A stretch of 64,000 bases of DNA from Pycnococcus provasolii (taxonomy: Eukaryota > Chlorophyta > Pseudoscourfieldiophyceae > Pseudoscourfieldiales > Pycnococcaceae). Shown here piece after piece: positions 1-64,000 of the stretch. Position 1 is the stretch's first letter, and the number at the start of each line of letters is the position of its first letter. Where the stretch lies: NCBI GenBank assembly GCA_938743325.2, contig OW568878.1, positions 434,001 to 498,000 on the forward strand, written 5' to 3'. A model generated the notes under the pieces. That model saw only the letters and a program-made list of their open reading frames with translations, was not told the origin of the DNA and did not search any database. A program made the translations under genes and the position numbers.

Positions 1-3000
1 CAGAACTTTCCGGTATGTTGCCAAATGCCGGTGAAAGCGGCGCTCTGAAGGATGATGAAAAGATGCACGGAGGATCCAGAATGAAGTATTTGACTCCACC
101 AAGTACATCGGATGCGGAGGTGAGCATGTGCACTTCAATCGGAATGCTTCGTGCTGGACTTGCATGCTTATCCATGTGCGCCTGCGCAGGATATCAAGGA
201 GGTCAAGTCTATCCTGGATCTCCCAAACGCAAAAGTCCCCACTCTTTCTCATCGTTTAGCAAATCATTCAATCAATCGGCGCACAGATCATTTGCCAAGA
301 GCTTTTCTGGTAGGAACGATTTGCCGAATGTGAGCCGAACGAGTAGTCGGATGAACGAAATACGTCTCGAAGATAACGAGTCTATCCACGGCGGATTGAT
401 CGATGAAGAGGACAAGCCGAAGTTGAGCCTCAAACTTATCGTGGCTGCGGGCAAAGTTCATCTGATGAATGTGGGTGGGGGCGAGTCGAGTACAGCAAGC
501 AAGAATATGGGCGATGCGAGGCGATTTGAATTTCTAATAGCTGATCCCGCTCACAATGTGCACGGGCGAGCACCATTTCAGCAGATCAAGGACGCTGAAG
601 ACGAGGCTGAGCCTGGTGACATCATCTTGACACAAGAGGCGGTAGAGTACGTCGGAGACGAGTTCCAGCTGGAATTACGTCCCACGGGCAATGCGCGAAT
701 CGTCGGCCTTGCAATGGCGGCAAGGTGGCGCCAAAAATCGAAAGGCGGGAACGACGAATACCAAGGTGCGTTAGACGCTCTCGAGGCGAGCATGACTGCA
801 CCGCGACCTCCAGAAATTTATCGAATGTCCGCACGCAGGCAGGCAATGTCACTCAAGCGTATTCGCCGATACGTCGTGGGTCAGGTGCGAAATCGCGTCG
901 AGGCTGGACACAGCGACTTTGTGAACGAGATCCGGGTGCTTAGCGTAGTCTTTTTCGGTTTCCCGGCGTTGCAGAAACCCCTACCCGAAGGTCAAAAGCA
1001 GCCTGACGTCGAGGAGGCTCTTGAGAAGCTGCAGGCTTGTACGATCGATCTTCAAACGGCGCTTCGTAGGCACAGTGGGACGCTTTTACAGATCAGATGC
1101 GATGAGAAGGGATACCTCGCGGTGTGCGCCTTCGGTCTGCCGGGCCAGGCTTTCGAAGACAATCCAGAGCGAGCCATCGCGTGTGCGTCAACCGTTCTCA
1201 CAAGCAAAGGTGGGAAGAGAGCAGGCGCCGTCGCGGGTGTGACGACTGGACAGCTTTTCTGCGCTGTCGTTGGTGCACCCGAACGTGTGGAATACACAGT
1301 TTTTGGTGATGCCATAAATCTCTCTGCGCGGCTAATGGTCAAGGCAAAGAATGGTCTCGGCAATACAGGGCTTCTCTGCGACGGTCTCACACACGGGGCG
1401 TGTATGGACGGCGGCGATACGATTGATGGCAAGTTCACAAAGCTTCAGCCGCTGCCTGTTAAGGGGAAGGCAGAACCCGTTCAGGTATTTGCCGTTGATC
1501 CGACAAGATCACAAGAAGAGGTCGACGATGCACGAACACGCGAGCAGAAGGTCCAAGCAAAGATTGATTCGTTGATTGCATTTGGTGGCCCTAAAATCAT
1601 GAACAGCGGGGACAGTGTCACCGACGACAGCATCCCGATGGTTGGGCGTGACGATGATTTGGCAATTGTCCAGTCATGCATTTGGGGATTTACAGACGAC
1701 TCGGCAAAAAGGCTGGAAGCATTGAGTCCAAAAGCTCGACTGCCAAGTGCACGATGCAAATTTGTGCTTGTGCAGGGAGCTCAAGGTCTTGGCAAGTCAC
1801 GATTTCTTGGTTCTGTGCGAGAAATGGCGAAAGAGAAGAGTCTGCATACAATTTACGTCAAGACTACAGGTTCTCGCGACAATCGAAATATTCCGTACAT
1901 GGCATGGGTTCTGTGCTTGATACAGTTGGAACGCATTGTGAAGAATGTTTTGGACCATGGTGATGAATCATCCGCGGTGAAGAACGAAGGGCTCACCGAA
2001 GTGCACCTTGCCACTATCTCGCGCCTCAAGATGGAAATTCAGGCGATCAGCAACGCCTCATTTCGCGGGCCTGGACACGACAGTGCGGTTGTTGATACGT
2101 TCGAAAGCGCGCGACTGCTGCGTGAGCAGATGCGCAGTCTCGCAGCATCTAGCGAGAAAACACTTACGGCGCCAGAGAAGGCTGTACAACGAAAGAGCAA
2201 TCCAGGCGTGATTGTCGAGGGTCATTCGCAGAAACATCTCACTAAATACCGGAACCTCAACGACGATACGAAGGTGAGTCACGACGATTCGGAAATCCGC
2301 ACTTTCTTGGACGGCTCTCATATGCATACAAGTGACATATCGATCGTTACGACCGGTATGCACACGGAACGTAAGTTTCTGAATTTCCTGTCAGGATTGA
2401 TGAATGTATTGCCGATGGTCTTTCTATTTGACGATCTCGACGAATTGGATTCCTATTCGTTGGACTTTTTCCTGACTTTGCTTGAGTGTGAGCCATCTAC
2501 AGTTTTGATTGCCACATACGACCCCGAGATTGTGGCAACTAATGCAGCAGAGCGCAAGTATAAGCAGCAAATCTACCAGTCATTACAGAAGGTTGCGTCG
2601 CATGAGATCAAGTTGAATACACTGGATCGAGAGGGCACTGCTAGACTGATTCGACACGTGACGCATCTCACAGACGTGCCAGTCGAGTATATCGATAGCG
2701 TGTACGAGCGTTCTGCCGGACATCCGAACATGGTGAAGCATATCGTCACTTTCCTGAATAACCAAACAGAAGCTCTTTCCGAACAGAGCGACGAGGTTGG
2801 AGAGGGGCAACTGCGCATGTTTCTGGCCAAGGAAACTGGACTTGAGTCAAAGTTCACAAGAATGTTAGATGCGCTGTCAGCCAAGCTGCAGCTCATGCTC
2901 AAGGTCGCCAGCGTGATTGGGGACAGAATTACTTCGACCCTGCTGACGAAAGTGCACCCGCTTCACCCGCCTATTTTGGGCGTGCAGCGAGATGTAGGAG

Positions 3001-3746
3001 AGTTGGTAGCTCAGGGATTTCTAAAGCCGATGGTCGGCGATAATCGCGATGCACTTGAATTATGTTTTTCGGGCCAGCTGCTGCGTGACTCGGTGTATGA
3101 TATCGTGCCCACGATTCAGCGTTCAAAGCTCCACGAAGCCGTTGCAAAATGTGATCTAGTGCCTCTATCCATTGCTGTGGAGCATGCCGAGATGGCTAAG
3201 AATCCAGTTCTATGCTCGTCGTTGTATAAGCAGCTTGCGCATGAGAAAAAGAAGGACGGCAACCTCATTGGTTTTGCACGGGCAATGACGCAGGCTTCGA
3301 ATTTTGCTACTCGCGATTTAAAAGTCGCCTTGGAGGCTGCCGAGGCATGGGCCGATATCAAGGAAAGGGAAGAATTTGTGGACAAGATCAAGCACTGTGC
3401 CCTTCTGCTGAGAGATGACCATGAAATGCTGAAAAGTAGTCAAGGTGGTCTTTTAAATCGCCTCTGTGGCACGAAGGTGGACGACGACGACGTGATGGAA
3501 CTTTCAAAAGACGAGATGTCTCGACAAATACGGCCTGCACGAGACGCCGAAAGCATCCACAAGCTCATCTCTCTCTGCAATGCATCTTTCTCGCACATGA
3601 CATATTCAGATGAGCAACGTGAAGACATTACTGCAATTCTTGTCTACGCCTTACCTGCGCGTACGCGAGCAAAAGCGTACATGAAGAAAGTTCAGCGAAG
3701 GTTCGACAAGTACATGTCAATGAAAACACGAAGTGGCTCGCAATGA
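1..3746 (+). CDS. Soluble adenylyl cyclase-like protein, 3' part (5' end outside window)
   Basis: The reading frame is open to the left edge, so the true start lies upstream and the ATG at 15 is probably internal. Approximate order, numbering from that ATG: the tail of a first class III cyclase domain (LIVAAGKVHLMNVGGG near residue 143, then EPGDIILTQEAVEYV), a second cyclase domain (about 290-500, with EYTVFGDAINLSARLM), then an NTPase module with a P-loop (QGAQGLGKSRFL, about 590) and a long helical C-terminal region. This cyclase-cyclase-NTPase order is that of animal ADCY10 (soluble adenylyl cyclase), which makes cAMP and often acts in cilia or sperm. The second cyclase domain lacks the metal-binding aspartate at its first strand (SVVFFGFPAL), as the second domain does in ADCY10, so catalysis should depend on the unseen first domain. 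It converges with CTR9. TGTAA lies at 3813. Activation by bicarbonate or calcium cannot be judged from this part. Confidence 0.8.
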   Translation, partial: ELSGMLPNAGESGALKDDEKMHGGSRMKYLTPPSTSDAEVSMCTSIGMLRAGLACLSMCACAGYQGGQVYPGSPKRKSPHSFSSFSKSFNQSAHRSFAKSFSGRNDLPNVSRTSSRMNEIRLEDNESIHGGLIDEEDKPKLSLKLIVAAGKVHLMNVGGGESSTASKNMGDARRFEFLIADPAHNVHGRAPFQQIKDAEDEAEPGDIILTQEAVEYVGDEFQLELRPTGNARIVGLAMAARWRQKSKGGNDEYQGALDALEASMTAPRPPEIYRMSARRQAMSLKRIRRYVVGQVRNRVEAGHSDFVNEIRVLSVVFFGFPALQKPLPEGQKQPDVEEALEKLQACTIDLQTALRRHSGTLLQIRCDEKGYLAVCAFGLPGQAFEDNPERAIACASTVLTSKGGKRAGAVAGVTTGQLFCAVVGAPERVEYTVFGDAINLSARLMVKAKNGLGNTGLLCDGLTHGACMDGGDTIDGKFTKLQPLPVKGKAEPVQVFAVDPTRSQEEVDDARTREQKVQAKIDSLIAFGGPKIMNSGDSVTDDSIPMVGRDDDLAIVQSCIWGFTDDSAKRLEALSPKARLPSARCKFVLVQGAQGLGKSRFLGSVREMAKEKSLHTIYVKTTGSRDNRNIPYMAWVLCLIQLERIVKNVLDHGDESSAVKNEGLTEVHLATISRLKMEIQAISNASFRGPGHDSAVVDTFESARLLREQMRSLAASSEKTLTAPEKAVQRKSNPGVIVEGHSQKHLTKYRNLNDDTKVSHDDSEIRTFLDGSHMHTSDISIVTTGMHTERKFLNFLSGLMNVLPMVFLFDDLDELDSYSLDFFLTLLECEPSTVLIATYDPEIVATNAAERKYKQQIYQSLQKVASHEIKLNTLDREGTARLIRHVTHLTDVPVEYIDSVYERSAGHPNMVKHIVTFLNNQTEALSEQSDEVGEGQLRMFLAKETGLESKFTRMLDALSAKLQLMLKVASVIGDRITSTLLTKVHPLHPPILGVQRDVGELVAQGFLKPMVGDNRDALELCFSGQLLRDSVYDIVPTIQRSKLHEAVAKCDLVPLSIAVEHAEMAKNPVLCSSLYKQLAHEKKKDGNLIGFARAMTQASNFATRDLKVALEAAEAWADIKEREEFVDKIKHCALLLRDDHEMLKSSQGGLLNRLCGTKVDDDDVMELSKDEMSRQIRPARDAESIHKLISLCNASFSHMTYSDEQREDITAILVYALPARTRAKAYMKKVQRRFDKYMSMKTRSGSQ

Positions 3747-4029
3747 AATACAATTAAAAACATCAGTTTTGGCAGAAACCACAAAGATGATGTATATTAG
3801 ATCTTTATGAAATGTAAATGAATGTGTGTTTCATAGTTGATGATTTGACAGTCTGATACGCTAAAATCACTCAAGTCTGTCTGCCTGATGTGAAGAGGCC
3901 CCTTCGGATTCCTATTCCTAGTCCATTCAGTAGTATGGGGCTCTGTTTTCGTGTTAGGCATTGCTAATATGAACAAAAACATGCAGAAATGAGTGCGATT
4001 TCGAGTGTTCACAAAAATTTCTTTACAGC

Positions 4030-7000
4030 TCAATCTTCATCGTCGCTGCTGTCAAGAAGTCCAGCTCGTTTGAGGACTTCATCTTCATCTTCATCATCCT
4101 GCATTTCAGCATCCTCCTCGTCTCCTTGCGCCGCCTGCTCGCCCTCCATCAGGCGACTCTTCTTCCTCAACTTCTTGCCTTTTTTCTCTGCGTCGTCGCC
4201 CTCTTGGTCCTCCTCCTCATGCATTTCTTCATTTTCTTCTTCATCCTCCTCACCCTCCTCTTCGAAAACCTCCTTCTCTTCCCTACGGCGCTTCTTCTTC
4301 TTCTCCTTCTTCTCCTTCTTCTCCTTCTTCTCCGACTCGTCAGCCTTGTCGTCGCCATGTTCCAAAATGAAATGGGCGCGCGCACTTGCCATCTTTTCAG
4401 CCGCATCCCGAGCCGCCTTCTCACGCCTCTGCTCCTCTAGCCGCTTCGCCTCCTTCTCCTTCTCCTCTTCCACGCGTGCTTTTGCCGCTAAGTGCTCGGC
4501 GCGCAGGCGATCCGCGTTGAGCTTGAGCTTGTAGTCTTCAGCTCGCTTTTCCGCAAACGCAATGCAGTTGTCGGCGTTCTTCATTAATGACACACAGTAG
4601 TCAATATGCATTTTGAGTTTGATTGTGTCCAGGCCAAGGCGCATGGCCTCACGAGCTTTTTCGTCCTCACCCTCTGCAACAGTCTGCAGCTGGAGGAGGA
4701 TAGCGAGTGCCTGTTCCTCCATGCACTTGGCCTCCTTGACCGCATCGAGAGCCTCGATGGGATTTAATCTCTTACGATCCTTCCTGTCCCTTGCATTCTT
4801 CTCCCACCCATCCGGCTCGCCGTACAGACGAAATGCGAGTGAGCCGCACTCCTGGAGTTCGTACGCGAGATCAAAACGCATGCGAATGTCCCCCGGCTTC
4901 AGGTGAATCGCCCTGCGCAATGCGCGGATCGCCTCGCGCTGCTCCCCTGCGTCGTGCAGCGTCCTTGCCAAGCACAGCAGAACCTCGTCGTCCACGCCAC
5001 CCCCGTGTACTTCTAGGTAACGTTCGTACATGCGACGCGCAGCCGCAGTCTCGCCATTCGCCAGGTGCACGTGCGCGGTGTTCACCCAGCTGTTGGACTC
5101 TGCCGTCGACAATTTCCCGGCGTATCCCGAGTCACGGGTGCCCCCCGCGGCACTCCTTTCCGCCGCCGCCGCCTCGCTGACCATGGAGAACGCCTCCTTC
5201 GCGTCCGCGAACTGTTCTCGCATGGCAAGGCAACATCCAACGCCATTCGCAGCGTAGGCATTTTGTGGGCCTCCGCCTCCGCCAGACCTTGAGCCACCGC
5301 CGCTCGGGGCAAGCGCTTTCTTGAAGTGCTCGATCGCTCGATTGATGTGGCCATCTCTCTTCTTCTCCTGCTCAGATGCCTCCGCCTTGGGGCCGCCAGA
5401 ATGGACGCTCCTCTTACTCAGAGGAATTTCAGGGGGCGCCGTATTGAGGCAGAGGATGCCCATCGCCGTGTCAGCAAAGCCGTGCTTCTCATCGCTGTGT
5501 GAGCTCCTGAGCTGATCGAGCTGCTTCTTTGCCTCCGCCCAGTCCTTAGCCGCCAGCAGGACATCAGCGAGCATTGCACGGGCCTCCGAGCACGACGCAT
5601 CTACCGCAAGCGCCTTCTCGCAGTGTGCCTTCGCCTCCGACAGGCGTTTTCGGCGACGTGCAAGATGTGCGTCGATAAGGTGAGCCTCCGCATACCACGG
5701 GGCAAGCGCAAGGAGCTCCTCGGTAAATTTCGCGCACTTCGTCTCGTCGCTCGTTGCAGCATGAGAAAGCGCCAAATTGAACAGCACAGCCGCCTCGCCC
5801 GAGGCTACCCCCCTGCCACGCAGAGCCTCTCTTGCAGCAGCAAATCTCGTGGTGGCGAGTGCGACATCTTCACGACGCAGCGCGAGGACTCCCTCATTGT
5901 TGAGGTGAACCGCACTGAACATGTGAGCATTTGAGGTGTTGGCATCGATTGCTGCTGCGTAAGTTTCCTCCGCTGCGGGGTAGTCGCCGGAAAGCGCGGA
6001 AATCTCACCAAGCGACTCTAGCAGTGCCACCCGCGACTCTCCGCTCACATCTCTGAGGCTCTCACGCAAATGCTCAATCGCCCTCGTGTACTTGCCAAGC
6101 GACGATTGCACGTGTCCGAGCATCGTGTGCACATTTTTTACGCCGTACGGATGGCACACCAGAGCTTTTTCGAGCTGAACCGATGCACCCTTCTGGTCGC
6201 CACGCTGTAGGTGCATCTGCGCAAGACCGTAGTGCATGAGCCCCATCGTCGCCGGCAGCGCGGCGTGCAGAGCTGATGTGGACACCGCAGGAGATGACCC
6301 GCTTGTGCCACTTCGGCCGCTGCGGGATGCGCCAGATCCGCTTGCCGCACCGTTCTTCAATTCCTTCATGATGGGCTCCGCAAGCTCGCACGCCTGCTTG
6401 TAGTGTGCCTCCGCCGCCGCCATGTCGCCCTTCGCATGTTTGCACCGCGCTAGCAGGCAGTGAGCATCTGCCGCAAGAGCTGGTCGTGCACCTTCTCCAC
6501 AGGCTCGTCTCGCCGCTTCAGCAAGTTTCTCGCACTCATCCGCCTCGCCCGTGACGTGCTTATGCAGCGCCAGCAACAGGAGTGTGGGCGCATTTCCTGG
6601 CTCCGCATCGTACGCACGTGTGAGCCACTCCAGGCTTCGCTGTATGCGCAGCTGCACCGCCTCCTCCGTCGCGCCGCGGTTCGCCTCCAGCCCCGAGAGT
6701 GTCGCCTCGAGCGTTGCCATCGCGGCCATCGCGGGCACACAAGCGGGGTCGAGCGTGAGAGCACGCACGAAAGCGCGGCGCGCTAGAATGTACTTGCCAA
6801 GACGGAACGCACAGACGCCCAGTCCTACACGCACCAGAGGCGGGCAGCCTGGGTGCTTAGCAAGCGCTGAGCGGAATGCCGATAAACCCTGCTCATAGGC
6901 ACCAGCCGCTAGGTGCGCCATGCCCTGCCCCACGTGCCCCGCGATGCTCTCGCAGCCGAGCACTCGGCAGCTCGCGCCAAACGTCGCCTGCATGAAGTGG

Positions 7001-7503
7001 TTGAGAGCCTCCACGGGCGCTCCCCGCGTGAGCTTGTTGAGACCTCTTGCAACGTCCACCACCTTCTCGGTGGTTGGCAGTCCGAGCCTAGCCGCCTGGC
7101 TAAGCGTCGTGTCCGCGTTGACAACATCGTTCGCACGTTTCCTCTTCTCCGCCAGCGGGCGCATTCGCATCTCGCGCACCGTGGTGGTGCACGATGCGTA
7201 CAACATGTGCGCTCTCTGCACCGCCTCCTCCGCCCTAGCAGCGGCGTCACCCGTCATGGGTGTCGCGTTCGCGCCGGCGAGCTGCTGTGCCGCCATCGTA
7301 ATCGCTTTCTCGTGCTCTGCGTACGCACCTCGCAGCAGGTACGCATACGCGACGTCCATCCAGACGGATGCCGGCGCGCGTTCGGCCATGAGCACGGCGG
7401 CGAGGTCCCCATACGAGTCGGGTACGTCATCGACGGGAAGCACGAGGTCGTACCCCTCCGTCGGCAGCGGGAGGCACACGGCGGCGGGGCGGGAGGCGGC
7501 CAT
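4030..7503 (-). CDS. CTR9: CTR9 homologue, TPR subunit of the PAF1 transcription elongation complex
   Basis: This codes for about 1157 residues without introns. The frame extends upstream, but the ATG at 7503 opens a typical CTR9 N-terminus (LPLPTEGYDLVLPVDDVP). Tetratricopeptide repeats fill roughly residues 60-880 (for example LGKYILARRAFVRALTLDP and LGKYTRAIEHLRESL). A charged coiled coil follows (about 960-1060, rich in K, E, A and R) and then a long lysine/glutamate-rich acidic tail ending in DSSDDED. This is the layout of CTR9, the scaffold of the PAF1 complex, which travels with RNA polymerase II in the nucleus and supports H2B ubiquitination and H3K4 methylation. Glycine/serine-rich inserts (GGGSRSGGGGG and one near residue 420) look like lineage-specific loops. 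Its 3' end faces the cyclase gene, and TTACA (TGTAA on this strand) lies just beyond the stop. Confidence 0.9.
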   Translation of the reverse strand: MAASRPAAVCLPLPTEGYDLVLPVDDVPDSYGDLAAVLMAERAPASVWMDVAYAYLLRGAYAEHEKAITMAAQQLAGANATPMTGDAAARAEEAVQRAHMLYASCTTTVREMRMRPLAEKRKRANDVVNADTTLSQAARLGLPTTEKVVDVARGLNKLTRGAPVEALNHFMQATFGASCRVLGCESIAGHVGQGMAHLAAGAYEQGLSAFRSALAKHPGCPPLVRVGLGVCAFRLGKYILARRAFVRALTLDPACVPAMAAMATLEATLSGLEANRGATEEAVQLRIQRSLEWLTRAYDAEPGNAPTLLLLALHKHVTGEADECEKLAEAARRACGEGARPALAADAHCLLARCKHAKGDMAAAEAHYKQACELAEPIMKELKNGAASGSGASRSGRSGTSGSSPAVSTSALHAALPATMGLMHYGLAQMHLQRGDQKGASVQLEKALVCHPYGVKNVHTMLGHVQSSLGKYTRAIEHLRESLRDVSGESRVALLESLGEISALSGDYPAAEETYAAAIDANTSNAHMFSAVHLNNEGVLALRREDVALATTRFAAAREALRGRGVASGEAAVLFNLALSHAATSDETKCAKFTEELLALAPWYAEAHLIDAHLARRRKRLSEAKAHCEKALAVDASCSEARAMLADVLLAAKDWAEAKKQLDQLRSSHSDEKHGFADTAMGILCLNTAPPEIPLSKRSVHSGGPKAEASEQEKKRDGHINRAIEHFKKALAPSGGGSRSGGGGGPQNAYAANGVGCCLAMREQFADAKEAFSMVSEAAAAERSAAGGTRDSGYAGKLSTAESNSWVNTAHVHLANGETAAARRMYERYLEVHGGGVDDEVLLCLARTLHDAGEQREAIRALRRAIHLKPGDIRMRFDLAYELQECGSLAFRLYGEPDGWEKNARDRKDRKRLNPIEALDAVKEAKCMEEQALAILLQLQTVAEGEDEKAREAMRLGLDTIKLKMHIDYCVSLMKNADNCIAFAEKRAEDYKLKLNADRLRAEHLAAKARVEEEKEKEAKRLEEQRREKAARDAAEKMASARAHFILEHGDDKADESEKKEKKEKKEKKKKRRREEKEVFEEEGEEDEEENEEMHEEEDQEGDDAEKKGKKLRKKSRLMEGEQAAQGDEEDAEMQDDEDEDEVLKRAGLLDSSDDED

Positions 7504-7989
7504 GGTATCTGCGCCGTGCGGAATGGGCCCGTGGGGGGGGGAAGAGCCTCCTGAAGAGAGGGTTAGGTTTTCGCAACAAACTGCCCAAGTTCCTTCCTTC
7601 GAGCGAGCAGGCACAACCACGAGCTTTTTAAGGAAATGGGGTTTAGGGGTTGGTTGGGTTCGCAGACCTTGTAGAATAGGTCAGGTGAATAGGTCGGGGT
7701 TTAGCTTAGGAGAAGCATGCAAGGCCGCCTCCACCTCAAGCCTGCCGCCCCCTCCGGGATAGTTACGATAGTTCTGGGACACAAGTCTGACTGACTGGGC
7801 TTGTTGAGCTTGTTGTATCCGGTTTTCTTTTGATTTGTCACGTCTTGCAACAACATGTTGCTTTCACTTGTTTTGTTTGGGGTTCGGCCGGGCTGGGTTG
7901 GGTTAGGTTGGGTTGGGTTCCCACAACTGCACAAGTTTCGATCAAAGTGTCAGTTTTAATAGAAGGCAGCCTAGGGAAGCCACCTACGC
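7504..7989. other. Intergenic gap with G/T-rich repeats
   Basis: This gap lies between the CTR9 start and the end of the LRR gene. No gene was seen. Between about 7888 and 7921 the plus strand is a run of GGGTT/GGTT units, imperfect telomere-like DNA, and similar GGGTTTAGGGG and GGTTGGGTT motifs occur at 7645-7665. It should contain the CTR9 promoter and the 3' UTR of the LRR gene. Confidence 0.6.
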
Positions 7990-10104
7990 TTATGGACTCG
8001 GATGAACGCGCGCGGGGCTGTTGTTCTCCGTGAGGCCAGTAGGCCCGCTTAGCAGCAACGGACGAACGGGAGTGGGCAAACCGCCAATCTCTTCGTCGTG
8101 CGCTGTCAGATAACCAGCAGGATAGCCCTTACCCGGAGGAGTCTGAGGCGTAGGAGGAGGAAGTGCCATCAGCTCGAGCGTCTGCGCAGGACGCATGCGG
8201 CGGTACGCAAGCAACGCGCCAGCAACAAGAGCGAACGCGCAGGCGATCCCAATGCCTGCCGCGACACCAGCGTCAATCGACTCCTTCTTCGATACCTGGA
8301 TGACTGGAGGGGGTGGTGCGGGCGCAGAACGCTTCGGACGCGTGAGCACGACATCAGGCAGCGGATCCGGCGGCGGGGGACTTGGCGGCGGAGGAGGTGG
8401 CGGGCTTGGTGGCGGAGGAGGAGCCATCGGCGGGCTCGGCGGTGGGCTCGGCGGAGGCGGGCTTGGTGGCGGTACTGGCGGGGAGATCGGAGGGGGTAGT
8501 GGTGGGCGAGGGGATGGCAGGGGTGGAGGGCTTGGTGGTGGTGGAGGCGGTGGAGGCGGTGGAGGCGGTGGGAACGGAGGAGGTGGTGGTGGACTCGGCG
8601 GCGGAAATGGGCTTGGCGGCGGCGGAGCGCCGGTACACCTAAAGAGCCAAGCCCAAATGATCGGTTTCCACGCATCTTCCTGATCGGTTGTCCCCGGGGT
8701 GCGGTATTGGCAGCAGTTCGTGACGTTGCATCCTCTAGAGCAGGTTGGCAGACCCACACTGCAACGCAGGTTGTTGTTGCTTAAGTCGATTCGCGCCACA
8801 ACGGAGCGATTGTACATCTTCTCAAGACTGCGCGGCTCCAGGTATGTCATGCGATTATTGCTCAGGTCGAGCTCGTCCAAAGCGCCAACTTTTGTGAACA
8901 TGTCGTTGGGAAGAACCTCAAGACTGTTGCCGTTGAGGAAGAGCACCTTGAGCGATGGCAAGTCCCAAAGCCCGTCGTGATCCTCGAGTGTGGTGAGGTT
9001 ATTATTCATCAAGCCCAAGTATCTTAGACTCGGCTGCCGGCCGCTCGCGAAGAGAGCGGGGTCGATAGTGCTCACCGTGCCATTCGAGAAGTCGAGCGTG
9101 ATGAGATCCGCCAGAAATGGCGAATCAAAGAACTTTTCCCCGACATGCGTGAATAATCCGCCGCCGAGCCGAAGTTCTCTCAGCACTTTGAAATCGTACA
9201 GGAGATTGTCCGGAAGAGCGGAGATGCGATTGTTGCTCGCACGTAGACTCTCAATTGAAGATGCACCCTGGAACGTCTTTCGATTCAGCGCCTTGATGAA
9301 ATTGTTGTCAAGGTTTAGGATCTGAAGGCGCCCCGTGTTGCGAAACGTGTAATCCTCAATCGCCTCAATTTCGTTATCGCTGAGATCCAGCCAGAGCAGG
9401 TCTTTGTTCGCCGCAAATAGATCTCTGTCGATTTTCGAAATGCGGTTTCCGCCCAAAAAGATGCGCTGCATGCTTCTCGAGAGCTTGAACGCCTCCGGCA
9501 TGATATCCGTGATGTTCAAGTTGTTGGCATACAGGGCGAGGCACTTGGTGCGTTCCGTTGGGCCGTCGCACGTGGTCGTGTTCCACCCCGTCGACGGCAA
9601 GTCCAGTTCTAGCCGACCGTTTGAGACAGTGTAGTTGCACACGCCACACGTAGCAATCACTTGGCGATCGAGTACGGGTGGTGGCGACGGCGGCGGCGGC
9701 GGCGGAGGTGGAGGTGGTGGTGGCGGCGGCGGCGGAGGTGGAGGTGGGCTCGGCGGCGGCGGAGGCGGAGGCGGAGGTGGGCTTGGTGGTGGCGGAGGTG
9801 GTGGCGGTGGAGGGTACAGGCATGGATATGTTCCGTTCTTCGGCACGCTCACAATCATACCCGAGCTATTCGTGTAGTTGAACAGTTCCTCTCCCTGGTT
9901 TGTGCAAATGAGAGGCCACGGCGGCGGGGCGGGTCCAGGGTCCCATCCGCTTGCGATGTGCTCAGACTTCGTGGCAGTAGGCACGAGTACGAGCAGAAGC
10001 GCTGCAAGCAGGAGCAAAGTTGCCGACTGTACTGTTATGAGTGTGCCGATTGCGGCACGAACATGACGTCGGCCTCCTTCCACACAAGGCGCGCGCATCA
10101 TCAT
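7990..10104 (-). CDS. Membrane-anchored leucine-rich-repeat protein with proline-rich spacers
   Basis: The first ATG in frame is at 10104, giving about 704 residues. In order: a short basic N-terminus and a hydrophobic signal or anchor segment (about 18-42), a first SPPPPP spacer (about 98-145), and a leucine-rich-repeat block of about ten repeats (about 200-450, for example LQILNLDNNFIKALNRKTF and LKVLFLNGNSLEVLP). Then come a cysteine-rich cap (CSVGLPTCSRGCNVTNCC), a second longer proline spacer (about 500-600), a transmembrane helix (AGVAAGIGIACAFALVAGAL, about 626-648) and a tail of about 55 residues. This is the layout of an extracellular recognition or wall-contact protein held in the plasma membrane. 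The proline blocks resemble chlorophyte hydroxyproline-rich wall proteins. No kinase domain is present. The ligand and role are unknown. Confidence 0.75.
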   Translation of the reverse strand: MMMRAPCVEGGRRHVRAAIGTLITVQSATLLLLAALLLVLVPTATKSEHIASGWDPGPAPPPWPLICTNQGEELFNYTNSSGMIVSVPKNGTYPCLYPPPPPPPPPPSPPPPPPPPPPSPPPPPPPPPPPPPPPPPPPPSPPPVLDRQVIATCGVCNYTVSNGRLELDLPSTGWNTTTCDGPTERTKCLALYANNLNITDIMPEAFKLSRSMQRIFLGGNRISKIDRDLFAANKDLLWLDLSDNEIEAIEDYTFRNTGRLQILNLDNNFIKALNRKTFQGASSIESLRASNNRISALPDNLLYDFKVLRELRLGGGLFTHVGEKFFDSPFLADLITLDFSNGTVSTIDPALFASGRQPSLRYLGLMNNNLTTLEDHDGLWDLPSLKVLFLNGNSLEVLPNDMFTKVGALDELDLSNNRMTYLEPRSLEKMYNRSVVARIDLSNNNLRCSVGLPTCSRGCNVTNCCQYRTPGTTDQEDAWKPIIWAWLFRCTGAPPPPSPFPPPSPPPPPPFPPPPPPPPPPPPPSPPPLPSPRPPLPPPISPPVPPPSPPPPSPPPSPPMAPPPPPSPPPPPPPSPPPPDPLPDVVLTRPKRSAPAPPPPVIQVSKKESIDAGVAAGIGIACAFALVAGALLAYRRMRPAQTLELMALPPPTPQTPPGKGYPAGYLTAHDEEIGGLPTPVRPLLLSGPTGLTENNSPARVHPSP

Positions 10105-11719
10105 AGTGAAAAACAAACGTGTGAAAACACGTTTCAGGCAACTTGCAGCTTGAGACGTGCCAAATCACTCAACACTTGTTGTCTTCTGCCTACGAAGACA
10201 GCACTTGAAAGCACGTTACCGCGAGCTTGCTCAGCTTAGTTGTAAGTTCGATGACGAGAGCTATTTCGCTAAGCTATTTCCTAAGATATCCAAAGGACCC
10301 TGGACAAAGCTGCAACGTGTCCAGCACCAGGGCCAGGCAAGCTAGCACTGCTGTGCTGACACGCAACGGCTTAAGATGCAGGGGGAGGGATGGAGGGCGT
10401 GATGGCGGAGCAACTTGCCTAAACCTTTGCGCGGGTTTCGGACGGGCAGAACCCAACACAAGGGGAGGATCCGTGTTGTGGGCCAGGCCTTTACTACCTG
10501 CCGGCCGGACCTGTAAGAACTACCGTACCCGTACCTCCTTCCTAAAGGCTCCCGGTTTGGAATCCCATCCCATCACATCAGTGTTTCCATCCCATCACGG
10601 GATCCCATTGGTTCGATCAAATGTTCCATGATCAATTTCAACTCCACGGCTCCCACTCCAGTCTACGGCTCTACGCATACGCATCAATCACGCCGACCTT
10701 TATACCCTAGACTTTCTGTTGTACATATCTGTTGGATGCGCACCCTTATTAGCAGCACCGTTAGGGGGTGGGACCCGCGAGGGACTGCCACGAGTGAGTG
10801 CCGGTCTGCCGGATGAATCACACCTTGGTCTACTTCCTTGTTCTTGTTCTTGTTCTTCCGTCGAAATGCCGAGAACTCGAGAAGAATGCTGCCACCTCCA
10901 GGCAGCCAGGTGCCACGCCTCCCCTTCCTTCGTTCTCCCAAGACACTCCTGACTCCTGCGGTTGCGGTTCTCCACTGTCCCTGTCACTTTTCGAGGAGGT
11001 TTGAGGCTTGGCCAGAGCACCTGCTTTGGCCCACCAGGAGGCGAGACTGCCGAGGGAGGGTTGCAGGCGGACAACTTGCCCTCTTGGGCTCTGAAGAGTC
11101 ATGAATGCACAATGCGATAACGCAGCCAACGCTCACGAGCTCACGCCTCCGGCCTCACCGCCCTCACCGCCTCACGGGCGGCCGGTTCTCGTTTCCCACG
11201 AAGAGAGGTGGTCAAGAGCTCATACGGCCGGCCTCACAGAAAAGCATTGCTTTCTGTCTTCGGCCAAGCGGCCGGAGCCGTACTGTAAGGCCGTGTGTGA
11301 TGTAACTTGTAGTATGATAATATGTGTGGTAATATGGATGTGTGGTAACGATGGGTGGTAGGAAGGCTGCTGGTAAGTGGTAGCCTGGTAGGTACGGTAA
11401 CGTGCTCGACGTTATCCCAGTCTAGTCTACGTGGTAAGGGTTTACCCGCGCAGCAGGTGTGCTTTCAGTACCCAACAAGGGTTGGTTTGGTAGCCTTTGG
11501 TGGAGAACCACACATTGTACAGTAAAGTGCTTGATAGTCTATCCACCACTTGGAGATCCCTTTGTGGCCGAGATGTTATCCTCCTTTTTACCCTTATTTT
11601 TATAACCTTACATTGTATGTACCCTTGAGGGTGTGGTGAAAGTACCCTTGCGGCCGGAGCTTTCAAGTTTTGATCGCATCGTTCGCTCCCCATCACCACA
11701 GTGATCACGAGTCCTGGCG
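10105..11719. other. 1.6-kb intergenic region between divergent LRR and channelrhodopsin genes
   Basis: No convincing coding frame, tRNA or known RNA gene was seen. It should contain the promoters of both flanking genes. A G/T-rich stretch with repeated TGGTAA/GGTAGG motifs lies at about 11310-11405, and a small inverted repeat (TGTCTTC/GAAGACA) at about 10178-10200. Short open frames here are low in complexity and match nothing I recognise. Confidence 0.5.
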
Positions 11720-13291
11720 ATGGCCTCGTCGTCGTCGTCGTCGTCGTCGGAGTCGCTGAAGCTGATCAACAACGTTCTCAACTACGTCTCGCTCGCTGGG
11801 TTCGCCATCCTTTTCGCCTTCTTCGTCACGCAGTACAGGCAGAAACGATGCAAGTGGGAGGTCATCTTCGTCGTTGGCACCTCCTTTCTCTTCAGCGGCA
11901 CGTACCACATCTTCGGGTCGCACGTGCCAGCACGCTTCGTCATTGCTGGTATGGAAGAGGGACGCAGCGTGCCGTGGGCGCGATTCGCCGGATATCTCGT
12001 GTCTTGCCCTGTGCTCTTGCTGCACTTGTCCAACCTGAGAGGAGAGGCGAACTACGACACTTTTAGAGCCATGCAGCTCGTTGGTCTCTTCCAATGCGTC
12101 ACACTGTGCGGCATGACGGCGGCAATGTGCGTCGAAGACACACCCAAGGCGTGCTTTCACCTTCTCGGTGGCTGCTTCGCGATCGTCCTCTTCTGGCGCG
12201 TTCGAGGATTGTTCGTCAAGGCACTCGCCGACTTCCCGGAGCAGGCGCGCGGACACTTGTATTTGCTCATGTTCTGCTTCTTTGGCGGCTGGAGCGGTTT
12301 CGGCCTAACGTTCCACCTCGGGCCGGAAGGGTGGGGACTTATAGACCCGGCGCTGCACGACATTATCGTGAGGCTGCTCGACATTCTCACAAAGCACGTT
12401 TACGCGAGTGTCGGGTGGAGCCTGCGGTGGCGCGTGCTGTACCCGCTCGCCCAGATGGGCGTCATTCAGGAGACGTCGAAGGGCTTCGTGGACCACAACA
12501 AGGACGCGGTGCGGCCAAAGGTGCTCTTCGTCAGCAGTTCTGCGAAGTCGTCAGCAGTGGTGCGTTTTTGGCAGAAGAGGATGTTGGCTTGCGGCGTGGA
12601 CGTCGTGTTCAAGACAACCGTCTCGTCAGCCCTGCACGAGATCACAAGCAGGAACGCGGAGTTTGCATTTACGCTCGCGGATATGGAGCTCATCAGATCT
12701 GAGGAGGTGGCCTTTCAAATGCCCGCCATTCGACGAACACCACTGCTTGCCTTCTGCAAGAACACCGAGAATGGCAAGCCCACGGACCTCGATGCGCACG
12801 AGATTGACGACGCGATGTTTGCGCCATACAGTCAAGTACACGTTAGCAATGTGACGAAGTACTGGATCGTTCATTGGTACAGCCGCAGAAGGGAAGGCCT
12901 AGTGGCAACAGAGGACGAGAAAGACGACGGCCATATTGCCGTGGCAATGAATGACGTCGCCCCGCCTCCTTCTCAAAATATGCGAGGGCGTGGTTTCTGG
13001 CGAAGTCCAAGCCAAACGGACCTTGAGATGCTGATGAAATCGAGGAGGGCGGAGAAGGACGTCAAGCTCGACGGTGTGCACGTTGAACTTAATCGCAACG
13101 TTCCTATTAACGGGATTGCAGCGCCAGCTCCTCTTCAGGATCCACGGAACGAGGATGATGAAGAGAAACAAGACGTGTCCAACGAGTCCAACGAGTCGAA
13201 GAAGTCTTCTGATTCTCATCGTTCCAAGCGCTCGTCCGTATCCTTCACCGAGAAGTTGGGATCCCTCCTGAGATTTCCAACGTCTGCATGA
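11720..13291 (+). CDS. Channelrhodopsin, probably anion-conducting or atypical, with receiver-like C-terminal domain
   Basis: This is an intronless 523-residue microbial-type rhodopsin. Seven hydrophobic helices occupy about residues 18-245. Signature matches to CrChR2 are CPVLLLHLSNL in helix 3 (CPVILIHLSNL in ChR2), HLGPEGWG after helix 6 (ILGPEGFG) and DILTK in helix 7 (DLMSK). The retinal Schiff-base lysine is K225, with D221 at the ChR2 D253 position and C96 at C128. Several key acids are replaced by position: E123 is G91, E90 is S55, E97 is Y62, E101 is G66 and D156 is F124; only E47 (E82) of the helix-2 acids remains. W191 matches W223, and G195 stands where ChR2 has P227. Residues about 266-385 form an alternating strand-helix domain like a degenerate response-regulator receiver, as in the tail of algal channelrhodopsins. 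Known relatives gate ions with light for eyespot phototaxis. Anion selectivity is inferred. No N-terminal signal extension is seen. Confidence 0.88.
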   Translation: MASSSSSSSSESLKLINNVLNYVSLAGFAILFAFFVTQYRQKRCKWEVIFVVGTSFLFSGTYHIFGSHVPARFVIAGMEEGRSVPWARFAGYLVSCPVLLLHLSNLRGEANYDTFRAMQLVGLFQCVTLCGMTAAMCVEDTPKACFHLLGGCFAIVLFWRVRGLFVKALADFPEQARGHLYLLMFCFFGGWSGFGLTFHLGPEGWGLIDPALHDIIVRLLDILTKHVYASVGWSLRWRVLYPLAQMGVIQETSKGFVDHNKDAVRPKVLFVSSSAKSSAVVRFWQKRMLACGVDVVFKTTVSSALHEITSRNAEFAFTLADMELIRSEEVAFQMPAIRRTPLLAFCKNTENGKPTDLDAHEIDDAMFAPYSQVHVSNVTKYWIVHWYSRRREGLVATEDEKDDGHIAVAMNDVAPPPSQNMRGRGFWRSPSQTDLEMLMKSRRAEKDVKLDGVHVELNRNVPINGIAAPAPLQDPRNEDDEEKQDVSNESNESKKSSDSHRSKRSSVSFTEKLGSLLRFPTSA

Positions 13292-13490
13292 GACGTATTT
13301 CACTCGCGTGTCAATGCTTGGAGCGAAGACGCCAACAAAAGATATCTCGTAGAAGTTTGTTTACAATGTGTTTTTTTTTGTTTATAGTGTGTGTAAAGTA
13401 CATAATTGCAAGCCTGAACTGCAAGACATCTCCTTTTCCCACAAATAAGACTCCTTTAGAGACTCTGCCAGTTCCAGTACAGAGGGAATG

Positions 13491-14575
13491 TTACACGCGT
13501 TTCACCAAGGAAACAAGAATCGCAGGAGCCTTGGCGTGCAGGCGTGCCGTGCATGCCTCCTCGTCGAGGTCGTAGTTGGTGCGCGCCATGCGAAGACGAC
13601 GTGGACGTACCACTCCGCGCTTGTCACGCAACCACACCTCAAAACTTCGCGATCCGAAAGAGGACGTGAGCTCTCTTGCGTCAGTGCCCACCTCATCAAA
13701 GAATTCCTATTGTTTTGATATGATATATGATTTTGGTATTTTGCTGTGAGTATGTTATATGTGCAAACCTTCGAAAACAACTCATTTCTTGGTGCTTCGT
13801 TATTGCGAACAAGAGGCGTCAGATAGGGGCGAAAGATATATTAGTATTGTATGTCGACGCCTCAACGGAACATCTTTGATATCCCTAGCGGACTGCCGCA
13901 GGTGTTCCTAACACGCAGCGGACTTTGCTTTCATCCTCACTCGCCTCTTGCTCTGCGTTTGCCAAAAAAAAAGATAGCCTCTTTGCAAAGCAAAAAAAAA
14001 TCAGGACATACCTTTGCGTCGATGCGCATCTTGACGCGCTTGCCGTCATCTTCCATCGTGTATCTGTCCAACGCCACCGGAGGTAAGTCTTTGGTTGCCG
14101 CGGAAGAAACAGCTGTTGTTGCACTCGCAACCACGTCATTGGTGGGAAGTTTGATGGCGCCTCCTAGTGCTTCGTCGACGACGAATTTGGCTGCTGGAGC
14201 TACAACTCGCACGGCAAGATCTCTTCGTTTGCTAGAAGTGTAATTTTCCTGGCCGCCATAGTCGTCGTCCGTTTCAAGGTCGTCGACAAGGTCGTGACCC
14301 CCAAGCGTGAGGCCTAAGTGGGACTCCAACAAGACGTGGTCATCATCAGAGGCGGCGTCTTCAGACACCTCCCCAAGGTCGTCGAGTCCATCAAGACCAG
14401 GGAGGGAGTCGGAGTCGGAGTCACCGTCGCCAACTTCAAGTAACGATGGAGCCCCTCCCGCAGATACCCGAGAGTCAAGCAAACGCAGCTGCGACAACAA
14501 AAGACGGGAGGAAGCAAGCGTGGATGCCACCTCCGACGACGACTGCGACACCTCCTCCTCCGAGCACGACGCCAT
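13491..14575 (-). CDS. CS-domain protein of CacyBP/SIP type (two exons)
   Basis: Exon 1 is 14575-14012 and exon 2 is 13706-13491. The 305-nt intron 13707-14011 begins GTATGT, ends AATAG and is in phase 0; I placed it by splice motifs and domain continuity. The product is about 259 residues. The N-terminal 150 residues are low-complexity and acidic. The C-terminal part is a CS (p23-like) fold: LDRYTMEDDGKRVKMRI, then after the splice FGSRSFEVWLRDKRG and VSLVKRV. These align best with the CS domain of calcyclin-binding protein, which bridges HSP90 or ubiquitin-ligase components. The HSP20-like SGS tail of CacyBP is not present, so the exact subfamily is uncertain (NudC-like or another CS protein is possible). 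It converges with the channelrhodopsin gene, 199 bp apart. Confidence 0.6.
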
Positions 14576-14953
14576 GGAGCCGCCGCCGCCGAGCGAGTTG
14601 GTTCGAAGGTTCCGCGAGGGACCGAACGGAGGACGGGATTATTCGGGGATGGATTCGATTCGGGGATGGTTTTTTTTCCAACAGTGCCCGAATTCAATGC
14701 ACGCGAGAAGAGCACGCGTAGAACCACGCGTAAATAACCACGCGTATGTAATAATAACACGGCAAGAGCAAGAGGTAGGCAAAGGGAGGCTCGGCTGCCT
14801 GCTGCAAAACAACTTGGCGTAAAGTAAAGTAAAGTAAAAGTATGCAACGCGAGAGATGAGATGAGATAAAGAAAACAAACATATCTCAAGATTTCGTTTC
14901 AGTCAAACACGTTCGTTTAGTTACAAACAACACGAGCTCGGGAGACGTACGAC
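14576..14953. other. Intergenic gap between two minus-strand genes
   Basis: This holds the promoter of the CS-domain gene and the 3' UTR of RPL11. A short AAAGT tandem repeat (five-base units) lies at about 14821-14838, and TTACA (TGTAA on the minus strand) at about 14922-14927 fits the RPL11 polyadenylation signal. Several ACGCGTR motifs occur at about 14713-14747. No gene was seen. Confidence 0.5.
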
Positions 14954-15786
14954 TTAGTGCGGCTTGTCGAGAAGCACGCCCTCGAACGTCGACTGAAACC
15001 ACTTCTTCGCATCATCCTTCGTGAGCTTGTGACGTGCGCCAACCTTCGTGCGGCACTTGCGACGACGGCTCACACGGTAGCCAGGACGCTCAAGCACGAC
15101 GAAGAAGTCCATGCCAAAGATACCCGTGCTCGGGTCGTACTTGATTCCCAAGTCGATGTGCTCTGTCATATTTTTGTGGGAGGGGAATGGTCTGTGTGAG
15201 CGTATTGTTGTTGTAGACAAAGCCAGATCTTCACCCACGCCAGTTTTCCAAACAAGAAAAAGGACGCGGTCCCGTGCCAGCACGCGACGGCGTGCAAAGT
15301 TGAGCCGACGCTGCGTGCCAGCAGCACAGGTCCAGCTGCCTTGGTATTCACTGTTGCATCGGGCTCATGGCTGGGCCGCGTGGCGGTAGTTATAGTTTCG
15401 GTGGCGTCCCTGCTAATATATCGATGCTTCACCCCCCATCACCACACCACAACACGAGTAAACGTACCACTGATGCCAAACCCGAACGTTCCCGTGTCGC
15501 TGAAGTTTCCCTTGAGCAGCTCGTACTCCTTCACCTTCAGACCCGACTCGATGAGCTGCATCGCCTTCTCACCACGCACGGTAACGTGTGCGGCAATCTT
15601 CTCGTTACGTCGAATGGAGAAGGAGCGCACGGTGTACCTCGCCTTGGAGAAGATGGGCTGCTGTCCAGTAAGCTGCTCAAGCACCTTCGCAGCCTTGGTG
15701 AGGCGGTCACCCGACTCGCCGACGCTGATATTCAGCACCAGTTTTGCGACGCGAACTCCGCGCATAGGGTTCTCTCCGTCCGCCAT
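14954..15786 (-). CDS. RPL11: 60S ribosomal protein L11 (uL5), two exons
   Basis: Exon 1 is 15786-15468 and exon 2 is 15162-14954. The 305-nt intron 15163-15467 starts GTACGT and ends GACAG in phase 1. The spliced product is about 175 residues (human protein 178) and reads continuously through the junction as FGFGIS then [20 protein letters not shown]. Hallmarks are [37 protein letters not shown] and [21 protein letters not shown]11 binds 5S rRNA with RPL5 in the central protuberance of the large ribosomal subunit. I chose the ATG at 15786 because [10 protein letters not shown] matches the family start; the frame runs a little further upstream. Confidence 0.95.
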
Positions 15787-16948
15787 GGCTGCCGATTTAA
15801 TATAAATGCAGGGGAATGGCGGTCGGCGTGGAACCAAACCAGAAGGCGACGGCGGCGGTGGTTCATCAGAGGGACGAAGAGGTATCCTCCGTCAGATTCA
15901 CGGGGATGGGAACACATTCGGAACATAAACACATTCGGGGTTTCGGATTGGATGTTTGATTGGAAAAAAAGCGGGGGCGGGGTTCTGAATTCTGACATCT
16001 GGGGAGGGAGGTTGCCACTTGCCACCATGCCCATAGCCAGGCAACAGGGAGCTTTGCAAGCTTGCAAGTTATTACCGTAGGAAGGTAACCTTCCTAGTAA
16101 GTTACCAGGATGGGCATGGAATCTCGCATAACCTTAGTAAGGTTCATGGCATCACGTTTCCAAGTTGCAAGTGACTGGCAGGGAATCGCGCATACCTTTA
16201 AGGTTATTACGAGTGGCATATCCCTGATGATGATGGCTCCAGCCCAGCCTTATGCATAGCCTGGGATCCCGAAACGTTCCGAAACCTCGTTAAAAGAAGG
16301 TGGTCAAGAAAGCCAAGAAGGAGCGACCATGGGCAATCCGGTGGGGCCCTGACTAAGTACCTGAGGTTCCGGCCAACGGGCCAAACTCGTCACGATTCCC
16401 TAGCTAAAGGTTTAGTAGGGTACTCCATGAGTCGAGGTGCAAAGAGAGGAATTCCTTCATGACGAGGGAAAGCACATCAACTGGATCAACTTTCATTGTG
16501 GTCAAGGACCTTTTGATCGCCAGAAAGGCGATCAAAAGGCGATCATAAGGCGCCTACATAGTAAGTACAGTACTATCCACAGTCTACCATGTGTCGTAGG
16601 GGGGGTGGTATAAGTAGTACTTAGAGGTATGGCGCCGGCGCACCAGCCAGGTGGCCGGCTCGTCGGACATAGGAAGTAGGGGTAGGGGGTGGTATGGCCA
16701 CTGAACTTTACCACTATTAAAAAAGAGGCGTGCAACGAAGCCTTTGCCGTGTTATTACTTTATAACGAAGTCGCATCGCGTGATGGCGTGAGAACATGGA
16801 ATCACAGCCACCTGTCAAAAACGCCTGGGGATTTCCGTCTCAAGTCGCAACTTTCCCCCTCCGCACAGCAAAGCAAAGCACGTCACGCCCAGCGCCCAGG
16901 CTCGTTGTGTTGTGTTGCTGAACTGTGCTGTTCCACCACAATACAGTG
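15787..16948. other. 1.16-kb intergenic region between divergent RPL11 and giant surface-protein genes
   Basis: No coding frame with protein character was seen. It contains a palindromic spot AGGAAGGTAACCTTCCT at about 16079-16095 and a perfect hairpin listed separately at 16509. It should hold the RPL11 promoter at its left end and the promoter of the large gene at its right end. Confidence 0.5.
16509..16539. repeat. Perfect hairpin, 13-bp arms with 5-nt loop
   Basis: The left arm CCTTTTGATCGCC (16509-16521) and the right arm GGCGATCAAAAGG (16527-16539) are exact reverse complements around AGAAA. Another GGCGATC follows at 16538-16544. It lies in the intergenic DNA upstream of the giant gene. 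Its function is unknown. Confidence 0.9.
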
Positions 16949-19900
16949 ATGTCGGAAACCACAATCATGCTCCGTGGTGGCTTCCTCCTCCGCCGACGCA
17001 CCTTAAGACGGCGGCACCTTAAGGGTCTTCCGCGTCTTCCTGCGTCTTCCTTGCTGTTAGTGCGTCTGCCGTCTTTCTTAGCGGTATTATTAGCAACTCT
17101 ACTCCACGCCTTAAGCAACTTGCCTGGTGCCGACACGGCGACGTACTACGTGTCCTCGACAGCTGGCGCAGACACCAACGACGGCCTCTCTCTCGGTGCA
17201 CCGTTTCTTTCGCTGCAAAAGTGCGTCAACGCCATCAAGGCGGACGTGGCGGGCTCAGAATGCCAGCTTCGAGAAGGCGAGTACTACAGCGACAACAGCG
17301 TGTTCGTTGAAAGACTGGAAGGAACTGCTGCACAGCCGTACGTCATACAGGCGTACCAAAAGGAAACCGTGAAAATCGTTGGCACGCGCGACGTCACGGA
17401 GGGAGGAGGAAGCGCGTGGACTTGGACGACGGCAAACCTTGCCGGCGGCGGCGCGGGTGCGGGGCACTGGAGCATCGAGCTTCCTGCAGGTTTTCCAGAT
17501 CCTTGGCAGCTCTTCGTGGATGGTGAGGTGTACATGAACGCGCGCTGGCCCAACGGCAGGTGGGATGATAAGTCTGTGTTCACGAGAAGTGCGTGGGCAT
17601 TTTCCGCCACGGAAACCTCATATGTCGACACCGTGGGCGCGACAAGCACGGTGTGGGACAGCTGCTGCGGAACATCCGCCGGCGTCACGGGCGAGAGTCT
17701 CCAAGCTGCAGGTATCGACGCGACGGGAGCGCACGTCATCATCAACATCGGGTCGTGGATCACATATCCCGCTCCGGTGCTGTCGCACACGCGAGGAACG
17801 GGAAGCTTCACGTTCTCCAAGCAAGATGGCTGGGCCTCGGTTCAAACCGGCGGTACTGTCGGTGCTATGAAATACTACCTCGAGAACAAGCTCGAGCTGC
17901 TTGACGCGGCGATGGAGTGGTTCTACGACAAGGCGACGCGGCGAATCCACCTCATCACCAAGAATGGCGCCAACCCAAACACGATGCGTGTTCAAGCTCG
18001 CGTGCAGGAATACGCGATTCGCAGCACGAAGACAAAGTACCTGACTCTCAAAAATCTTCAATTTTTTGGAACCACCGTGTGGTTTGGTGCGATGAATCAA
18101 AACTCGGACAACGTGAAGGGGATCAGGATGGATTCGCTTCACTTCACGCACCCGTCGGCTTCACAGAGAATGCTTGGCCAGTACTCGTGGTCCTTTCCCA
18201 CGACGCTCTTCGACAAGGGAATTGTGGCTGACGAAAACGTCGTGTACAACTGCACCTTCCTGGGTGCGGAGAGTGATCCACATTTTCACATTCAAGGCTT
18301 GGGAACGCGCTTGGAGAACAACATTTGGGACTGGAATGACTGGTCGACGGCAACAGCGAAAGCGTGTTGGCCGCCCGGGTATGGACTTAGCTCAGACCCC
18401 ACGTCCCCGGACTACTCGTTGAGCACGCGTGACCTCAGCATATCTGGCTGCACAGGGTCCTACGACGGCGGCCGAGGTGCGGGGCTGCTATATTCACTTG
18501 ATGGACTCGTGGGTGTGCCGTTTACCTTGCTCCGCAACACGTTCCGGAACACAGGCGCAACTGGCGGAGTGAAGTTGCGAAAGAATAGCATTGCGAAGCT
18601 GAATCACGTGTACAACATCCTCGAAACTCAGGATTCGTTGAGCGGGACGATGCAGACGAATGGGCATGACTTGTACGAGATTGACGATTATTCTACGACA
18701 TTTTATCCGAGACTGTGCACCGACAGCACTCATCTGAATTCCCAGAGTCAGTGCGATAGCCTTGGCGGCTGCTCTTGGGATGGGACGCAGTGCACAGGCT
18801 TTCCTAGTACGCTGGATACTGCACCTGTGTCCGCGTTCACGGGAGAAAATCGCTACGGTGCGAAGTTCCAGCGAAACTGGATTCATCATCTGCGCACCGA
18901 ATATTCCTATAAACGAGCAATCAGATTCGGCCCACTTGGTCGACCATGCAATGGACGATACGGAGATACGTGGCCAATGTTTGGCGAGGCTACGGAGAAC
19001 GTGATGTGGCAGACGGCGGGGATGGCGATCAGAGGAAATGACCATGTGGTTCAGCGCAATGTCCTTTTTGGGACGGGGTACCAAACGACTTCCTCGACCA
19101 GAAGCACGCCAGATATCATGGTGGAACACTGGGATGTGGATGACAATCAGTACAATGGCATCTGCAACTGCGCGAAAGCCGCGTGCACCACCAACGAGTG
19201 TTGCTACACGGATGGAGGCGGAACCACATACACAACCTCGTACGAGGGCAGGACGAACGTCATCCGCGGCAATGCAATGGAGTGGTTCAAGGACACGCAG
19301 GGCGGTAGCACGGCTTCGCCGAGCACGTCAACGGTGGATTCAGCTCTTGACCCAACGGGGCTCATGACCATTGCACCCTCCGCAAACTCGGCAGGCGTGC
19401 TCTACGACGAGCTGCGCGACCCGAATAACTGGGATTTCAGGCCAAAGAGCGGGTCAAATTTCCTCTCGGCGAGTATCGGTGCATACGACCTGTCAGATCC
19501 AACAAAGTACTGGATTCCAGGCCGTCGCGATTACCGCGCGACCATTCCGGTACCTCCTCACGATGCGACCGACGTCAAGATTGATGCCGACCTGATGTTC
19601 CTTCCCGGCAAGGAGGACGGAAATGTGCCAGTTTCCCACAACGTCTACATCGCGTGGACTGAGGCCGAGCTCAACGCGATGGCCACGCCAACAGGAACGC
19701 TGACGGGCGAGTGGAACAACGTATTTTCCGTTCCAAGCGATCTAGTATGCAGAGGAAGGAAGCTGTACTGGCGCGTGGATACGGCGATGGGGTCGAGTTC
19801 TGTGATATATCGCGGAGAGACGTGGTCATATACGTATGAAGATTGGCCTGCTCAAGCACCAAACAAGCCACCGGATGAATGCACGACAATCACGGACAGC

Positions 19901-22900
19901 AGCACATATGCCCTTCCCACGAGTAGTGATGGAACAAATTGGGATATAGCGAGGATTACGATTCCGAACTACTACAGTGACACGTCGACGTACACATTTT
20001 CGAGCTTGAAAGTGTGCTTCAACGATCTGCAGTTTGCTGGTGGGATCGGCCAAACCCAGATCCGTATGGCTAGCACTGGGGGCCAACATGCAAAGGGAGT
20101 CTGGAATAGCGAAGGTGGCACTGCAACGCAGCTGCAGAACACATGCTTTACGGACTCGGGGTCCGCCGCGATTCCTTCCACTGCATCGTCGGCGCCATTC
20201 ACAGGCGACTGGCTTCCGACTGATCGCACAATAAATGCCTTGGCAACTTCATCTAATCTTGGCGTGACCTCAGGAGAATATGTCAGGTTCGGGTTCAAAA
20301 ATCACGGCGGAACCTCGGCATCCGGAAGTCTGACTGGCTGGTCTGTTACGATCTGCTTCACCGGCGGAGATTCGCTGCGCACCACGTGGCAGAATGAGGA
20401 GAACGCCTTGCAGGCGGCAAAGGCTGCGGAGCTTGCAGGGCCATGTGGTGGTCCTCATCCACCACCACCACCCCCTCCGCCACCGCCGCTGCCACCGCCA
20501 CCGCCGCCTCCGACTCCAAGCTCTCCTCCCCCTCCTCCTTCCCCTCCTCCTTCCCCTCCTCCTTCCCCTCCTCCTTCCCCTCCTCCTCCTCCTCCTGTGG
20601 TGGCACTGTCATCGCCACCGCCACCACCACCACCACTTTCACCGCCGCCGCCCGATCTCACGCGCCCAACAACAGTTGTGAGGATGAGCGATGGCCGTGT
20701 TGGATCACAGGCATCGCCTATCGTGGTTACAGCACACACGATTGATTTGACGGTGTTATTCGTGGAAGACAATCCATACGACGGTATTGAGGGCGCCGTC
20801 AATCAACCAATCTACAACTTCATAAAGGACGATGTCACCTCGAAGACGGGTTTTGCGCTGAAGACGGATTCCGCGTCGCTGAGCACAGTGGTTTCGTACA
20901 ACGTGAATCTCAAGGTTTTGGGTGCGGACGTGAGCGTGCCGCTCGATGGCCAAAGTGCCTTTGAGGCATCCATCACTCCTGATGTGCCAGACGGCATATG
21001 TGGTGAATACATTGATATCGAGGTACATGTTGGAGAAGGCGTTGCAAATGACGCTCAAGGCAATGGGAATATCAAGTCTGGGGTGGTGTATGTGCGATGG
21101 GCACCGGGCGTGGCGAAACTGCCTTCATGCCCGTCGCCACCGCCGCCGGGGGTACCGGCGGCACCTCAGCCTTCTCCGCCTCCCTCACCACCACCTCCAC
21201 CACCACCTCCACCTTCTCCTCCACCTCCACCTTCTCCTCCACCTCCACCTGCTCCACCACTACCACCCGCGCCGCCGCCAGATCCCTGCACTGCGACAGG
21301 CACCTGCTCGCCACCGCCACCACCATACCCAGCTCCGGACTTGCAAGGCCCAACGCCTGTTTTGGCCGATACGCTTGACGGATCAAGTCTGCAATTGTCT
21401 TGGATAGATAGTGGTGTGCTCGAGGCGGTATTCGGATTTACGTCGAACGATGTGACGCTTGCATCTTCGGCGCTCGGTGAATTTACGAATATCGCTCTGA
21501 TGCCGCTTGGAACGCCATCGTCGATCGTTAATGGCGTCTCCGACGGTTACTCAAATTTCACGCTGTCCTTCACATTTGAGCAAAGTGGCTGCTACAGCAG
21601 CAGCTCAGCAAATGCAACGATTAGCATAGCAGAGGGCGCCGCAGCAGATTCTGCGGGAAATCCTAGTGAAGCTGGGAATTTCAGCTTCACGCTGAGTCCG
21701 CTGCGCTTGTGCATGCCGCCACCTCCTCCAAATCCACCCCCTCCAGACTCTACTGCCCCAAACGCACTGCTTGCGCTCGACAACGGAGCAAGCGGCTCGC
21801 TGGAATCACCTGTGGTGGTGACCACATCAGCCATTGGTCTTACTCTGAAGTTCGTCGAAGACGATCCCTACGACGGACTTGCCAGCTTTGTGAAAGAGGC
21901 GATGTTCGGGCTTACTGCGAACGACATTGTCACCTATACTTTCTTTTCGCAGAAGACAGCGCTTGCGACACCAGCAACCGCAATTGCATATGACGTAGCC
22001 GTGGCTGCATCTGGCGCGGACGCGGGAACCTCGCTTGACGGCAAGAGCAGCTTTGATGTGGCGGTCACGCCAAGTGTACCGATTGGCATATGCGGAGATC
22101 ACGTGGACATTCAGCTCGCTCTTAAAGCCGGAGCTGCGAAGGATGCGCAAGGCAATAGCAACCTTCGTTCGGAGGTTGTGTACTTGCGTTGGTCACCGGG
22201 TGCGGCGATTCTACCTCCTTGCATGTCGCCGAGCCCGCCGCCGAATCCACCGCCGAGCCCACCGCCGAGTCCACCGCCTCCGAGTCCACCGCCTCCGAGT
22301 CCACCTGCTCCCCCATCGCCGCCACCGAATCCTTGCGTGGGCTCTGGACTCTGCTCGCCACCGCCTCCGAATCCACCATCGCCGCCCATGCCTTCATCAC
22401 CGCCGCCTCCGAGTCCACCTCCATCACCGCCGCCACCCCCTCCACCCCCACCACCTCGTCTCTCGATGGTACTATCCAGCGCGGAAGATTCATCCGTCGA
22501 GGATAGTTCGAATGTTGAAGAAGGTGACGACGATGTCGTTCTTGGTGACGTTGATATAGTCGACATGCCGGACCGGAACATGAACCCGCCACCTCCAGGA
22601 TTTCCGCCACCATCCCCCGCACTGCCGCCGCCAAGGCCACCGCCGAGTCCACCGCCTCCTACGCCCCCCCTTCCCCCTCGAATCTCGTCGAGATCAGCCG
22701 TGGTCGCTGCGGAGGCAACTGCTGCCGTCGCTCCAAGCGCCGTTGCGTCTAGCGTGGCCTCAACAACTTTCATGTCGGGCTTGCAGCTCGTTTGGTCGAA
22801 GCGCACGGAGTGGGCCCCGTCGCCGTCAACGGGAAGTCCATTCCGTCTTGCCATGAGGATTCAAATAGTGGCTGCGACAGCATGGCTTTTCCGCAACTAC

Positions 22901-24856
22901 CGCGCACCTTCCACGACCTCTCCCGAGCGTGACGAAACGGAGAGGGTTACGACTCGCCATCGACTCGCCGAAATCTCCAACGTCGAGGGTAAGACTCAAG
23001 AGGCGATTGCTTTGGCAAGTTGGGACACGAGCGCGTATCACGCACTTCTGTTTGTGAATCTCGTCGAGCCTTCTCCAATATGGAATGATGGTGGTGGCAA
23101 GAAAACTACGAGCGCGCGTCTGATGCTCGAACGTTGTCTTTTCTGGGCGGCTGTGGGTTTATTTATTGCCTGGTGTTTCCGTTACCTCCTGCGAATGCAC
23201 TGGAATCGTCGTTCCACTCAGCGCAAGGTTGACAGCAAGAGGATGGCAGCTGCTGACCAAGCTTCCGTGTCAAATATATGGGATTTGTCTACGGGTGCAA
23301 TGGCGGCACTCAACGCGGGCAAGATTCCAGAAGAATGGGACAGGCTTCATGCACCACACCTACTTTCGTTTCCCCGCGTTGAGAATGTAATTGGCATGCT
23401 CGTCGTGATACCTTGCGTGCTCGCATTCGCCACTTTCATATCCGACGTCGCCGAGGGCTACGAAGAACTCGGCCATGTGACTAACCTTATTGCCGTGTTC
23501 ATCTCTGGGTCTATTGTCGCTATGTACTTCAGCATTACAGCAATTGCGGTAAAGGGTGCATCAGGAATCGTGCCTAGCATTGAATTCGTGAAACGCGACG
23601 CTGGTGGTGGGCACTGGCGCTCGTGTCGAGTGGATCGCCGCCACTTCGCTTCACGCTACGGGCTCTCTCTTGCATCTCAGCGCGGCCCCGAGGACGAACG
23701 CGACAAGAGACGCCTCGTCGCCTATGCGTGGATTGGACCAACTCTACTGTGCTTGGCAGCGCTGTGCTGTGCCTATGGAGGTTCCGCGCACGCCGGCAAC
23801 GAGCGACGTGGAATGTTTGCCTTCGGTGCAGGCTTTTGTATGGCGCTGGATTCGGTTCTATCCATGTCGATACGGCCAATGCACACGCGCATTTGGAACT
23901 TCTTCGACGTCATTGCGACATTGTGCATATGTGCCGGCTTCGTTCTGCATGGTATGCACTTCACGAGAAATATGAAGGGCTCTTCGGAACTTGGCGTTGG
24001 CCTGCACCTCGCCTCCGTGCTTGTGTTGGCGCTGGTCGAATTCATGGTGTCCTTAGGCGGAGTCTGGAGCTTCATTTGGGCGCGTTGTTTCGGAAAGCGG
24101 CAAGGGCAGTCGCGCTCGTTGAGTCGCTCTACAACGCTAAGCAGTGCATCGTTTAAGGGCGATCCTGTGCGCATTGCTGCAGGTCATTGGCTAAAGTTGG
24201 CAGGCTTTGGCAAGGGTGACGTGGGTGGTATAGTTCTGGAGGACACGCCCATCGGCGCGTCAAAAGTACGCGTGGCTTTGCTCAAGGAAAATGGGAAATC
24301 AGTTGTGAAGACGGTTCCTGTGTCTCATGTGATTTTCGATGACGAGGTACAACGTGACGACAAAAACTCGTCATCATCCACGAAGAGTAAGGAAACGGAC
24401 AAGGCAAAACGTGGGTGGCGAATATTATCGGGAATGACAAAAGTCATGTTTCCAATGACACCCGGCGCGCGAGGGCGAAGGAACGTAAATTCGTTCCGCC
24501 TTGACGACGAGTCTGGGATATCATCCTCCGATGATCGAGACCTTGAGTTGAATTCCTTTGTCATTCAAATGAATGACACATCTCCATCTCCCAACATCAG
24601 ATCTGCCAAGAAGCAAGTGCCGCTGTACCGTGAACCGACGATACCGAGTGTTCCGTCAAACCCTTTGAAAGACGATTTCACGGATAGACGCTCTGGAAGA
24701 CGATGGAAGACGCTCTCAAACGATCTCAATGGAGTCGTTGGGCGCATTGTTGAAGACGGTGTTTCGGAGCTTAACGTGACGCGGAGTGAGCTTGACGTCG
24801 GCTTTGGAATGAAAGCTGGCGAAAGCAAGGACGTGAGCTCATTTTTGTTTCGTTGA
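16949..24856 (+). CDS. Giant mosaic surface protein: beta-helix, P-like domain, Ig-like repeats, proline spacers, multi-pass membrane end
   Basis: A single open exon codes for about 2635 residues from the ATG at 16949 (the frame is open slightly further up). Order: basic N-terminus and signal or anchor helix (about 30-50); right-handed beta-helix region like pectate-lyase folds (about 60-860, opening TYYVSSTAGADTNDG); a fibronectin-like stretch (about 895-960); a proprotein-convertase P-like beta domain (about 980-1140). Then proline spacers at about 1170-1235, 1394-1460, 1757-1838 and 1879-1910 separate three bacterial Ig-like repeats (about 1236-1392, 1462-1588, 1600-1755), each with a DAQGN or DSAGN-type motif. 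Repeats 1 and 3 are close copies, both ending in VY(V/L)RW(A/S)PG. About seven hydrophobic helices lie at 2063-2380, then a serine-rich cytosolic tail. It probably forms an extracellular fibre anchored in the plasma membrane. Polysaccharide binding is inferred. No whole-length relative is known to me. Confidence 0.8.
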   Translation: MSETTIMLRGGFLLRRRTLRRRHLKGLPRLPASSLLLVRLPSFLAVLLATLLHALSNLPGADTATYYVSSTAGADTNDGLSLGAPFLSLQKCVNAIKADVAGSECQLREGEYYSDNSVFVERLEGTAAQPYVIQAYQKETVKIVGTRDVTEGGGSAWTWTTANLAGGGAGAGHWSIELPAGFPDPWQLFVDGEVYMNARWPNGRWDDKSVFTRSAWAFSATETSYVDTVGATSTVWDSCCGTSAGVTGESLQAAGIDATGAHVIINIGSWITYPAPVLSHTRGTGSFTFSKQDGWASVQTGGTVGAMKYYLENKLELLDAAMEWFYDKATRRIHLITKNGANPNTMRVQARVQEYAIRSTKTKYLTLKNLQFFGTTVWFGAMNQNSDNVKGIRMDSLHFTHPSASQRMLGQYSWSFPTTLFDKGIVADENVVYNCTFLGAESDPHFHIQGLGTRLENNIWDWNDWSTATAKACWPPGYGLSSDPTSPDYSLSTRDLSISGCTGSYDGGRGAGLLYSLDGLVGVPFTLLRNTFRNTGATGGVKLRKNSIAKLNHVYNILETQDSLSGTMQTNGHDLYEIDDYSTTFYPRLCTDSTHLNSQSQCDSLGGCSWDGTQCTGFPSTLDTAPVSAFTGENRYGAKFQRNWIHHLRTEYSYKRAIRFGPLGRPCNGRYGDTWPMFGEATENVMWQTAGMAIRGNDHVVQRNVLFGTGYQTTSSTRSTPDIMVEHWDVDDNQYNGICNCAKAACTTNECCYTDGGGTTYTTSYEGRTNVIRGNAMEWFKDTQGGSTASPSTSTVDSALDPTGLMTIAPSANSAGVLYDELRDPNNWDFRPKSGSNFLSASIGAYDLSDPTKYWIPGRRDYRATIPVPPHDATDVKIDADLMFLPGKEDGNVPVSHNVYIAWTEAELNAMATPTGTLTGEWNNVFSVPSDLVCRGRKLYWRVDTAMGSSSVIYRGETWSYTYEDWPAQAPNKPPDECTTITDSSTYALPTSSDGTNWDIARITIPNYYSDTSTYTFSSLKVCFNDLQFAGGIGQTQIRMASTGGQHAKGVWNSEGGTATQLQNTCFTDSGSAAIPSTASSAPFTGDWLPTDRTINALATSSNLGVTSGEYVRFGFKNHGGTSASGSLTGWSVTICFTGGDSLRTTWQNEENALQAAKAAELAGPCGGPHPPPPPPPPPPLPPPPPPPTPSSPPPPPSPPPSPPPSPPPSPPPPPPVVALSSPPPPPPPLSPPPPDLTRPTTVVRMSDGRVGSQASPIVVTAHTIDLTVLFVEDNPYDGIEGAVNQPIYNFIKDDVTSKTGFALKTDSASLSTVVSYNVNLKVLGADVSVPLDGQSAFEASITPDVPDGICGEYIDIEVHVGEGVANDAQGNGNIKSGVVYVRWAPGVAKLPSCPSPPPPGVPAAPQPSPPPSPPPPPPPPPSPPPPPSPPPPPAPPLPPAPPPDPCTATGTCSPPPPPYPAPDLQGPTPVLADTLDGSSLQLSWIDSGVLEAVFGFTSNDVTLASSALGEFTNIALMPLGTPSSIVNGVSDGYSNFTLSFTFEQSGCYSSSSANATISIAEGAAADSAGNPSEAGNFSFTLSPLRLCMPPPPPNPPPPDSTAPNALLALDNGASGSLESPVVVTTSAIGLTLKFVEDDPYDGLASFVKEAMFGLTANDIVTYTFFSQKTALATPATAIAYDVAVAASGADAGTSLDGKSSFDVAVTPSVPIGICGDHVDIQLALKAGAAKDAQGNSNLRSEVVYLRWSPGAAILPPCMSPSPPPNPPPSPPPSPPPPSPPPPSPPAPPSPPPNPCVGSGLCSPPPPNPPSPPMPSSPPPPSPPPSPPPPPPPPPPRLSMVLSSAEDSSVEDSSNVEEGDDDVVLGDVDIVDMPDRNMNPPPPGFPPPSPALPPPRPPPSPPPPTPPLPPRISSRSAVVAAEATAAVAPSAVASSVASTTFMSGLQLVWSKRTEWAPSPSTGSPFRLAMRIQIVAATAWLFRNYRAPSTTSPERDETERVTTRHRLAEISNVEGKTQEAIALASWDTSAYHALLFVNLVEPSPIWNDGGGKKTTSARLMLERCLFWAAVGLFIAWCFRYLLRMHWNRRSTQRKVDSKRMAAADQASVSNIWDLSTGAMAALNAGKIPEEWDRLHAPHLLSFPRVENVIGMLVVIPCVLAFATFISDVAEGYEELGHVTNLIAVFISGSIVAMYFSITAIAVKGASGIVPSIEFVKRDAGGGHWRSCRVDRRHFASRYGLSLASQRGPEDERDKRRLVAYAWIGPTLLCLAALCCAYGGSAHAGNERRGMFAFGAGFCMALDSVLSMSIRPMHTRIWNFFDVIATLCICAGFVLHGMHFTRNMKGSSELGVGLHLASVLVLALVEFMVSLGGVWSFIWARCFGKRQGQSRSLSRSTTLSSASFKGDPVRIAAGHWLKLAGFGKGDVGGIVLEDTPIGASKVRVALLKENGKSVVKTVPVSHVIFDDEVQRDDKNSSSSTKSKETDKAKRGWRILSGMTKVMFPMTPGARGRRNVNSFRLDDESGISSSDDRDLELNSFVIQMNDTSPSPNIRSAKKQVPLYREPTIPSVPSNPLKDDFTDRRSGRRWKTLSNDLNGVVGRIVEDGVSELNVTRSELDVGFGMKAGESKDVSSFLFR

Positions 24857-25033
24857 ATTGTAAAGTAAAGAACGTTCCTAGGATCGTTTATATTAGCATT
24901 TGTCACACTCATCCATCTGGCGACGACAACAGCGACAACAAGTCGCAACCGGAGCCCTCACTACGCCAACGAAAGCGCCCTGATAGTGTGATACAACCTT
25001 CGAAACCACCTGCGCCATGTACAAAAACGCGCA

Positions 25034-25085
25034 GTGAATGGCACCGGTGAATGGGCTGAATGGTGAATGTGAATGGTGTGAATGA
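25034..25085. repeat. Degenerate (T/G)GAATG short tandem repeat
   Basis: GTGAATGG, GTGAATGGG, CTGAATGG, TGAATGTGAATGG and GTGAATGA follow one another over about 50 bp. This is imperfect short-repeat DNA in the 3' intergenic gap. Confidence 0.7.
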
Positions 25086-25086
25086 A

Positions 25087-25129
25087 CGACCGTTGGACAA
25101 ACTAATGTGCAACTTCATTACTGAATGAG
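25087..25129. repeat. Conserved 3'-region motif, copy 1
   Basis: CGACCGTTGGACA followed by ACTTCATTACTG and ATGAG occurs here, 49 bp beyond the PRP8 stop. An almost identical arrangement lies at 50939-50980, 6 bp beyond the stop of another minus-strand gene. A partial echo (CATTACTGAATATG) follows at about 25147. Confidence 0.75.
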
Positions 25130-25177
25130 GGTTCTAAAGTACGTTCCATTACTGAATATGCGATCTTAGATTTCTTG

Positions 25178-28100
25178 TTATGCAAAGGCGTCCTCCATGT
25201 CCGCCTCCAGCTCCGCACTGCCGTCCAATCCTTCGCCGGCGGCGGGACCGCGCTTTGCCGCACCACCTCCACCTCCTCCATGCGAATCGGCAAACGCCAA
25301 GAAATGCTGCGAACGGTGTGTGGCGTCGTAGAAACTCCTCGGATTCTCGAGCCTTAGAGAGTACTGCATGTGTTGCGACCACTTCACCGCCGCAAAATTG
25401 TAGTTCCAGCTGCCCTCAGGAACCAAGAAGAATCCCGAGAACTTGTCTGACAAGAGCAAGCTCGCCTTCTCGTACAGCATTGGGCCATATCCTTCCGGAT
25501 TCGCCGTGACCGCACTCACGTCGCCGGACTGCTTGATGCCCCAGTTGTAACCCTGCGGCGTCAGCTTGTAGCTCGACAAGCTCACCGATCCGGGTGTGAA
25601 GGCACACGACAGAACTACGCACCGTTCGCCGTCCCATGCATCCCAGCGCTCGAGCATCTTAGCGTGCGTCGCAACGTCGCCGGATGGCAGAGACTGCGTC
25701 TCCGACGGCGCGGTGTGAAGCCAGCCGAGCGGCTCGTAGTCCGACAGATAGTCGTGCTCAGGTAATTTTCCAGGAAAGTGAACGCTCATGTGGTTGCCGT
25801 GCTGCGGTGGCATGACGACGCATCGCACCTCTTTCACGCTAGGATTGTCCGGCGGAGACACGCCGTAGAGCAGAGCGCCCACCTGTGTCTTGAGGTCAGC
25901 GCAGCGCACCAGCTGACGTAGCACGTTCTTCGGGAGGACGAAGGTGTACCCACCCGCTGCCGCCTCGTCGTCGTCCACGCTGCTGACGTAGATGTGGTTC
26001 TCCCGGAGCGGAAGATTGCTTGCGGATATGGCGCGAAGCCTCCAGTCTGTTTTGCTTTGAAATGCCGTCTGCTCGTATGCCGTCGTCGTCGTCACTATCA
26101 TCTCCTCGCCGTGCACATTCGTCGTGCGCGTCGTCGTTGCCGTCTGCACACCTCCGTCGTTCGCCGCAGCGTCAATCTCCGCCATCTGCTGACGCTGCTG
26201 GCTCGGCGGCGTGATCTCCGCGCCAAGGATGATGTCCCGAATCTCGCTCTGCGTGAGCGCGGAGACGTTCACATTGTTGCGCTGCGCGTAGTCGTCGAGA
26301 ATCAGGTCCTTCAGCGCAATTTCCACCGTCACCCACTGCTCGTCCGTGAGCGTCGGCCAGATGTGGTGAGGCTGCGTGACAATGCTCCTGTCCGGATTCA
26401 TCAGCACCTTCGCCTTGTCGGGATGCACGTGAAGCGCTCGAAGAATGAGAATCAGACGCGAAAACGCTGTGTAGCTTGAAACCGAGCGAAGCCACTCATC
26501 ATACAACTGGAACAGCACCATCTTGGGCTCCGTCGCCTTGAGGATCATATCGCCCAGCTTCTCGATGCGCATCGCCGATTGGAACGGCAGCTGCAGCTCG
26601 CTCGCACGCAGCGTGATGTTCGGGAAGTCGAGCATGTGAACCTCAAGAGGATCGAGCAGACCCTTGCGCGTGACGATGATCTGCTTCGGCTGCTCCTCCA
26701 TCGGCAGACTGCGCACGAGCGCAGCCACCTCCTCGGCGGTCTTCCACTTGGCCAACTGACTGAGTCGCTTCTGGCCAGCCCAGACACTCGTGTGGATCAC
26801 CTTCAGGTAAAGCTGACCCGTGCGTGGGTTGAAGATGAAGATGGCGCCGTTGATTGGTTTCGTCGAGAGATTCCCCTCAAACGTCCTGTGTATCGTCACG
26901 CGGTAGACGTTCGTGTCATCAACAAACCATACAGTCTGGTTCGAAAACACCTCGCCGTAGTTCTGAGAGCTCAAGTGAGGCTCTGTAGGGTCGCTTGAGA
27001 AAAGTTGTAGACCCTTTCTGATGCGCTCGCGCAGAACGTAGAGTGCAGGATTTGCTTTCATGATCTTCGCCATGGCATTCGCCACGAGACTCTTGGCGCC
27101 AGGGAACCAGCTGCCGTACCCAGAGTACAGATTGTAGCACAGATCTACTCCAATCATCGCACCGGTGGGCGACGGATACACGCTCATGTTGTCCGTTGTG
27201 TAGTCGAGGAACTTCGCGCGCGTGTACCTCTCGATATCGTGGCTGTCGTAGTCGCCCCACCGAAGCTGCACGTCGAGCCAGTACTTGTTCGACGGCTTCA
27301 GGCCGCTCTCCGCGCCAAATACGTCATTCGTCGCCGCGTCTGTTAAGAGGCTCGGCTTACAGACAGGCCACTTGTGCGAGGCAAAGAGAAGAATGTCAGA
27401 GCAGCTCGAGTTCATCTTGTAGGACTTACGAGGGTGAATCGTCTCCTTCTGCACCGTCTCAATCTCCAGAGCATCCATCTCCTGATCTAGTACTTGGCAC
27501 TGTTTTTATTTAGTGTGTTAGGTTGTTAGTGTACTGTTGTTTATCTACTATGGGATGGTTAGTGGTAAGACTTACGAGATCCATCACCAAGCTCTCGTGA
27601 ATCTTTTGCCACAAGTGCGCGCGGAAGATCTGAATCAGGCTGATCTTGAGCGTGGGTAACTTTCCGTGCATAAACACGCCAGTGAGATCAAGCTGAACTT
27701 GAAAGCCGACGTATACGTTCGATCTATTAATCGTGGGTGACCACCAAAGGGTGAACCTGCGATTTGGAATCTGCGAAAGACCCGTGCGCTGTGCGTTGGT
27801 AAGGCGCCTATACTGGAGAGTCTCCTCAAAGCCACTGATTTCGATAAATTGGTTGAAGTGAGTATTGTTTTTGTTCGTCGCGGCTGATCAATTATATTGA
27901 GTGCAGCACTTACCTTGCTTTTTCCCAAAACAGTCCCTCCCACGTGGGGAAGTTGCAGCCCTTGAAAAGCGTGTGCTCTAGTATGCCGTCCACGCCACCG
28001 AGCGCTTGTAGAACATCCGTGCGATACGCGCTCAGCTGCCACAATTTGCCGTCGTGCTTCTGATGTGTCCATGAGAATGGCATGCTGCGTGCGATTTGGT

Positions 28101-31100
28101 ACTGCTTGAATTCCATGCGGACGCGCCAGCCCTTGTCGTAAGCAAGCGTCGTGCGGTCCTTGCTGAAGAGCGTTTGCAGGCGAGGAATGCCACGATCCCA
28201 AGAGTCCTCGAGATCCTCCAGCGTTAGGCGTCGGTTCTGTGCCAGCGCCTCCTGCCTCTTGAGTGCATACTCGCTCCACACGCGCTGGCTATCCACAGCT
28301 TCTTGGCTCCACGGCGTGATGTAGCGGTAGAGGGTGGGGATGAGCTGCTCCTCCTCGTGGCTCATCCCACTTCGGAAGTGCGAGATGCCAAGGTCCGTCT
28401 GCTTGCTATACCGAAGGTCGCTCTGTGGGATGAGAATGTGACCCATGCTTAGCATGCCGAGGCCGCCAACTTCCTTTGGTGAATACTGTTTTATTTAGTG
28501 TGTTAGGTTGTTAGTGATTGGTTTTTTTTGTGTGTTTTGGGTGATTAGTGGTAGACTTACGAAAACTTGAGGGGGAAAGCGACTTGGCATTTTCGAGTTC
28601 AAGCCAATCTTGATGCGTGTTTGGATTTTGTTCTCAGATTTGACCAAAAGGTCGAGAAGCTCACGTGTGTGAAGCACAGCCTCTCGGTAGTACGTCATCA
28701 GCCCGATCACAGCGGTGTTCCATTTGTTTGCAACCTTCGTGAACGTTGTCGCGCCACTGGACATGAGAATCATGCGAATGCGATTCTCGAATGACTTCAT
28801 GCCCTCGTCATCCACCCGGATATAGGCGAGCGCCGTGCGCTCCTTCGTTCGCTCGTTCTGGAGGCTCCACGTCGACTCGTGGCTGGAGATGAAGTTTTCC
28901 AGCGTGCTCCGAATTTTTGGCAGAATGCGCACCTCAAAACCTCCCATCGAGAAGAGAAGGTTCGGGTTGTCGCTGCTGTAAACGCTCGCGAAGCTCTTCT
29001 CCCATTCGAACGACGTTAGGCTGCGAGGAACACGATTGGAAAGATCCCAGAACACCGCCCGGCCGAGGTTCACATCGCGCTTCATCAGGCGCATGCGAGC
29101 GTCGCGTGGCCAACATCTGCGATTGTTGTAGCCTACGACGTTCTCATTGTTCGGATCGGGGTGCTCCGTGAGGTACCTTGCGATGAGGTCCTTGCTCTCC
29201 TCCCTGCTGAAGCGGTACAAGATGTGCAGCTTATCTACATTGCGTGTGTAGAGCCGGATCGGGTGCCTCGTCTCCGTGCGCGTATTCTTGAACGTCAGAA
29301 ACAGATTTGGCTGCGTCGGTGGGCCAGCAAGCTCAGACGCACGTGTGAGGCCGAGCACAAGAAGGTCCAAAACAAGGCCGTAGTACTGCGTCATGAAGCT
29401 GCTGAATTGCAAGCCACGAATCAGCCCGTAGGAGTTAGTGTGGCTCATATCCTTATAGCCGATGACCACGTTATTCTTCGCCGTCATGTAGTCGGCAAGG
29501 TTGTGGTCGCAGATAAGTCGCAGCAGTCGGTTGAGCAGCGTGAGGTCCACCTTCTCGAACATTTTCTCGAAGGAAGTTTGCAGCATAACGACAATCTCGC
29601 CGTTCTCCGTCTCCCACACCGAGTCAAGGTTGTTGATCCCCTCGCACATCTTGTACACGAGCAGCGGCATCGGCTCGCTGTCCGACGGCTTGATCCAGTT
29701 GGGAAAGAGCTGGCGGCGCTCCGCCTCGTACCAGAGGTACTGATCGAGGTACGCGTCGGTAATCTTCTCGAGTGGTTCCACCTCGGTCACTGGCACGAGG
29801 TGGCTGTAGTAGTCCATAAATTCCAGCCCCACCTCCTTAAAGCTGCGCTGCGTGAGCAGGTGCCGCTTGATGCGACTCAGCGCCTCGTGGGGATTGTCGT
29901 ACGCCTGCTCAATCAAACCGAGCTCCTCGCGCTGTTGGCTGTTAAGGCGCGTCATCACCTGGAATCCTTCCTTCAGCCGCTCGAGCGCGAGAATGAGCAG
30001 CTTGGTATCGTGCTTGTACGACAGGGGAGGGAACGGAATGGGGGTGAACTTGCGAGCCTCGAGCCAATGCACGGTCGTGGTGTAGATCGCCACTGCTTCC
30101 TCGGGAGTAACGTACGGGCCATCCTTGAGATACTGGTGCTGGCGTTCCTGCTCAGCCTTGAGCCAAAGACGCGTGAGCCGGCCGAGATTTTTCTTGCAAA
30201 CAGTCTTGTCGACCGTTGCACCACGTCGGATGCGCTCGCGATTGTAGTGCGCGACATTTGTCCACCAGTCAGCCTTGGACTTGACGTAGCGTAGGATCAT
30301 ATTCTCAACGGGAGGTGGTAATCCAGGCACTTTCCACGGCACATTACTTTTCCAGCATCTCCATGCTTCAGAAAGGTGTGCAAGTATCGTGCGAGCCTTG
30401 TGCTGCTTAATACCCTCTGGCATCATGTCGAGTATGTCGTGCATGACCGCCGCGCGCAATTCGAGATCGAAATGGCTTTCAATACGCTGCTTCGTCACAC
30501 CCTGTGCAACGCCCTTCGGGTTGCGCCCCTCAAACTGGCGCGCGAGCAGGTTACCAAGCCAGCGCTCGAGCAGCGGAACGACGCCGCGCAGGAAGAAGAT
30601 CCAGACGCGCCACATCGGTGCCCAGAAGCCGACGCCAGGTCCCTTGCCTACCGGTCCCTGGTTGAACCTGTAGTAGATCAAGTGCTTGAGGTCCTTGCAT
30701 GTCCGTACTTGTCTCATCACCTTGTACTTGTATCTGTACATGCCCGTCAGCTGGCCGACGTGGCTGAATGTGTACTGAATGCCATCCGCGAGCTGGAACG
30801 CGTCCACATTGCCTAGGCGGTACTGAACGTGTGCGTCCACGATGAGCTTCGTTAGGCGCAGGATCTCCCTGCACAGGTGGAATGCATTTCCAAAGCGGCT
30901 CTTCTTACGCTCCTTCGTCGTGAGCGTCTTGATCGGCTTAAGGTTGAAGTTGTAGTCCAGGTGCAGAAAGTTAAGCCCCTTTCGATGAATAAGTAGGTTG
31001 AGCATATTGTATCCCTGCCGGCACACCTGCAGCCCAGCCTCGACCCAGTCAATCTCCGTCGTCTGGAAGAATTTCGTAGCCTTGAGGCTTCGCAGCAGGT

Positions 31101-32907
31101 ACTTCTTCTTCTTCTTCGGCAGCGGCTTGGAATGAAGTCTGTTGAGCACATGCTGCTTGAGAAGCTTTTGGTACGAAACGCGAACCTTCACAGGGAAAGA
31201 CTGCGGGCAGTGCTCTTGGTACCAGCTCTTGACCAAAGGCACATCAACGGCGCGCTTCATTCGCGCACTCCTCTGGCAGAACGGTCTCGGCGCGTGGAGT
31301 AACGTCAGACCATCGCGTGTATTGTCCGTGTACAGTGGGAGTACTTCGAGATGGGGGTTCACCTCCTCGTCGAGCTTGAAAGGTTCGCCGTACTCACCCT
31401 CCTCGGGTCCCGATGGATCAGACGCTCCAGCAGTGGACAGCTCCTCGAGCTCCTCCATAGCTGCGTCGAATGCCAGCAGCGCGGGATTCGAGGCGTCCGC
31501 GGCATTACGATCGCCGCCTCGACGCCTGTTTGAGGCATTGGCGGGGATGAGGTGCAGCAGCGGGTCGAAGTAGAATGCAGGAAGATCTGGGTCATCAGCT
31601 TTGATGTAAAGAGCCATCGGTTCGTGGTACGGGCTGGCAACGACGCGGCGCGGGCGATCGTTGTACAGGTGAGGGAATGCGATACGGTGCTCGGTTCGAA
31701 TGGGTGTTCGAATGATGAGCTTGTTGATGTCGTTGAATTCGTCCCAGTCCTCGTCGCCGCGGTCAACGTCGCGATACAGAGGCTCGAACTTCGGCCCCCC
31801 CGGAAGCGCGAGGTTCAGCGCCTTGGCAGTGGTAAACGACTTCAAGTCGAAAAGATAGAAGTAGTTGCGATCTGTGAGGTCGCTCAGCAGCTGAGACGCG
31901 AGTCGGTGCAGCGTCGACATGATGGGCAGCGGTAGCCTCCAAGTGCGGTACGACGGTCCGTTGACGTACCCTCGGTCGTCGTAGCGCAGCGGCATGTGAT
32001 CGTAGAACCAGTCGCACACCGCGGCATCTTCGTTGGGGTCGAGCTCCATGTTGATCGCCTCGAGCGGCTCGATGTCGAGCAGGTTATCCGCGTAGTCGAT
32101 GGGTGGCTCCTCGTCATCGAATGGCGGGAATCGCATGCGCTTGAAATGCCTTCTGTCGCGCTTCTCGCGTCGCATCATGATCCACATGGTCCCCCACTGC
32201 GCCGTGTATATGGGTTCGATGACGCGCGGGATTTCGTCGACAAACGTAATGGCGCCCGTAACGTGGTACAGAACTTGCACGGTGCGCAGCTGTTCCCACG
32301 GCATGGGCATGTTCTCGAGCAGTTTCAGCACGGCGTGAGGCACAAACTTCAGTGCGCCGAGGTACACGCGTTTGTCGTGGCGATACTTCTTGGAAGACAT
32401 GTCACCGTGGTCCTTCATGACTTTTCGTAGGTGCTCTGGCGGCAGAGATTCCTTTTGCATGTTCGCAGCTGACGACGAAGTAGCCGCGGATGAGCGTGAC
32501 GCGTACCTCTTGTTGTTGAGCTGAGCCCATTTGCGCGACTTGTCGAGCAGCATGGCCTGCAGAGCCTCGTCGTCGTCGTCGTCGTCAATCGACATGCCGT
32601 GATCCTGCATCATCGTCGTGGCAGCAGCAGCGGCGGCGGCGGCTCCCGAAACACCGGCGGCCGGCATGGGCGGCATGGGCATGGGCATGAAACCTGAGGC
32701 ACCGGCAAAGGCGGTCATCGGGAACCCAGGAACCCCTCCTTGCTGCTGCTGCTGTCTTTGCCTAGAAGCCATGAACACGACGGCAGCTGGGTCGAGCATG
32801 GCGTGCGTGGGCACGGGCACGGCGCCTAGAGGGAGCGCCTGCTGCACCTGCGCCTGCTGCTGCCGGTGCGTCTCCTCAAGAGACGACGAAGCCTGAGGCG
32901 TGCTCAT
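25178..32907 (-). CDS. PRP8: Pre-mRNA-processing splicing factor 8, four exons
   Basis: PRP8 is the catalytic-core scaffold of the spliceosome (U5 snRNP). Exons: 32907-28561, 28485-27914, 27834-27576 and 27499-25178, about 2499 residues (human 2335). All three introns (75, 79 and 76 nt) are GT-AG and splice into unbroken PRP8 sequence: FPPQVF to [15 protein letters not shown] to SGFEET, and ESLVMDL to [14 protein letters not shown]. The N-terminus is lineage-specific and rich in Q, A and M. Then follow PRP8 N-terminal, reverse-transcriptase-like, endonuclease-like ([19 protein letters not shown]) and RNase H-like ([20 protein letters not shown]) regions and the C-terminal MPN/Jab1 domain ([20 protein letters not shown]), ending in a short glycine-rich insert and acidic tail. 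The ATG at 32907 is the first in frame. All introns sit in the last 45% of the gene, and two are near-copies of each other. Confidence 0.97.
27500..27575 (-). repeat. Introner-like intron, copy 1 (PRP8 intron 3)
   Basis: The 76-nt intron begins GTAAGTCTTACCACTAACC and ends with CACTAACAACCTAACACAC followed by TAAATAAAAACAG. The 3' half is almost identical to the PRP8 intron at 28486-28560, and the 5' 22 nt also align with small changes. CACTAAC is a plausible branch-point match. Confidence 0.8.
28486..28560 (-). repeat. Introner-like intron, copy 2 (PRP8 intron 1)
   Basis: The 75-nt intron begins GTAAGTCTACCACTAATC and ends CACTAACAACCTAACACAC followed by TAAATAAAACAG. It shares both ends with the intron at 27500-27575, while the middle 20-25 nt differ. 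The third PRP8 intron (27835-27913) shows no such match. Confidence 0.8.
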
Positions 32908-33305
32908 GTTGCCCAACGCAACGAACCCGAGGTAAGCCGAGCGGCAGTGACGGGTGACGTGCTCCCGGAATGATGGCCCCCTGGGAGCCGCCGCCGCCTT
33001 GTTGTCAAGGGAAGGGAAGGGAAGGGGAGGGGAGGGGGCTGGCTTTCACAACCCCCTTCCCTCCTCCCTCCCCCGGCAGCCCGGGCGCTCCAGCCATACC
33101 TTTAGGGGATTTGGGGAGCCGTCTGTGGATGGTGTTTTCACTGACTGGTGTTTTTTCTTTTCTTCGCCTACCCTAAGTACTATTGGCTTTTTTGGTCGGC
33201 TCGTCAGGTCGGGGATTTTTCTCGCCTCCCCAACACCGGGACCGACCGCCTTCAGCAGTCCCCGACAGCCTTCAGTTTCTCCGGGAGCGAGCCTCCGGGC
33301 GAGAG
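32908..33305. promoter_or_regulatory. Shared promoter region between PRP8 and the ubiquitin protease gene
   Basis: Divergent start codons are about 400 bp apart. It contains a GGGAAGGGAAGGGAAGGGG purine tract at about 33010-33030 and a CCCTCC-rich pyrimidine tract just after it. No other gene was seen. The protease frame is open through the right part, so its transcript could begin there. Confidence 0.45.
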
Positions 33306-35171
33306 ATGTCGCCGCCCGCTGCGTCCGCTGGAGTGGGCCCGATGATTACCAGCGCGTACGACGCACTCACGTCGTTATTGAACATATCGCCTTCGCAAGC
33401 GCGAGAAAATGGGGGGGTGCCCAAACGATACAACCAGGGGAATGCAAGCTCACACGCGCGACTCAAGTTTGTCAGCGCAAAACACACAGCGGCGGCGCAA
33501 CACGCTGACGTCGTGCCCAAGGGAAAAGGAGTCATCGTACTCAGACCACCCGCCGCCGCTGACGACGACAACCACGCAACAGCGAGGCTGCCCAACGGAA
33601 CAGGCAAGCAGGACGTGTCGGCAAAAACGCGTAAAAAGGAGAGAAAGCAGCAAGTTGACGACGGCGGCGACGACGACGACGACGAGCAGGAGAAGGCGGA
33701 CCAGCTGCCACTGCCATGCCCTAACGCGTGGCCAAGAGTCATGCGCCCAGGAGCGGGTCTGCACAACTGTGGAAACACGTGCTTTCTAAATGCCGTCCTG
33801 CAAAGCCTCACGCACACGCCGGCTATCGCGTCGATATGCCTCGCGCCGTCGCGGCGGCGCGCTTCGAACGCTGCCGCTGCGACGCAGAGGTTTGACGCCA
33901 TGGAGGAGCTGCGCAACCACGTGCGCACTGCGCTCGCGGCGGGAAGGGGCGCCATACAGCCAACGCGCATGGTGCGCACGCTCCGCCTTGTCAGCCGCTC
34001 GTTTCGCATCGGGCGTCAGGAGGATGCCCACGAATACCTTCGAGAACTGCTCGAAGCGTGCGATCGCTCGTTGGGCGACGGCGAGAAAAATGACATCCAA
34101 CGCGTTTTTGGTGGCAAGCTGCGTAGCCGGATCGTCTGCACGAGATGTAAGAGGTGCAGTGACAAGGTAGAACCATGCCTGGACATCAGCGTGGACCTCG
34201 TGCAAGTTCGCACGGTGAACGAGGCGCTGCAACGCTACACCATGAAGGAGATACTCGAAGACGACAACGCGTACGCGTGCGAGCGGTGTCGGCGGAAGGT
34301 GTCCGCATACAAACAGCTCACCATCTACCAGCCTCCAAACTGCCTGGCGCTGCATCTGAAGCGTTTTTCGTTCTCCGGAAGGAACGGCGGGAAGATCAGC
34401 CGCCACACCGAATTCCCACTGACGCTGGACATTGGCCCACACACGTCAGATGCCGCAGATAGGCATGCCGCAGGTCGACGACCGGCGACGCAGAAGTACA
34501 AACTCCACGCGGTTCTTGTGCACGCGGGGCACAGCTTGCACTCGGGCCATTATTTCTGCTACGTGAAGTCTTCGAGTGGAGCGTGGCATCGCGCGGACGA
34601 CTCACGCGTTCAAGCTGTTAGCATCGACGAGGTACGGAGACAGCAAGCTTACATTCTGTTCTACACTCGCGAGGGAGGCGGGTCCACTGCGGCGGCGTCG
34701 ACGTCGACAGTAGCAGCAGCAGCACCGGCGATGTCGAACGGTACCAACTCCTCTGAAGACGACGACGACGACGACGACGACGACATAAGGAACGGGCCAC
34801 AGAGGACAGTTGCAGCATCAGCGACAATGCGGCATCTCAAGTCTCCCGCAGGTGCAGGTCGTTCCGGCAATGATACGAGTCCCAGGAATGCAAACGCATT
34901 CCGTGCTCTCGGCGTGTCCATGCGCCGGTCGGCAGGATCATCGAAAACATCGTACGACCGCGACTACGATGCAGGCCGACTGACGAAGAACTTGAAGCGG
35001 CGCAAGCGTGAGCGCGGTGACATGGACATTCGCCTGGGCGCCCGTTCCGAACTTGTCCCTTCGTCGCTTCCCGTGCGCGGCGGTGGCGTGCGCAAGAAGG
35101 GTGCGCATAATCACCATCGAGGTAATCTCCGAGGGATCCCCAACCGCGGCGGACGTCGGAAGCGGAAGTAG
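33306..35171 (+). CDS. Ubiquitin carboxyl-terminal hydrolase, USP36/USP42-like
   Basis: From the ATG at 33306 this is about 621 residues. The cysteine box GLHNCGNTCFLNAVLQSL is at about residue 147 (nucleophile in GNTCF), and the histidine box HSGHYFCYVK at about 411 is followed by WHRADDS, completing the Cys-His-Asp set of the USP deubiquitinase family. Two CxxC pairs (CTRCKRC and CERCRRK) form the usual structural zinc site of the fingers. The N-terminal 140 residues and C-terminal 170 residues are disordered and basic, with D/E-rich runs and an RG-rich, lysine-rich end (GNLRGIPNRGGRRKRK) that resembles nucleolar targeting. The closest layout is USP36/USP42, nucleolar or nuclear enzymes that remove ubiquitin from ribosome-biogenesis or histone substrates. 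Substrate choice is inferred only. TGTAA is at 35215. Confidence 0.85.
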   Translation: MSPPAASAGVGPMITSAYDALTSLLNISPSQARENGGVPKRYNQGNASSHARLKFVSAKHTAAAQHADVVPKGKGVIVLRPPAAADDDNHATARLPNGTGKQDVSAKTRKKERKQQVDDGGDDDDDEQEKADQLPLPCPNAWPRVMRPGAGLHNCGNTCFLNAVLQSLTHTPAIASICLAPSRRRASNAAAATQRFDAMEELRNHVRTALAAGRGAIQPTRMVRTLRLVSRSFRIGRQEDAHEYLRELLEACDRSLGDGEKNDIQRVFGGKLRSRIVCTRCKRCSDKVEPCLDISVDLVQVRTVNEALQRYTMKEILEDDNAYACERCRRKVSAYKQLTIYQPPNCLALHLKRFSFSGRNGGKISRHTEFPLTLDIGPHTSDAADRHAAGRRPATQKYKLHAVLVHAGHSLHSGHYFCYVKSSSGAWHRADDSRVQAVSIDEVRRQQAYILFYTREGGGSTAAASTSTVAAAAPAMSNGTNSSEDDDDDDDDDIRNGPQRTVAASATMRHLKSPAGAGRSGNDTSPRNANAFRALGVSMRRSAGSSKTSYDRDYDAGRLTKNLKRRKRERGDMDIRLGARSELVPSSLPVRGGGVRKKGAHNHHRGNLRGIPNRGGRRKRK

Positions 35172-35369
35172 CTAAGGTTAGACTAGTTATCCATACATAG
35201 TACTACATACAATATGTAACACGCACGTGGTATTGAAGTAACTTAGTATTGCCAATGTCGACATACGAAATCACTCCCCACCCATTTCGCCGGACATTGA
35301 GCCCTAGTTGAGGGGTGAAGGGGAGGCGACCTAACCAAACGTGTATGTGTACGTGTGACTTGCTCTCTC

Positions 35370-36284
35370 TTAATCCTGGTTATACTTGTATTCCTCCCAC
35401 AGAGCAAGGATGGCGTCGTCAGCAGTTGTCGCCTTCCGCCGCAACACCACTAATTTGTCTTCATTTTCAACCTTATCCGCCAATGTGAGCAGGATGTGGT
35501 ACTCAGGCCTCTCAAAATCGTGCACTAACACAAGCGAATCCGCACGTCCATGTAGCAACGCCCGGCATGCGCATGCAACACGGAATCGACCATCCACGAG
35601 GTAAATGTCTGCTGGTGAGGACACTCGGTCCACTTGTAACGAGTAGTTCGGAAATCTCTCCTTCACATTCGCAACCTGTGTTGTCGAAACCCTTCCCCAC
35701 ATGCCGACTGGCCCAATGTCGACATGCCAAAATTTGTACGACGGGTTCTTCTCTGCTAACATCCCACTGACTTTGTCCACCCACGTCGATGCACTATCCA
35801 CTGCCGTCAATCGCTCGATTCCTGCGTGGGATGCAATGAGTGACGAGGAACCCATCCCCCATTCAAAGACGCTGGTGGCACTGGCGTACAACCGAGCGAG
35901 TAGTTCTTGTTCGGGAGGGGTCATGCCGCCCCCTACGAAAGCGTCACGGAATGTCGGTGATTCATCAGAGGTTGCGGTGTTGTGACTGTTGTCGTTGGCG
36001 TGCGTGCGTGCGAGCCCACCATCTTGTTCGCGAATTACGTGACGTCGTGACTGCCAGTTTCTTGCTGCTGCAGATTGCGAGCGCTCGTTGTTGGTCGCGA
36101 TGATTGATGAGATTTGTTGTTGAAGGATTGTCATCGCGAGGAGCGTGGCTGCGACGAGGAGCGCGGCGTACAAAGTACCTAGAGTACGCGCGCGGACGAA
36201 CGAATGCGATCGTGCTGAGCTGCCACCATGCATATTATCCGTGGACCGACGACTAAAAAGGAGCGGTAAAGGTGTGGGCGCCAT
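35370..36284 (-). CDS. Single-pass membrane protein with SAM-methyltransferase-like domain
   Basis: The ATG at 36284 gives about 304 residues. One transmembrane helix (LGTLYAALLVAATLLAMTIL, about 36-55) follows a short basic N-terminus, the layout of a type II Golgi or ER membrane protein. The lumenal part has Rossmann-like motifs: VFEWGMGSSSL (about 140, glycine-rich motif I), LTAVDS (acidic end of strand 2), IYLVDGRFRVACACRAL (about 230) and LVLVHDFER. The VDGRFRVAC/VHDF pattern belongs to a poorly characterised group of class I methyltransferase-like proteins found in algae, bacteria and some animals. The substrate is unknown; a glycan-modifying role would fit the topology. The DNA transposon begins only 65 bp upstream of the start codon. 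Confidence 0.6.
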   Translation of the reverse strand: MAPTPLPLLFSRRSTDNMHGGSSARSHSFVRARTLGTLYAALLVAATLLAMTILQQQISSIIATNNERSQSAAARNWQSRRHVIREQDGGLARTHANDNSHNTATSDESPTFRDAFVGGGMTPPEQELLARLYASATSVFEWGMGSSSLIASHAGIERLTAVDSASTWVDKVSGMLAEKNPSYKFWHVDIGPVGMWGRVSTTQVANVKERFPNYSLQVDRVSSPADIYLVDGRFRVACACRALLHGRADSLVLVHDFERPEYHILLTLADKVENEDKLVVLRRKATTADDAILALWEEYKYNQD

Positions 36285-36348
36285 CGTCCACGCACTAGTG
36301 ATCTGATCTGATCGAATCAGAGTGAACAAGAACCAAACCGATAGACTA

Positions 36349-36376
36349 AGAAGGGGTTTGGGGCAAAAAGTTCGTT
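36349..36376. repeat. Left terminal inverted repeat of the pogo-type transposon
   Basis: This 28-bp repeat is preceded by TA (36347-36348). It is the exact reverse complement of 45369-45396. Confidence 0.95.
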
Positions 36377-36585
36377 TGATTGGGGAAACGCTGGTTAGGA
36401 CCACATACACGTGCGATATCACCTGGCTAACGGTGTCACTTCACCCTCCTATATCCCTAGCAGTGTACCGCGAAGACCACGGGCACGTGAAAACAATAGC
36501 ACGTCACCAACACACACTTCTTCACATAGGGGTCCAAACCCCTAATTTTTTACCCTCCGGGGCTAAAAGTTCATTTCTTTACAAA

Positions 36586-37451
36586 TTACGATGGCGGCGG
36601 AGGAGGAAGCGGCGCACCGGCTGATTTTTTCGCCTTCTTTGCCGCATTCCTTGATTCCTTTTCCGCCTCTTTACGCGCTCGCGTCTCGGCCTTTTTTGCC
36701 TCGCGTCGCGCAATCACCGCCTCTTGACTCTTGCGTTTTTTCTCCTGAGCAACATCCGCGAGCACCTTGAGGTTGTTGTCGTATTCTTGAGACGTTATAA
36801 AACGGCCATGATCAACGGTGCGGCGAGTCTTCTTTTTCTTTGCTTGTGGCGCAAGTTCGTCGTCGGTCTCCGTGTCGTCGTCGCTACTACTCACGCCATT
36901 TTCGAATGCGTCCGCCAAGTTCCTCACAGTATCGTCCTTCCTTTTCCGTACCTTTTTTCGCTTCTTCACATTCACACCGTCGCGCATTTGGTTTGACAAC
37001 TCCTTCGCCGCGGATGAGACAAGCTTGTCACCAGGAGCCATATACTTTAGGCCTTTGTCCTTTCTCAGGTTTTCAAGTCTATCCAACGCCTTGTTCAATC
37101 GTGCTGGGAATATTCCGATCTTCGCCCATCCATCCTTGATCATCTTCGCCGTCATGATTTCCTGCCACGCCTGACTCCAAATCTTAATCTTCGTCTTCAC
37201 GGGTATCGCGTTCTTGCGTCCCACTAGTTGACGCCGCTCCCGAAGCAGCTTGTAGTAGCGTCTCTTCAACGGGCCAAACAAATAATCCATCGGTTGCAGC
37301 ACATGCGTGAGACTCCCAGGAAAGAGAAAGATGTCGAACCCCAAGTTTTTCGCCAAGAGCTTCACTTCGGGATGAATGCGTGACGCGTGCCCATCCAAGA
37401 CGAGCATGAAGCGTTTGGTGGGTGAGACACCGCCAGGTATGCGCTTCGCGA
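36586..37451 (-). pseudogene. Transposase, C-terminal half (DDE superfamily), interrupted
   Basis: This continues the catalytic core on the far side of the insertion: MLVLDGHASRIHPEV (second catalytic aspartate), FLFPGSLTHVLQPMDYL (third acidic position) and GPLKRRYY. It ends in a long lysine/arginine-rich coiled tail and a proline run just inside the left terminal repeat. The DGH...LQPMD spacing is typical of pogo, Tigger and jerky transposases. It has no start of its own. Confidence 0.85.
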
Positions 37452-37483
37452 GCCATGTCACGACGCACTACCGCGTCACAGCG

Positions 37484-39997
37484 TCACCTTCGACCTACGG
37501 CGTCGTTGACCATAGCACACACTTCGTGGCTAACCTTGTCAGCGGGGCTCACGCACGCGCTCACGCGCATCGTGACCCTGAGCGGTGCTACTGCGCCATA
37601 AGGTTCGCCCTTAATTAACGCGCCTGCCACCGCGCGCCCCACCTCTTTACCCTTTCCGTTCCCTACCGTACTCGCCATGTCCGGACTGGGATTGGGAATT
37701 GTGACGGGGACTCCGTCAAGATTGAGGTCACTTTGAGTTGCCTTGTTACCTGGGTTACGAGCAACTGCCGTGTACCACTCGGCATACTCTTCAGGCGTCG
37801 CAAGCCTCACTTGTCCGCCCAGGTTGCGTTCCTCCCCGTCATCCAACCTTGCTCCAGAGTTATCTTCCTCCGTTGCCAAGGGGAATCGCGAGGGCACGTC
37901 GGCATTAGCATGCGACGCTCCAGCCCTGTGAATGACCACCAAGTCATATTGTTCCACCATTAATGCCCACCTCGTGTGGTGTGCATTTTTCTTCTGAGAG
38001 GAGTCCATCAACCAAACTAAAGGTTGGTGGTCCGTGATCAACTTGATATGCCTTCCCCAGATGTAGGGGTGAAACGTACGTAACGCCCACGTCACAGCGA
38101 GCAGTTCGCCATAATATGACGGATACTTAGCTTCGTGTACGTTTAGGCTACGCGAGATGCACGCGCACAGCCTCTCCTTCCCGTCCGGTCCCACTTGAGC
38201 TAGCACGGCAGCTATGCCGTACGAACTAAAGTCGGTATAGACGTGCGTCTCCAGCTCATCGTCGAAGTGGAACAACCCTACGCCGGGCGTTGCCAACTTC
38301 TCTTTCAACTCGTCCAACTGGGCTTGGTGCTCGTCGGTCCACGCACCCTTCACCCATACTGCACCTTTCTTGAGCAATGGTCTCATTCCTTCAATCATTG
38401 CTGACGCATTAGGGATGAAAGACCGGTAGTAGGAGATTAGGCCGAGCTGTGACCTTAAGTCACTGGCACTCTCTGGCCTCCCCATACCTATAATCGCCTT
38501 GACCTTGGCCTCATCTGGTGTAACGCCGTTCCCACCCACCTTGTGTCCTAGGAACTCCACAGTCGCCAACCCGAACTTACTCTTGTCTGGGTGTAACCTC
38601 AAACCTGTGGCGTTACACATGGCGAACATACGCTCAAGTGCCTTCAAATGGTCACTCCACTCATCGTGGTGTACACACAGGTCATCTATGTAGCAGGTGG
38701 TTTCGTTGTCCAATCCCGCCACCGCCAGTTCTCGGTCCATTACCGTTTGGAACTTGGCAGCCGCGTTGACGTAACCGAACGTCATCCGCTCCCATACATA
38801 GATTTTGCCCTTCCACCAAAACTGGGTAAGGTGTATGCTACCGGGGTCCATGGGAACCTGGTTGAAACCCTTCCGCAGGTCCACCGCGGTGATGTACTTC
38901 GCCGCTGAAAGGCGCGCGATCTGGTCATCGGCACGGTGCATACCCCGCCTGTCCCGTATGGTAATGGCGTTCACACTCCTCGAATCCGCACACACCCTAC
39001 AATCCGTCCACTCTCCGGTCTTCGCATCTTTCTTAGCTGCGACCGTGGTGTTCATTGCGTGGAGCCCGTACTGGTGCTCTCCCAACTTATATTCCCGAAT
39101 GTACCCCGCGTCCAGAAACGCTTGGTACCATTCATCCACCTTCTCTTGTTCCGCCTTGTTCAACCTCCTCTGGCGTTGGCGGGTTTCAACTGACGTGTCC
39201 GTTACATCTATCTTGAACGGTCCGTCAACCCCACTGTACCCTGGAATGTCGTCATTGCTCCACGCAAACGCTCCTTTATTCCTGTTCAACAGTTCCAACA
39301 ATTCCACCTTTTGCTCCTCGGTCAATCGTGACGCTACCATCCATCCGTCTCGCGTCTCCACGCTCTCTTCCAGCCCGACGTCACCGTATGGTGTCATTGC
39401 GTCTATGAGCCGTGCTGGGCGCCTTGGCGCGACTTTTGTCTCGCTCGTCACCGTGCAAACTGCCCACACTTGGCGCTTGACGTGAGCTCCTCCAACTAGC
39501 GTCAGCGCTACCACGGTTGCCAGCCACATCTTGACTTCAAACAACACGAGCCACGCGAGCAGTACGGTTAGCACCGTGCCCGCCATCCACCCTCGCCGTG
39601 CCGGGCGCTTGGTATCCACCATTTTGTTCATCCTCCTGGCTTGGGACTTGTTCCACTTGATGCGCCGCGGTGGATGCGTCCAGCCATTCCTTCTCGCCTC
39701 GTCTTCGAACGTGCTTCCACCTGTACTCTCGGCCCACGTGGTCGCGTCTTCGTTGACGTTACTTGCGGACGTACCCGTGCTGGGTGTGGACATTGCCACC
39801 GCCAGTACCCACAGCACTCCGAGCCACATTATCCATCTCTTCAAACCATAAACCCTTCGTGTTTTTCCCCCTCCCTTACTTCCCTCAGCCGATGGCGAGG
39901 TCTTTACGCTCGCAGCGCATCCACCAGTAGGCGCGCGAGCTCCTCGTTTCCCGAGCCATCCTGTGAGTTGTGTTCCGGCTCGTCGACTGCCGTGCAA
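37484..39997 (-). mobile_element. Reverse transcriptase-RNase H region of the retroelement fossil
   Basis: Two hydrophobic segments come first, then a Ty3/Gypsy-type reverse transcriptase (AVDLRKGFNQVPM, YVNAAAKFQ, YIDDLCVH) and RNase H (TDFSSYGIAAVLAQ, LITDHQPLVWLM). It overlaps the preceding region by about 94 nt. Confidence 0.8.
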
Positions 39998-42414
39998 GTT
40001 GCGTGGCTGCTGATTCGTACCGGCAACGTCGCCACCCTCGTCGTGCCCAAGCCGTCAGGGTTCCAATACATGACCCCTTTCGCAGGTACCACGTACGCAT
40101 TATAGGCGTAGTGGAACAACGTGGGTATGAGGCAATCAAATACCGCATTGTCCTCCGCCACCACCACTGAACATGGCATCCAGGTTTCGTTCTCCGTCCC
40201 GGGCGCCACTGCACACGTCATGCCCGCCTCAAGCGGTACTTCTTCGCCCTTCCCTTCTCCCATCGCTGTGGTGAGGTCGTGGGACAGAGTGGGTACACCC
40301 CGTGGGAGTGCGCCTTCGAGTTTCTTCCACAAACTTGCGGTAATAACCCACACGTTACACCCGGTATCGGACAGCGGACGTCGCGCCCGTACCGCCGCCT
40401 TCCCTAGACGGAACTCAACCGTGCCCTCAGGGAGACGGTGTGGAGGCACCTTAATTTCGCCTTTGACAATTTGGCGCACCAATTCTGCAGCCGCCATTAC
40501 CTTGGCATTCGTCTCCGGCGCCTCCGATGTCTTTGTGGGTAACTCCTTCGTTGCGAGTGCACCCACTGACGCCTCATCCACGCCCACCACCTCGCTGTGG
40601 AGTTGTAAGCTCACCACTGCACGTACGCCATGCGCACGCACCGCTGCCAATTCCTTCACTATTGGTTGGCTCTGCGCTGGCTTCTCTCCTCGCGTGAGGA
40701 ATGATTCAGGTAACGGCTGCGCGTTGACTCGGGAGTCCGCTGCGGCCGCCGTGCTGATCATAGGCTCGTCGTGCCCACCTGACACGCACACGCTAGCCGT
40801 CTTCCTACCTTGCGTGCCACCCTGGTGACCTTGCAAGTCGGCGTCAGCTAACGCCGCGGCAACGGCTGCCGCCACCGCCGCTTCTTCATCCCTTTCAGCC
40901 AATGCGGCTGCCACAGCCGCATCGATACGCTGCTTGCGTCCCTCTTCCGCGGCCGCCGTGGCGGCAATGCCAGGCTTGCTTCCGACCGGGACAACCTTGC
41001 CCTCAGTGTCGAGCATGAGCCCTCCTGACATAGCTTTGTCCTTGGGAGTGTTACACATGTAACATTGAGTCTTTGACGCGAAATTCGCTCGGTTGCCTTT
41101 GGCTCGGCACCCTATGACTCCACATTCCCAATCACCTGGCCTTGGCACTTGACCTGTGGGCTGAGCATCTCCCCCTACGCGCCCCGTGGCTGCGTTTGGG
41201 TTCCACCTCCCACCTCCGACTGGCGCGGCCACCGCAGCCGTGTCAATTTCTGCCACTGCCGCTACCCTGTTCCGCCGCGTAGTCTGTGACATGGCGTGCA
41301 CTTGCTTGTGGACGGAACAATTACCATTGGTGTGCTTGCCCTCTGGATGGAGTTCGCACGTTGCGTTTTCCCACGCCGTGTCGCCAAACTTTGGTTTCAC
41401 GAGCGACTGGAGTTGTTTCACCAATTGGTATGGCGTGATGTTCACCTCCTCGCGACGAGCGCCACCTACGGCAGCTTCACTTCGGTTGAGCCTGTTCCAC
41501 TTGATCTGGGCCTGCTTGGAGATGGCCCTTATTAACCCAATGGCTATGCCCTGTCGCGTTGTGAGCCGGCGCGTACGTGTCGCCATGGCAAACAGCTCAG
41601 GGTGTTCACCTTCCGCCTTAACTCGCCGCGCATTCTCTGTGAGCAAGTCCGTCACCTCCTCTGGTTGGAGTGTTACGTCGGACATGTCTGAATGCGCCTC
41701 GTCGTGTGTCGAGACGGCCTCCATCCCTTCGGAGCTCTTCACCCACTCCCGGAGGTACTGGTGAAGCTCTGAATGCTTAGTGTACGCGTCTACCACGACA
41801 CGCTGGAGTTGCTCCATGTTGTACTCCGGCGCGACGCGTTCGACCTCCTGCTCCATCAACTTGGCCATGTGTTCAGGGCGGTCCTTCTTCCCACTCACCT
41901 TAATCGTGTGAAGTTGGGAACTCTCTAACTTGTTACGCTTAGTAACAAATTCTTTACGTACGGCGCCGTCCCATTTAGTGAACAGCTCCGCCGCCGCTTT
42001 CGCCACTGCCTGTCTCTCGCTTCCCGTCTCGGCATCCTTGCTGGCGGCAAGCGCTTTCTTGAGCCAATCGGCGTCGTGCTGCGTGTCCTGCAGTAGTGTC
42101 CACGCCGGCGTGCCTTGAGCCGTGTTCGCCACCAAGAACGTCAACACCGTTTGGTAATTGGCGTTATGCAACTTCGGTTGATACAACTGTTGGAAGTTGG
42201 CCAACCACCTCGCCGCCTCCTCCGATGTCTCGGATCCCGTGAGCGGACTCAGGTGCGACGACCTGCTACCGCTCGCGTTTGCATCTCCACCGTCGCTCAT
42301 CGCTGTCGGCTCTTCGGTACCCTCGCCGTCTACGCTTGGTGCCTCGTCAGTGACGTCGCGTCCCTCTTGCTCGTTGGAGATCTGTCTTTGACGACGTTGT
42401 GATCTCGTGAGCAT
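39904..42414 (-). mobile_element. Gag-like and protease region of the retroelement fossil
   Basis: This is an open region of about 836 residues: an acidic N-terminus, a helical capsid-type stretch, a zinc-knuckle-like CxxC cluster (CGVIGCRAKG with CYMC), a long alanine-rich linker and an aspartic-protease-like motif (LSDTGCNVWVI) near the end. The family assignment rests on the linked reverse transcriptase. Confidence 0.6.
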
Positions 42415-42604
42415 GCACTGGGATCCTCCGAGTGTGGGCCGTGATCCTCGCCTGGCGCTGACCTACTATGCGTAAGCCGCAGCCTTAGGCCGTGGGGAAC
42501 CTACTTTCTGCCTCCCCAACTGGTGATCTCACACGTGGATCTGAGGATCCCGGGGCCACCTGTCAGTTCCTTTTTGGAAACCAACTCGGCCCGCTCCCTG
42601 TCAG

Positions 42605-42700
42605 GTTTAGGGTTAGGGTTGCGTTCGTAACCCTAACAGAAACCCTAATCAGAGACCCTAACGGTAACCCTAGTAGCAACCCTAGTCAGAAACCCTGGTC
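42605..42700. repeat. Telomere-like motifs in opposite orientations
   Basis: TTTAGGGTTAGGG on the left is followed within a few bases by several AACCCTAA-type units on the right, separated by short spacers. The cluster lies in the region upstream of gag within the retroelement. Confidence 0.75.
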
Positions 42701-43099
42701 AGAACCTTAAAGGTACTCAGTTGTCGGGACCTTGTCCCCCTTGTGTAGGTCTTAGGTGTACCCCCTTCCCTGTAGGTCTTAGGTGTCCCCCCTTCCCTGT
42801 AGGTCTTATGCTCAGGACCAACTGTGGATCCCCTCGTTACAAGCAAACGACAAAGGGTTTTCCACCCTTTTCTCAGTTCGGGTTTTGGAACGAGACAAGT
42901 GTCTTCAAGTTCGGGTTTTGGATTTATTCTAACGAGTTGCCTTCTCGGGTTTTATAGTGGAGGAGGCTTTGATAAAAGCCCCCGAGCCCGTTTTTTAACG
43001 AGGTTGGTTCGCCCACTTCCTCAGGGACCCCAACTAATTTATACACTAATTTATACGCGCGTGCGCGCCAACTGCTGACTGCTGTCGTTGTGGTCGTGT

Positions 43100-43104
43100 G
43101 GGAT

Positions 43105-43136
<32 letters not shown>

Positions 43137-43211
43137 GATCGTTGTCCCTTTGGGATTCCTCTCCTGCTGCTGCTGCTGCTGCTGCTGCGATCGTGGTCCC
43201 TTTGGGATTCC

Positions 43212-43267
<56 letters not shown>

Positions 43268-43290
43268 GATCGTGGTCCCTTTGGGATTCC

Positions 43291-43322
<32 letters not shown>

Positions 43323-43346
43323 GATCGTGGTCCCTTTGGGATCCTC

Positions 43347-43377
<31 letters not shown>

Positions 43378-43499
43378 GATCGTTGTCCCTTTGGGATCCT
43401 CCTCCTGCTGCTGCTGCTGCTGCGATCGTTGTCCCTTTGGGATTCCTCTCCTGCTGCTGCTGCTGCTGCTGCTGCGATCGTGGTCCCTTTGGGATCCTC

Positions 43500-43530
<31 letters not shown>

Positions 43531-43684
43531 GATCGTTGTCCCTTTGGGATTCCTCTCCTGCTGCTGCTGCTGCTGCTGCGATCGTTGTCCCTTTGGGATT
43601 CCTCTCCTGCTGCTGCTGCTGCGGTCGTGGTCCGGTCCCTTTGGGATCCTCCTCCTCTCCTGCTGCTGCTGCGGTCGTTGTCCA
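43100..43684. repeat. CTG/CAG-rich minisatellite
   Basis: About ten to eleven units alternate a (CTG)n run of variable length (about 4 to 18 triplets) with a spacer of about 30 bp that reads CGATCGT(G/T)GTCCC then TTTGGGAT(T)CCTC. The reverse strand reads as a glutamine-rich open frame, which I take to be a by-product. It lies in the upstream region of the retroelement. Confidence 0.9.
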
Positions 43685-44097
43685 CGTTTTTGTGTAAATG
43701 AAATGTAACTAACTCACGTCACACACTACTCACAATCTCCCTCCACACCACCAGTGCCACCACCACCACCCCAGGCGAGCCCACGAGGCTCGACCGGGCG
43801 ACAACGGACAACCCTAGTTGTTTTACCACCCTAACTCCACAAGGCCGGAGCCAAGTTACACTTAAAACTCTCTCTCTCTCTCTCTTCACCGGTCAACAAG
43901 CGTACGCCACTCGTGCGTACACAAAAACGCGTTGACAATGGCAGTAGGGAAACCCATACGACCAAAGCTCACCACACACAACCGTGGGGCCACCTTGCAA
44001 TAGGCAACCTCCACACGGGGCCGCCTTGCAACGGGCAACCTCCACTCGGGGCACCTCACCTGTCCACATCACGTGACCTTGCAAGTCCCCAAGAACA

Positions 44098-44133
44098 GCG
44101 GACAAAAATGACATTAATGTCATTTTTGTCCGC
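44098..44133. repeat. 36-bp perfect palindrome
   Basis: The 18-bp arms meet without a loop. The core is GACATTAATGTC and the outer end is GCGGACAAAAAT. It lies inside the retroelement's upstream region. Confidence 0.95.
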
Positions 44134-44146
44134 ACTTCACGGGGAC

Positions 44147-44178
44147 CAAGAAAATCCACATTAATGTGGATTTTCTTG
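44147..44178. repeat. 32-bp perfect palindrome
   Basis: The 16-bp arms meet without a loop, with core CACATTAATGTG and outer end CAAGAAAATC. It is 13 bp from the palindrome at 44098-44133 and shares its ACATTAATGT centre. A weaker inverted repeat (GATACGT/ACGTATC) follows at 44181-44204. Confidence 0.95.
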
Positions 44179-44349
44179 CTGATACGTCATCCTGATAACG
44201 TATCCCCGAATCATCCACACTCACCCATATTTATCTTGAGGGGGCCCAAACCCTCACCAACTCTAGAAGGTTGGAGGCACTTATTCCACACACACACCAC
44301 TCACCACCGCACCACTGCGCCACCACACCGCCATGCCGCGCGACAGCCA

Positions 44350-45273
44350 CTCCAAGAACGCCTTGAAGAATTCGCCAGTCATGAAGTACCCGTCTGGCCG
44401 CTTCACTCCCGAGCATCCCGCGCGAGCATGCTTAATCCAGTCGTGCGTCCATGTCTTCCCTTCAGTGATGTATGCATCGCCCAAGTCTTCTCCGGCGGCG
44501 GTTGTCACACTCATCGAAGTGATGTTTGTTTCCTTTTTTGATGACTTCGCTGGAGCTCCCGCGCCGACAGGTGCATATCCACGTGCCTTTGCCTTGTTCC
44601 CAGACAGGTCTGTCTCGTCACCATTTGCAACTCTCTCCGGACAGTCTTTGTACTTTTTGCCGTCGCAACACACCGTGTTGAGCGCTTCTATCCAACCAGG
44701 CCATCGTATCTTTATCCCAGGAGCCACTTCTTCCTCGTACCCGTTGAAGAAATCCGTGATCACTTGCTTGCACTCTGCCCTGGTACGGCGATCATCCTTC
44801 TCGTTCTGACTGCGTAACGAAAGGCGGCGATCTCTCTCGAATCTGCGTGCCCAATCATACGAAGGCATGCCACTCTTATTCGACCACGTCACCGGAGGCT
44901 TCTTCCTGCGGCCAATGAACAGCGCGGCGCTCAACAGCCAGTCTCTGTCAACTGGTACGCTTGCTTGGTACCCCTGCATGATGAGCCTATATAGGTCATC
45001 CTCGAACTCTTTGTCCAACACGCGTAGGTGATCTCCTTGTCGATTCCTCTTACTGTAGGCGTTTTGGGCGTCTTCGAGCGTGCCATGCTTACTCGTATGC
45101 CGCGCGAGCACCTGCGGGCGTATCGACGTACCCTCAGTCGCTTCCGTCCAAGTCCCACGTGGGAATGTCTTCCGTTTGCCGCTTTTTTTTCGGATCGCAA
45201 ACGCGCGCGACATGGCTTTGAGAACTTCCGGAGTAGGAGTCTTCTCAGTCTCGCGTACATATTTGCGCACCAT
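44350..45273 (-). pseudogene. Transposase, N-terminal half (pogo/Tigger, CENP-B-like), interrupted
   Basis: This starts at the ATG at 45273 (MVRKYVRETEKTPTPEV) and runs about 308 residues to the retroelement insertion. A helix-turn-helix of the Tc5/CENP-B kind spans about 110-200 (MPSYDWARRFERDRRLSLR). The catalytic core begins with NGDETDLSG, holding the first aspartate of the DDE triad. These elements bind their terminal repeats and move by cut and paste in the nucleus. The gene is split by the inserted retroelement, so it is not functional as it stands. The sequence is otherwise open over this half. Confidence 0.85.
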
Positions 45274-45368
45274 GACACTAAACGCGTGAGATGCACAAAA
45301 AACCCTAGGAAAAAACCTGTTAATGACGCTGCAGCCAAAGAAAATGTGAAGAAACGAACTTTTAACCC

Positions 45369-45396
45369 AACGAACTTTTTGCCCCAAACCCCTTCT
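45369..45396. repeat. Right terminal inverted repeat of the pogo-type transposon
   Basis: This 28-bp repeat is followed by TA (45397-45398). It matches the left repeat without a mismatch. Confidence 0.95.
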
Positions 45397-45398
45397 TA

Positions 45399-45708
45399 GA
45401 GAAGAGAGAAGAAGGACGGGGCAGAGTCACACAGAGATCTACGATAGAGTCACAGAGAAGAGGGGTACCCGTGGCCGTGGCCGTGGCCGTAGGAAGGTGT
45501 GAAGGACCCGGTACCCTAACCCTAACCGCTTAACCCTAACCCTAACCGCTTCTGCCGAATAGGGTTTCCCCTAAAATATAAAAAAGTCCCTCTCCGGGTC
45601 CCCCTCTTCCGAGCTCCTTCCCCTTCCCCCCCCCCCGCGGTCCCGGTCCCGAAGACGCCTCAAAAGCCGATCTCAAAAACTATCACCAAGCAAGGCGGGT
45701 CTCGAATC
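45399..45708 (+). promoter_or_regulatory. Upstream region of the nucleotidyltransferase gene with telo-box repeats
   Basis: This lies between the transposon end and the ATG at 45709. It holds a CCGTGG hexamer array (about 45468-45492), a near-exact direct repeat of about 20 bp built of ACCCTAACCCTAACCGCT (45512-45551), a further AGGGTTT, and a C-tract at about 45627-45636. AAACCCTAA-type telo-boxes are known promoter elements of plant housekeeping genes, so a regulatory role is plausible. Confidence 0.5.
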
Positions 45709-48531
45709 ATGGCGGAGGATAGCAGAGGAGGTTCTTCAGCGTCGGCGTCGGCGTCGGCGTCGATGTCGGCGGCACACTCCCTCGGAGTTGTTGTTGGAGG
45801 ATCTCTCGGAGGAGTGGGAGGAAGTGCCAAGCCGGTGGTAGGAGGTGGTAGCGCCGACGTGGGGTTGGTTGGGAGAACCATGGTGGTGCAGGACCAGCAG
45901 CGGCAGCAGCAGATGGTGCCCACAAACACAACAGCGGCTGCGTCGTCGTCGGCGGCGGCAACAACGGCGGCAGCAGCGGGGGCCAGCCCATGGTTCCCTG
46001 GCATACCTCCGCCAACGCCACTGCCGGCGTACGCACCACTGCCGGCGTCGGTGGACGCGAGATGTGACAACCTAATAGCACGGCTTGCGCCTGACACACG
46101 AAGCCTCGCACATAGAGAAAGCATCACGTCGTACATGAGGACGCTGATGAAAACAGCGCTGGAGAAGGAGGGAGCCGCCGTAGAGGTGTTCGAGTTTGGC
46201 TCGGTGCCACTAAGAACTTACCTTCCCGACGGCGACATCGACCTCTGCTTGTTTTCGTTCGGCACGCCACTACCCGAGGCGTGGATTGAGGTGCTGCGGG
46301 AAGAACTGGAGCGCGTCATCGCCAAGGGCGGCAGCACGAGCGGCAGTGGAAGCAAGCCGCCTTTCGTCATCACGGAGGTTACTCTTATACACGCAGAGGT
46401 TCGCCTACTCAAGTGCGTCGTGCAGCCGGGTAATATCGTCGTCGACGTGAGTGCCAACCAATACGGAGGTCAGTGTGCCGTCGCCTTTCTCGAATCAATG
46501 GACCGAAAGTTTGCGAACAATCACCTGTATAAGCGTGCCGTGCTGCTCGTCAAGGCGTGGTGCTACTACGAAGCACACGTGCTTGGCGCTCACCACGGGC
46601 TGCTCTCCACCTACGCGGTTGACGTGTTGGTGCTGTACCTATTCAACATCTTTCACGACACGATCACGAGCCCGCTCGCCGCGCTGCGCCTCTTCCTCGG
46701 GCAGTTCGCCGCCTTTCCGTGGGAGCACTACGGCCTTTCGCTGATGGGCCCAATCCCCATGCCAGGTGTGCACGCTCACAGCAGCGGTGGCGCCGGTATG
46801 TCCACACCTCCTGGCACGTTGCAGTCGGCGCCAGCCCAGCCGCCAGCTGCCATGCAGAGAGATGACAACGCGCAGGGTGGTGGAGCCGGTGGCGGCGATA
46901 CATCTGGCGCTGCGGCAAATGCGAGCGTGCAGCAGCAGCAGCAGCAGCAGGTGATGCCACCGCCGCCTCCACCTGGCGTGCTTGCGCCGGGTGCTGAGAA
47001 CTCCCTCAGACTCCGTGAAGCATTCCTTCGGGAGCTGTACGAAAAGCTTCATCCGGCTGCATACCCGCAGACGCGCCCGTTCGCGGCAAAGTTCCTCAAC
47101 ATTATCGACCCGCTGCTGCCGAACAACAACCTCGGTCGCAGCGTGTCCCAAAGCAATTTCTTTCGGATACGAAGCGCTCTGGCGCTGGGATACGAAATGC
47201 TCAGTGACGTGATCGCGGCGCACGACGCTGGCGGCGACTGGGAGAGTCTGTGGGAGGTATTTTTCCAGAATCTACATGAGAGCTCAAGCCTCGGTCAGGG
47301 TAATAACCCCTCGCGCGGGAAGAACGATGGAGGTTCTGCGAAGGCTGTGCCAAGTGCCGAGACAGCGTCGGCGGCGCCGGCGCCAGTAGCTGAGGCAGAC
47401 ACGAATGGCACCGCGATATCGCCGCCCTCTCCGTCGTCGGAGAGCGACGATGCCTCGAACCCTCTTGCTGGCGACCTGTCTAAGCTAATGCACCAGCTCG
47501 CGATTGCTCGCACCTGTGTGCAGCAGCAGTACCTGTGGAACACCAAAGGAATGGGTTTCGGCATGCCCCCCGGCGCAGTTTACCTTCGTGGTTCGGGCGG
47601 CATGGGAATGGCCCCGCACGGGCATGGTGCGGGCCAGCACGCGTCGCACGGCTTCGCGCCGCCCGGTGTGGGTGCACAACAGCCTGTTCACCGAGGACAT
47701 TACTACAATCAAGGCGGGCAGGGCATGGGCTCACATCCGCAGGCAAATACCGGAGGGCGCGGTGGCACATCGAATGCGCAGCAGTCGCGTCGCACGCAAC
47801 AGTCGAACCGGGAAGGCGGCCGGAACCGAAGAACTAACATGCGCAACAATACGGCGGACAACGCGATGGGCATGTCGGGCGGTGGCGGGGGATCTGCGCC
47901 TGGGATGCGCGTCGTGTACCTGCCACTTGCCACGCAGCAACAACCGACGGTAGCAACGGACAGCAGTGCTGGCGTCAGTCCTGGATCTGGCATGAGCAGT
48001 GCCGCGAGCACTCCTGGGAGCGCCACGGCTGCCGCCGCGGCGAGACATGTGGCTGTATCCGGCAAGGCGGTGGATGCGGATGCACGTGGCTCAGGCGTTG
48101 CGAATTCCACCACGGCGTCGACGGCAACTTCGTCGTCAGCGTCGACTATTGGCGCGATGGTCGTTCCGGGATCCACACCAAGCAGCGGTGCGGCGGTGGT
48201 GAGCAGACAGCAGGATGCGAACAAAAAGTCGAACACGAAGAAGCTTGGTGGCTTTGGCGGGCAAAATTTTGCTCGTCTTGTAAGCCTTGCGCTAGAGAAG
48301 AAGCTGGAGAAGCCGGCGCCGGCGTCGGCATCAACACCGTCGATGGACCCTGTCGTTGGTGGCGCGAACAGCCACAACAACAACAACAACAACAACAACA
48401 ACGCGACAACCGCCTCATCAGCGCCTGGTGTAGGCGCGAAAAACGCGCATCCAATGGAGACTGCGCCCAATTACACTCTGAGTGACTCGGACTTTCCCCC
48501 GCTCGGCGGCCCTCCGACGAATAGGCGCTGA
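45709..48531 (+). CDS. Nucleotidyltransferase of the non-canonical poly(A) polymerase / PAP-OAS1 class
   Basis: This is 940 residues without introns. After a low-complexity N-terminus (about 1-115) comes a polymerase-beta-like nucleotidyltransferase core. FEFGSVPLRTYLPDGDIDL (about 163-181) holds the GS and DxD metal motif, and NIVVDVSANQYGG supplies the third acidic position. A PAP/OAS1 substrate-binding helical domain follows (LYKRAVLLVKAWCYYEAHVLGAHHGLLSTYAVDVLVLYLFN, split by the usual loop) and continues after a glutamine- and glycine-rich insert (about 360-425) to about 510. The rest, about 430 residues, is disordered, rich in G, S, A, N and Q. Such enzymes add nucleotides to RNA 3' ends. 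The plant relatives with this combination are little studied, so the substrate is unknown. The C-terminal PNYTLSDSDFPPLGG motif is a likely short interaction motif. TGTAA is at 48554. Confidence 0.75.
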   Translation: MAEDSRGGSSASASASASMSAAHSLGVVVGGSLGGVGGSAKPVVGGGSADVGLVGRTMVVQDQQRQQQMVPTNTTAAASSSAAATTAAAAGASPWFPGIPPPTPLPAYAPLPASVDARCDNLIARLAPDTRSLAHRESITSYMRTLMKTALEKEGAAVEVFEFGSVPLRTYLPDGDIDLCLFSFGTPLPEAWIEVLREELERVIAKGGSTSGSGSKPPFVITEVTLIHAEVRLLKCVVQPGNIVVDVSANQYGGQCAVAFLESMDRKFANNHLYKRAVLLVKAWCYYEAHVLGAHHGLLSTYAVDVLVLYLFNIFHDTITSPLAALRLFLGQFAAFPWEHYGLSLMGPIPMPGVHAHSSGGAGMSTPPGTLQSAPAQPPAAMQRDDNAQGGGAGGGDTSGAAANASVQQQQQQQVMPPPPPPGVLAPGAENSLRLREAFLRELYEKLHPAAYPQTRPFAAKFLNIIDPLLPNNNLGRSVSQSNFFRIRSALALGYEMLSDVIAAHDAGGDWESLWEVFFQNLHESSSLGQGNNPSRGKNDGGSAKAVPSAETASAAPAPVAEADTNGTAISPPSPSSESDDASNPLAGDLSKLMHQLAIARTCVQQQYLWNTKGMGFGMPPGAVYLRGSGGMGMAPHGHGAGQHASHGFAPPGVGAQQPVHRGHYYNQGGQGMGSHPQANTGGRGGTSNAQQSRRTQQSNREGGRNRRTNMRNNTADNAMGMSGGGGGSAPGMRVVYLPLATQQQPTVATDSSAGVSPGSGMSSAASTPGSATAAAAARHVAVSGKAVDADARGSGVANSTTASTATSSSASTIGAMVVPGSTPSSGAAVVSRQQDANKKSNTKKLGGFGGQNFARLVSLALEKKLEKPAPASASTPSMDPVVGGANSHNNNNNNNNNATTASSAPGVGAKNAHPMETAPNYTLSDSDFPPLGGPPTNRR

Positions 48532-48569
48532 CTTTTTACTTTTCGGGAAAAAATGTAAAATCTTTTCTT

Positions 48570-49931
48570 TCACTTGGTGTTACGTTGTTGTGCGCCGCCG
48601 CTATTCGTCGTGGCGGCGGCGGCGGCGGCGTTTGTCGCGTTTGTCGCGGTGCCAAATTGATCATCGAGCATCTGCTCTCTGATTGCGTAGATGACTCGCC
48701 TCCTCTGGTCACTCAGCACGGTACGCACCGCGGAGCAAGATACAGCCCAGCCGACGAGGCCTAGAAGGGTGCGCAACAGGTTGGTAGTATGCCAGGCGTC
48801 CATGGCACTCACGAATGTGCTCGGGATTGGCTTCATCGTATACCACCTCGGTTCTCGGCTGTGCGTATAATGCAGCACGTCCTCGAAGGGCAGCGAGTAC
48901 AGCCCAAGGGCTACACACGCGAGGTACAGAAAAGCTGCGACGAGCCAAAGTCTTTTTCTCGATCGTGCTCCTACAGCCGCCATGGCTGCCGCGGGCGAGT
49001 TTGCACGCACCGCCGCCTCGAGCGCTTCCGTCTCCTTGGCGTGTGAGTCCACGCACGCGAGCAGGCTCACAACGGCGAGTGCGTATCCCAGGCGTGCAAC
49101 GTGGTTGCTGATTGGACCGTAGTAAACGGCGAGTGCCTCGGTTGTGCTTATGTTGCTCATGTAAAGGATTATGGCATTGAGAAGGCAAAGCCCAGCGAGG
49201 CAGCCTTGAGCGAACAGGCCGCCGGCGTAGACGATGCCCTCGACGCTTTCGCTCACAGCTTGCAGCGTGCTGCTGGCGAGCACGCCGCCGCCGAAGTCTG
49301 TGGATGACTGCGAGGTTGGCGCGACTCCCCCCGCACTTAAGGATGCGAAGAGAGAGCCTGGCCGCATGCGTTGCCAGAACGTAGGCTGAGCGGTTGCGCC
49401 TTGCGACGTTGCCGTCGCGAGAAAAGAGCTGGCGCGGAGTTGATTCGTGGTTTCGTCAAAAACGTACGGGATGCGCTGGTCAGCAGGCTGTTGTTGTTGT
49501 TGTTGCTGCTGCTGCTGCGGCAAGCTCATGCCGTGCGGTAGCTGTGGTGCTGGAATAGTTCCTGGTTGTGATGGCACAGGTTGCATGCCGCTTCCCGGTG
49601 CACCTTGGTTCTGGTTCGCCACCACCTCCGAGGCTAGTCCAAAAGACTGCTGTTGCGCCAAGTTGCCTGTTGACGCGTTGAGGCTGGGCGCCTGAGCAGC
49701 GGCCGAGTCAGACGGTGTACCGGCCGCCGCGGCCAGCCCATATCCCGCCATATCCCGTGCCAACCCATATCCCGCCAATCCGCTAGAAGAAGAAGAGGCG
49801 CCCCCAAGCCCTCCCCCAAGCGTCGTGTTGTTGTGCTGCTGCTGTGCAAGCCCACCACGAGGTGGTGCAGACGCAGACGTGTTTGCTGCCGTGTTGTTCG
49901 TCATCTCAGACGCGAGACCAAAGCCGGCCAT
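48570..49931 (-). CDS. TMEM237-like four-helix membrane protein
   Basis: This has about 453 residues from the ATG at 49931. The C-terminal 230 residues contain about four transmembrane helices: IVYAGGLFAQGCLAGLCLLNAIILYM, LGYALAVVSLLACVDSHA, LWLVAAFLYLACVALGLY and LLRTLLGLVGWAVSC. Spacing and short motifs (GGLFAQGCLAG, then the DSHAKETEA loop) match TMEM237, a tetraspan protein of the ciliary transition zone tied to Joubert syndrome in humans. The N-terminal half is disordered, with a poly-Q run and about five copies of a (F/Y)GLA motif (AGFGLASEM, AGYGLARDM, AGYGLA, SFGLASEV). The assignment rests on pattern, not a full alignment. If correct, it implies a ciliated cell. Its 3' end is 39 bp from the nucleotidyltransferase stop. 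Confidence 0.55.
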   Translation of the reverse strand: MAGFGLASEMTNNTAANTSASAPPRGGLAQQQHNNTTLGGGLGGASSSSSGLAGYGLARDMAGYGLAAAAGTPSDSAAAQAPSLNASTGNLAQQQSFGLASEVVANQNQGAPGSGMQPVPSQPGTIPAPQLPHGMSLPQQQQQQQQQQPADQRIPYVFDETTNQLRASSFLATATSQGATAQPTFWQRMRPGSLFASLSAGGVAPTSQSSTDFGGGVLASSTLQAVSESVEGIVYAGGLFAQGCLAGLCLLNAIILYMSNISTTEALAVYYGPISNHVARLGYALAVVSLLACVDSHAKETEALEAAVRANSPAAAMAAVGARSRKRLWLVAAFLYLACVALGLYSLPFEDVLHYTHSREPRWYTMKPIPSTFVSAMDAWHTTNLLRTLLGLVGWAVSCSAVRTVLSDQRRRVIYAIREQMLDDQFGTATNATNAAAAAATTNSGGAQQRNTK

Positions 49932-50207
49932 GATAGGGAGACGTCTGGCTTTGCAGACGTGTAGAATGAAAGGGACCAGGAAAAGGAAAAGAAAGGGGGC
50001 AAAGTTCGAACGCCCTCGCCCTCGCCCTGGGGAAACGGGCGCGGGAACGACTTTGACGCTACCAGCTCTGTGTGTGTGTGTGGGGGGGGGGGGGGAGGGG
50101 GGGAAATCAGGGGGTCCACCGTTGCCCACTTTGTTTTTTTTGTACTGTAGTTTTGAAGAGAGAACTTGGATCATCCCTCACGTGCCTCGTGTGCCTGCGT
50201 TTTATTC

Positions 50208-50912
50208 ATGTCGATGTCGTGTCATTATTCGTGTCTGCTTGGTGGTCAGCATGAAGCACCAAAAAGCAAGGGTTTGCAACACCGCCGTGTTGAGCAGGCT
50301 CGAAGGACTCCTCCTAGGAGTCGGAGGAACGTTCACACATGTGCGATGACACATTTGGAGCAGGATCATCGGCACGCCATCACACGCCGTCGTCGCGTGC
50401 TTGCTCTTTCGTCAGCGACTTTAGCGATCTTGCTGCCACCTGATGTCGCCGGATGGAGAAGAGTCGCGTACGCGGCGCAGGAAACGATGCAAGCACGTGT
50501 CGGCGACCTTGTGCTCGCGCACTTCGTCGCTTACGTCGATGACGGGAGAACGGAGTTTTTTGACGGCACGCGAGGTGGCGCCACTTACCTCGACGGTGGA
50601 AGTGGCGTATTTCGCCCTGCGGTGCTCGTCGCGGGCGGGGCTGTGAAGCCTGGCCAGCCTAAGGGACTGCTTGACCATCTTGTTGGTCTGAAGGCTGGCG
50701 AGAGCGCGACATTCACTCTGGAGCCTGAGGAAGCGTTCGGGAGCGCCACCGCACAGGGTCCGTACGGCGTCGTGCCTGGTGGCAGTCGTGTGCGCTACGA
50801 GGTTGAGGTCCTACGCGTGAGTCGTGACGGTCCTGACAAGCTGTTCGAGGGCATCAGCAAGTGTGGAGCGGGAGGCGCATTTGAACAGGACGAAGGGTGC
50901 AAAGACATTTAA
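50208..50912 (+). CDS. FKBP-type peptidyl-prolyl isomerase, probably thylakoid-lumenal
   Basis: From the ATG at 50208 this is about 234 residues; a second in-frame ATG at 50346 is possible. The N-terminal 90 residues are rich in R, S and H (plastid transit peptide-like), then ITRRRRVLALSSATLAILL and VAYAAQ, a twin-arginine-type lumenal signal with an A-x-A cleavage site. The FKBP domain follows: GDLVLAHFVAYVDDG, FRPAVLVAGGAVKPGQPKGLLDHLVGLKAGE, TFTLEPEEAFG and VPGGSRVRYEVEVLRV. Several residues of the FKBP12 active site differ (there is no VIPGWEE-type motif), as in many plant lumenal FKBPs, so isomerase activity may be weak. Likely role: folding or assembly factor for photosynthetic complexes. 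It is divergent from the TMEM237-like gene; a G-tract of about 20 bases lies in the gap at about 50083-50102. Confidence 0.75.
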   Translation: MSMSCHYSCLLGGQHEAPKSKGLQHRRVEQARRTPPRSRRNVHTCAMTHLEQDHRHAITRRRRVLALSSATLAILLPPDVAGWRRVAYAAQETMQARVGDLVLAHFVAYVDDGRTEFFDGTRGGATYLDGGSGVFRPAVLVAGGAVKPGQPKGLLDHLVGLKAGESATFTLEPEEAFGSATAQGPYGVVPGGSRVRYEVEVLRVSRDGPDKLFEGISKCGAGGAFEQDEGCKDI

Positions 50913-50938
50913 AAAAAGCTTAACGTACTTTTTCATCG

Positions 50939-50980
50939 CGACCGTTGGACAGAGTACAGTACACTTCATTACTGTATGAG
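50939..50980. repeat. Conserved 3'-region motif, copy 2
   Basis: CGACCGTTGGACA, then ACTTCATTACTG and ATGAG, matches 25087-25129 at about four bases in five. It lies in the 73-bp gap between the FKBP stop and the NDC1-type gene stop. Confidence 0.75.
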
Positions 50981-50985
50981 AGATC

Positions 50986-52488
50986 TTACAAGCGTGCGCT
51001 GCCTGAAGAAACGCCAGGAGGCAGCCAGAGCTCAGGCCTGCGCGCCCACGCCTCCAAAACGCGAAGGCGCTGGCCATTTGTCGGCTGGCGGTATACGTAC
51101 GCAGCCTTGCGCAGCACGCCAGCCGCCCACCCGTCGAGCAATGTACCAAGCGCGTCGCCGAGAGGCTCGGGTAGCTGAGGGAATGCCACCGCTCCCTCGC
51201 CAGGTCCAAGCGCGAGCATCTCGCCGAGGTGCTGGTAGCGGAACGGGAGGAGCGGCCGGCCGTAGTGCAGCGCCCAGACATTCCACGCGACGTAGTCACT
51301 CTGCTGGAACGCTACCTGAGCGGTGCGGCTTTCCGCGAATCCGCCGCCACCACCACCACGCCCGTCACTCGCGACTTGCGCGATATCGCCGATGGCGAAC
51401 ACGCGAGGGTGTGCGGTGGCCTGCAGCGCCGGGTTCACCTCGAGGGGCGGTGCGCCCGCACCACCCACGGGCAGGCTGTTGTCGCTGTCGACGAGTGAGG
51501 ACACGGGGGTGGTTGCGGGCTCCTGCCCAGCGCACCAAAACACGACGTCGTACGTTTCGTCGTCCGCCTCTCCGCCGAAAGACAGTGTAACCTCTCCGTC
51601 GCCCGCGACGCTCGTGACGCTAGCACCGGCGCGAACAGTCACGTCAAGGCGTCTCAGCACGCCGCTTACGTGATCGCGAAGCTGCGACGGCGACGTCGGC
51701 ATGACGCCAGTCGGGTCTCTGCACAGCAGCGTCACGTCGAACGCATTCCCGTCTCTCGTGGCGATCGCTGCGGCGAGTTCCGCGCCGCCGACACCCCCTC
51801 CGACGACGGCGACGCGTGGCGTCGCCTTGGCAGCACGCGCCAGGTCAAGCGCTTCGATGGAAGCGTCGACATCCTCGAGCGACGAGAAGGTGAGGCACGA
51901 GCTTCGCGCTCCGGGGACCATCTCTGTTCTCGGCTTGTTGCCTAGCGCGACGACGAGGTAGTCGAACGGAATGCTCGTCTCGTCGTCGAGGTGCACGATC
52001 CCGCCGTCGTCCGGCTCCATCGTCACTCCGGTGACCGAAGCGCGCGCGAAGTTGACGTCCGTTCCGTCGAGCAAGTCAGCGAACAGCGGCGCGACTTCGT
52101 CTCGTTTCGCTTCACCCGTGAGCAGTTCGTACATGAGCGGCTTGAACACGAATCTGTCTCCAGCGTCGACGATCGTGATATTTGCCTTACTTAGCGCGCT
52201 CGACGTCGTTCTCTGCTGAGACGTCGACGAGGACGTGGGAGCTGGCCACGACAGGCCGTCGAGCCTGAGTGCGGTGTAGAGTCCCCCGAACCCGCCACCG
52301 ACTATACATATGCGCGGCGGGTTATGCGGAGTTGACCGAGCTTCACCTTCACGTGATGCGGCGGCAGTCACTACACTCAAAGTCCTGCTACTACTCACAC
52401 GCAGACTCACATGCGGCGTTTTCATGGGTGTGCCCGTAACAGATGAGGTGCGCGTGATTGCGCGGAGTAAAGGGAACGGCGACGCCAT
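50986..52488 (-). CDS. NDC1: NDC1-type plastid NAD(P)H:quinone (demethylphylloquinone) reductase
   Basis: This is 500 residues from the ATG at 52488. After a transit-type N-terminus (about 55 residues, rich in S, T and R) come the FAD-binding motif RICIVGGGFGGLYTALRL (about 62) and RFVFKPLMYELLTGEA, typical of type II NADH dehydrogenases. A second dinucleotide fold, PRVAVVGGGVGGAELAAAIA (about 228), should bind NAD(P)H. VFAIGDIAQV (about 375) and the quinone-side AFQQSDYVAWNVWA complete the family set, followed by the amphipathic C-terminal membrane region. No transmembrane span is expected. The best match in layout is plant NDC1, which reduces quinones in plastoglobules and thylakoids and is needed for phylloquinone and tocopherol metabolism. 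It converges with the FKBP gene. Confidence 0.85.
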   Translation of the reverse strand: MASPFPLLRAITRTSSVTGTPMKTPHVSLRVSSSRTLSVVTAAASREGEARSTPHNPPRICIVGGGFGGLYTALRLDGLSWPAPTSSSTSQQRTTSSALSKANITIVDAGDRFVFKPLMYELLTGEAKRDEVAPLFADLLDGTDVNFARASVTGVTMEPDDGGIVHLDDETSIPFDYLVVALGNKPRTEMVPGARSSCLTFSSLEDVDASIEALDLARAAKATPRVAVVGGGVGGAELAAAIATRDGNAFDVTLLCRDPTGVMPTSPSQLRDHVSGVLRRLDVTVRAGASVTSVAGDGEVTLSFGGEADDETYDVVFWCAGQEPATTPVSSLVDSDNSLPVGGAGAPPLEVNPALQATAHPRVFAIGDIAQVASDGRGGGGGGFAESRTAQVAFQQSDYVAWNVWALHYGRPLLPFRYQHLGEMLALGPGEGAVAFPQLPEPLGDALGTLLDGWAAGVLRKAAYVYRQPTNGQRLRVLEAWARRPELWLPPGVSSGSARL

Positions 52489-52783
52489 GATGCGAGTGAC
52501 CCGGGTCTGGGGAGGATGCTAGCTAGGGGGGGAAGAAGGAAGAAGGAGAGGGAAGGGGAGCGGTTGTCAGCCACACACTTGCCTTGCTTGCTCCTTAAAA
52601 CCCCGAACTCGAACCCCCGAACCCCAAAACGGAACCGGTGTTGTTGAGGGTGTTGTTAAACAAAACAAAACAGAAAGGTAAAACTCTCCTGCGTCCCGTC
52701 CTGTTCTGTTCTGGTGTTTTCACACACCTATTTGGTAAAACTGACAGACGGTTCATCTTATTTCACTCACCCTGGTGTTTTTG

Positions 52784-53480
52784 ATGGCAGCGTCTCACAA
52801 CACGTCATACCTAAGTGTGGTGCGTGCTGTGCCAATGAAGCACACGCCCTCTCAAGCTCGCTTCAAGTCCTCCTTTAGATTAATGTTTCGTCTTCTTGTT
52901 GCTGCCTGTTTAAAAGAAATGCTTGCGTCCGTCTTTCGTGCCACGTCTGCTCCGTCTCGTTCCAGTCACAGTACTAAGATGAAGTGTTGGTTTTGGATAT
53001 GGACACCACAGGGAAGACGTACAGTCTCGCGTTTTGCGCCGTCTTCTGCTTCGAAGTCGGTCTCAAAGGGGACTACTGCAACATCTGCGAAACGCACAGC
53101 AGCAAACTCTGCGAGAAGAAACGAGTGCAACAATGATGTGCTCGTCGACGTAAACTTGCTGTGGGGTGCGCTAAGGTACGTAACAGTGTCGTCGCAGAGG
53201 CGACGACGGAAAAAGGACGAACACATTTTCGTGCATACTCACACGCACAACAAAACAATACCTTAGGGTGCGGTGGCGCTGCATCCCCAACAACCGTAAC
53301 GACACATATGATGCCGTGACCTTGCCGATGGGCACGCCGCGCACCCCACTCACACAGCGTATCACACCCAAGGACGATTCGCCATACGACCACCCGAGCA
53401 GCGCGAAGCAGATTGACAAAAGTGACGAGAAGAGGCGATGCTTCACCGCATCGTACTCCACGCCACAGCTACGGGTGTAA
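52784..53480 (+). CDS. Hypothetical two-exon gene (doubtful)
   Basis: I recognise no family here. A possible model is exon 1 52784-53175 and exon 2 53267-53480, joined across a 91-nt GTACGT...CCTTAG intron in phase 2, giving about 201 residues. The first part is basic and serine-rich with no clear domain. The second is hydrophilic with several S/T-P sites (TPRTPLTQRITPKDD) and a basic end. The second exon looks more protein-like than any other frame here, but exon 1 may be wrong or the locus may be non-coding. The reverse strand also has open frames, none convincing. It lies between the NDC1-type gene and the cyclophilin gene. Confidence 0.3.
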
Positions 53481-53571
53481 ACCACTCACATTTTACGTGT
53501 TGTACAGTACCTGAACAAGATAGAGCAGTGGAACTGTAGAAGAAATAATATTTACAACAACACATCTTTCT

Positions 53572-54237
53572 TCATCCGCTCACGCGGTGGTCATTCGAGT
53601 AGACGCGTGTTTCCCACATGTCCGTCTGAAGGTTGCTGTCAAGCATCCCGCACTTCGTAATCACCACGTCGCTCTTCGGCTTGTCGAACGCTCCAGTCTG
53701 CACGTTCTCAATCTTGCGAATAACGTCCATGCCTTCCACAACCTCGCCAAAGACGACGTGCTTGCCGTCGAGGTGCGGCGTGGCGACAGTCGTGATGAAG
53801 AACTGCGAGCCGTTGGTGTTCGGCCCGCTGTTTGCCATGGAGAGCATGCCTGGCTTGTAGTGCTTCACCTTAAAGTTTTCATCCTTGAAGCTACCCCCCC
53901 ATATGCTCTTGCCGCCTCGCCCGTCGCCGCGCGTGAAGTCTCCTCCTTGGATCATGAAGCCCTTTATGACGCGGTGCATCGCCGACCCACGGTATCCAAA
54001 CCCAAACTGGCCGCTCACGAGCGCCGCAAAGTTCGTCGCAGTCTTCGGCGTCACCTCCCCGAACAACCCAATCTTCACGCGGCCTATGGGCTTACCCTTG
54101 ATGCTGAAGTCCAGGAACGCCGTCGCCGTATGCTTGGGCGACGTGCCGGCGCCCATGCCGATGTCGCGCGCTGCTTCGCTGGGCGCACACAGCAGGCCGA
54201 GTGCGAGCAGGCACACGGCACCTCTTAAGGCGGCCAT
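53572..54237 (-). CDS. Secretory-pathway cyclophilin (peptidyl-prolyl isomerase)
   Basis: The ATG at 54237 gives about 221 residues. A cleavable signal peptide ([20 protein letters not shown], about 1-23) precedes a complete cyclophilin domain: [58 protein letters not shown] and [11 protein letters not shown]. The catalytic arginine lies in HRVIKGF, with FMIQGG, and QFFIT is present; the usual tryptophan of the cyclosporin pocket (WLDGKH) is replaced by histidine (PHLDGKH), as in many cyclophilins outside the CypA class. It has no ER-retention tetrapeptide (the end is DHRVSG). It should assist proline isomerisation in the ER or secreted space. Its start is 185 bp from that of the SNF2 gene, divergent. 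Confidence 0.9.
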
Positions 54238-54422
54238 CACGCACCGCGAATGGGAACGAACGCGACCCCAGGGAAAGAAAGGAAGGCGGGGAGAAAAATC
54301 AAGGCAACGTTTCCCCTACATTTTCCCCTACATTTTCCCCTACATTTTCCCCCAGCTCTCCGCCCTGTCCTCGCGGGTTTCCGGCGTCCGGAACTTACGG
54401 ATTTTCCGCCAAACTTGCCGGC
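54238..54422. promoter_or_regulatory. Compact bidirectional promoter with 12-bp tandem repeat
   Basis: This is the 185-bp gap between divergent cyclophilin and SNF2 starts. At 54310-54352 the unit TTTTCCCCTACA occurs about three and a half times. The SNF2 frame is also open through this stretch, but the repeat and composition suggest untranslated DNA. Confidence 0.5.
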
Positions 54423-57400
54423 ATGGCGACGCCGATGCCCCCTCCCCCTGCCTCTCTCTCGGATGTGCTAAATAGCCTTCCTGCTCTGAATCGTGGCATA
54501 TCGTTCCCGCGGGCGAGCGCGGCGCAGCCGTGCGAGTCTGGGCGTGGAGAGGAGCGCAGTGGCTTGGATGGCTCGGGATCCTCCTCCCTGGGAGTTGCGG
54601 GATCATGTGATTTTTGTGCTTTGGACGAGAATTCATTAATTAGCATAGCCTCTATGTTGACGCCTCAAGCGGCGTCGTCGTTCGCGGCTGTGAATCGTGC
54701 TTGCCGACGTGCGGTAACTTTGGCATGCCCGCACATGGTCAGGCCGTGTCACGGGGAAACGTCCATCATGGAACACCAGCTCGCGACGTGCCACGCGCTC
54801 AGGCACGGAGGAGGACTCGTCTTCGACGAACCAGGGACGGGTAAGACGCTCGGGGTCATCGCCAGGCTCATGCGCACGAGAACGCGGTGCGCCACCGCGC
54901 CGGCGAACGTATCGAGAGTATACGCACTGTACGACGAACACACCGCTGCTAGGTCGGTCTTCTGCTTCCAGCAGAAGACCGACCTAGCCACAAATAGAAA
55001 ACAGGCGGAGCGCAAGAAAGCGCAACAAACAAGCCTAGTGCAGCTCATGGATGGCGCGCAGAACGAAAAAGAAGCGATGGCAAACATGCTGCGACACCGT
55101 ATGGCGGCACAGCAGGGATTCCACTTCCGTCACTGGCTATCCCTCGCCAACTCCTTCATCGCAGAACTGAAGGCTTTTCAGCAGGCTTTTCAGCTGAACA
55201 TGCACGGCGTGCTGCGCGCGGCGGGCGTATGGACAGACGTCCATACGCGCATTCTCGCGTTTCCTGCCAAAGACCTGTGGATATTCGACACGGAGGTGAG
55301 ACACGACGAACCCGACGGAAAGCACGTTCCTGAGCTCGCGTTTTTTCAGTACGTATTCCTGCCACGTATCGGATTTGAGCCTGTTGAGCCTATCACTGCA
55401 GACGCGTCGGCTGCCATCGAGCAGGCTAAAATTTACGCAAGATTGCCAACACAGCAGTTCAGCAGAAGCACGGCTTACAAGGTGCCTCTGTGCAAGTGGG
55501 TGTACGCGGGAAAGTTTGCTGACGAGCCGGGCATTTTCCAGGCGGCTGCGCGGGAAGCGGTGAGCGCATACATCGACGATCGTGAGCACGTGCAGATGTC
55601 CTACCAGGAATTCTTTCGACCGAAGATTGAGTTTGTGAAAAGCTTGCAGCTCAAATCTAGAAGGCAGCAGCAGTATGCCGACGCGCGACCGCCGCCGCTC
55701 TGGCACAACACGCAAATGAGGCTCACTTCTCAGGCCAAAAAACATGGAAGCCGATTCCTACCCACCTACGCCACAAAAGCGACGCTGATTGTTGTTCCAG
55801 GGCAGCTGGTTCCTCACTGGGTGTCACAGCTTACGATGCACGTGAAGCGGTGTTCCATCTACGAGAATAAGGGCTTGAACTTCGAGTGGCGTGAGACGGG
55901 AACTGCCGAGGATGGTGAGCGCCCTCTTCGCGTTTTCGTGTCCGCCTACACGAGCGACGCTCTTCCACCGCCTGCCGTCAGTCCGAGCATGCTACGCTAT
56001 GTTGTGGAAGGTGGATCTGCGCCACCGGAGAGCTTTGCTGACTTCGACGTCGTGATTGTGACTCTCGATCACCTCACAGATCGGGTTGTATCTCAGGACA
56101 ATCCGTACAAAGCTTCTGCGAAAACGGGAATTTACGACTCCGTCATGAACGGTGATGTCAACACCATGTACTCGGTGCTGCTCCAGTTCGTGTGGTCTCG
56201 TGTGATCCTTGACGAGGGGCACAAGATCGCGGGTAGCGGACAGAAGAGCACGTCGACGATGTCGCTCACCGCATCACGCCTGCAGGCGGATGAGTACATT
56301 TGCCTGACGGGAACTCCCATGCCAAGCGCACTCGGTGGCGAGCTTCAGGCGCTCGAGAAAATCAAGCCGCTGCTCGCATTCATTCGCCATCCACTTGGAG
56401 CTGATGAGAGCGCTTGGTCATGTATGCAGGCGGCTGGCACCTCGGCGTCCAAATCGTCGTCGCTGCCAGCTGTCACAAAAAGTTCGCTGCTTTCGCGGCT
56501 CCGAAATGCGTTGGCCGTGTGTGCTGTCCGGCACACGAAGGATGACGCGAGGGTGCGCGGGCGCGTTGAGCGCACGGTGCGTCTTCCGTTCAGCTCTGAT
56601 GTTGCGGTAAGCTACAATGCGTACTACTACAGCTTGATGCGCAATCTTATCACCACTGACTGGTATGACGCGCATCACTGCGAGTCGTTTCTCAGCGCTG
56701 GCATCTCTGGCAAGGAGTACGACAAGGCGCACCATCGTGACTACGAAATGCATGCGCAAGCCGCGAGCGAGATGTTCAAGCAGAAGCAAGGTGAAGCCAG
56801 TGGGAGTGCGGAGAACGTATCGCTGTCTGACTGGCAGGCTGCGAGACGAGGCCAAGTTCAGGCAAACCTTGAGACGAGCGCAGAGTACAGAGCCAAGGAT
56901 GGTGACAGCCGCAAGCGTCGGCGAGACGCCATTCAGAATCTGCGCATGGCGAGTCTCGGTGCTACGGCAAGGGTCATCATGTTCCAGGAGGTTGACGAGG
57001 CCTTGTCCGTTGTTTGGAGAACCTGCGGCGGTTGCTTCCCATCGCTCACGCGCACGAAGCACGAGTCACCCACGGATCCTATTCTGCGTCCATTTGAGCG
57101 CCGTGACGATGGAGCGCTCGTTCCAGTTGTGCCACAGAAGAACCTGCGGGCATGGTCGCCTCTTGTGAGCGGTCAGAGTAGTGCAGATGGGCCATGGACG
57201 TACGAGAATGTGAGCGATCCGGCGAAGAGGGCGTTGCATGACGAGTGGTACCGAAAGCGCATCTCTCAGACACTCGAGCTTGGCGGGTACTGCGACAGGT
57301 GCTGGGAGTATCGCAGCAATGGCTTTGCGATGTTTCTAACACCTTGCGGACACGCACTCTGCTTTGAGTGCGTCGAGAAGGATCGCACGAAGTGTCCTCT

Positions 57401-58592
57401 CTGCAGCCATGGATACGAGATGCAGTCCACGACGGACGAGGATCGCTTCAACGAGAATCTGAATCCGCATCACGAAGTTCCTAAGGATCTCATTACCATG
57501 CAGGTCTCATACAAGGTTGAGTTTGAGCTAAGTGACATCATCGAAGCTCCTGGTCCTGAGACTGGAATGAAGGCGATGAAGATGCCAAAAATTCGCTACT
57601 TGATCCAGAAACTTCAGGAGTTGTACATTCTTCCCGACGAGACGTTCCTTGGGAATTTGGAAGCGGAATTTAACCAGATTGCTGCAAAGGAGGCGAAGCG
57701 AGTTTCTTTCAACACGGACTTTAGCAGCTGGGTTTCTCCTTCGCCTGGCACTGCCGCCGCTGCGGCGGAAGCCTCTACAATGCCTGCTTCCCCGTCGACG
57801 CCGGGTCCAAGCCGGGCAAACGGCGCATCGCCAGCAGCCACGCCGCGCACAGTTCAGCGTGTTGCCACGGACCGCGAGGCTCAAATGCGACTGGATCGTT
57901 GGCACGAATATCGATCGCGAATGCAGCAGCAGGACTCCAACAAGCGCATACCGCCGTCTCGCGCGTTGGTTTTCTCGTCGTTGCAGCTCTCGAGCGGCGC
58001 CAGGTACGACACGGATTTTCACCTGACGATGATTACCGAGGCTCTGCTCTTACTGGAATCTCGTCTCACGGGACGCCCTCACGGCGCTGGCGTGCACAAG
58101 CACGCGGTGCACGAGCTCTTCAGTTCTCTGCGAGGTTCGGGTCGATCTCACAGAGACGCGAGCATGCGCGAAAGCGCGGTGAAAGCGTTCAGTCTCGACA
58201 GGGTTGGCGTGATGCTCATTGACCAGGCGAACAGCGACGGCTGGGATCTTGGGTTTGCTACCCACGTCTTTGTGATGGATCCACTGTTTGACGCGAGCGT
58301 GCAGGAGCAGGCTATAAGCCGCGTGCATCGCCTCGGTCCGGCTCACAATCGTCGTCGCCATGGCGCTTCTCAGGCGCCTCAGGCGCCTCCCGTGCAGGTG
58401 GAGGTATTGGCTATGAAGAACAGTATCGACGAGTACGCGCCGGGCATACCTGACTACGACGACCGTTCGAAACGGAATTGCATGAGGCTCCATCGCGCTG
58501 GCGTGGACGTCGTGCTTCCGAGCACGCACACGCCGGAGGACGAGTCGATGTGCCGCGCGCTTCTGAATGTAACGCGAATCATTGAGGAGTAA
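54423..58592 (+). CDS. F-box / SNF2-family ATPase / RING-finger protein
   Basis: The ATG at 54423 gives about 1389 residues in one exon. An F-box-like segment (LDENSLISIASML, about 72-105) is followed by the SNF2 ATPase: motif I DEPGTGKTLG (about 133), motif II ILDEGHKIAG (DEGH box, about 595) and LTGTPMPSALGGEL (motif III). A C3HC4-type RING finger (CDRCWEY, CGHALCFECVEKDRTKCPLC, about 956-1000) is inserted before the C-terminal helicase lobe, whose motifs V-VI are GVMLIDQANSDGWDLGFATH and ISRVHRLG (about 1260-1310). This order, including the F-box, matches the plant SNF2/F-box/RING protein typified by Arabidopsis At3g54460. Such RING-bearing SNF2 proteins (the Rad5/Rad16 branch) couple DNA translocation to ubiquitin ligation in repair or silencing. 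The stretch between motifs I and II is long and includes a hairpin-coding insert near residue 176. Confidence 0.85.
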   Translation: MATPMPPPPASLSDVLNSLPALNRGISFPRASAAQPCESGRGEERSGLDGSGSSSLGVAGSCDFCALDENSLISIASMLTPQAASSFAAVNRACRRAVTLACPHMVRPCHGETSIMEHQLATCHALRHGGGLVFDEPGTGKTLGVIARLMRTRTRCATAPANVSRVYALYDEHTAARSVFCFQQKTDLATNRKQAERKKAQQTSLVQLMDGAQNEKEAMANMLRHRMAAQQGFHFRHWLSLANSFIAELKAFQQAFQLNMHGVLRAAGVWTDVHTRILAFPAKDLWIFDTEVRHDEPDGKHVPELAFFQYVFLPRIGFEPVEPITADASAAIEQAKIYARLPTQQFSRSTAYKVPLCKWVYAGKFADEPGIFQAAAREAVSAYIDDREHVQMSYQEFFRPKIEFVKSLQLKSRRQQQYADARPPPLWHNTQMRLTSQAKKHGSRFLPTYATKATLIVVPGQLVPHWVSQLTMHVKRCSIYENKGLNFEWRETGTAEDGERPLRVFVSAYTSDALPPPAVSPSMLRYVVEGGSAPPESFADFDVVIVTLDHLTDRVVSQDNPYKASAKTGIYDSVMNGDVNTMYSVLLQFVWSRVILDEGHKIAGSGQKSTSTMSLTASRLQADEYICLTGTPMPSALGGELQALEKIKPLLAFIRHPLGADESAWSCMQAAGTSASKSSSLPAVTKSSLLSRLRNALAVCAVRHTKDDARVRGRVERTVRLPFSSDVAVSYNAYYYSLMRNLITTDWYDAHHCESFLSAGISGKEYDKAHHRDYEMHAQAASEMFKQKQGEASGSAENVSLSDWQAARRGQVQANLETSAEYRAKDGDSRKRRRDAIQNLRMASLGATARVIMFQEVDEALSVVWRTCGGCFPSLTRTKHESPTDPILRPFERRDDGALVPVVPQKNLRAWSPLVSGQSSADGPWTYENVSDPAKRALHDEWYRKRISQTLELGGYCDRCWEYRSNGFAMFLTPCGHALCFECVEKDRTKCPLCSHGYEMQSTTDEDRFNENLNPHHEVPKDLITMQVSYKVEFELSDIIEAPGPETGMKAMKMPKIRYLIQKLQELYILPDETFLGNLEAEFNQIAAKEAKRVSFNTDFSSWVSPSPGTAAAAAEASTMPASPSTPGPSRANGASPAATPRTVQRVATDREAQMRLDRWHEYRSRMQQQDSNKRIPPSRALVFSSLQLSSGARYDTDFHLTMITEALLLLESRLTGRPHGAGVHKHAVHELFSSLRGSGRSHRDASMRESAVKAFSLDRVGVMLIDQANSDGWDLGFATHVFVMDPLFDASVQEQAISRVHRLGPAHNRRRHGASQAPQAPPVQVEVLAMKNSIDEYAPGIPDYDDRSKRNCMRLHRAGVDVVLPSTHTPEDESMCRALLNVTRIIEE
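54948..54988. repeat. Perfect hairpin, 18-bp arms, inside the SNF2 coding region
   Basis: The left arm is GCTAGGTCGGTCTTCTGC (54948-54965), the loop is TTCCA, and the right arm is its exact reverse complement (54971-54988). It keeps the reading frame open (SVFCFQQKTDLA) and lies in a poorly conserved part of the protein. Confidence 0.95.
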
Positions 58593-58647
58593 AGTATTGT
58601 ATTTGTAAAGATGCATTTAATAAATTACAATAATAAACCAACACAAA

Positions 58648-60414
58648 TCACGCAGTGAACAAGCAAAGCTGCAGCAGCGGGACGACAAGCACGTCGCTGA
58701 TGTCCTCGAGCATCTCGCGCACCTCCGCACTTGTCTCGCAACGAAGCAGGTCGTCGCGCCTGAAGTGAAAAATGCCCACGGCAAGCACAACCACCGTCAT
58801 AAGGCCGATGTCTTCGTACCCGATGACGCGATCCCACAGCAGGAGAACCTCGTTCACCTCAAGGTACCCGCTGAATGCCGTCACAATCCAGGGAAATGCG
58901 ATGGTCAACGCCGTCACGCCGATCTCGCACAGGTGATATGCCAGCTCTGCGTCACGCTCGACGAGAAGCGACTCGAATGCCGCACACAAGCTTGGCAGGT
59001 CGCCTTGGCCGCCGCGCTGTGTAGGGTGCGGCGGCGTTCCCAATGTGTGAAGGCAACAGAGGTGGCGCGTGTACAACGAGCGGAACAGCGTGTACGTTCG
59101 CCCGAGCGAGCCGCTATGCACGTAGGCGAGTGGCGCGGCGTAAAGCGCAAAGCCGCGGAACGGAAGAACGCCAGCCGGAGGGTACACGGGAGGTCGTTCT
59201 GGGCCGCCACTCACGCGCGACTCGCGCACGATCGGATGCGGGCACGTCTTGCAGAGGCTCACCACCTGCGGGTCGTGGAAGAAAGCGAGCAGCAGAGCCC
59301 TTGTGTCCTCCTCGAACAGGAAGTAGTGCGGGTCGTCGCTCAGCGCGCTCACCTCCTCTGACACCAGCCGATCAATAAGCATTGGGCGGCGTAGCACCTC
59401 CCCGCAGAGACGCTCGAAGTGAATGTCGTCGTCGTTGTCGTCGTCACCACCCCGGGTGGCGCCGTTACTGCTCGCGTGGTCTGCGATTGCGGTGGCGAGC
59501 GCCAGGCGCCATAGCGCAGCGCGCAGATGGCTCGGCGCCCCACGGCGCAGCGCTCGTCTCCCCTCGGATACTGCACCCTTGTCAGCAACAAGCCTCGCGA
59601 GCTGGCCAGCCTCTCCAGCAAACCACGCCTTCAGGTGCTCGTCGATGCCCAAATGTCGTGACGATGGTGCTAGCTCAGGCATTGCCGCGCGAAGCTGGGC
59701 AATCGTCGGCGCGCTCAGGCTTATGCGCATGGCGCCCCATGCGGGTAGCCGCCCAAGCGCGGTGGTGGATTGCGAATCAGAGCCCGCCGTCGAGGTGTCG
59801 GGTAGCGCGCCGTTTATGCTCAGCACAGCCTGGCAAAGCTCGGCGGGTGAGTACAGGCAGCGTTCGCGAACTGCGGGTGGCAGAGCGCGCGGCGGTGCTG
59901 ATGGCGCGATGACTGCGGCGGCGGAGGTTGACACCCTCTGGCTGATTTCCTGGTCAACGGCGTTGTCGGCACAGACAAGAGGCAGTCCCGCCTCTTGAGC
60001 AACGCGCACGAGCGCCGATCGAAGCCGGTCGCGCCACTCCCTTCTCGCAGTGCGCCAGCCGTCCGGGCAGTCGGCGTCAAGCAGCGCCGTTCTCTTTTCC
60101 CAGTTCGCATCGTTGGTGCTCTCGACGCGCCGTTCTCTCACGGCAAGCACGGCGTTCGCAAGCGCGACATTCGTGTGCGCCGCGCGCTCGGCTGCCGTGA
60201 GGCTGTGTTGAATGTTGTTACTGTTGCCGAGTGAAAACGTGAGCGCGGTTGATTTCTGGTTCGCGCTCAGTGACGTCGAAGCCACGTTCCAGCACGAGCC
60301 ATAGGAGACCCAGTAGGCGGCGGAGGAGGACTTGAGCGCGTTTATCTTCGATTTGTCCGTGTGAGTTGCGTTTGGTTTGAGTGAGCTCTCCGAGAGAGGA
60401 GAAGGCGACGCCAT
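58648..60414 (-). CDS. TBC-domain protein, TBC1D19-like
   Basis: The ATG at 60414 gives about 588 residues; two earlier in-frame ATGs (60498, 60492) would add a proline-rich leader and are less likely. The first 270 residues are helical and low in conservation. The TBC (Rab GTPase-activating) domain begins at GAPSHLRAALWRLALATAI and ends with FSGYLEVNEVLLLWDRVIGYEDIGLMTVVVLAVGIFHFR. The C-terminal VPLLQLCLF ending matches TBC1D19. The canonical IxxDxxR arginine-finger motif is not visible at its usual place (LVSEEVSALSDDPHYF), as in TBC1D19, so ordinary GAP catalysis is doubtful. The partner Rab is unknown. TTACA (TGTAA on this strand) lies just beyond the stop. Confidence 0.75.
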   Translation of the reverse strand: MASPSPLSESSLKPNATHTDKSKINALKSSSAAYWVSYGSCWNVASTSLSANQKSTALTFSLGNSNNIQHSLTAAERAAHTNVALANAVLAVRERRVESTNDANWEKRTALLDADCPDGWRTARREWRDRLRSALVRVAQEAGLPLVCADNAVDQEISQRVSTSAAAVIAPSAPPRALPPAVRERCLYSPAELCQAVLSINGALPDTSTAGSDSQSTTALGRLPAWGAMRISLSAPTIAQLRAAMPELAPSSRHLGIDEHLKAWFAGEAGQLARLVADKGAVSEGRRALRRGAPSHLRAALWRLALATAIADHASSNGATRGGDDDNDDDIHFERLCGEVLRRPMLIDRLVSEEVSALSDDPHYFLFEEDTRALLLAFFHDPQVVSLCKTCPHPIVRESRVSGGPERPPVYPPAGVLPFRGFALYAAPLAYVHSGSLGRTYTLFRSLYTRHLCCLHTLGTPPHPTQRGGQGDLPSLCAAFESLLVERDAELAYHLCEIGVTALTIAFPWIVTAFSGYLEVNEVLLLWDRVIGYEDIGLMTVVVLAVGIFHFRRDDLLRCETSAEVREMLEDISDVLVVPLLQLCLFTA

Positions 60415-60596
60415 GCTGAAATGATGAGGAAGGAGAGGGGGGAGGGGGGAGAGCGCGGGAAGCCGGGAACACGGGGAGTGACAAACCCCCATACGCATGG
60501 CCCGGGAACTCCGCCCAAACTCCCCCCCTCACCACCCCTCACTCTTTCCCTTCGCTTGTCACGCTCATGTTTTATTTAGGCAAAAACACATGAGGA

Positions 60597-61799
60597 TTAC
60601 AAGTTGTCATCATGGAATAACACTTCCACGTCACTTTTCGTAAACTCCAACGTCTTCATGCAGAAGTCACAGCGCACTTCAATACTTCCCACCTCCTCCA
60701 CGATGGCGTCAGCCTCCTTGCGACCGAGAGCACGAATCATCTTCTCCATGCGAGGCTTCAGTGTGTCCGTTTCGCACGGTCCATAGCTCGGCTCGAGCGA
60801 AAATTGCGCGAGCTGCTCATCTTCACCACCGGAAAGGACATCTCCCTTCATCAGCGCCGCGGCCATCTCTCCTGGACGCATGCCATCCGCAAGACGCTCA
60901 GTGACGGAGCCAAGGTCCGCGATATTCTCCTCCAGCGCCTTGATCGTCTCCTCGCCAGCGAAGGGAAGAACCTGAACAAGGAAGCCTCCAGCACTTGCGA
61001 CGATATCCTCCGCAGACTTGCCCACCTCGAGAGCAACGCCAAGTCCCATCGCACAGCGCTGCTGCTCGCTTGTCAAGAGGTAGTGCGTGAGGTCCTCGCC
61101 AATCTCACCCGTCTGTATCGGCGTCACGCCGGTATACGGCGCCTTGGCGAGTGGGTTGCTTCTGACAACGCGCACGACGCCGGTATTTCCCACCACCTCC
61201 GGAACGCTTTTCGCGTCGTAGAGAAAGGGGTTGATGACGCGCGCTCTCACCTTCCCATCGTGCGTCGATATCGCAGTCAGCGATCCCACGGGTCCTTTCC
61301 CCTCGATGCTCACTTGACATTCGTCGCCGTCGCCGCGAAACACGCCCATGAGCATCGTTCCCGTGACGACGCGTCCGAGCGCCGCCGCCACCGCCGGCGC
61401 CGTTTTGTGTCTCCTAACCCCTTCTTTGACGAGGTCCGTCGTCAGGCACGTGAGCACCGTCGCCTCCCCGTTTGCGCTGATTGTTTTGAGCACCTCATCA
61501 CCAGCCGTGCGCGGCGTGTCGAAAACAACGACGGGAAGAGACTCGGGAGACTCTGACTGTGAGGAGGAGGAGGAGGAGGAGGAGGAGGAGGAGGCACGCG
61601 ACAGACACCGCCGAGTTTGCTGCCCCTGGTGCTTTGAGGTACTACTACTACACCTGCAGGACTGCGAATACGCGTGTATTCGAAGTCCGAGACTTCGTCC
61701 TCGAAGGCGAAGTCTGCTACTGCAAGGGTGTGCCACAAGCACACTCCCCTTGTGAAGACAAGACGAGTACCTATACGCCGCCGCCGCCGCCGCCGTCAT
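60597..61799 (-). CDS. HSP33: HSP33 redox chaperone, probably plastid-targeted
   Basis: The ATG at 61799 gives about 400 residues. The N-terminal 105 residues are rich in S, R and A with a poly-serine run, fitting a chloroplast transit peptide. The HSP33 core follows: GRVVTGTMLMGVF, VSIEGKGPVGSLTAISTHDGKVRARV, YTGVTPIQTGEIGEDLTHYLLTSEQ and GGFLVQVLPFA. The C-terminal zinc switch normally has CxC and CxxC. Here CxxC is intact (RCDFC), but only one cysteine is seen at the first site (SYGPCETDTL). HSP33 is a holdase activated by oxidative unfolding when its cysteines leave zinc; the loss of one ligand suggests altered zinc binding or redox control. The last sense codon and stop together make TTGTAA, so the polyadenylation signal may overlap the stop. 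Confidence 0.9.
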   Translation of the reverse strand: MTAAAAAAYRYSSCLHKGSVLVAHPCSSRLRLRGRSLGLRIHAYSQSCRCSSSTSKHQGQQTRRCLSRASSSSSSSSSSSQSESPESLPVVVFDTPRTAGDEVLKTISANGEATVLTCLTTDLVKEGVRRHKTAPAVAAALGRVVTGTMLMGVFRGDGDECQVSIEGKGPVGSLTAISTHDGKVRARVINPFLYDAKSVPEVVGNTGVVRVVRSNPLAKAPYTGVTPIQTGEIGEDLTHYLLTSEQQRCAMGLGVALEVGKSAEDIVASAGGFLVQVLPFAGEETIKALEENIADLGSVTERLADGMRPGEMAAALMKGDVLSGGEDEQLAQFSLEPSYGPCETDTLKPRMEKMIRALGRKEADAIVEEVGSIEVRCDFCMKTLEFTKSDVEVLFHDDNL

Positions 61800-62158
61800 C
61801 GAAGAGAGTCGAGACGAGAAGGGCAGAGCAATGCGGATAAAGGGAAACTCAAACCCCGAGGGAATTCGTGGTGCGGAGGAGAGGAGAGGAGAGGAGCCCA
61901 CCGGAACCGTAACCCTAACCGCGGGACTCGTACCCTAATCCAAGGACCCTTTTGCCCCGAAGGCGCCTTGCTCCAGGATTTTATCCAGAGGCGAGGCGAG
62001 AGCCGGGAGGAGGGAGTTGAGGTGCGCCGTGCCAACTAGGAGGTCGCCTTCTCTCCTCCCCCCTTTGCCCAAAACCACTCCCTTAAGCCAACCCATCGCC
62101 GGATTCCGCCATCGGCCCGAATCACAGATTACGCCAGCTTGCACATCCACATCACACT
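61800..62158. promoter_or_regulatory. Divergent promoter region of HSP33 and the downstream membrane-protein gene
   Basis: CCGTAACCCTAACCGCGGG and TACCCTAATCC (61906-61940) are telo-box-like motifs similar to those at 45512-45551. A GAGGAGAGGAG purine tract precedes them at about 61873-61895. No gene was seen; open frames here run on from HSP33 but begin with non-ATG codons. Confidence 0.45.
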
Positions 62159-63883
62159 ATGCGCGGCCCTGCTCACCTGCTCTCGTCGCTCACTTCAGGG
62201 GACGACCGAACCACTTTATCGGATGTGCTCGCCTCTGCGCCAGCACAACTCATGCAAACGCCGGTGCAGCGAGAAACAGAGGCGTCCGCCGTGCTGCGCA
62301 ACGCACTGTCCACGTACACGGACCAACAGGTGGAAGCGAGCAGGGAAGACCTCCTGCGATCGGGCTACTACAGAAGCGCGCTGCTCGCAAGAAGGCGTAT
62401 GCAGGCGAAACAGAAAGAGGCGTGGTGGACAAGGGTGCTCTGCGCCGTGCTTGTCGCCGCACTGCTTGTCGCCGCACTTCTCGTCGGAAGCATCTTCGCA
62501 CGCGACGACGGCAAGATGGAGGTTGACCTCGGCGTGGCCATCGGCGCGCTGCGCAACCATCCCAAAGCGCTCGAGCTGCACGACAGTATGGCGAATCTGA
62601 GCGCCATCCCGTACCGAACGTTTGGCGCACTCAGAGCGACGGGGAGTGACCCACGGGCGCTCGTGCACCTCAGCCGGGGCCTGTACCGCGGCCACGACGG
62701 CGAGCTGAGAAGCATCAAGGACAACAGCAGGGCGCGCTCTGGTTATACAAGGAAGATTGGAAAGGGCGAGCTCGTGGATATTGGTTTTATTGCCTCGCCA
62801 CCGGTTCCTGGCTGGACACCACCGGCGAAAGCTCCTGCCATTCCCTCGCCGCCGCCGTTACCGCCGCCGGCGTTCATACCCAAGCACTGGAAGGAGGTTG
62901 CGCACTGCGGTGGCAAGGAAGGATGCTTCCGCACAAAGCCGTACGCGTGCCCTGACTGGTTCGAACGGCGATGCGTGCCAGGACGTGACGACAGCGTGGA
63001 TTCGCAGATCAAGCGGCTGAAGTGCGTTCCGCTGAACGTTAGGTACGCACCGATGTACATCGGAATGATGCAGCCAAACGAGAGGGGTGGTAAGGAACTT
63101 ATGCAGTACACGGGCAAGGTGGACGAGGCGTGCCTGCTGCTGCACTGGCAGGACATCTACTGCAAGCTCACGCTACAGCACTGCCTGTACGACGCGAAGA
63201 CCTTGCAGGGCCTGCGCGGCGTTGGCGATATCACGCCAATCAAGTACTACGGAGCGACTTCGTGTGGCGCGAGATATAACACGGACACGTGGACGCGCGA
63301 AGAGTGCTGTGGCAGCTACCGCGAGAGCATGTGCATAGTGGACGAGGTGCTGCATCGCACGGCGGATTCACTCTCGGTCGCGAACATGAAGGCGGCTGAG
63401 ATGCTCGCTGCCCTGAAGAAGGTGAATCAGTCCACGTATGATGAGGCGAGCAAGAACGTGAACTTTCAGTCCATGATCGAGCCAACGACGTCGGAATTGG
63501 AAAGGCTGACAAAGCTTGTCGACGATTCGGAGAGGGCGAGCGCCAGCATGAAGGAGGCTACGCAGAATTCAATGCACGCGTGGGGCGCAGGTCGTGCTGC
63601 ACCCGCGGGCAAGGGCATCTACGAGGCGCGCCTCATTCCCATGGACGGAATTCAGCTCCGGGCGATTGCAACCATGAAGAACAAGTGTGGCTGCAATGAA
63701 GAGGATCGGTTCAAGATTGTTCGTACGGCGGAGGATGGCGTGACTGAGGTGATGGAGGATGTCAAAGCTCATGTACTGCCAGGCATCCTCGCCGACCAGA
63801 AGGGACACGATCCTGGTGGCGTGCAAGAGCAACGCGCGTCGAGCTTCGACTGGCGGAATGCTCTGCACCAGCCACGAGGGTGA
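62159..63883 (+). CDS. Unrecognised type II membrane protein with cysteine-rich ectodomain
   Basis: I recognise no family. The product is 574 residues from the ATG at 62159. A helical N-terminal part of about 90 residues, probably cytosolic, precedes one strong transmembrane helix (VLCAVLVAALLVAALLVGSIF, about 94-114). A short proline linker (IPSPPPLPPPAFIPKHW, about 227-243) leads to a cysteine-rich domain (about 248-400) with about 14 cysteines in patterns such as CGGKEGC, CPDWFERRC, CLLLHWQDIYC and CGARYN...CCGSYRESMC, which should form disulphides outside the cell or in the lumen. A helical coiled region (about 405-480) and a small domain with KCGCNEEDRFKIV follow. The QYTGKVDEACLLLHWQD stretch suggests a lineage-specific secreted fold. 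It is probably a surface or Golgi protein. Confidence 0.6.
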   Translation: MRGPAHLLSSLTSGDDRTTLSDVLASAPAQLMQTPVQRETEASAVLRNALSTYTDQQVEASREDLLRSGYYRSALLARRRMQAKQKEAWWTRVLCAVLVAALLVAALLVGSIFARDDGKMEVDLGVAIGALRNHPKALELHDSMANLSAIPYRTFGALRATGSDPRALVHLSRGLYRGHDGELRSIKDNSRARSGYTRKIGKGELVDIGFIASPPVPGWTPPAKAPAIPSPPPLPPPAFIPKHWKEVAHCGGKEGCFRTKPYACPDWFERRCVPGRDDSVDSQIKRLKCVPLNVRYAPMYIGMMQPNERGGKELMQYTGKVDEACLLLHWQDIYCKLTLQHCLYDAKTLQGLRGVGDITPIKYYGATSCGARYNTDTWTREECCGSYRESMCIVDEVLHRTADSLSVANMKAAEMLAALKKVNQSTYDEASKNVNFQSMIEPTTSELERLTKLVDDSERASASMKEATQNSMHAWGAGRAAPAGKGIYEARLIPMDGIQLRAIATMKNKCGCNEEDRFKIVRTAEDGVTEVMEDVKAHVLPGILADQKGHDPGGVQEQRASSFDWRNALHQPRG

Positions 63884-64000
63884 CGACGACGTGATTGAGT
63901 GTTCAAAGGTAGTTAGGTGGATGACTACTATTGCTTATTTCGACCAGTCCTTATCCTCCTCCTTTTTGGAAGAAGAAGAATGACTATTTCTTAGACTATT
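63884..64000. other. Right end of the window
   Basis: This is the 3' flank of the membrane-protein gene. No feature was recognised beyond a GAAGAAGAAGAATG stretch near 63969. Confidence 0.5.

Follow-up and report, generated by a model that had tools for sequence, protein, structure and literature searches.

The locus studied here raises the question of what a green-algal channelrhodopsin does when most of the acidic residues of its gate have been replaced. The window (the whole stretch of 64,000 nucleotides analysed, G000:C18:434001-498000) belongs to a genome of 32.33 Mb in 46 contigs. It contains an uninterrupted reading frame, probably a single exon (Table 1). The original prediction described its product as a channelrhodopsin without almost all the acidic gate and counterion residues of CrChR2. 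It proposed an anion channel, or a channelrhodopsin with unusual gating.

Identity of the window gene

The Pfam domain Bac_rhodopsin matches residues 20-237 of the window protein (8.7e-25). The residues K225, D221 and C96 and the CPVLLLHLSNL and GPEGWG signatures are at the places where the original prediction located them. The Pfam and structure matches agree with the identity that it gave. The retinal lysine is present, and it aligns with K257 of CrChR2.

A sequence search of solved structures found KnChR as the closest relative (1.2e-29), followed by iC++, C1C2 and CrChR2. GtACR1 was far weaker in the same search (4.8e-7 at best). The AlphaFold model of residues 1-400 had a mean pLDDT of 53 and was used for the fold match alone, not for pore geometry. 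Its best PDB fold matches were channelrhodopsins. From its sequence, we regard the gene as encoding a channelrhodopsin of the green-algal type, for which a passive light-gated current is predicted.

Table 1. Position of the channelrhodopsin gene, its domains and its main residues in the window. CrChR2 residues are in parentheses unless otherwise indicated.
Feature	Coordinates	Strand	Basis
Channelrhodopsin gene, uninterrupted ORF, 523 aa and stop	11720..13291	+	ORF list, translation, Pfam
Seven-helix rhodopsin domain, residues about 10-250	11747..12469	+	Pfam; low-confidence model
E47, kept (E82)	11858..11860	+	MAFFT alignment
Helix 2: S55 (E90), F58 (K93), Y62 (E97), G66 (E101)	11882..11917	+	Alignment
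G91 (E123; bacteriorhodopsin D85)	11990..11992	+	Alignment
S95-C96-P97, TCP motif of helix 3	12002..12010	+	Translation, alignment
F124 (D156)	12089..12091	+	Alignment; F in 3/3 clade genes
Retinal pocket: H147 (F178; MsACR1 F138), G151 (L182; MsACR1 W142)	12158..12172	+	Alignment; MsACR1 numbers mapped by spacing
G195 (P227; bacteriorhodopsin P186; MsACR1 G186)	12302..12304	+	Alignment
D221 (counterion D253), T224, K225 (retinal Schiff base), H226 (N258)	12380..12397	+	Alignment
Putative degenerate response-regulator receiver-like domain, residues about 265-395	12512..12904	+	C4 model, three-domain profile, alignment homology
C-terminal tail, poorly conserved, Ser- and charge-rich	12905..13288	+	Translation, window/C37 comparison

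Substitutions at the gate and counterion positions

The replacement of E90, E97, E101, E123 and D156 by S55, Y62, G66, G91 and F124 was confirmed, and it was the same under four MAFFT settings. We counted the carboxylates at CrChR2 positions 82, 83, 90, 97, 101, 123, 156 and 253 in 11 aligned rows. The window protein (EVSYGGFD), its homolog on contig C37 (EVSYGGFD) and the one on contig C4 (EVGAGGFD) conserve two of the eight. The counts are higher in CrChR2 (8), the C9 protein and Chrimson (7 each), KnChR (6) and the C39 protein (4). GtACR1, ChRmine and bacteriorhodopsin have three each, the letters of the last two being alignment-dependent.

Consequently, the loss of acidic residues claimed at first applies to six of the eight positions. 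E82 (as E47) and the counterion D253 (as D221) are conserved. Since this helix-7 counterion is kept, the loss of "counterion residues" refers to E123 only. R88 (R120), C96 (C128), H102 (H134), K225 (K257) and R236 (R268) are also conserved. Further changes, absent from the original prediction, are F28 (S63), V48 (E83), F58 (K93), H147 (F178), G151 (L182), G195 (P227) and H226 (N258). The glycine at the P186 site of bacteriorhodopsin occurs in all three genes of the clade (window, C37 and C4), and the other eight rows lack it.

Five channelrhodopsin loci and selection pressure

A whole-genome Pfam search and a protein search agree on five channelrhodopsin loci, on contigs C18 (the window), C37, C4, C9 and C39. 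We aligned them with CrChR2, Chrimson, KnChR (partial), GtACR1, ChRmine and bacteriorhodopsin, and made a tree of these 11 rows. The window and C37 genes group at 100/100, and C4 joins them at 100/99. The AU test rejects none of five deeper groupings (p 0.123 to 0.385), including those with GtACR1 (0.207), KnChR (0.129), ChRmine (0.123) and bacteriorhodopsin (0.161).

The original prediction set the channel clade against a placement with pump or sensory rhodopsins. On this point the profile scores favor green-algal-type channelrhodopsins over pumps, and the 11-row tree leaves the bacteriorhodopsin grouping unrejected. Among the best 60 of 107 profile matches, KnChR (1.3e-41) and C1C2 (2.5e-36) lead, and GtACR1 (3.4e-16) is barely above the best pump chain (4.3e-14).

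We compared the window and C37 genes by region. The membrane domain shows 72% identity, with dN of 0.205, dS of 1.21 and differences at 46 of 86 fourfold sites. Its dN/dS is about 0.17, a rough ratio because dS is near saturation. The receiver region has 41% identity (dN 0.53, dS 1.44). The tail has 44% identity over 86 aligned codons, where dS was not computable. Judging from these codon comparisons, the membrane domain is evidently maintained by selection rather than in decay. The string of eight positions is identical in C37 and differs at two positions in C4, and dN is low relative to dS. For these reasons, the loss of acids is not a product of chance or decay.

The C9 locus (L001 1363-3015, G000:C9) encodes a 550-aa channelrhodopsin of the cation type, in which seven of the eight ChR2 carboxylates are kept. 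By carboxylate count, three channels of the genome are strongly depleted, one is of the cation type and one is intermediate. The last corresponds to the C39 gene (L008 about 4098-5717, G000:C39). It presents T at C128 (TTP for TCP) and N at D156, together with D at E90, G at E123 and H at E101. By alignment, this protein carries natural changes at both DC-gate positions. Mutants of ChR2 at the DC-gate positions are long-lived open channels.

Comparison with prasinophyte ACRs and ion selectivity

The loss of E90 is among the features published for prasinophyte and Labyrinthulea anion channelrhodopsins (ACRs). A review states that all ACRs known by 2022 are without a carboxylate at the Asp85 site (PMC8818676). 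The prasinophyte family goes back to Rozenberg 2020, as cited in a report on MsACR1 of Mantoniella squamata (eLife 2024, PMC11473104). In this report MsACR1 is a chloride channel with a peak at 555 nm, and the residues given are T87, G123, F138, W142, W182, F185, G186, D215 (putative counterion) and S218. We compared MsACR1 by these published residues, whose numbering was mapped to our alignment by spacing.

The window protein resembles MsACR1, and PymeACR1 and Py2087ACR1 of Pyramimonas, in being a channelrhodopsin with a helix-7 counterion and a non-conserved E90. It also shares with MsACR1 the W-x-x-F-G of helix 6 (MsACR1 W182, F185, G186). The prasinophyte ACR marks in the window protein are non-carboxylates at the E90 (S55) and E123 (G91) sites and G195 at the P186 site, the glycine being a signature known from one published member, MsACR1. 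GtACR1 (6CSM), a cryptophyte ACR, is similar in its non-carboxylates at the E83, E97, E101, E123 and D156 sites and in keeping the helix-7 D and K. However, it has P at the P186 site and 20% identity to the window protein. It also has E at the E90 site (GtACR1 E68), a cryptophyte-ACR mark that the window protein does not present.

The chlorophyte CCRs CrChR2, Chrimson and C1C2 share with the window protein the fold, the TCP/SCP motif, LSNL and GPEG. E82, H134 and R268 of CrChR2 are kept as well. On the other hand, the window protein differs from CrChR2 in the six lost carboxylates and at N258, K93 and P227. KnChR (Klebsormidium, 9J7W) is the top solved relative by both sequence and fold, but it retains E90, E97, E123 and D156.

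The original prediction did not decide whether the gene belongs to a described group or to a new one. Its residue signatures lean to the described prasinophyte ACR group, and they suggest one more member of this recently described family. We therefore consider the window gene a probable ACR gene of the prasinophyte type, whose product would be a light-gated channel for anions (chloride) in a flagellated green alga. This anion channel is the best reading of the E90 loss, of G195 and of the clade. The earlier argument from the missing acids alone was too strong, since CsCCR and MsCCR, two prasinophyte CCRs, share with cryptophyte ACRs the glutamate pattern in which E82 and E90 are kept and yet are proton-selective (mBio 2021, PMC8406140). 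Unusual gating, as also proposed, is plausible.

The same two proteins suggest another explanation: the window protein could be a proton-selective or weakly cation-selective channelrhodopsin, in which the missing glutamates do not make an anion channel. It has been published that the wider protein context sets selectivity. Nevertheless, CsCCR and MsCCR keep E90, whereas the window protein has S55 and has lost E123 and D156 too. A cation-type gene is already present elsewhere in the genome, on C9, and MsACR1, the source of the G186 signature, is a measured ACR. We find this explanation unlikely. Residue patterns alone have misled before, as with CsCCR, MsCCR and PymeChR, and this counts against the anion reading. 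The deeper groupings that the AU test leaves unrejected, the GtACR1 profile score close to that of the best pump and the lack of ACR relatives in the viral contigs scanned weigh against it too.

If the window protein is an anion channel, light would isomerize the retinal on K225. Without a helix-3 acceptor (G91), the helix-2 E90 and the helix-4 D156, the Schiff base proton could not take the ChR2 route. The weakly charged pore would pass chloride, and the channel would shift the membrane voltage for photo-orientation, beside the C9 channel of the cation type. That ACRs and CCRs cooperate in motile prasinophytes is proposed, not settled, in the MsACR1 report (PMC11473104). If it conducts chloride, the window protein would allow a test of how the two channel types divide photo-orientation between them. 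It would also add a genome-anchored candidate to the green-algal ACRs, from a species in which three of the five channelrhodopsin genes are ACR-like.

Substitutions in the retinal pocket

The window and C37 proteins present H147, G151 and T224, in contrast with F138, W142 and S218 of MsACR1. C4 has W at the W142 site, as in MsACR1, and Y at the F138 site. In addition, the window protein alone has S95, where MsACR1 has T87. The change T87S in MsACR1 left the spectrum unchanged, and F138N moved it slightly to the red and made closing slow (PMC11473104). With the other changes tested near the ring in that report, the spectrum stayed in place or moved to the blue.

H147 is at the F138 site, and the red-shifted, slow F138N mutant motivates a reading of this pocket. 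On the other hand, the other ring-near changes oppose a confident prediction of a red shift. The window and C37 proteins might be a distinct ACR subgroup, where H147 and G151 shift the spectrum off 555 nm, possibly to the red, with slow closing. Here the C-terminal region would couple to a signaling or scaffold partner, and the alga would hold depolarizing (C9), chloride and long-lived (C39) channels. This is a doubtful proposal, and we make it tentatively. The departure from MsACR1 at two pocket positions is also a point against the anion channel. In any case, H147 and G151 would be natural experiments at sites where MsACR1 mutants altered color or kinetics.

A receiver-like domain after helix 7

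The window, C37 and C4 proteins are assigned a degenerate receiver-like domain in the C-terminal region, by model for C4 and by homology for the window protein. The model of the C4 domain matches receiver domains. Its mean pLDDT is 66, with 70 to 87 in the first six ten-residue blocks and 38 to 77 in the later ones. A profile built from the three domains retrieves the PhoP receiver (3e-4). The window domain is poorly modeled, so the receiver assignment rests on the C4 model and the profile search. The Pfam search of the tails gave nothing above its cut-offs, and neither profile comparison nor phmmer found a receiver match in the C9 tail. The tails of Chlamydomonas channelrhodopsins may look similar.

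Compared with the receiver domains of PhoP, PleD and KdpE, the conserved lysine near strand 5 is replaced by alanine in the window and C37 proteins and by serine in C4. The window and C37 proteins have no acidic pair after strand 1. A possible phospho-aspartate at the third strand is present in these two, and it is asparagine in C4. We presume the usual roles of these residues and their expected places in the alignment. None of the three proteins has the complete phospho-receiver set (acidic pair, phospho-Asp and Lys).

If the protein were a photosensor that conducts little or no current and signals to a partner protein through its receiver-like tail, this could explain why this domain follows closely after helix 7 and why the candidate aspartate is kept in the window and C37. 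PymeChR of Pyramimonas is non-electrogenic in HEK cells (PMC8406140), and in the window protein S63, N258 and D156 of the ChR2 gates are replaced by F28, H226 and F124. Against this, the membrane domain is far better conserved between the window and C37 than the receiver-like domain. Of the inner gate of ChR2, E82, H134 and R268 persist as E47, H102 and R236, although E83 has become V48. We hold such a photosensor to be quite improbable.

For the anion channel that we prefer, the tail may instead be a protein-docking module (for example, for eyespot or flagellar placement) rather than a phosphorylation switch. Docking is more likely because the conserved lysine is lost, and the acidic pair is lost in the window and C37. 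Other tails are named in one article for three modular channelrhodopsins (FimV, MED15 and UL36), together with response regulators for sensory-type rhodopsins (PMC7693036). Among the matches listed in a limited literature search, there was no channelrhodopsin with a receiver-type tail, and one may still be published. The domain would offer a concrete part for testing the cytoplasmic region of the protein.

Genomic context and origin of the gene

The neighboring reading frames in the window include TPR, LRR, Prp8 and ubiquitin-hydrolase genes, according to Pfam. Because of neighbors such as Prp8, we took the window as host nuclear DNA. Elsewhere in the genome, four RbcS copies are close together past base 1,062,000 of contig C2 (L019 to L022, G000:C2:1062583-1067729), and a fifth, weaker match is on C14. 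This C2 contig (>1 Mb) was taken as nuclear. RbcS on a nuclear contig presumably fits the green lineage. The genome search also found one IFT46 gene and RPE65-family oxygenase matches at eight places (10 matches). By sequence similarity, these genes fit a flagellated, retinal-making alga.

Prasinophyte ACRs are present in giant-virus genomes (PMC11473104), and this suggests a recent viral acquisition in place of a native gene. Such an origin concerns history and is compatible with the other readings. The reading frames and GT-AG ends indicate two apparent introns in C4 (104 and 123 bases) and a single one in C39 (123 bases), whereas the window and C37 frames are uninterrupted. However, other long reading frames of the window are also uninterrupted (1243, 1196, 708 and 2643 aa). 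The GC3 of the gene is 0.72, against a mean of 0.67 in 16 other hand-picked long ORFs, and host genes such as Prp8 are among its neighbors. Scans of viral contigs gave no ACR relative, and a scan of genome contigs and a tblastn search of a phage collection gave no relative, with the limit that scans by short exact or degenerate patterns would miss distant ones. A recent giant-virus origin is very improbable in our estimate.

Three other features were observed in the window. The 2643-aa frame (16925-24856, plus strand) was searched in three pieces, and Pfam gave a sub-threshold GH141 match in the first only. Positions 43105-43672 contain a tandem array of a 52-base unit in 10.4 copies, open in several frames. 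Finally, a reading frame on the minus strand (37484-39997) has reverse transcriptase and RNase H domains and is probably derived from a retroelement.
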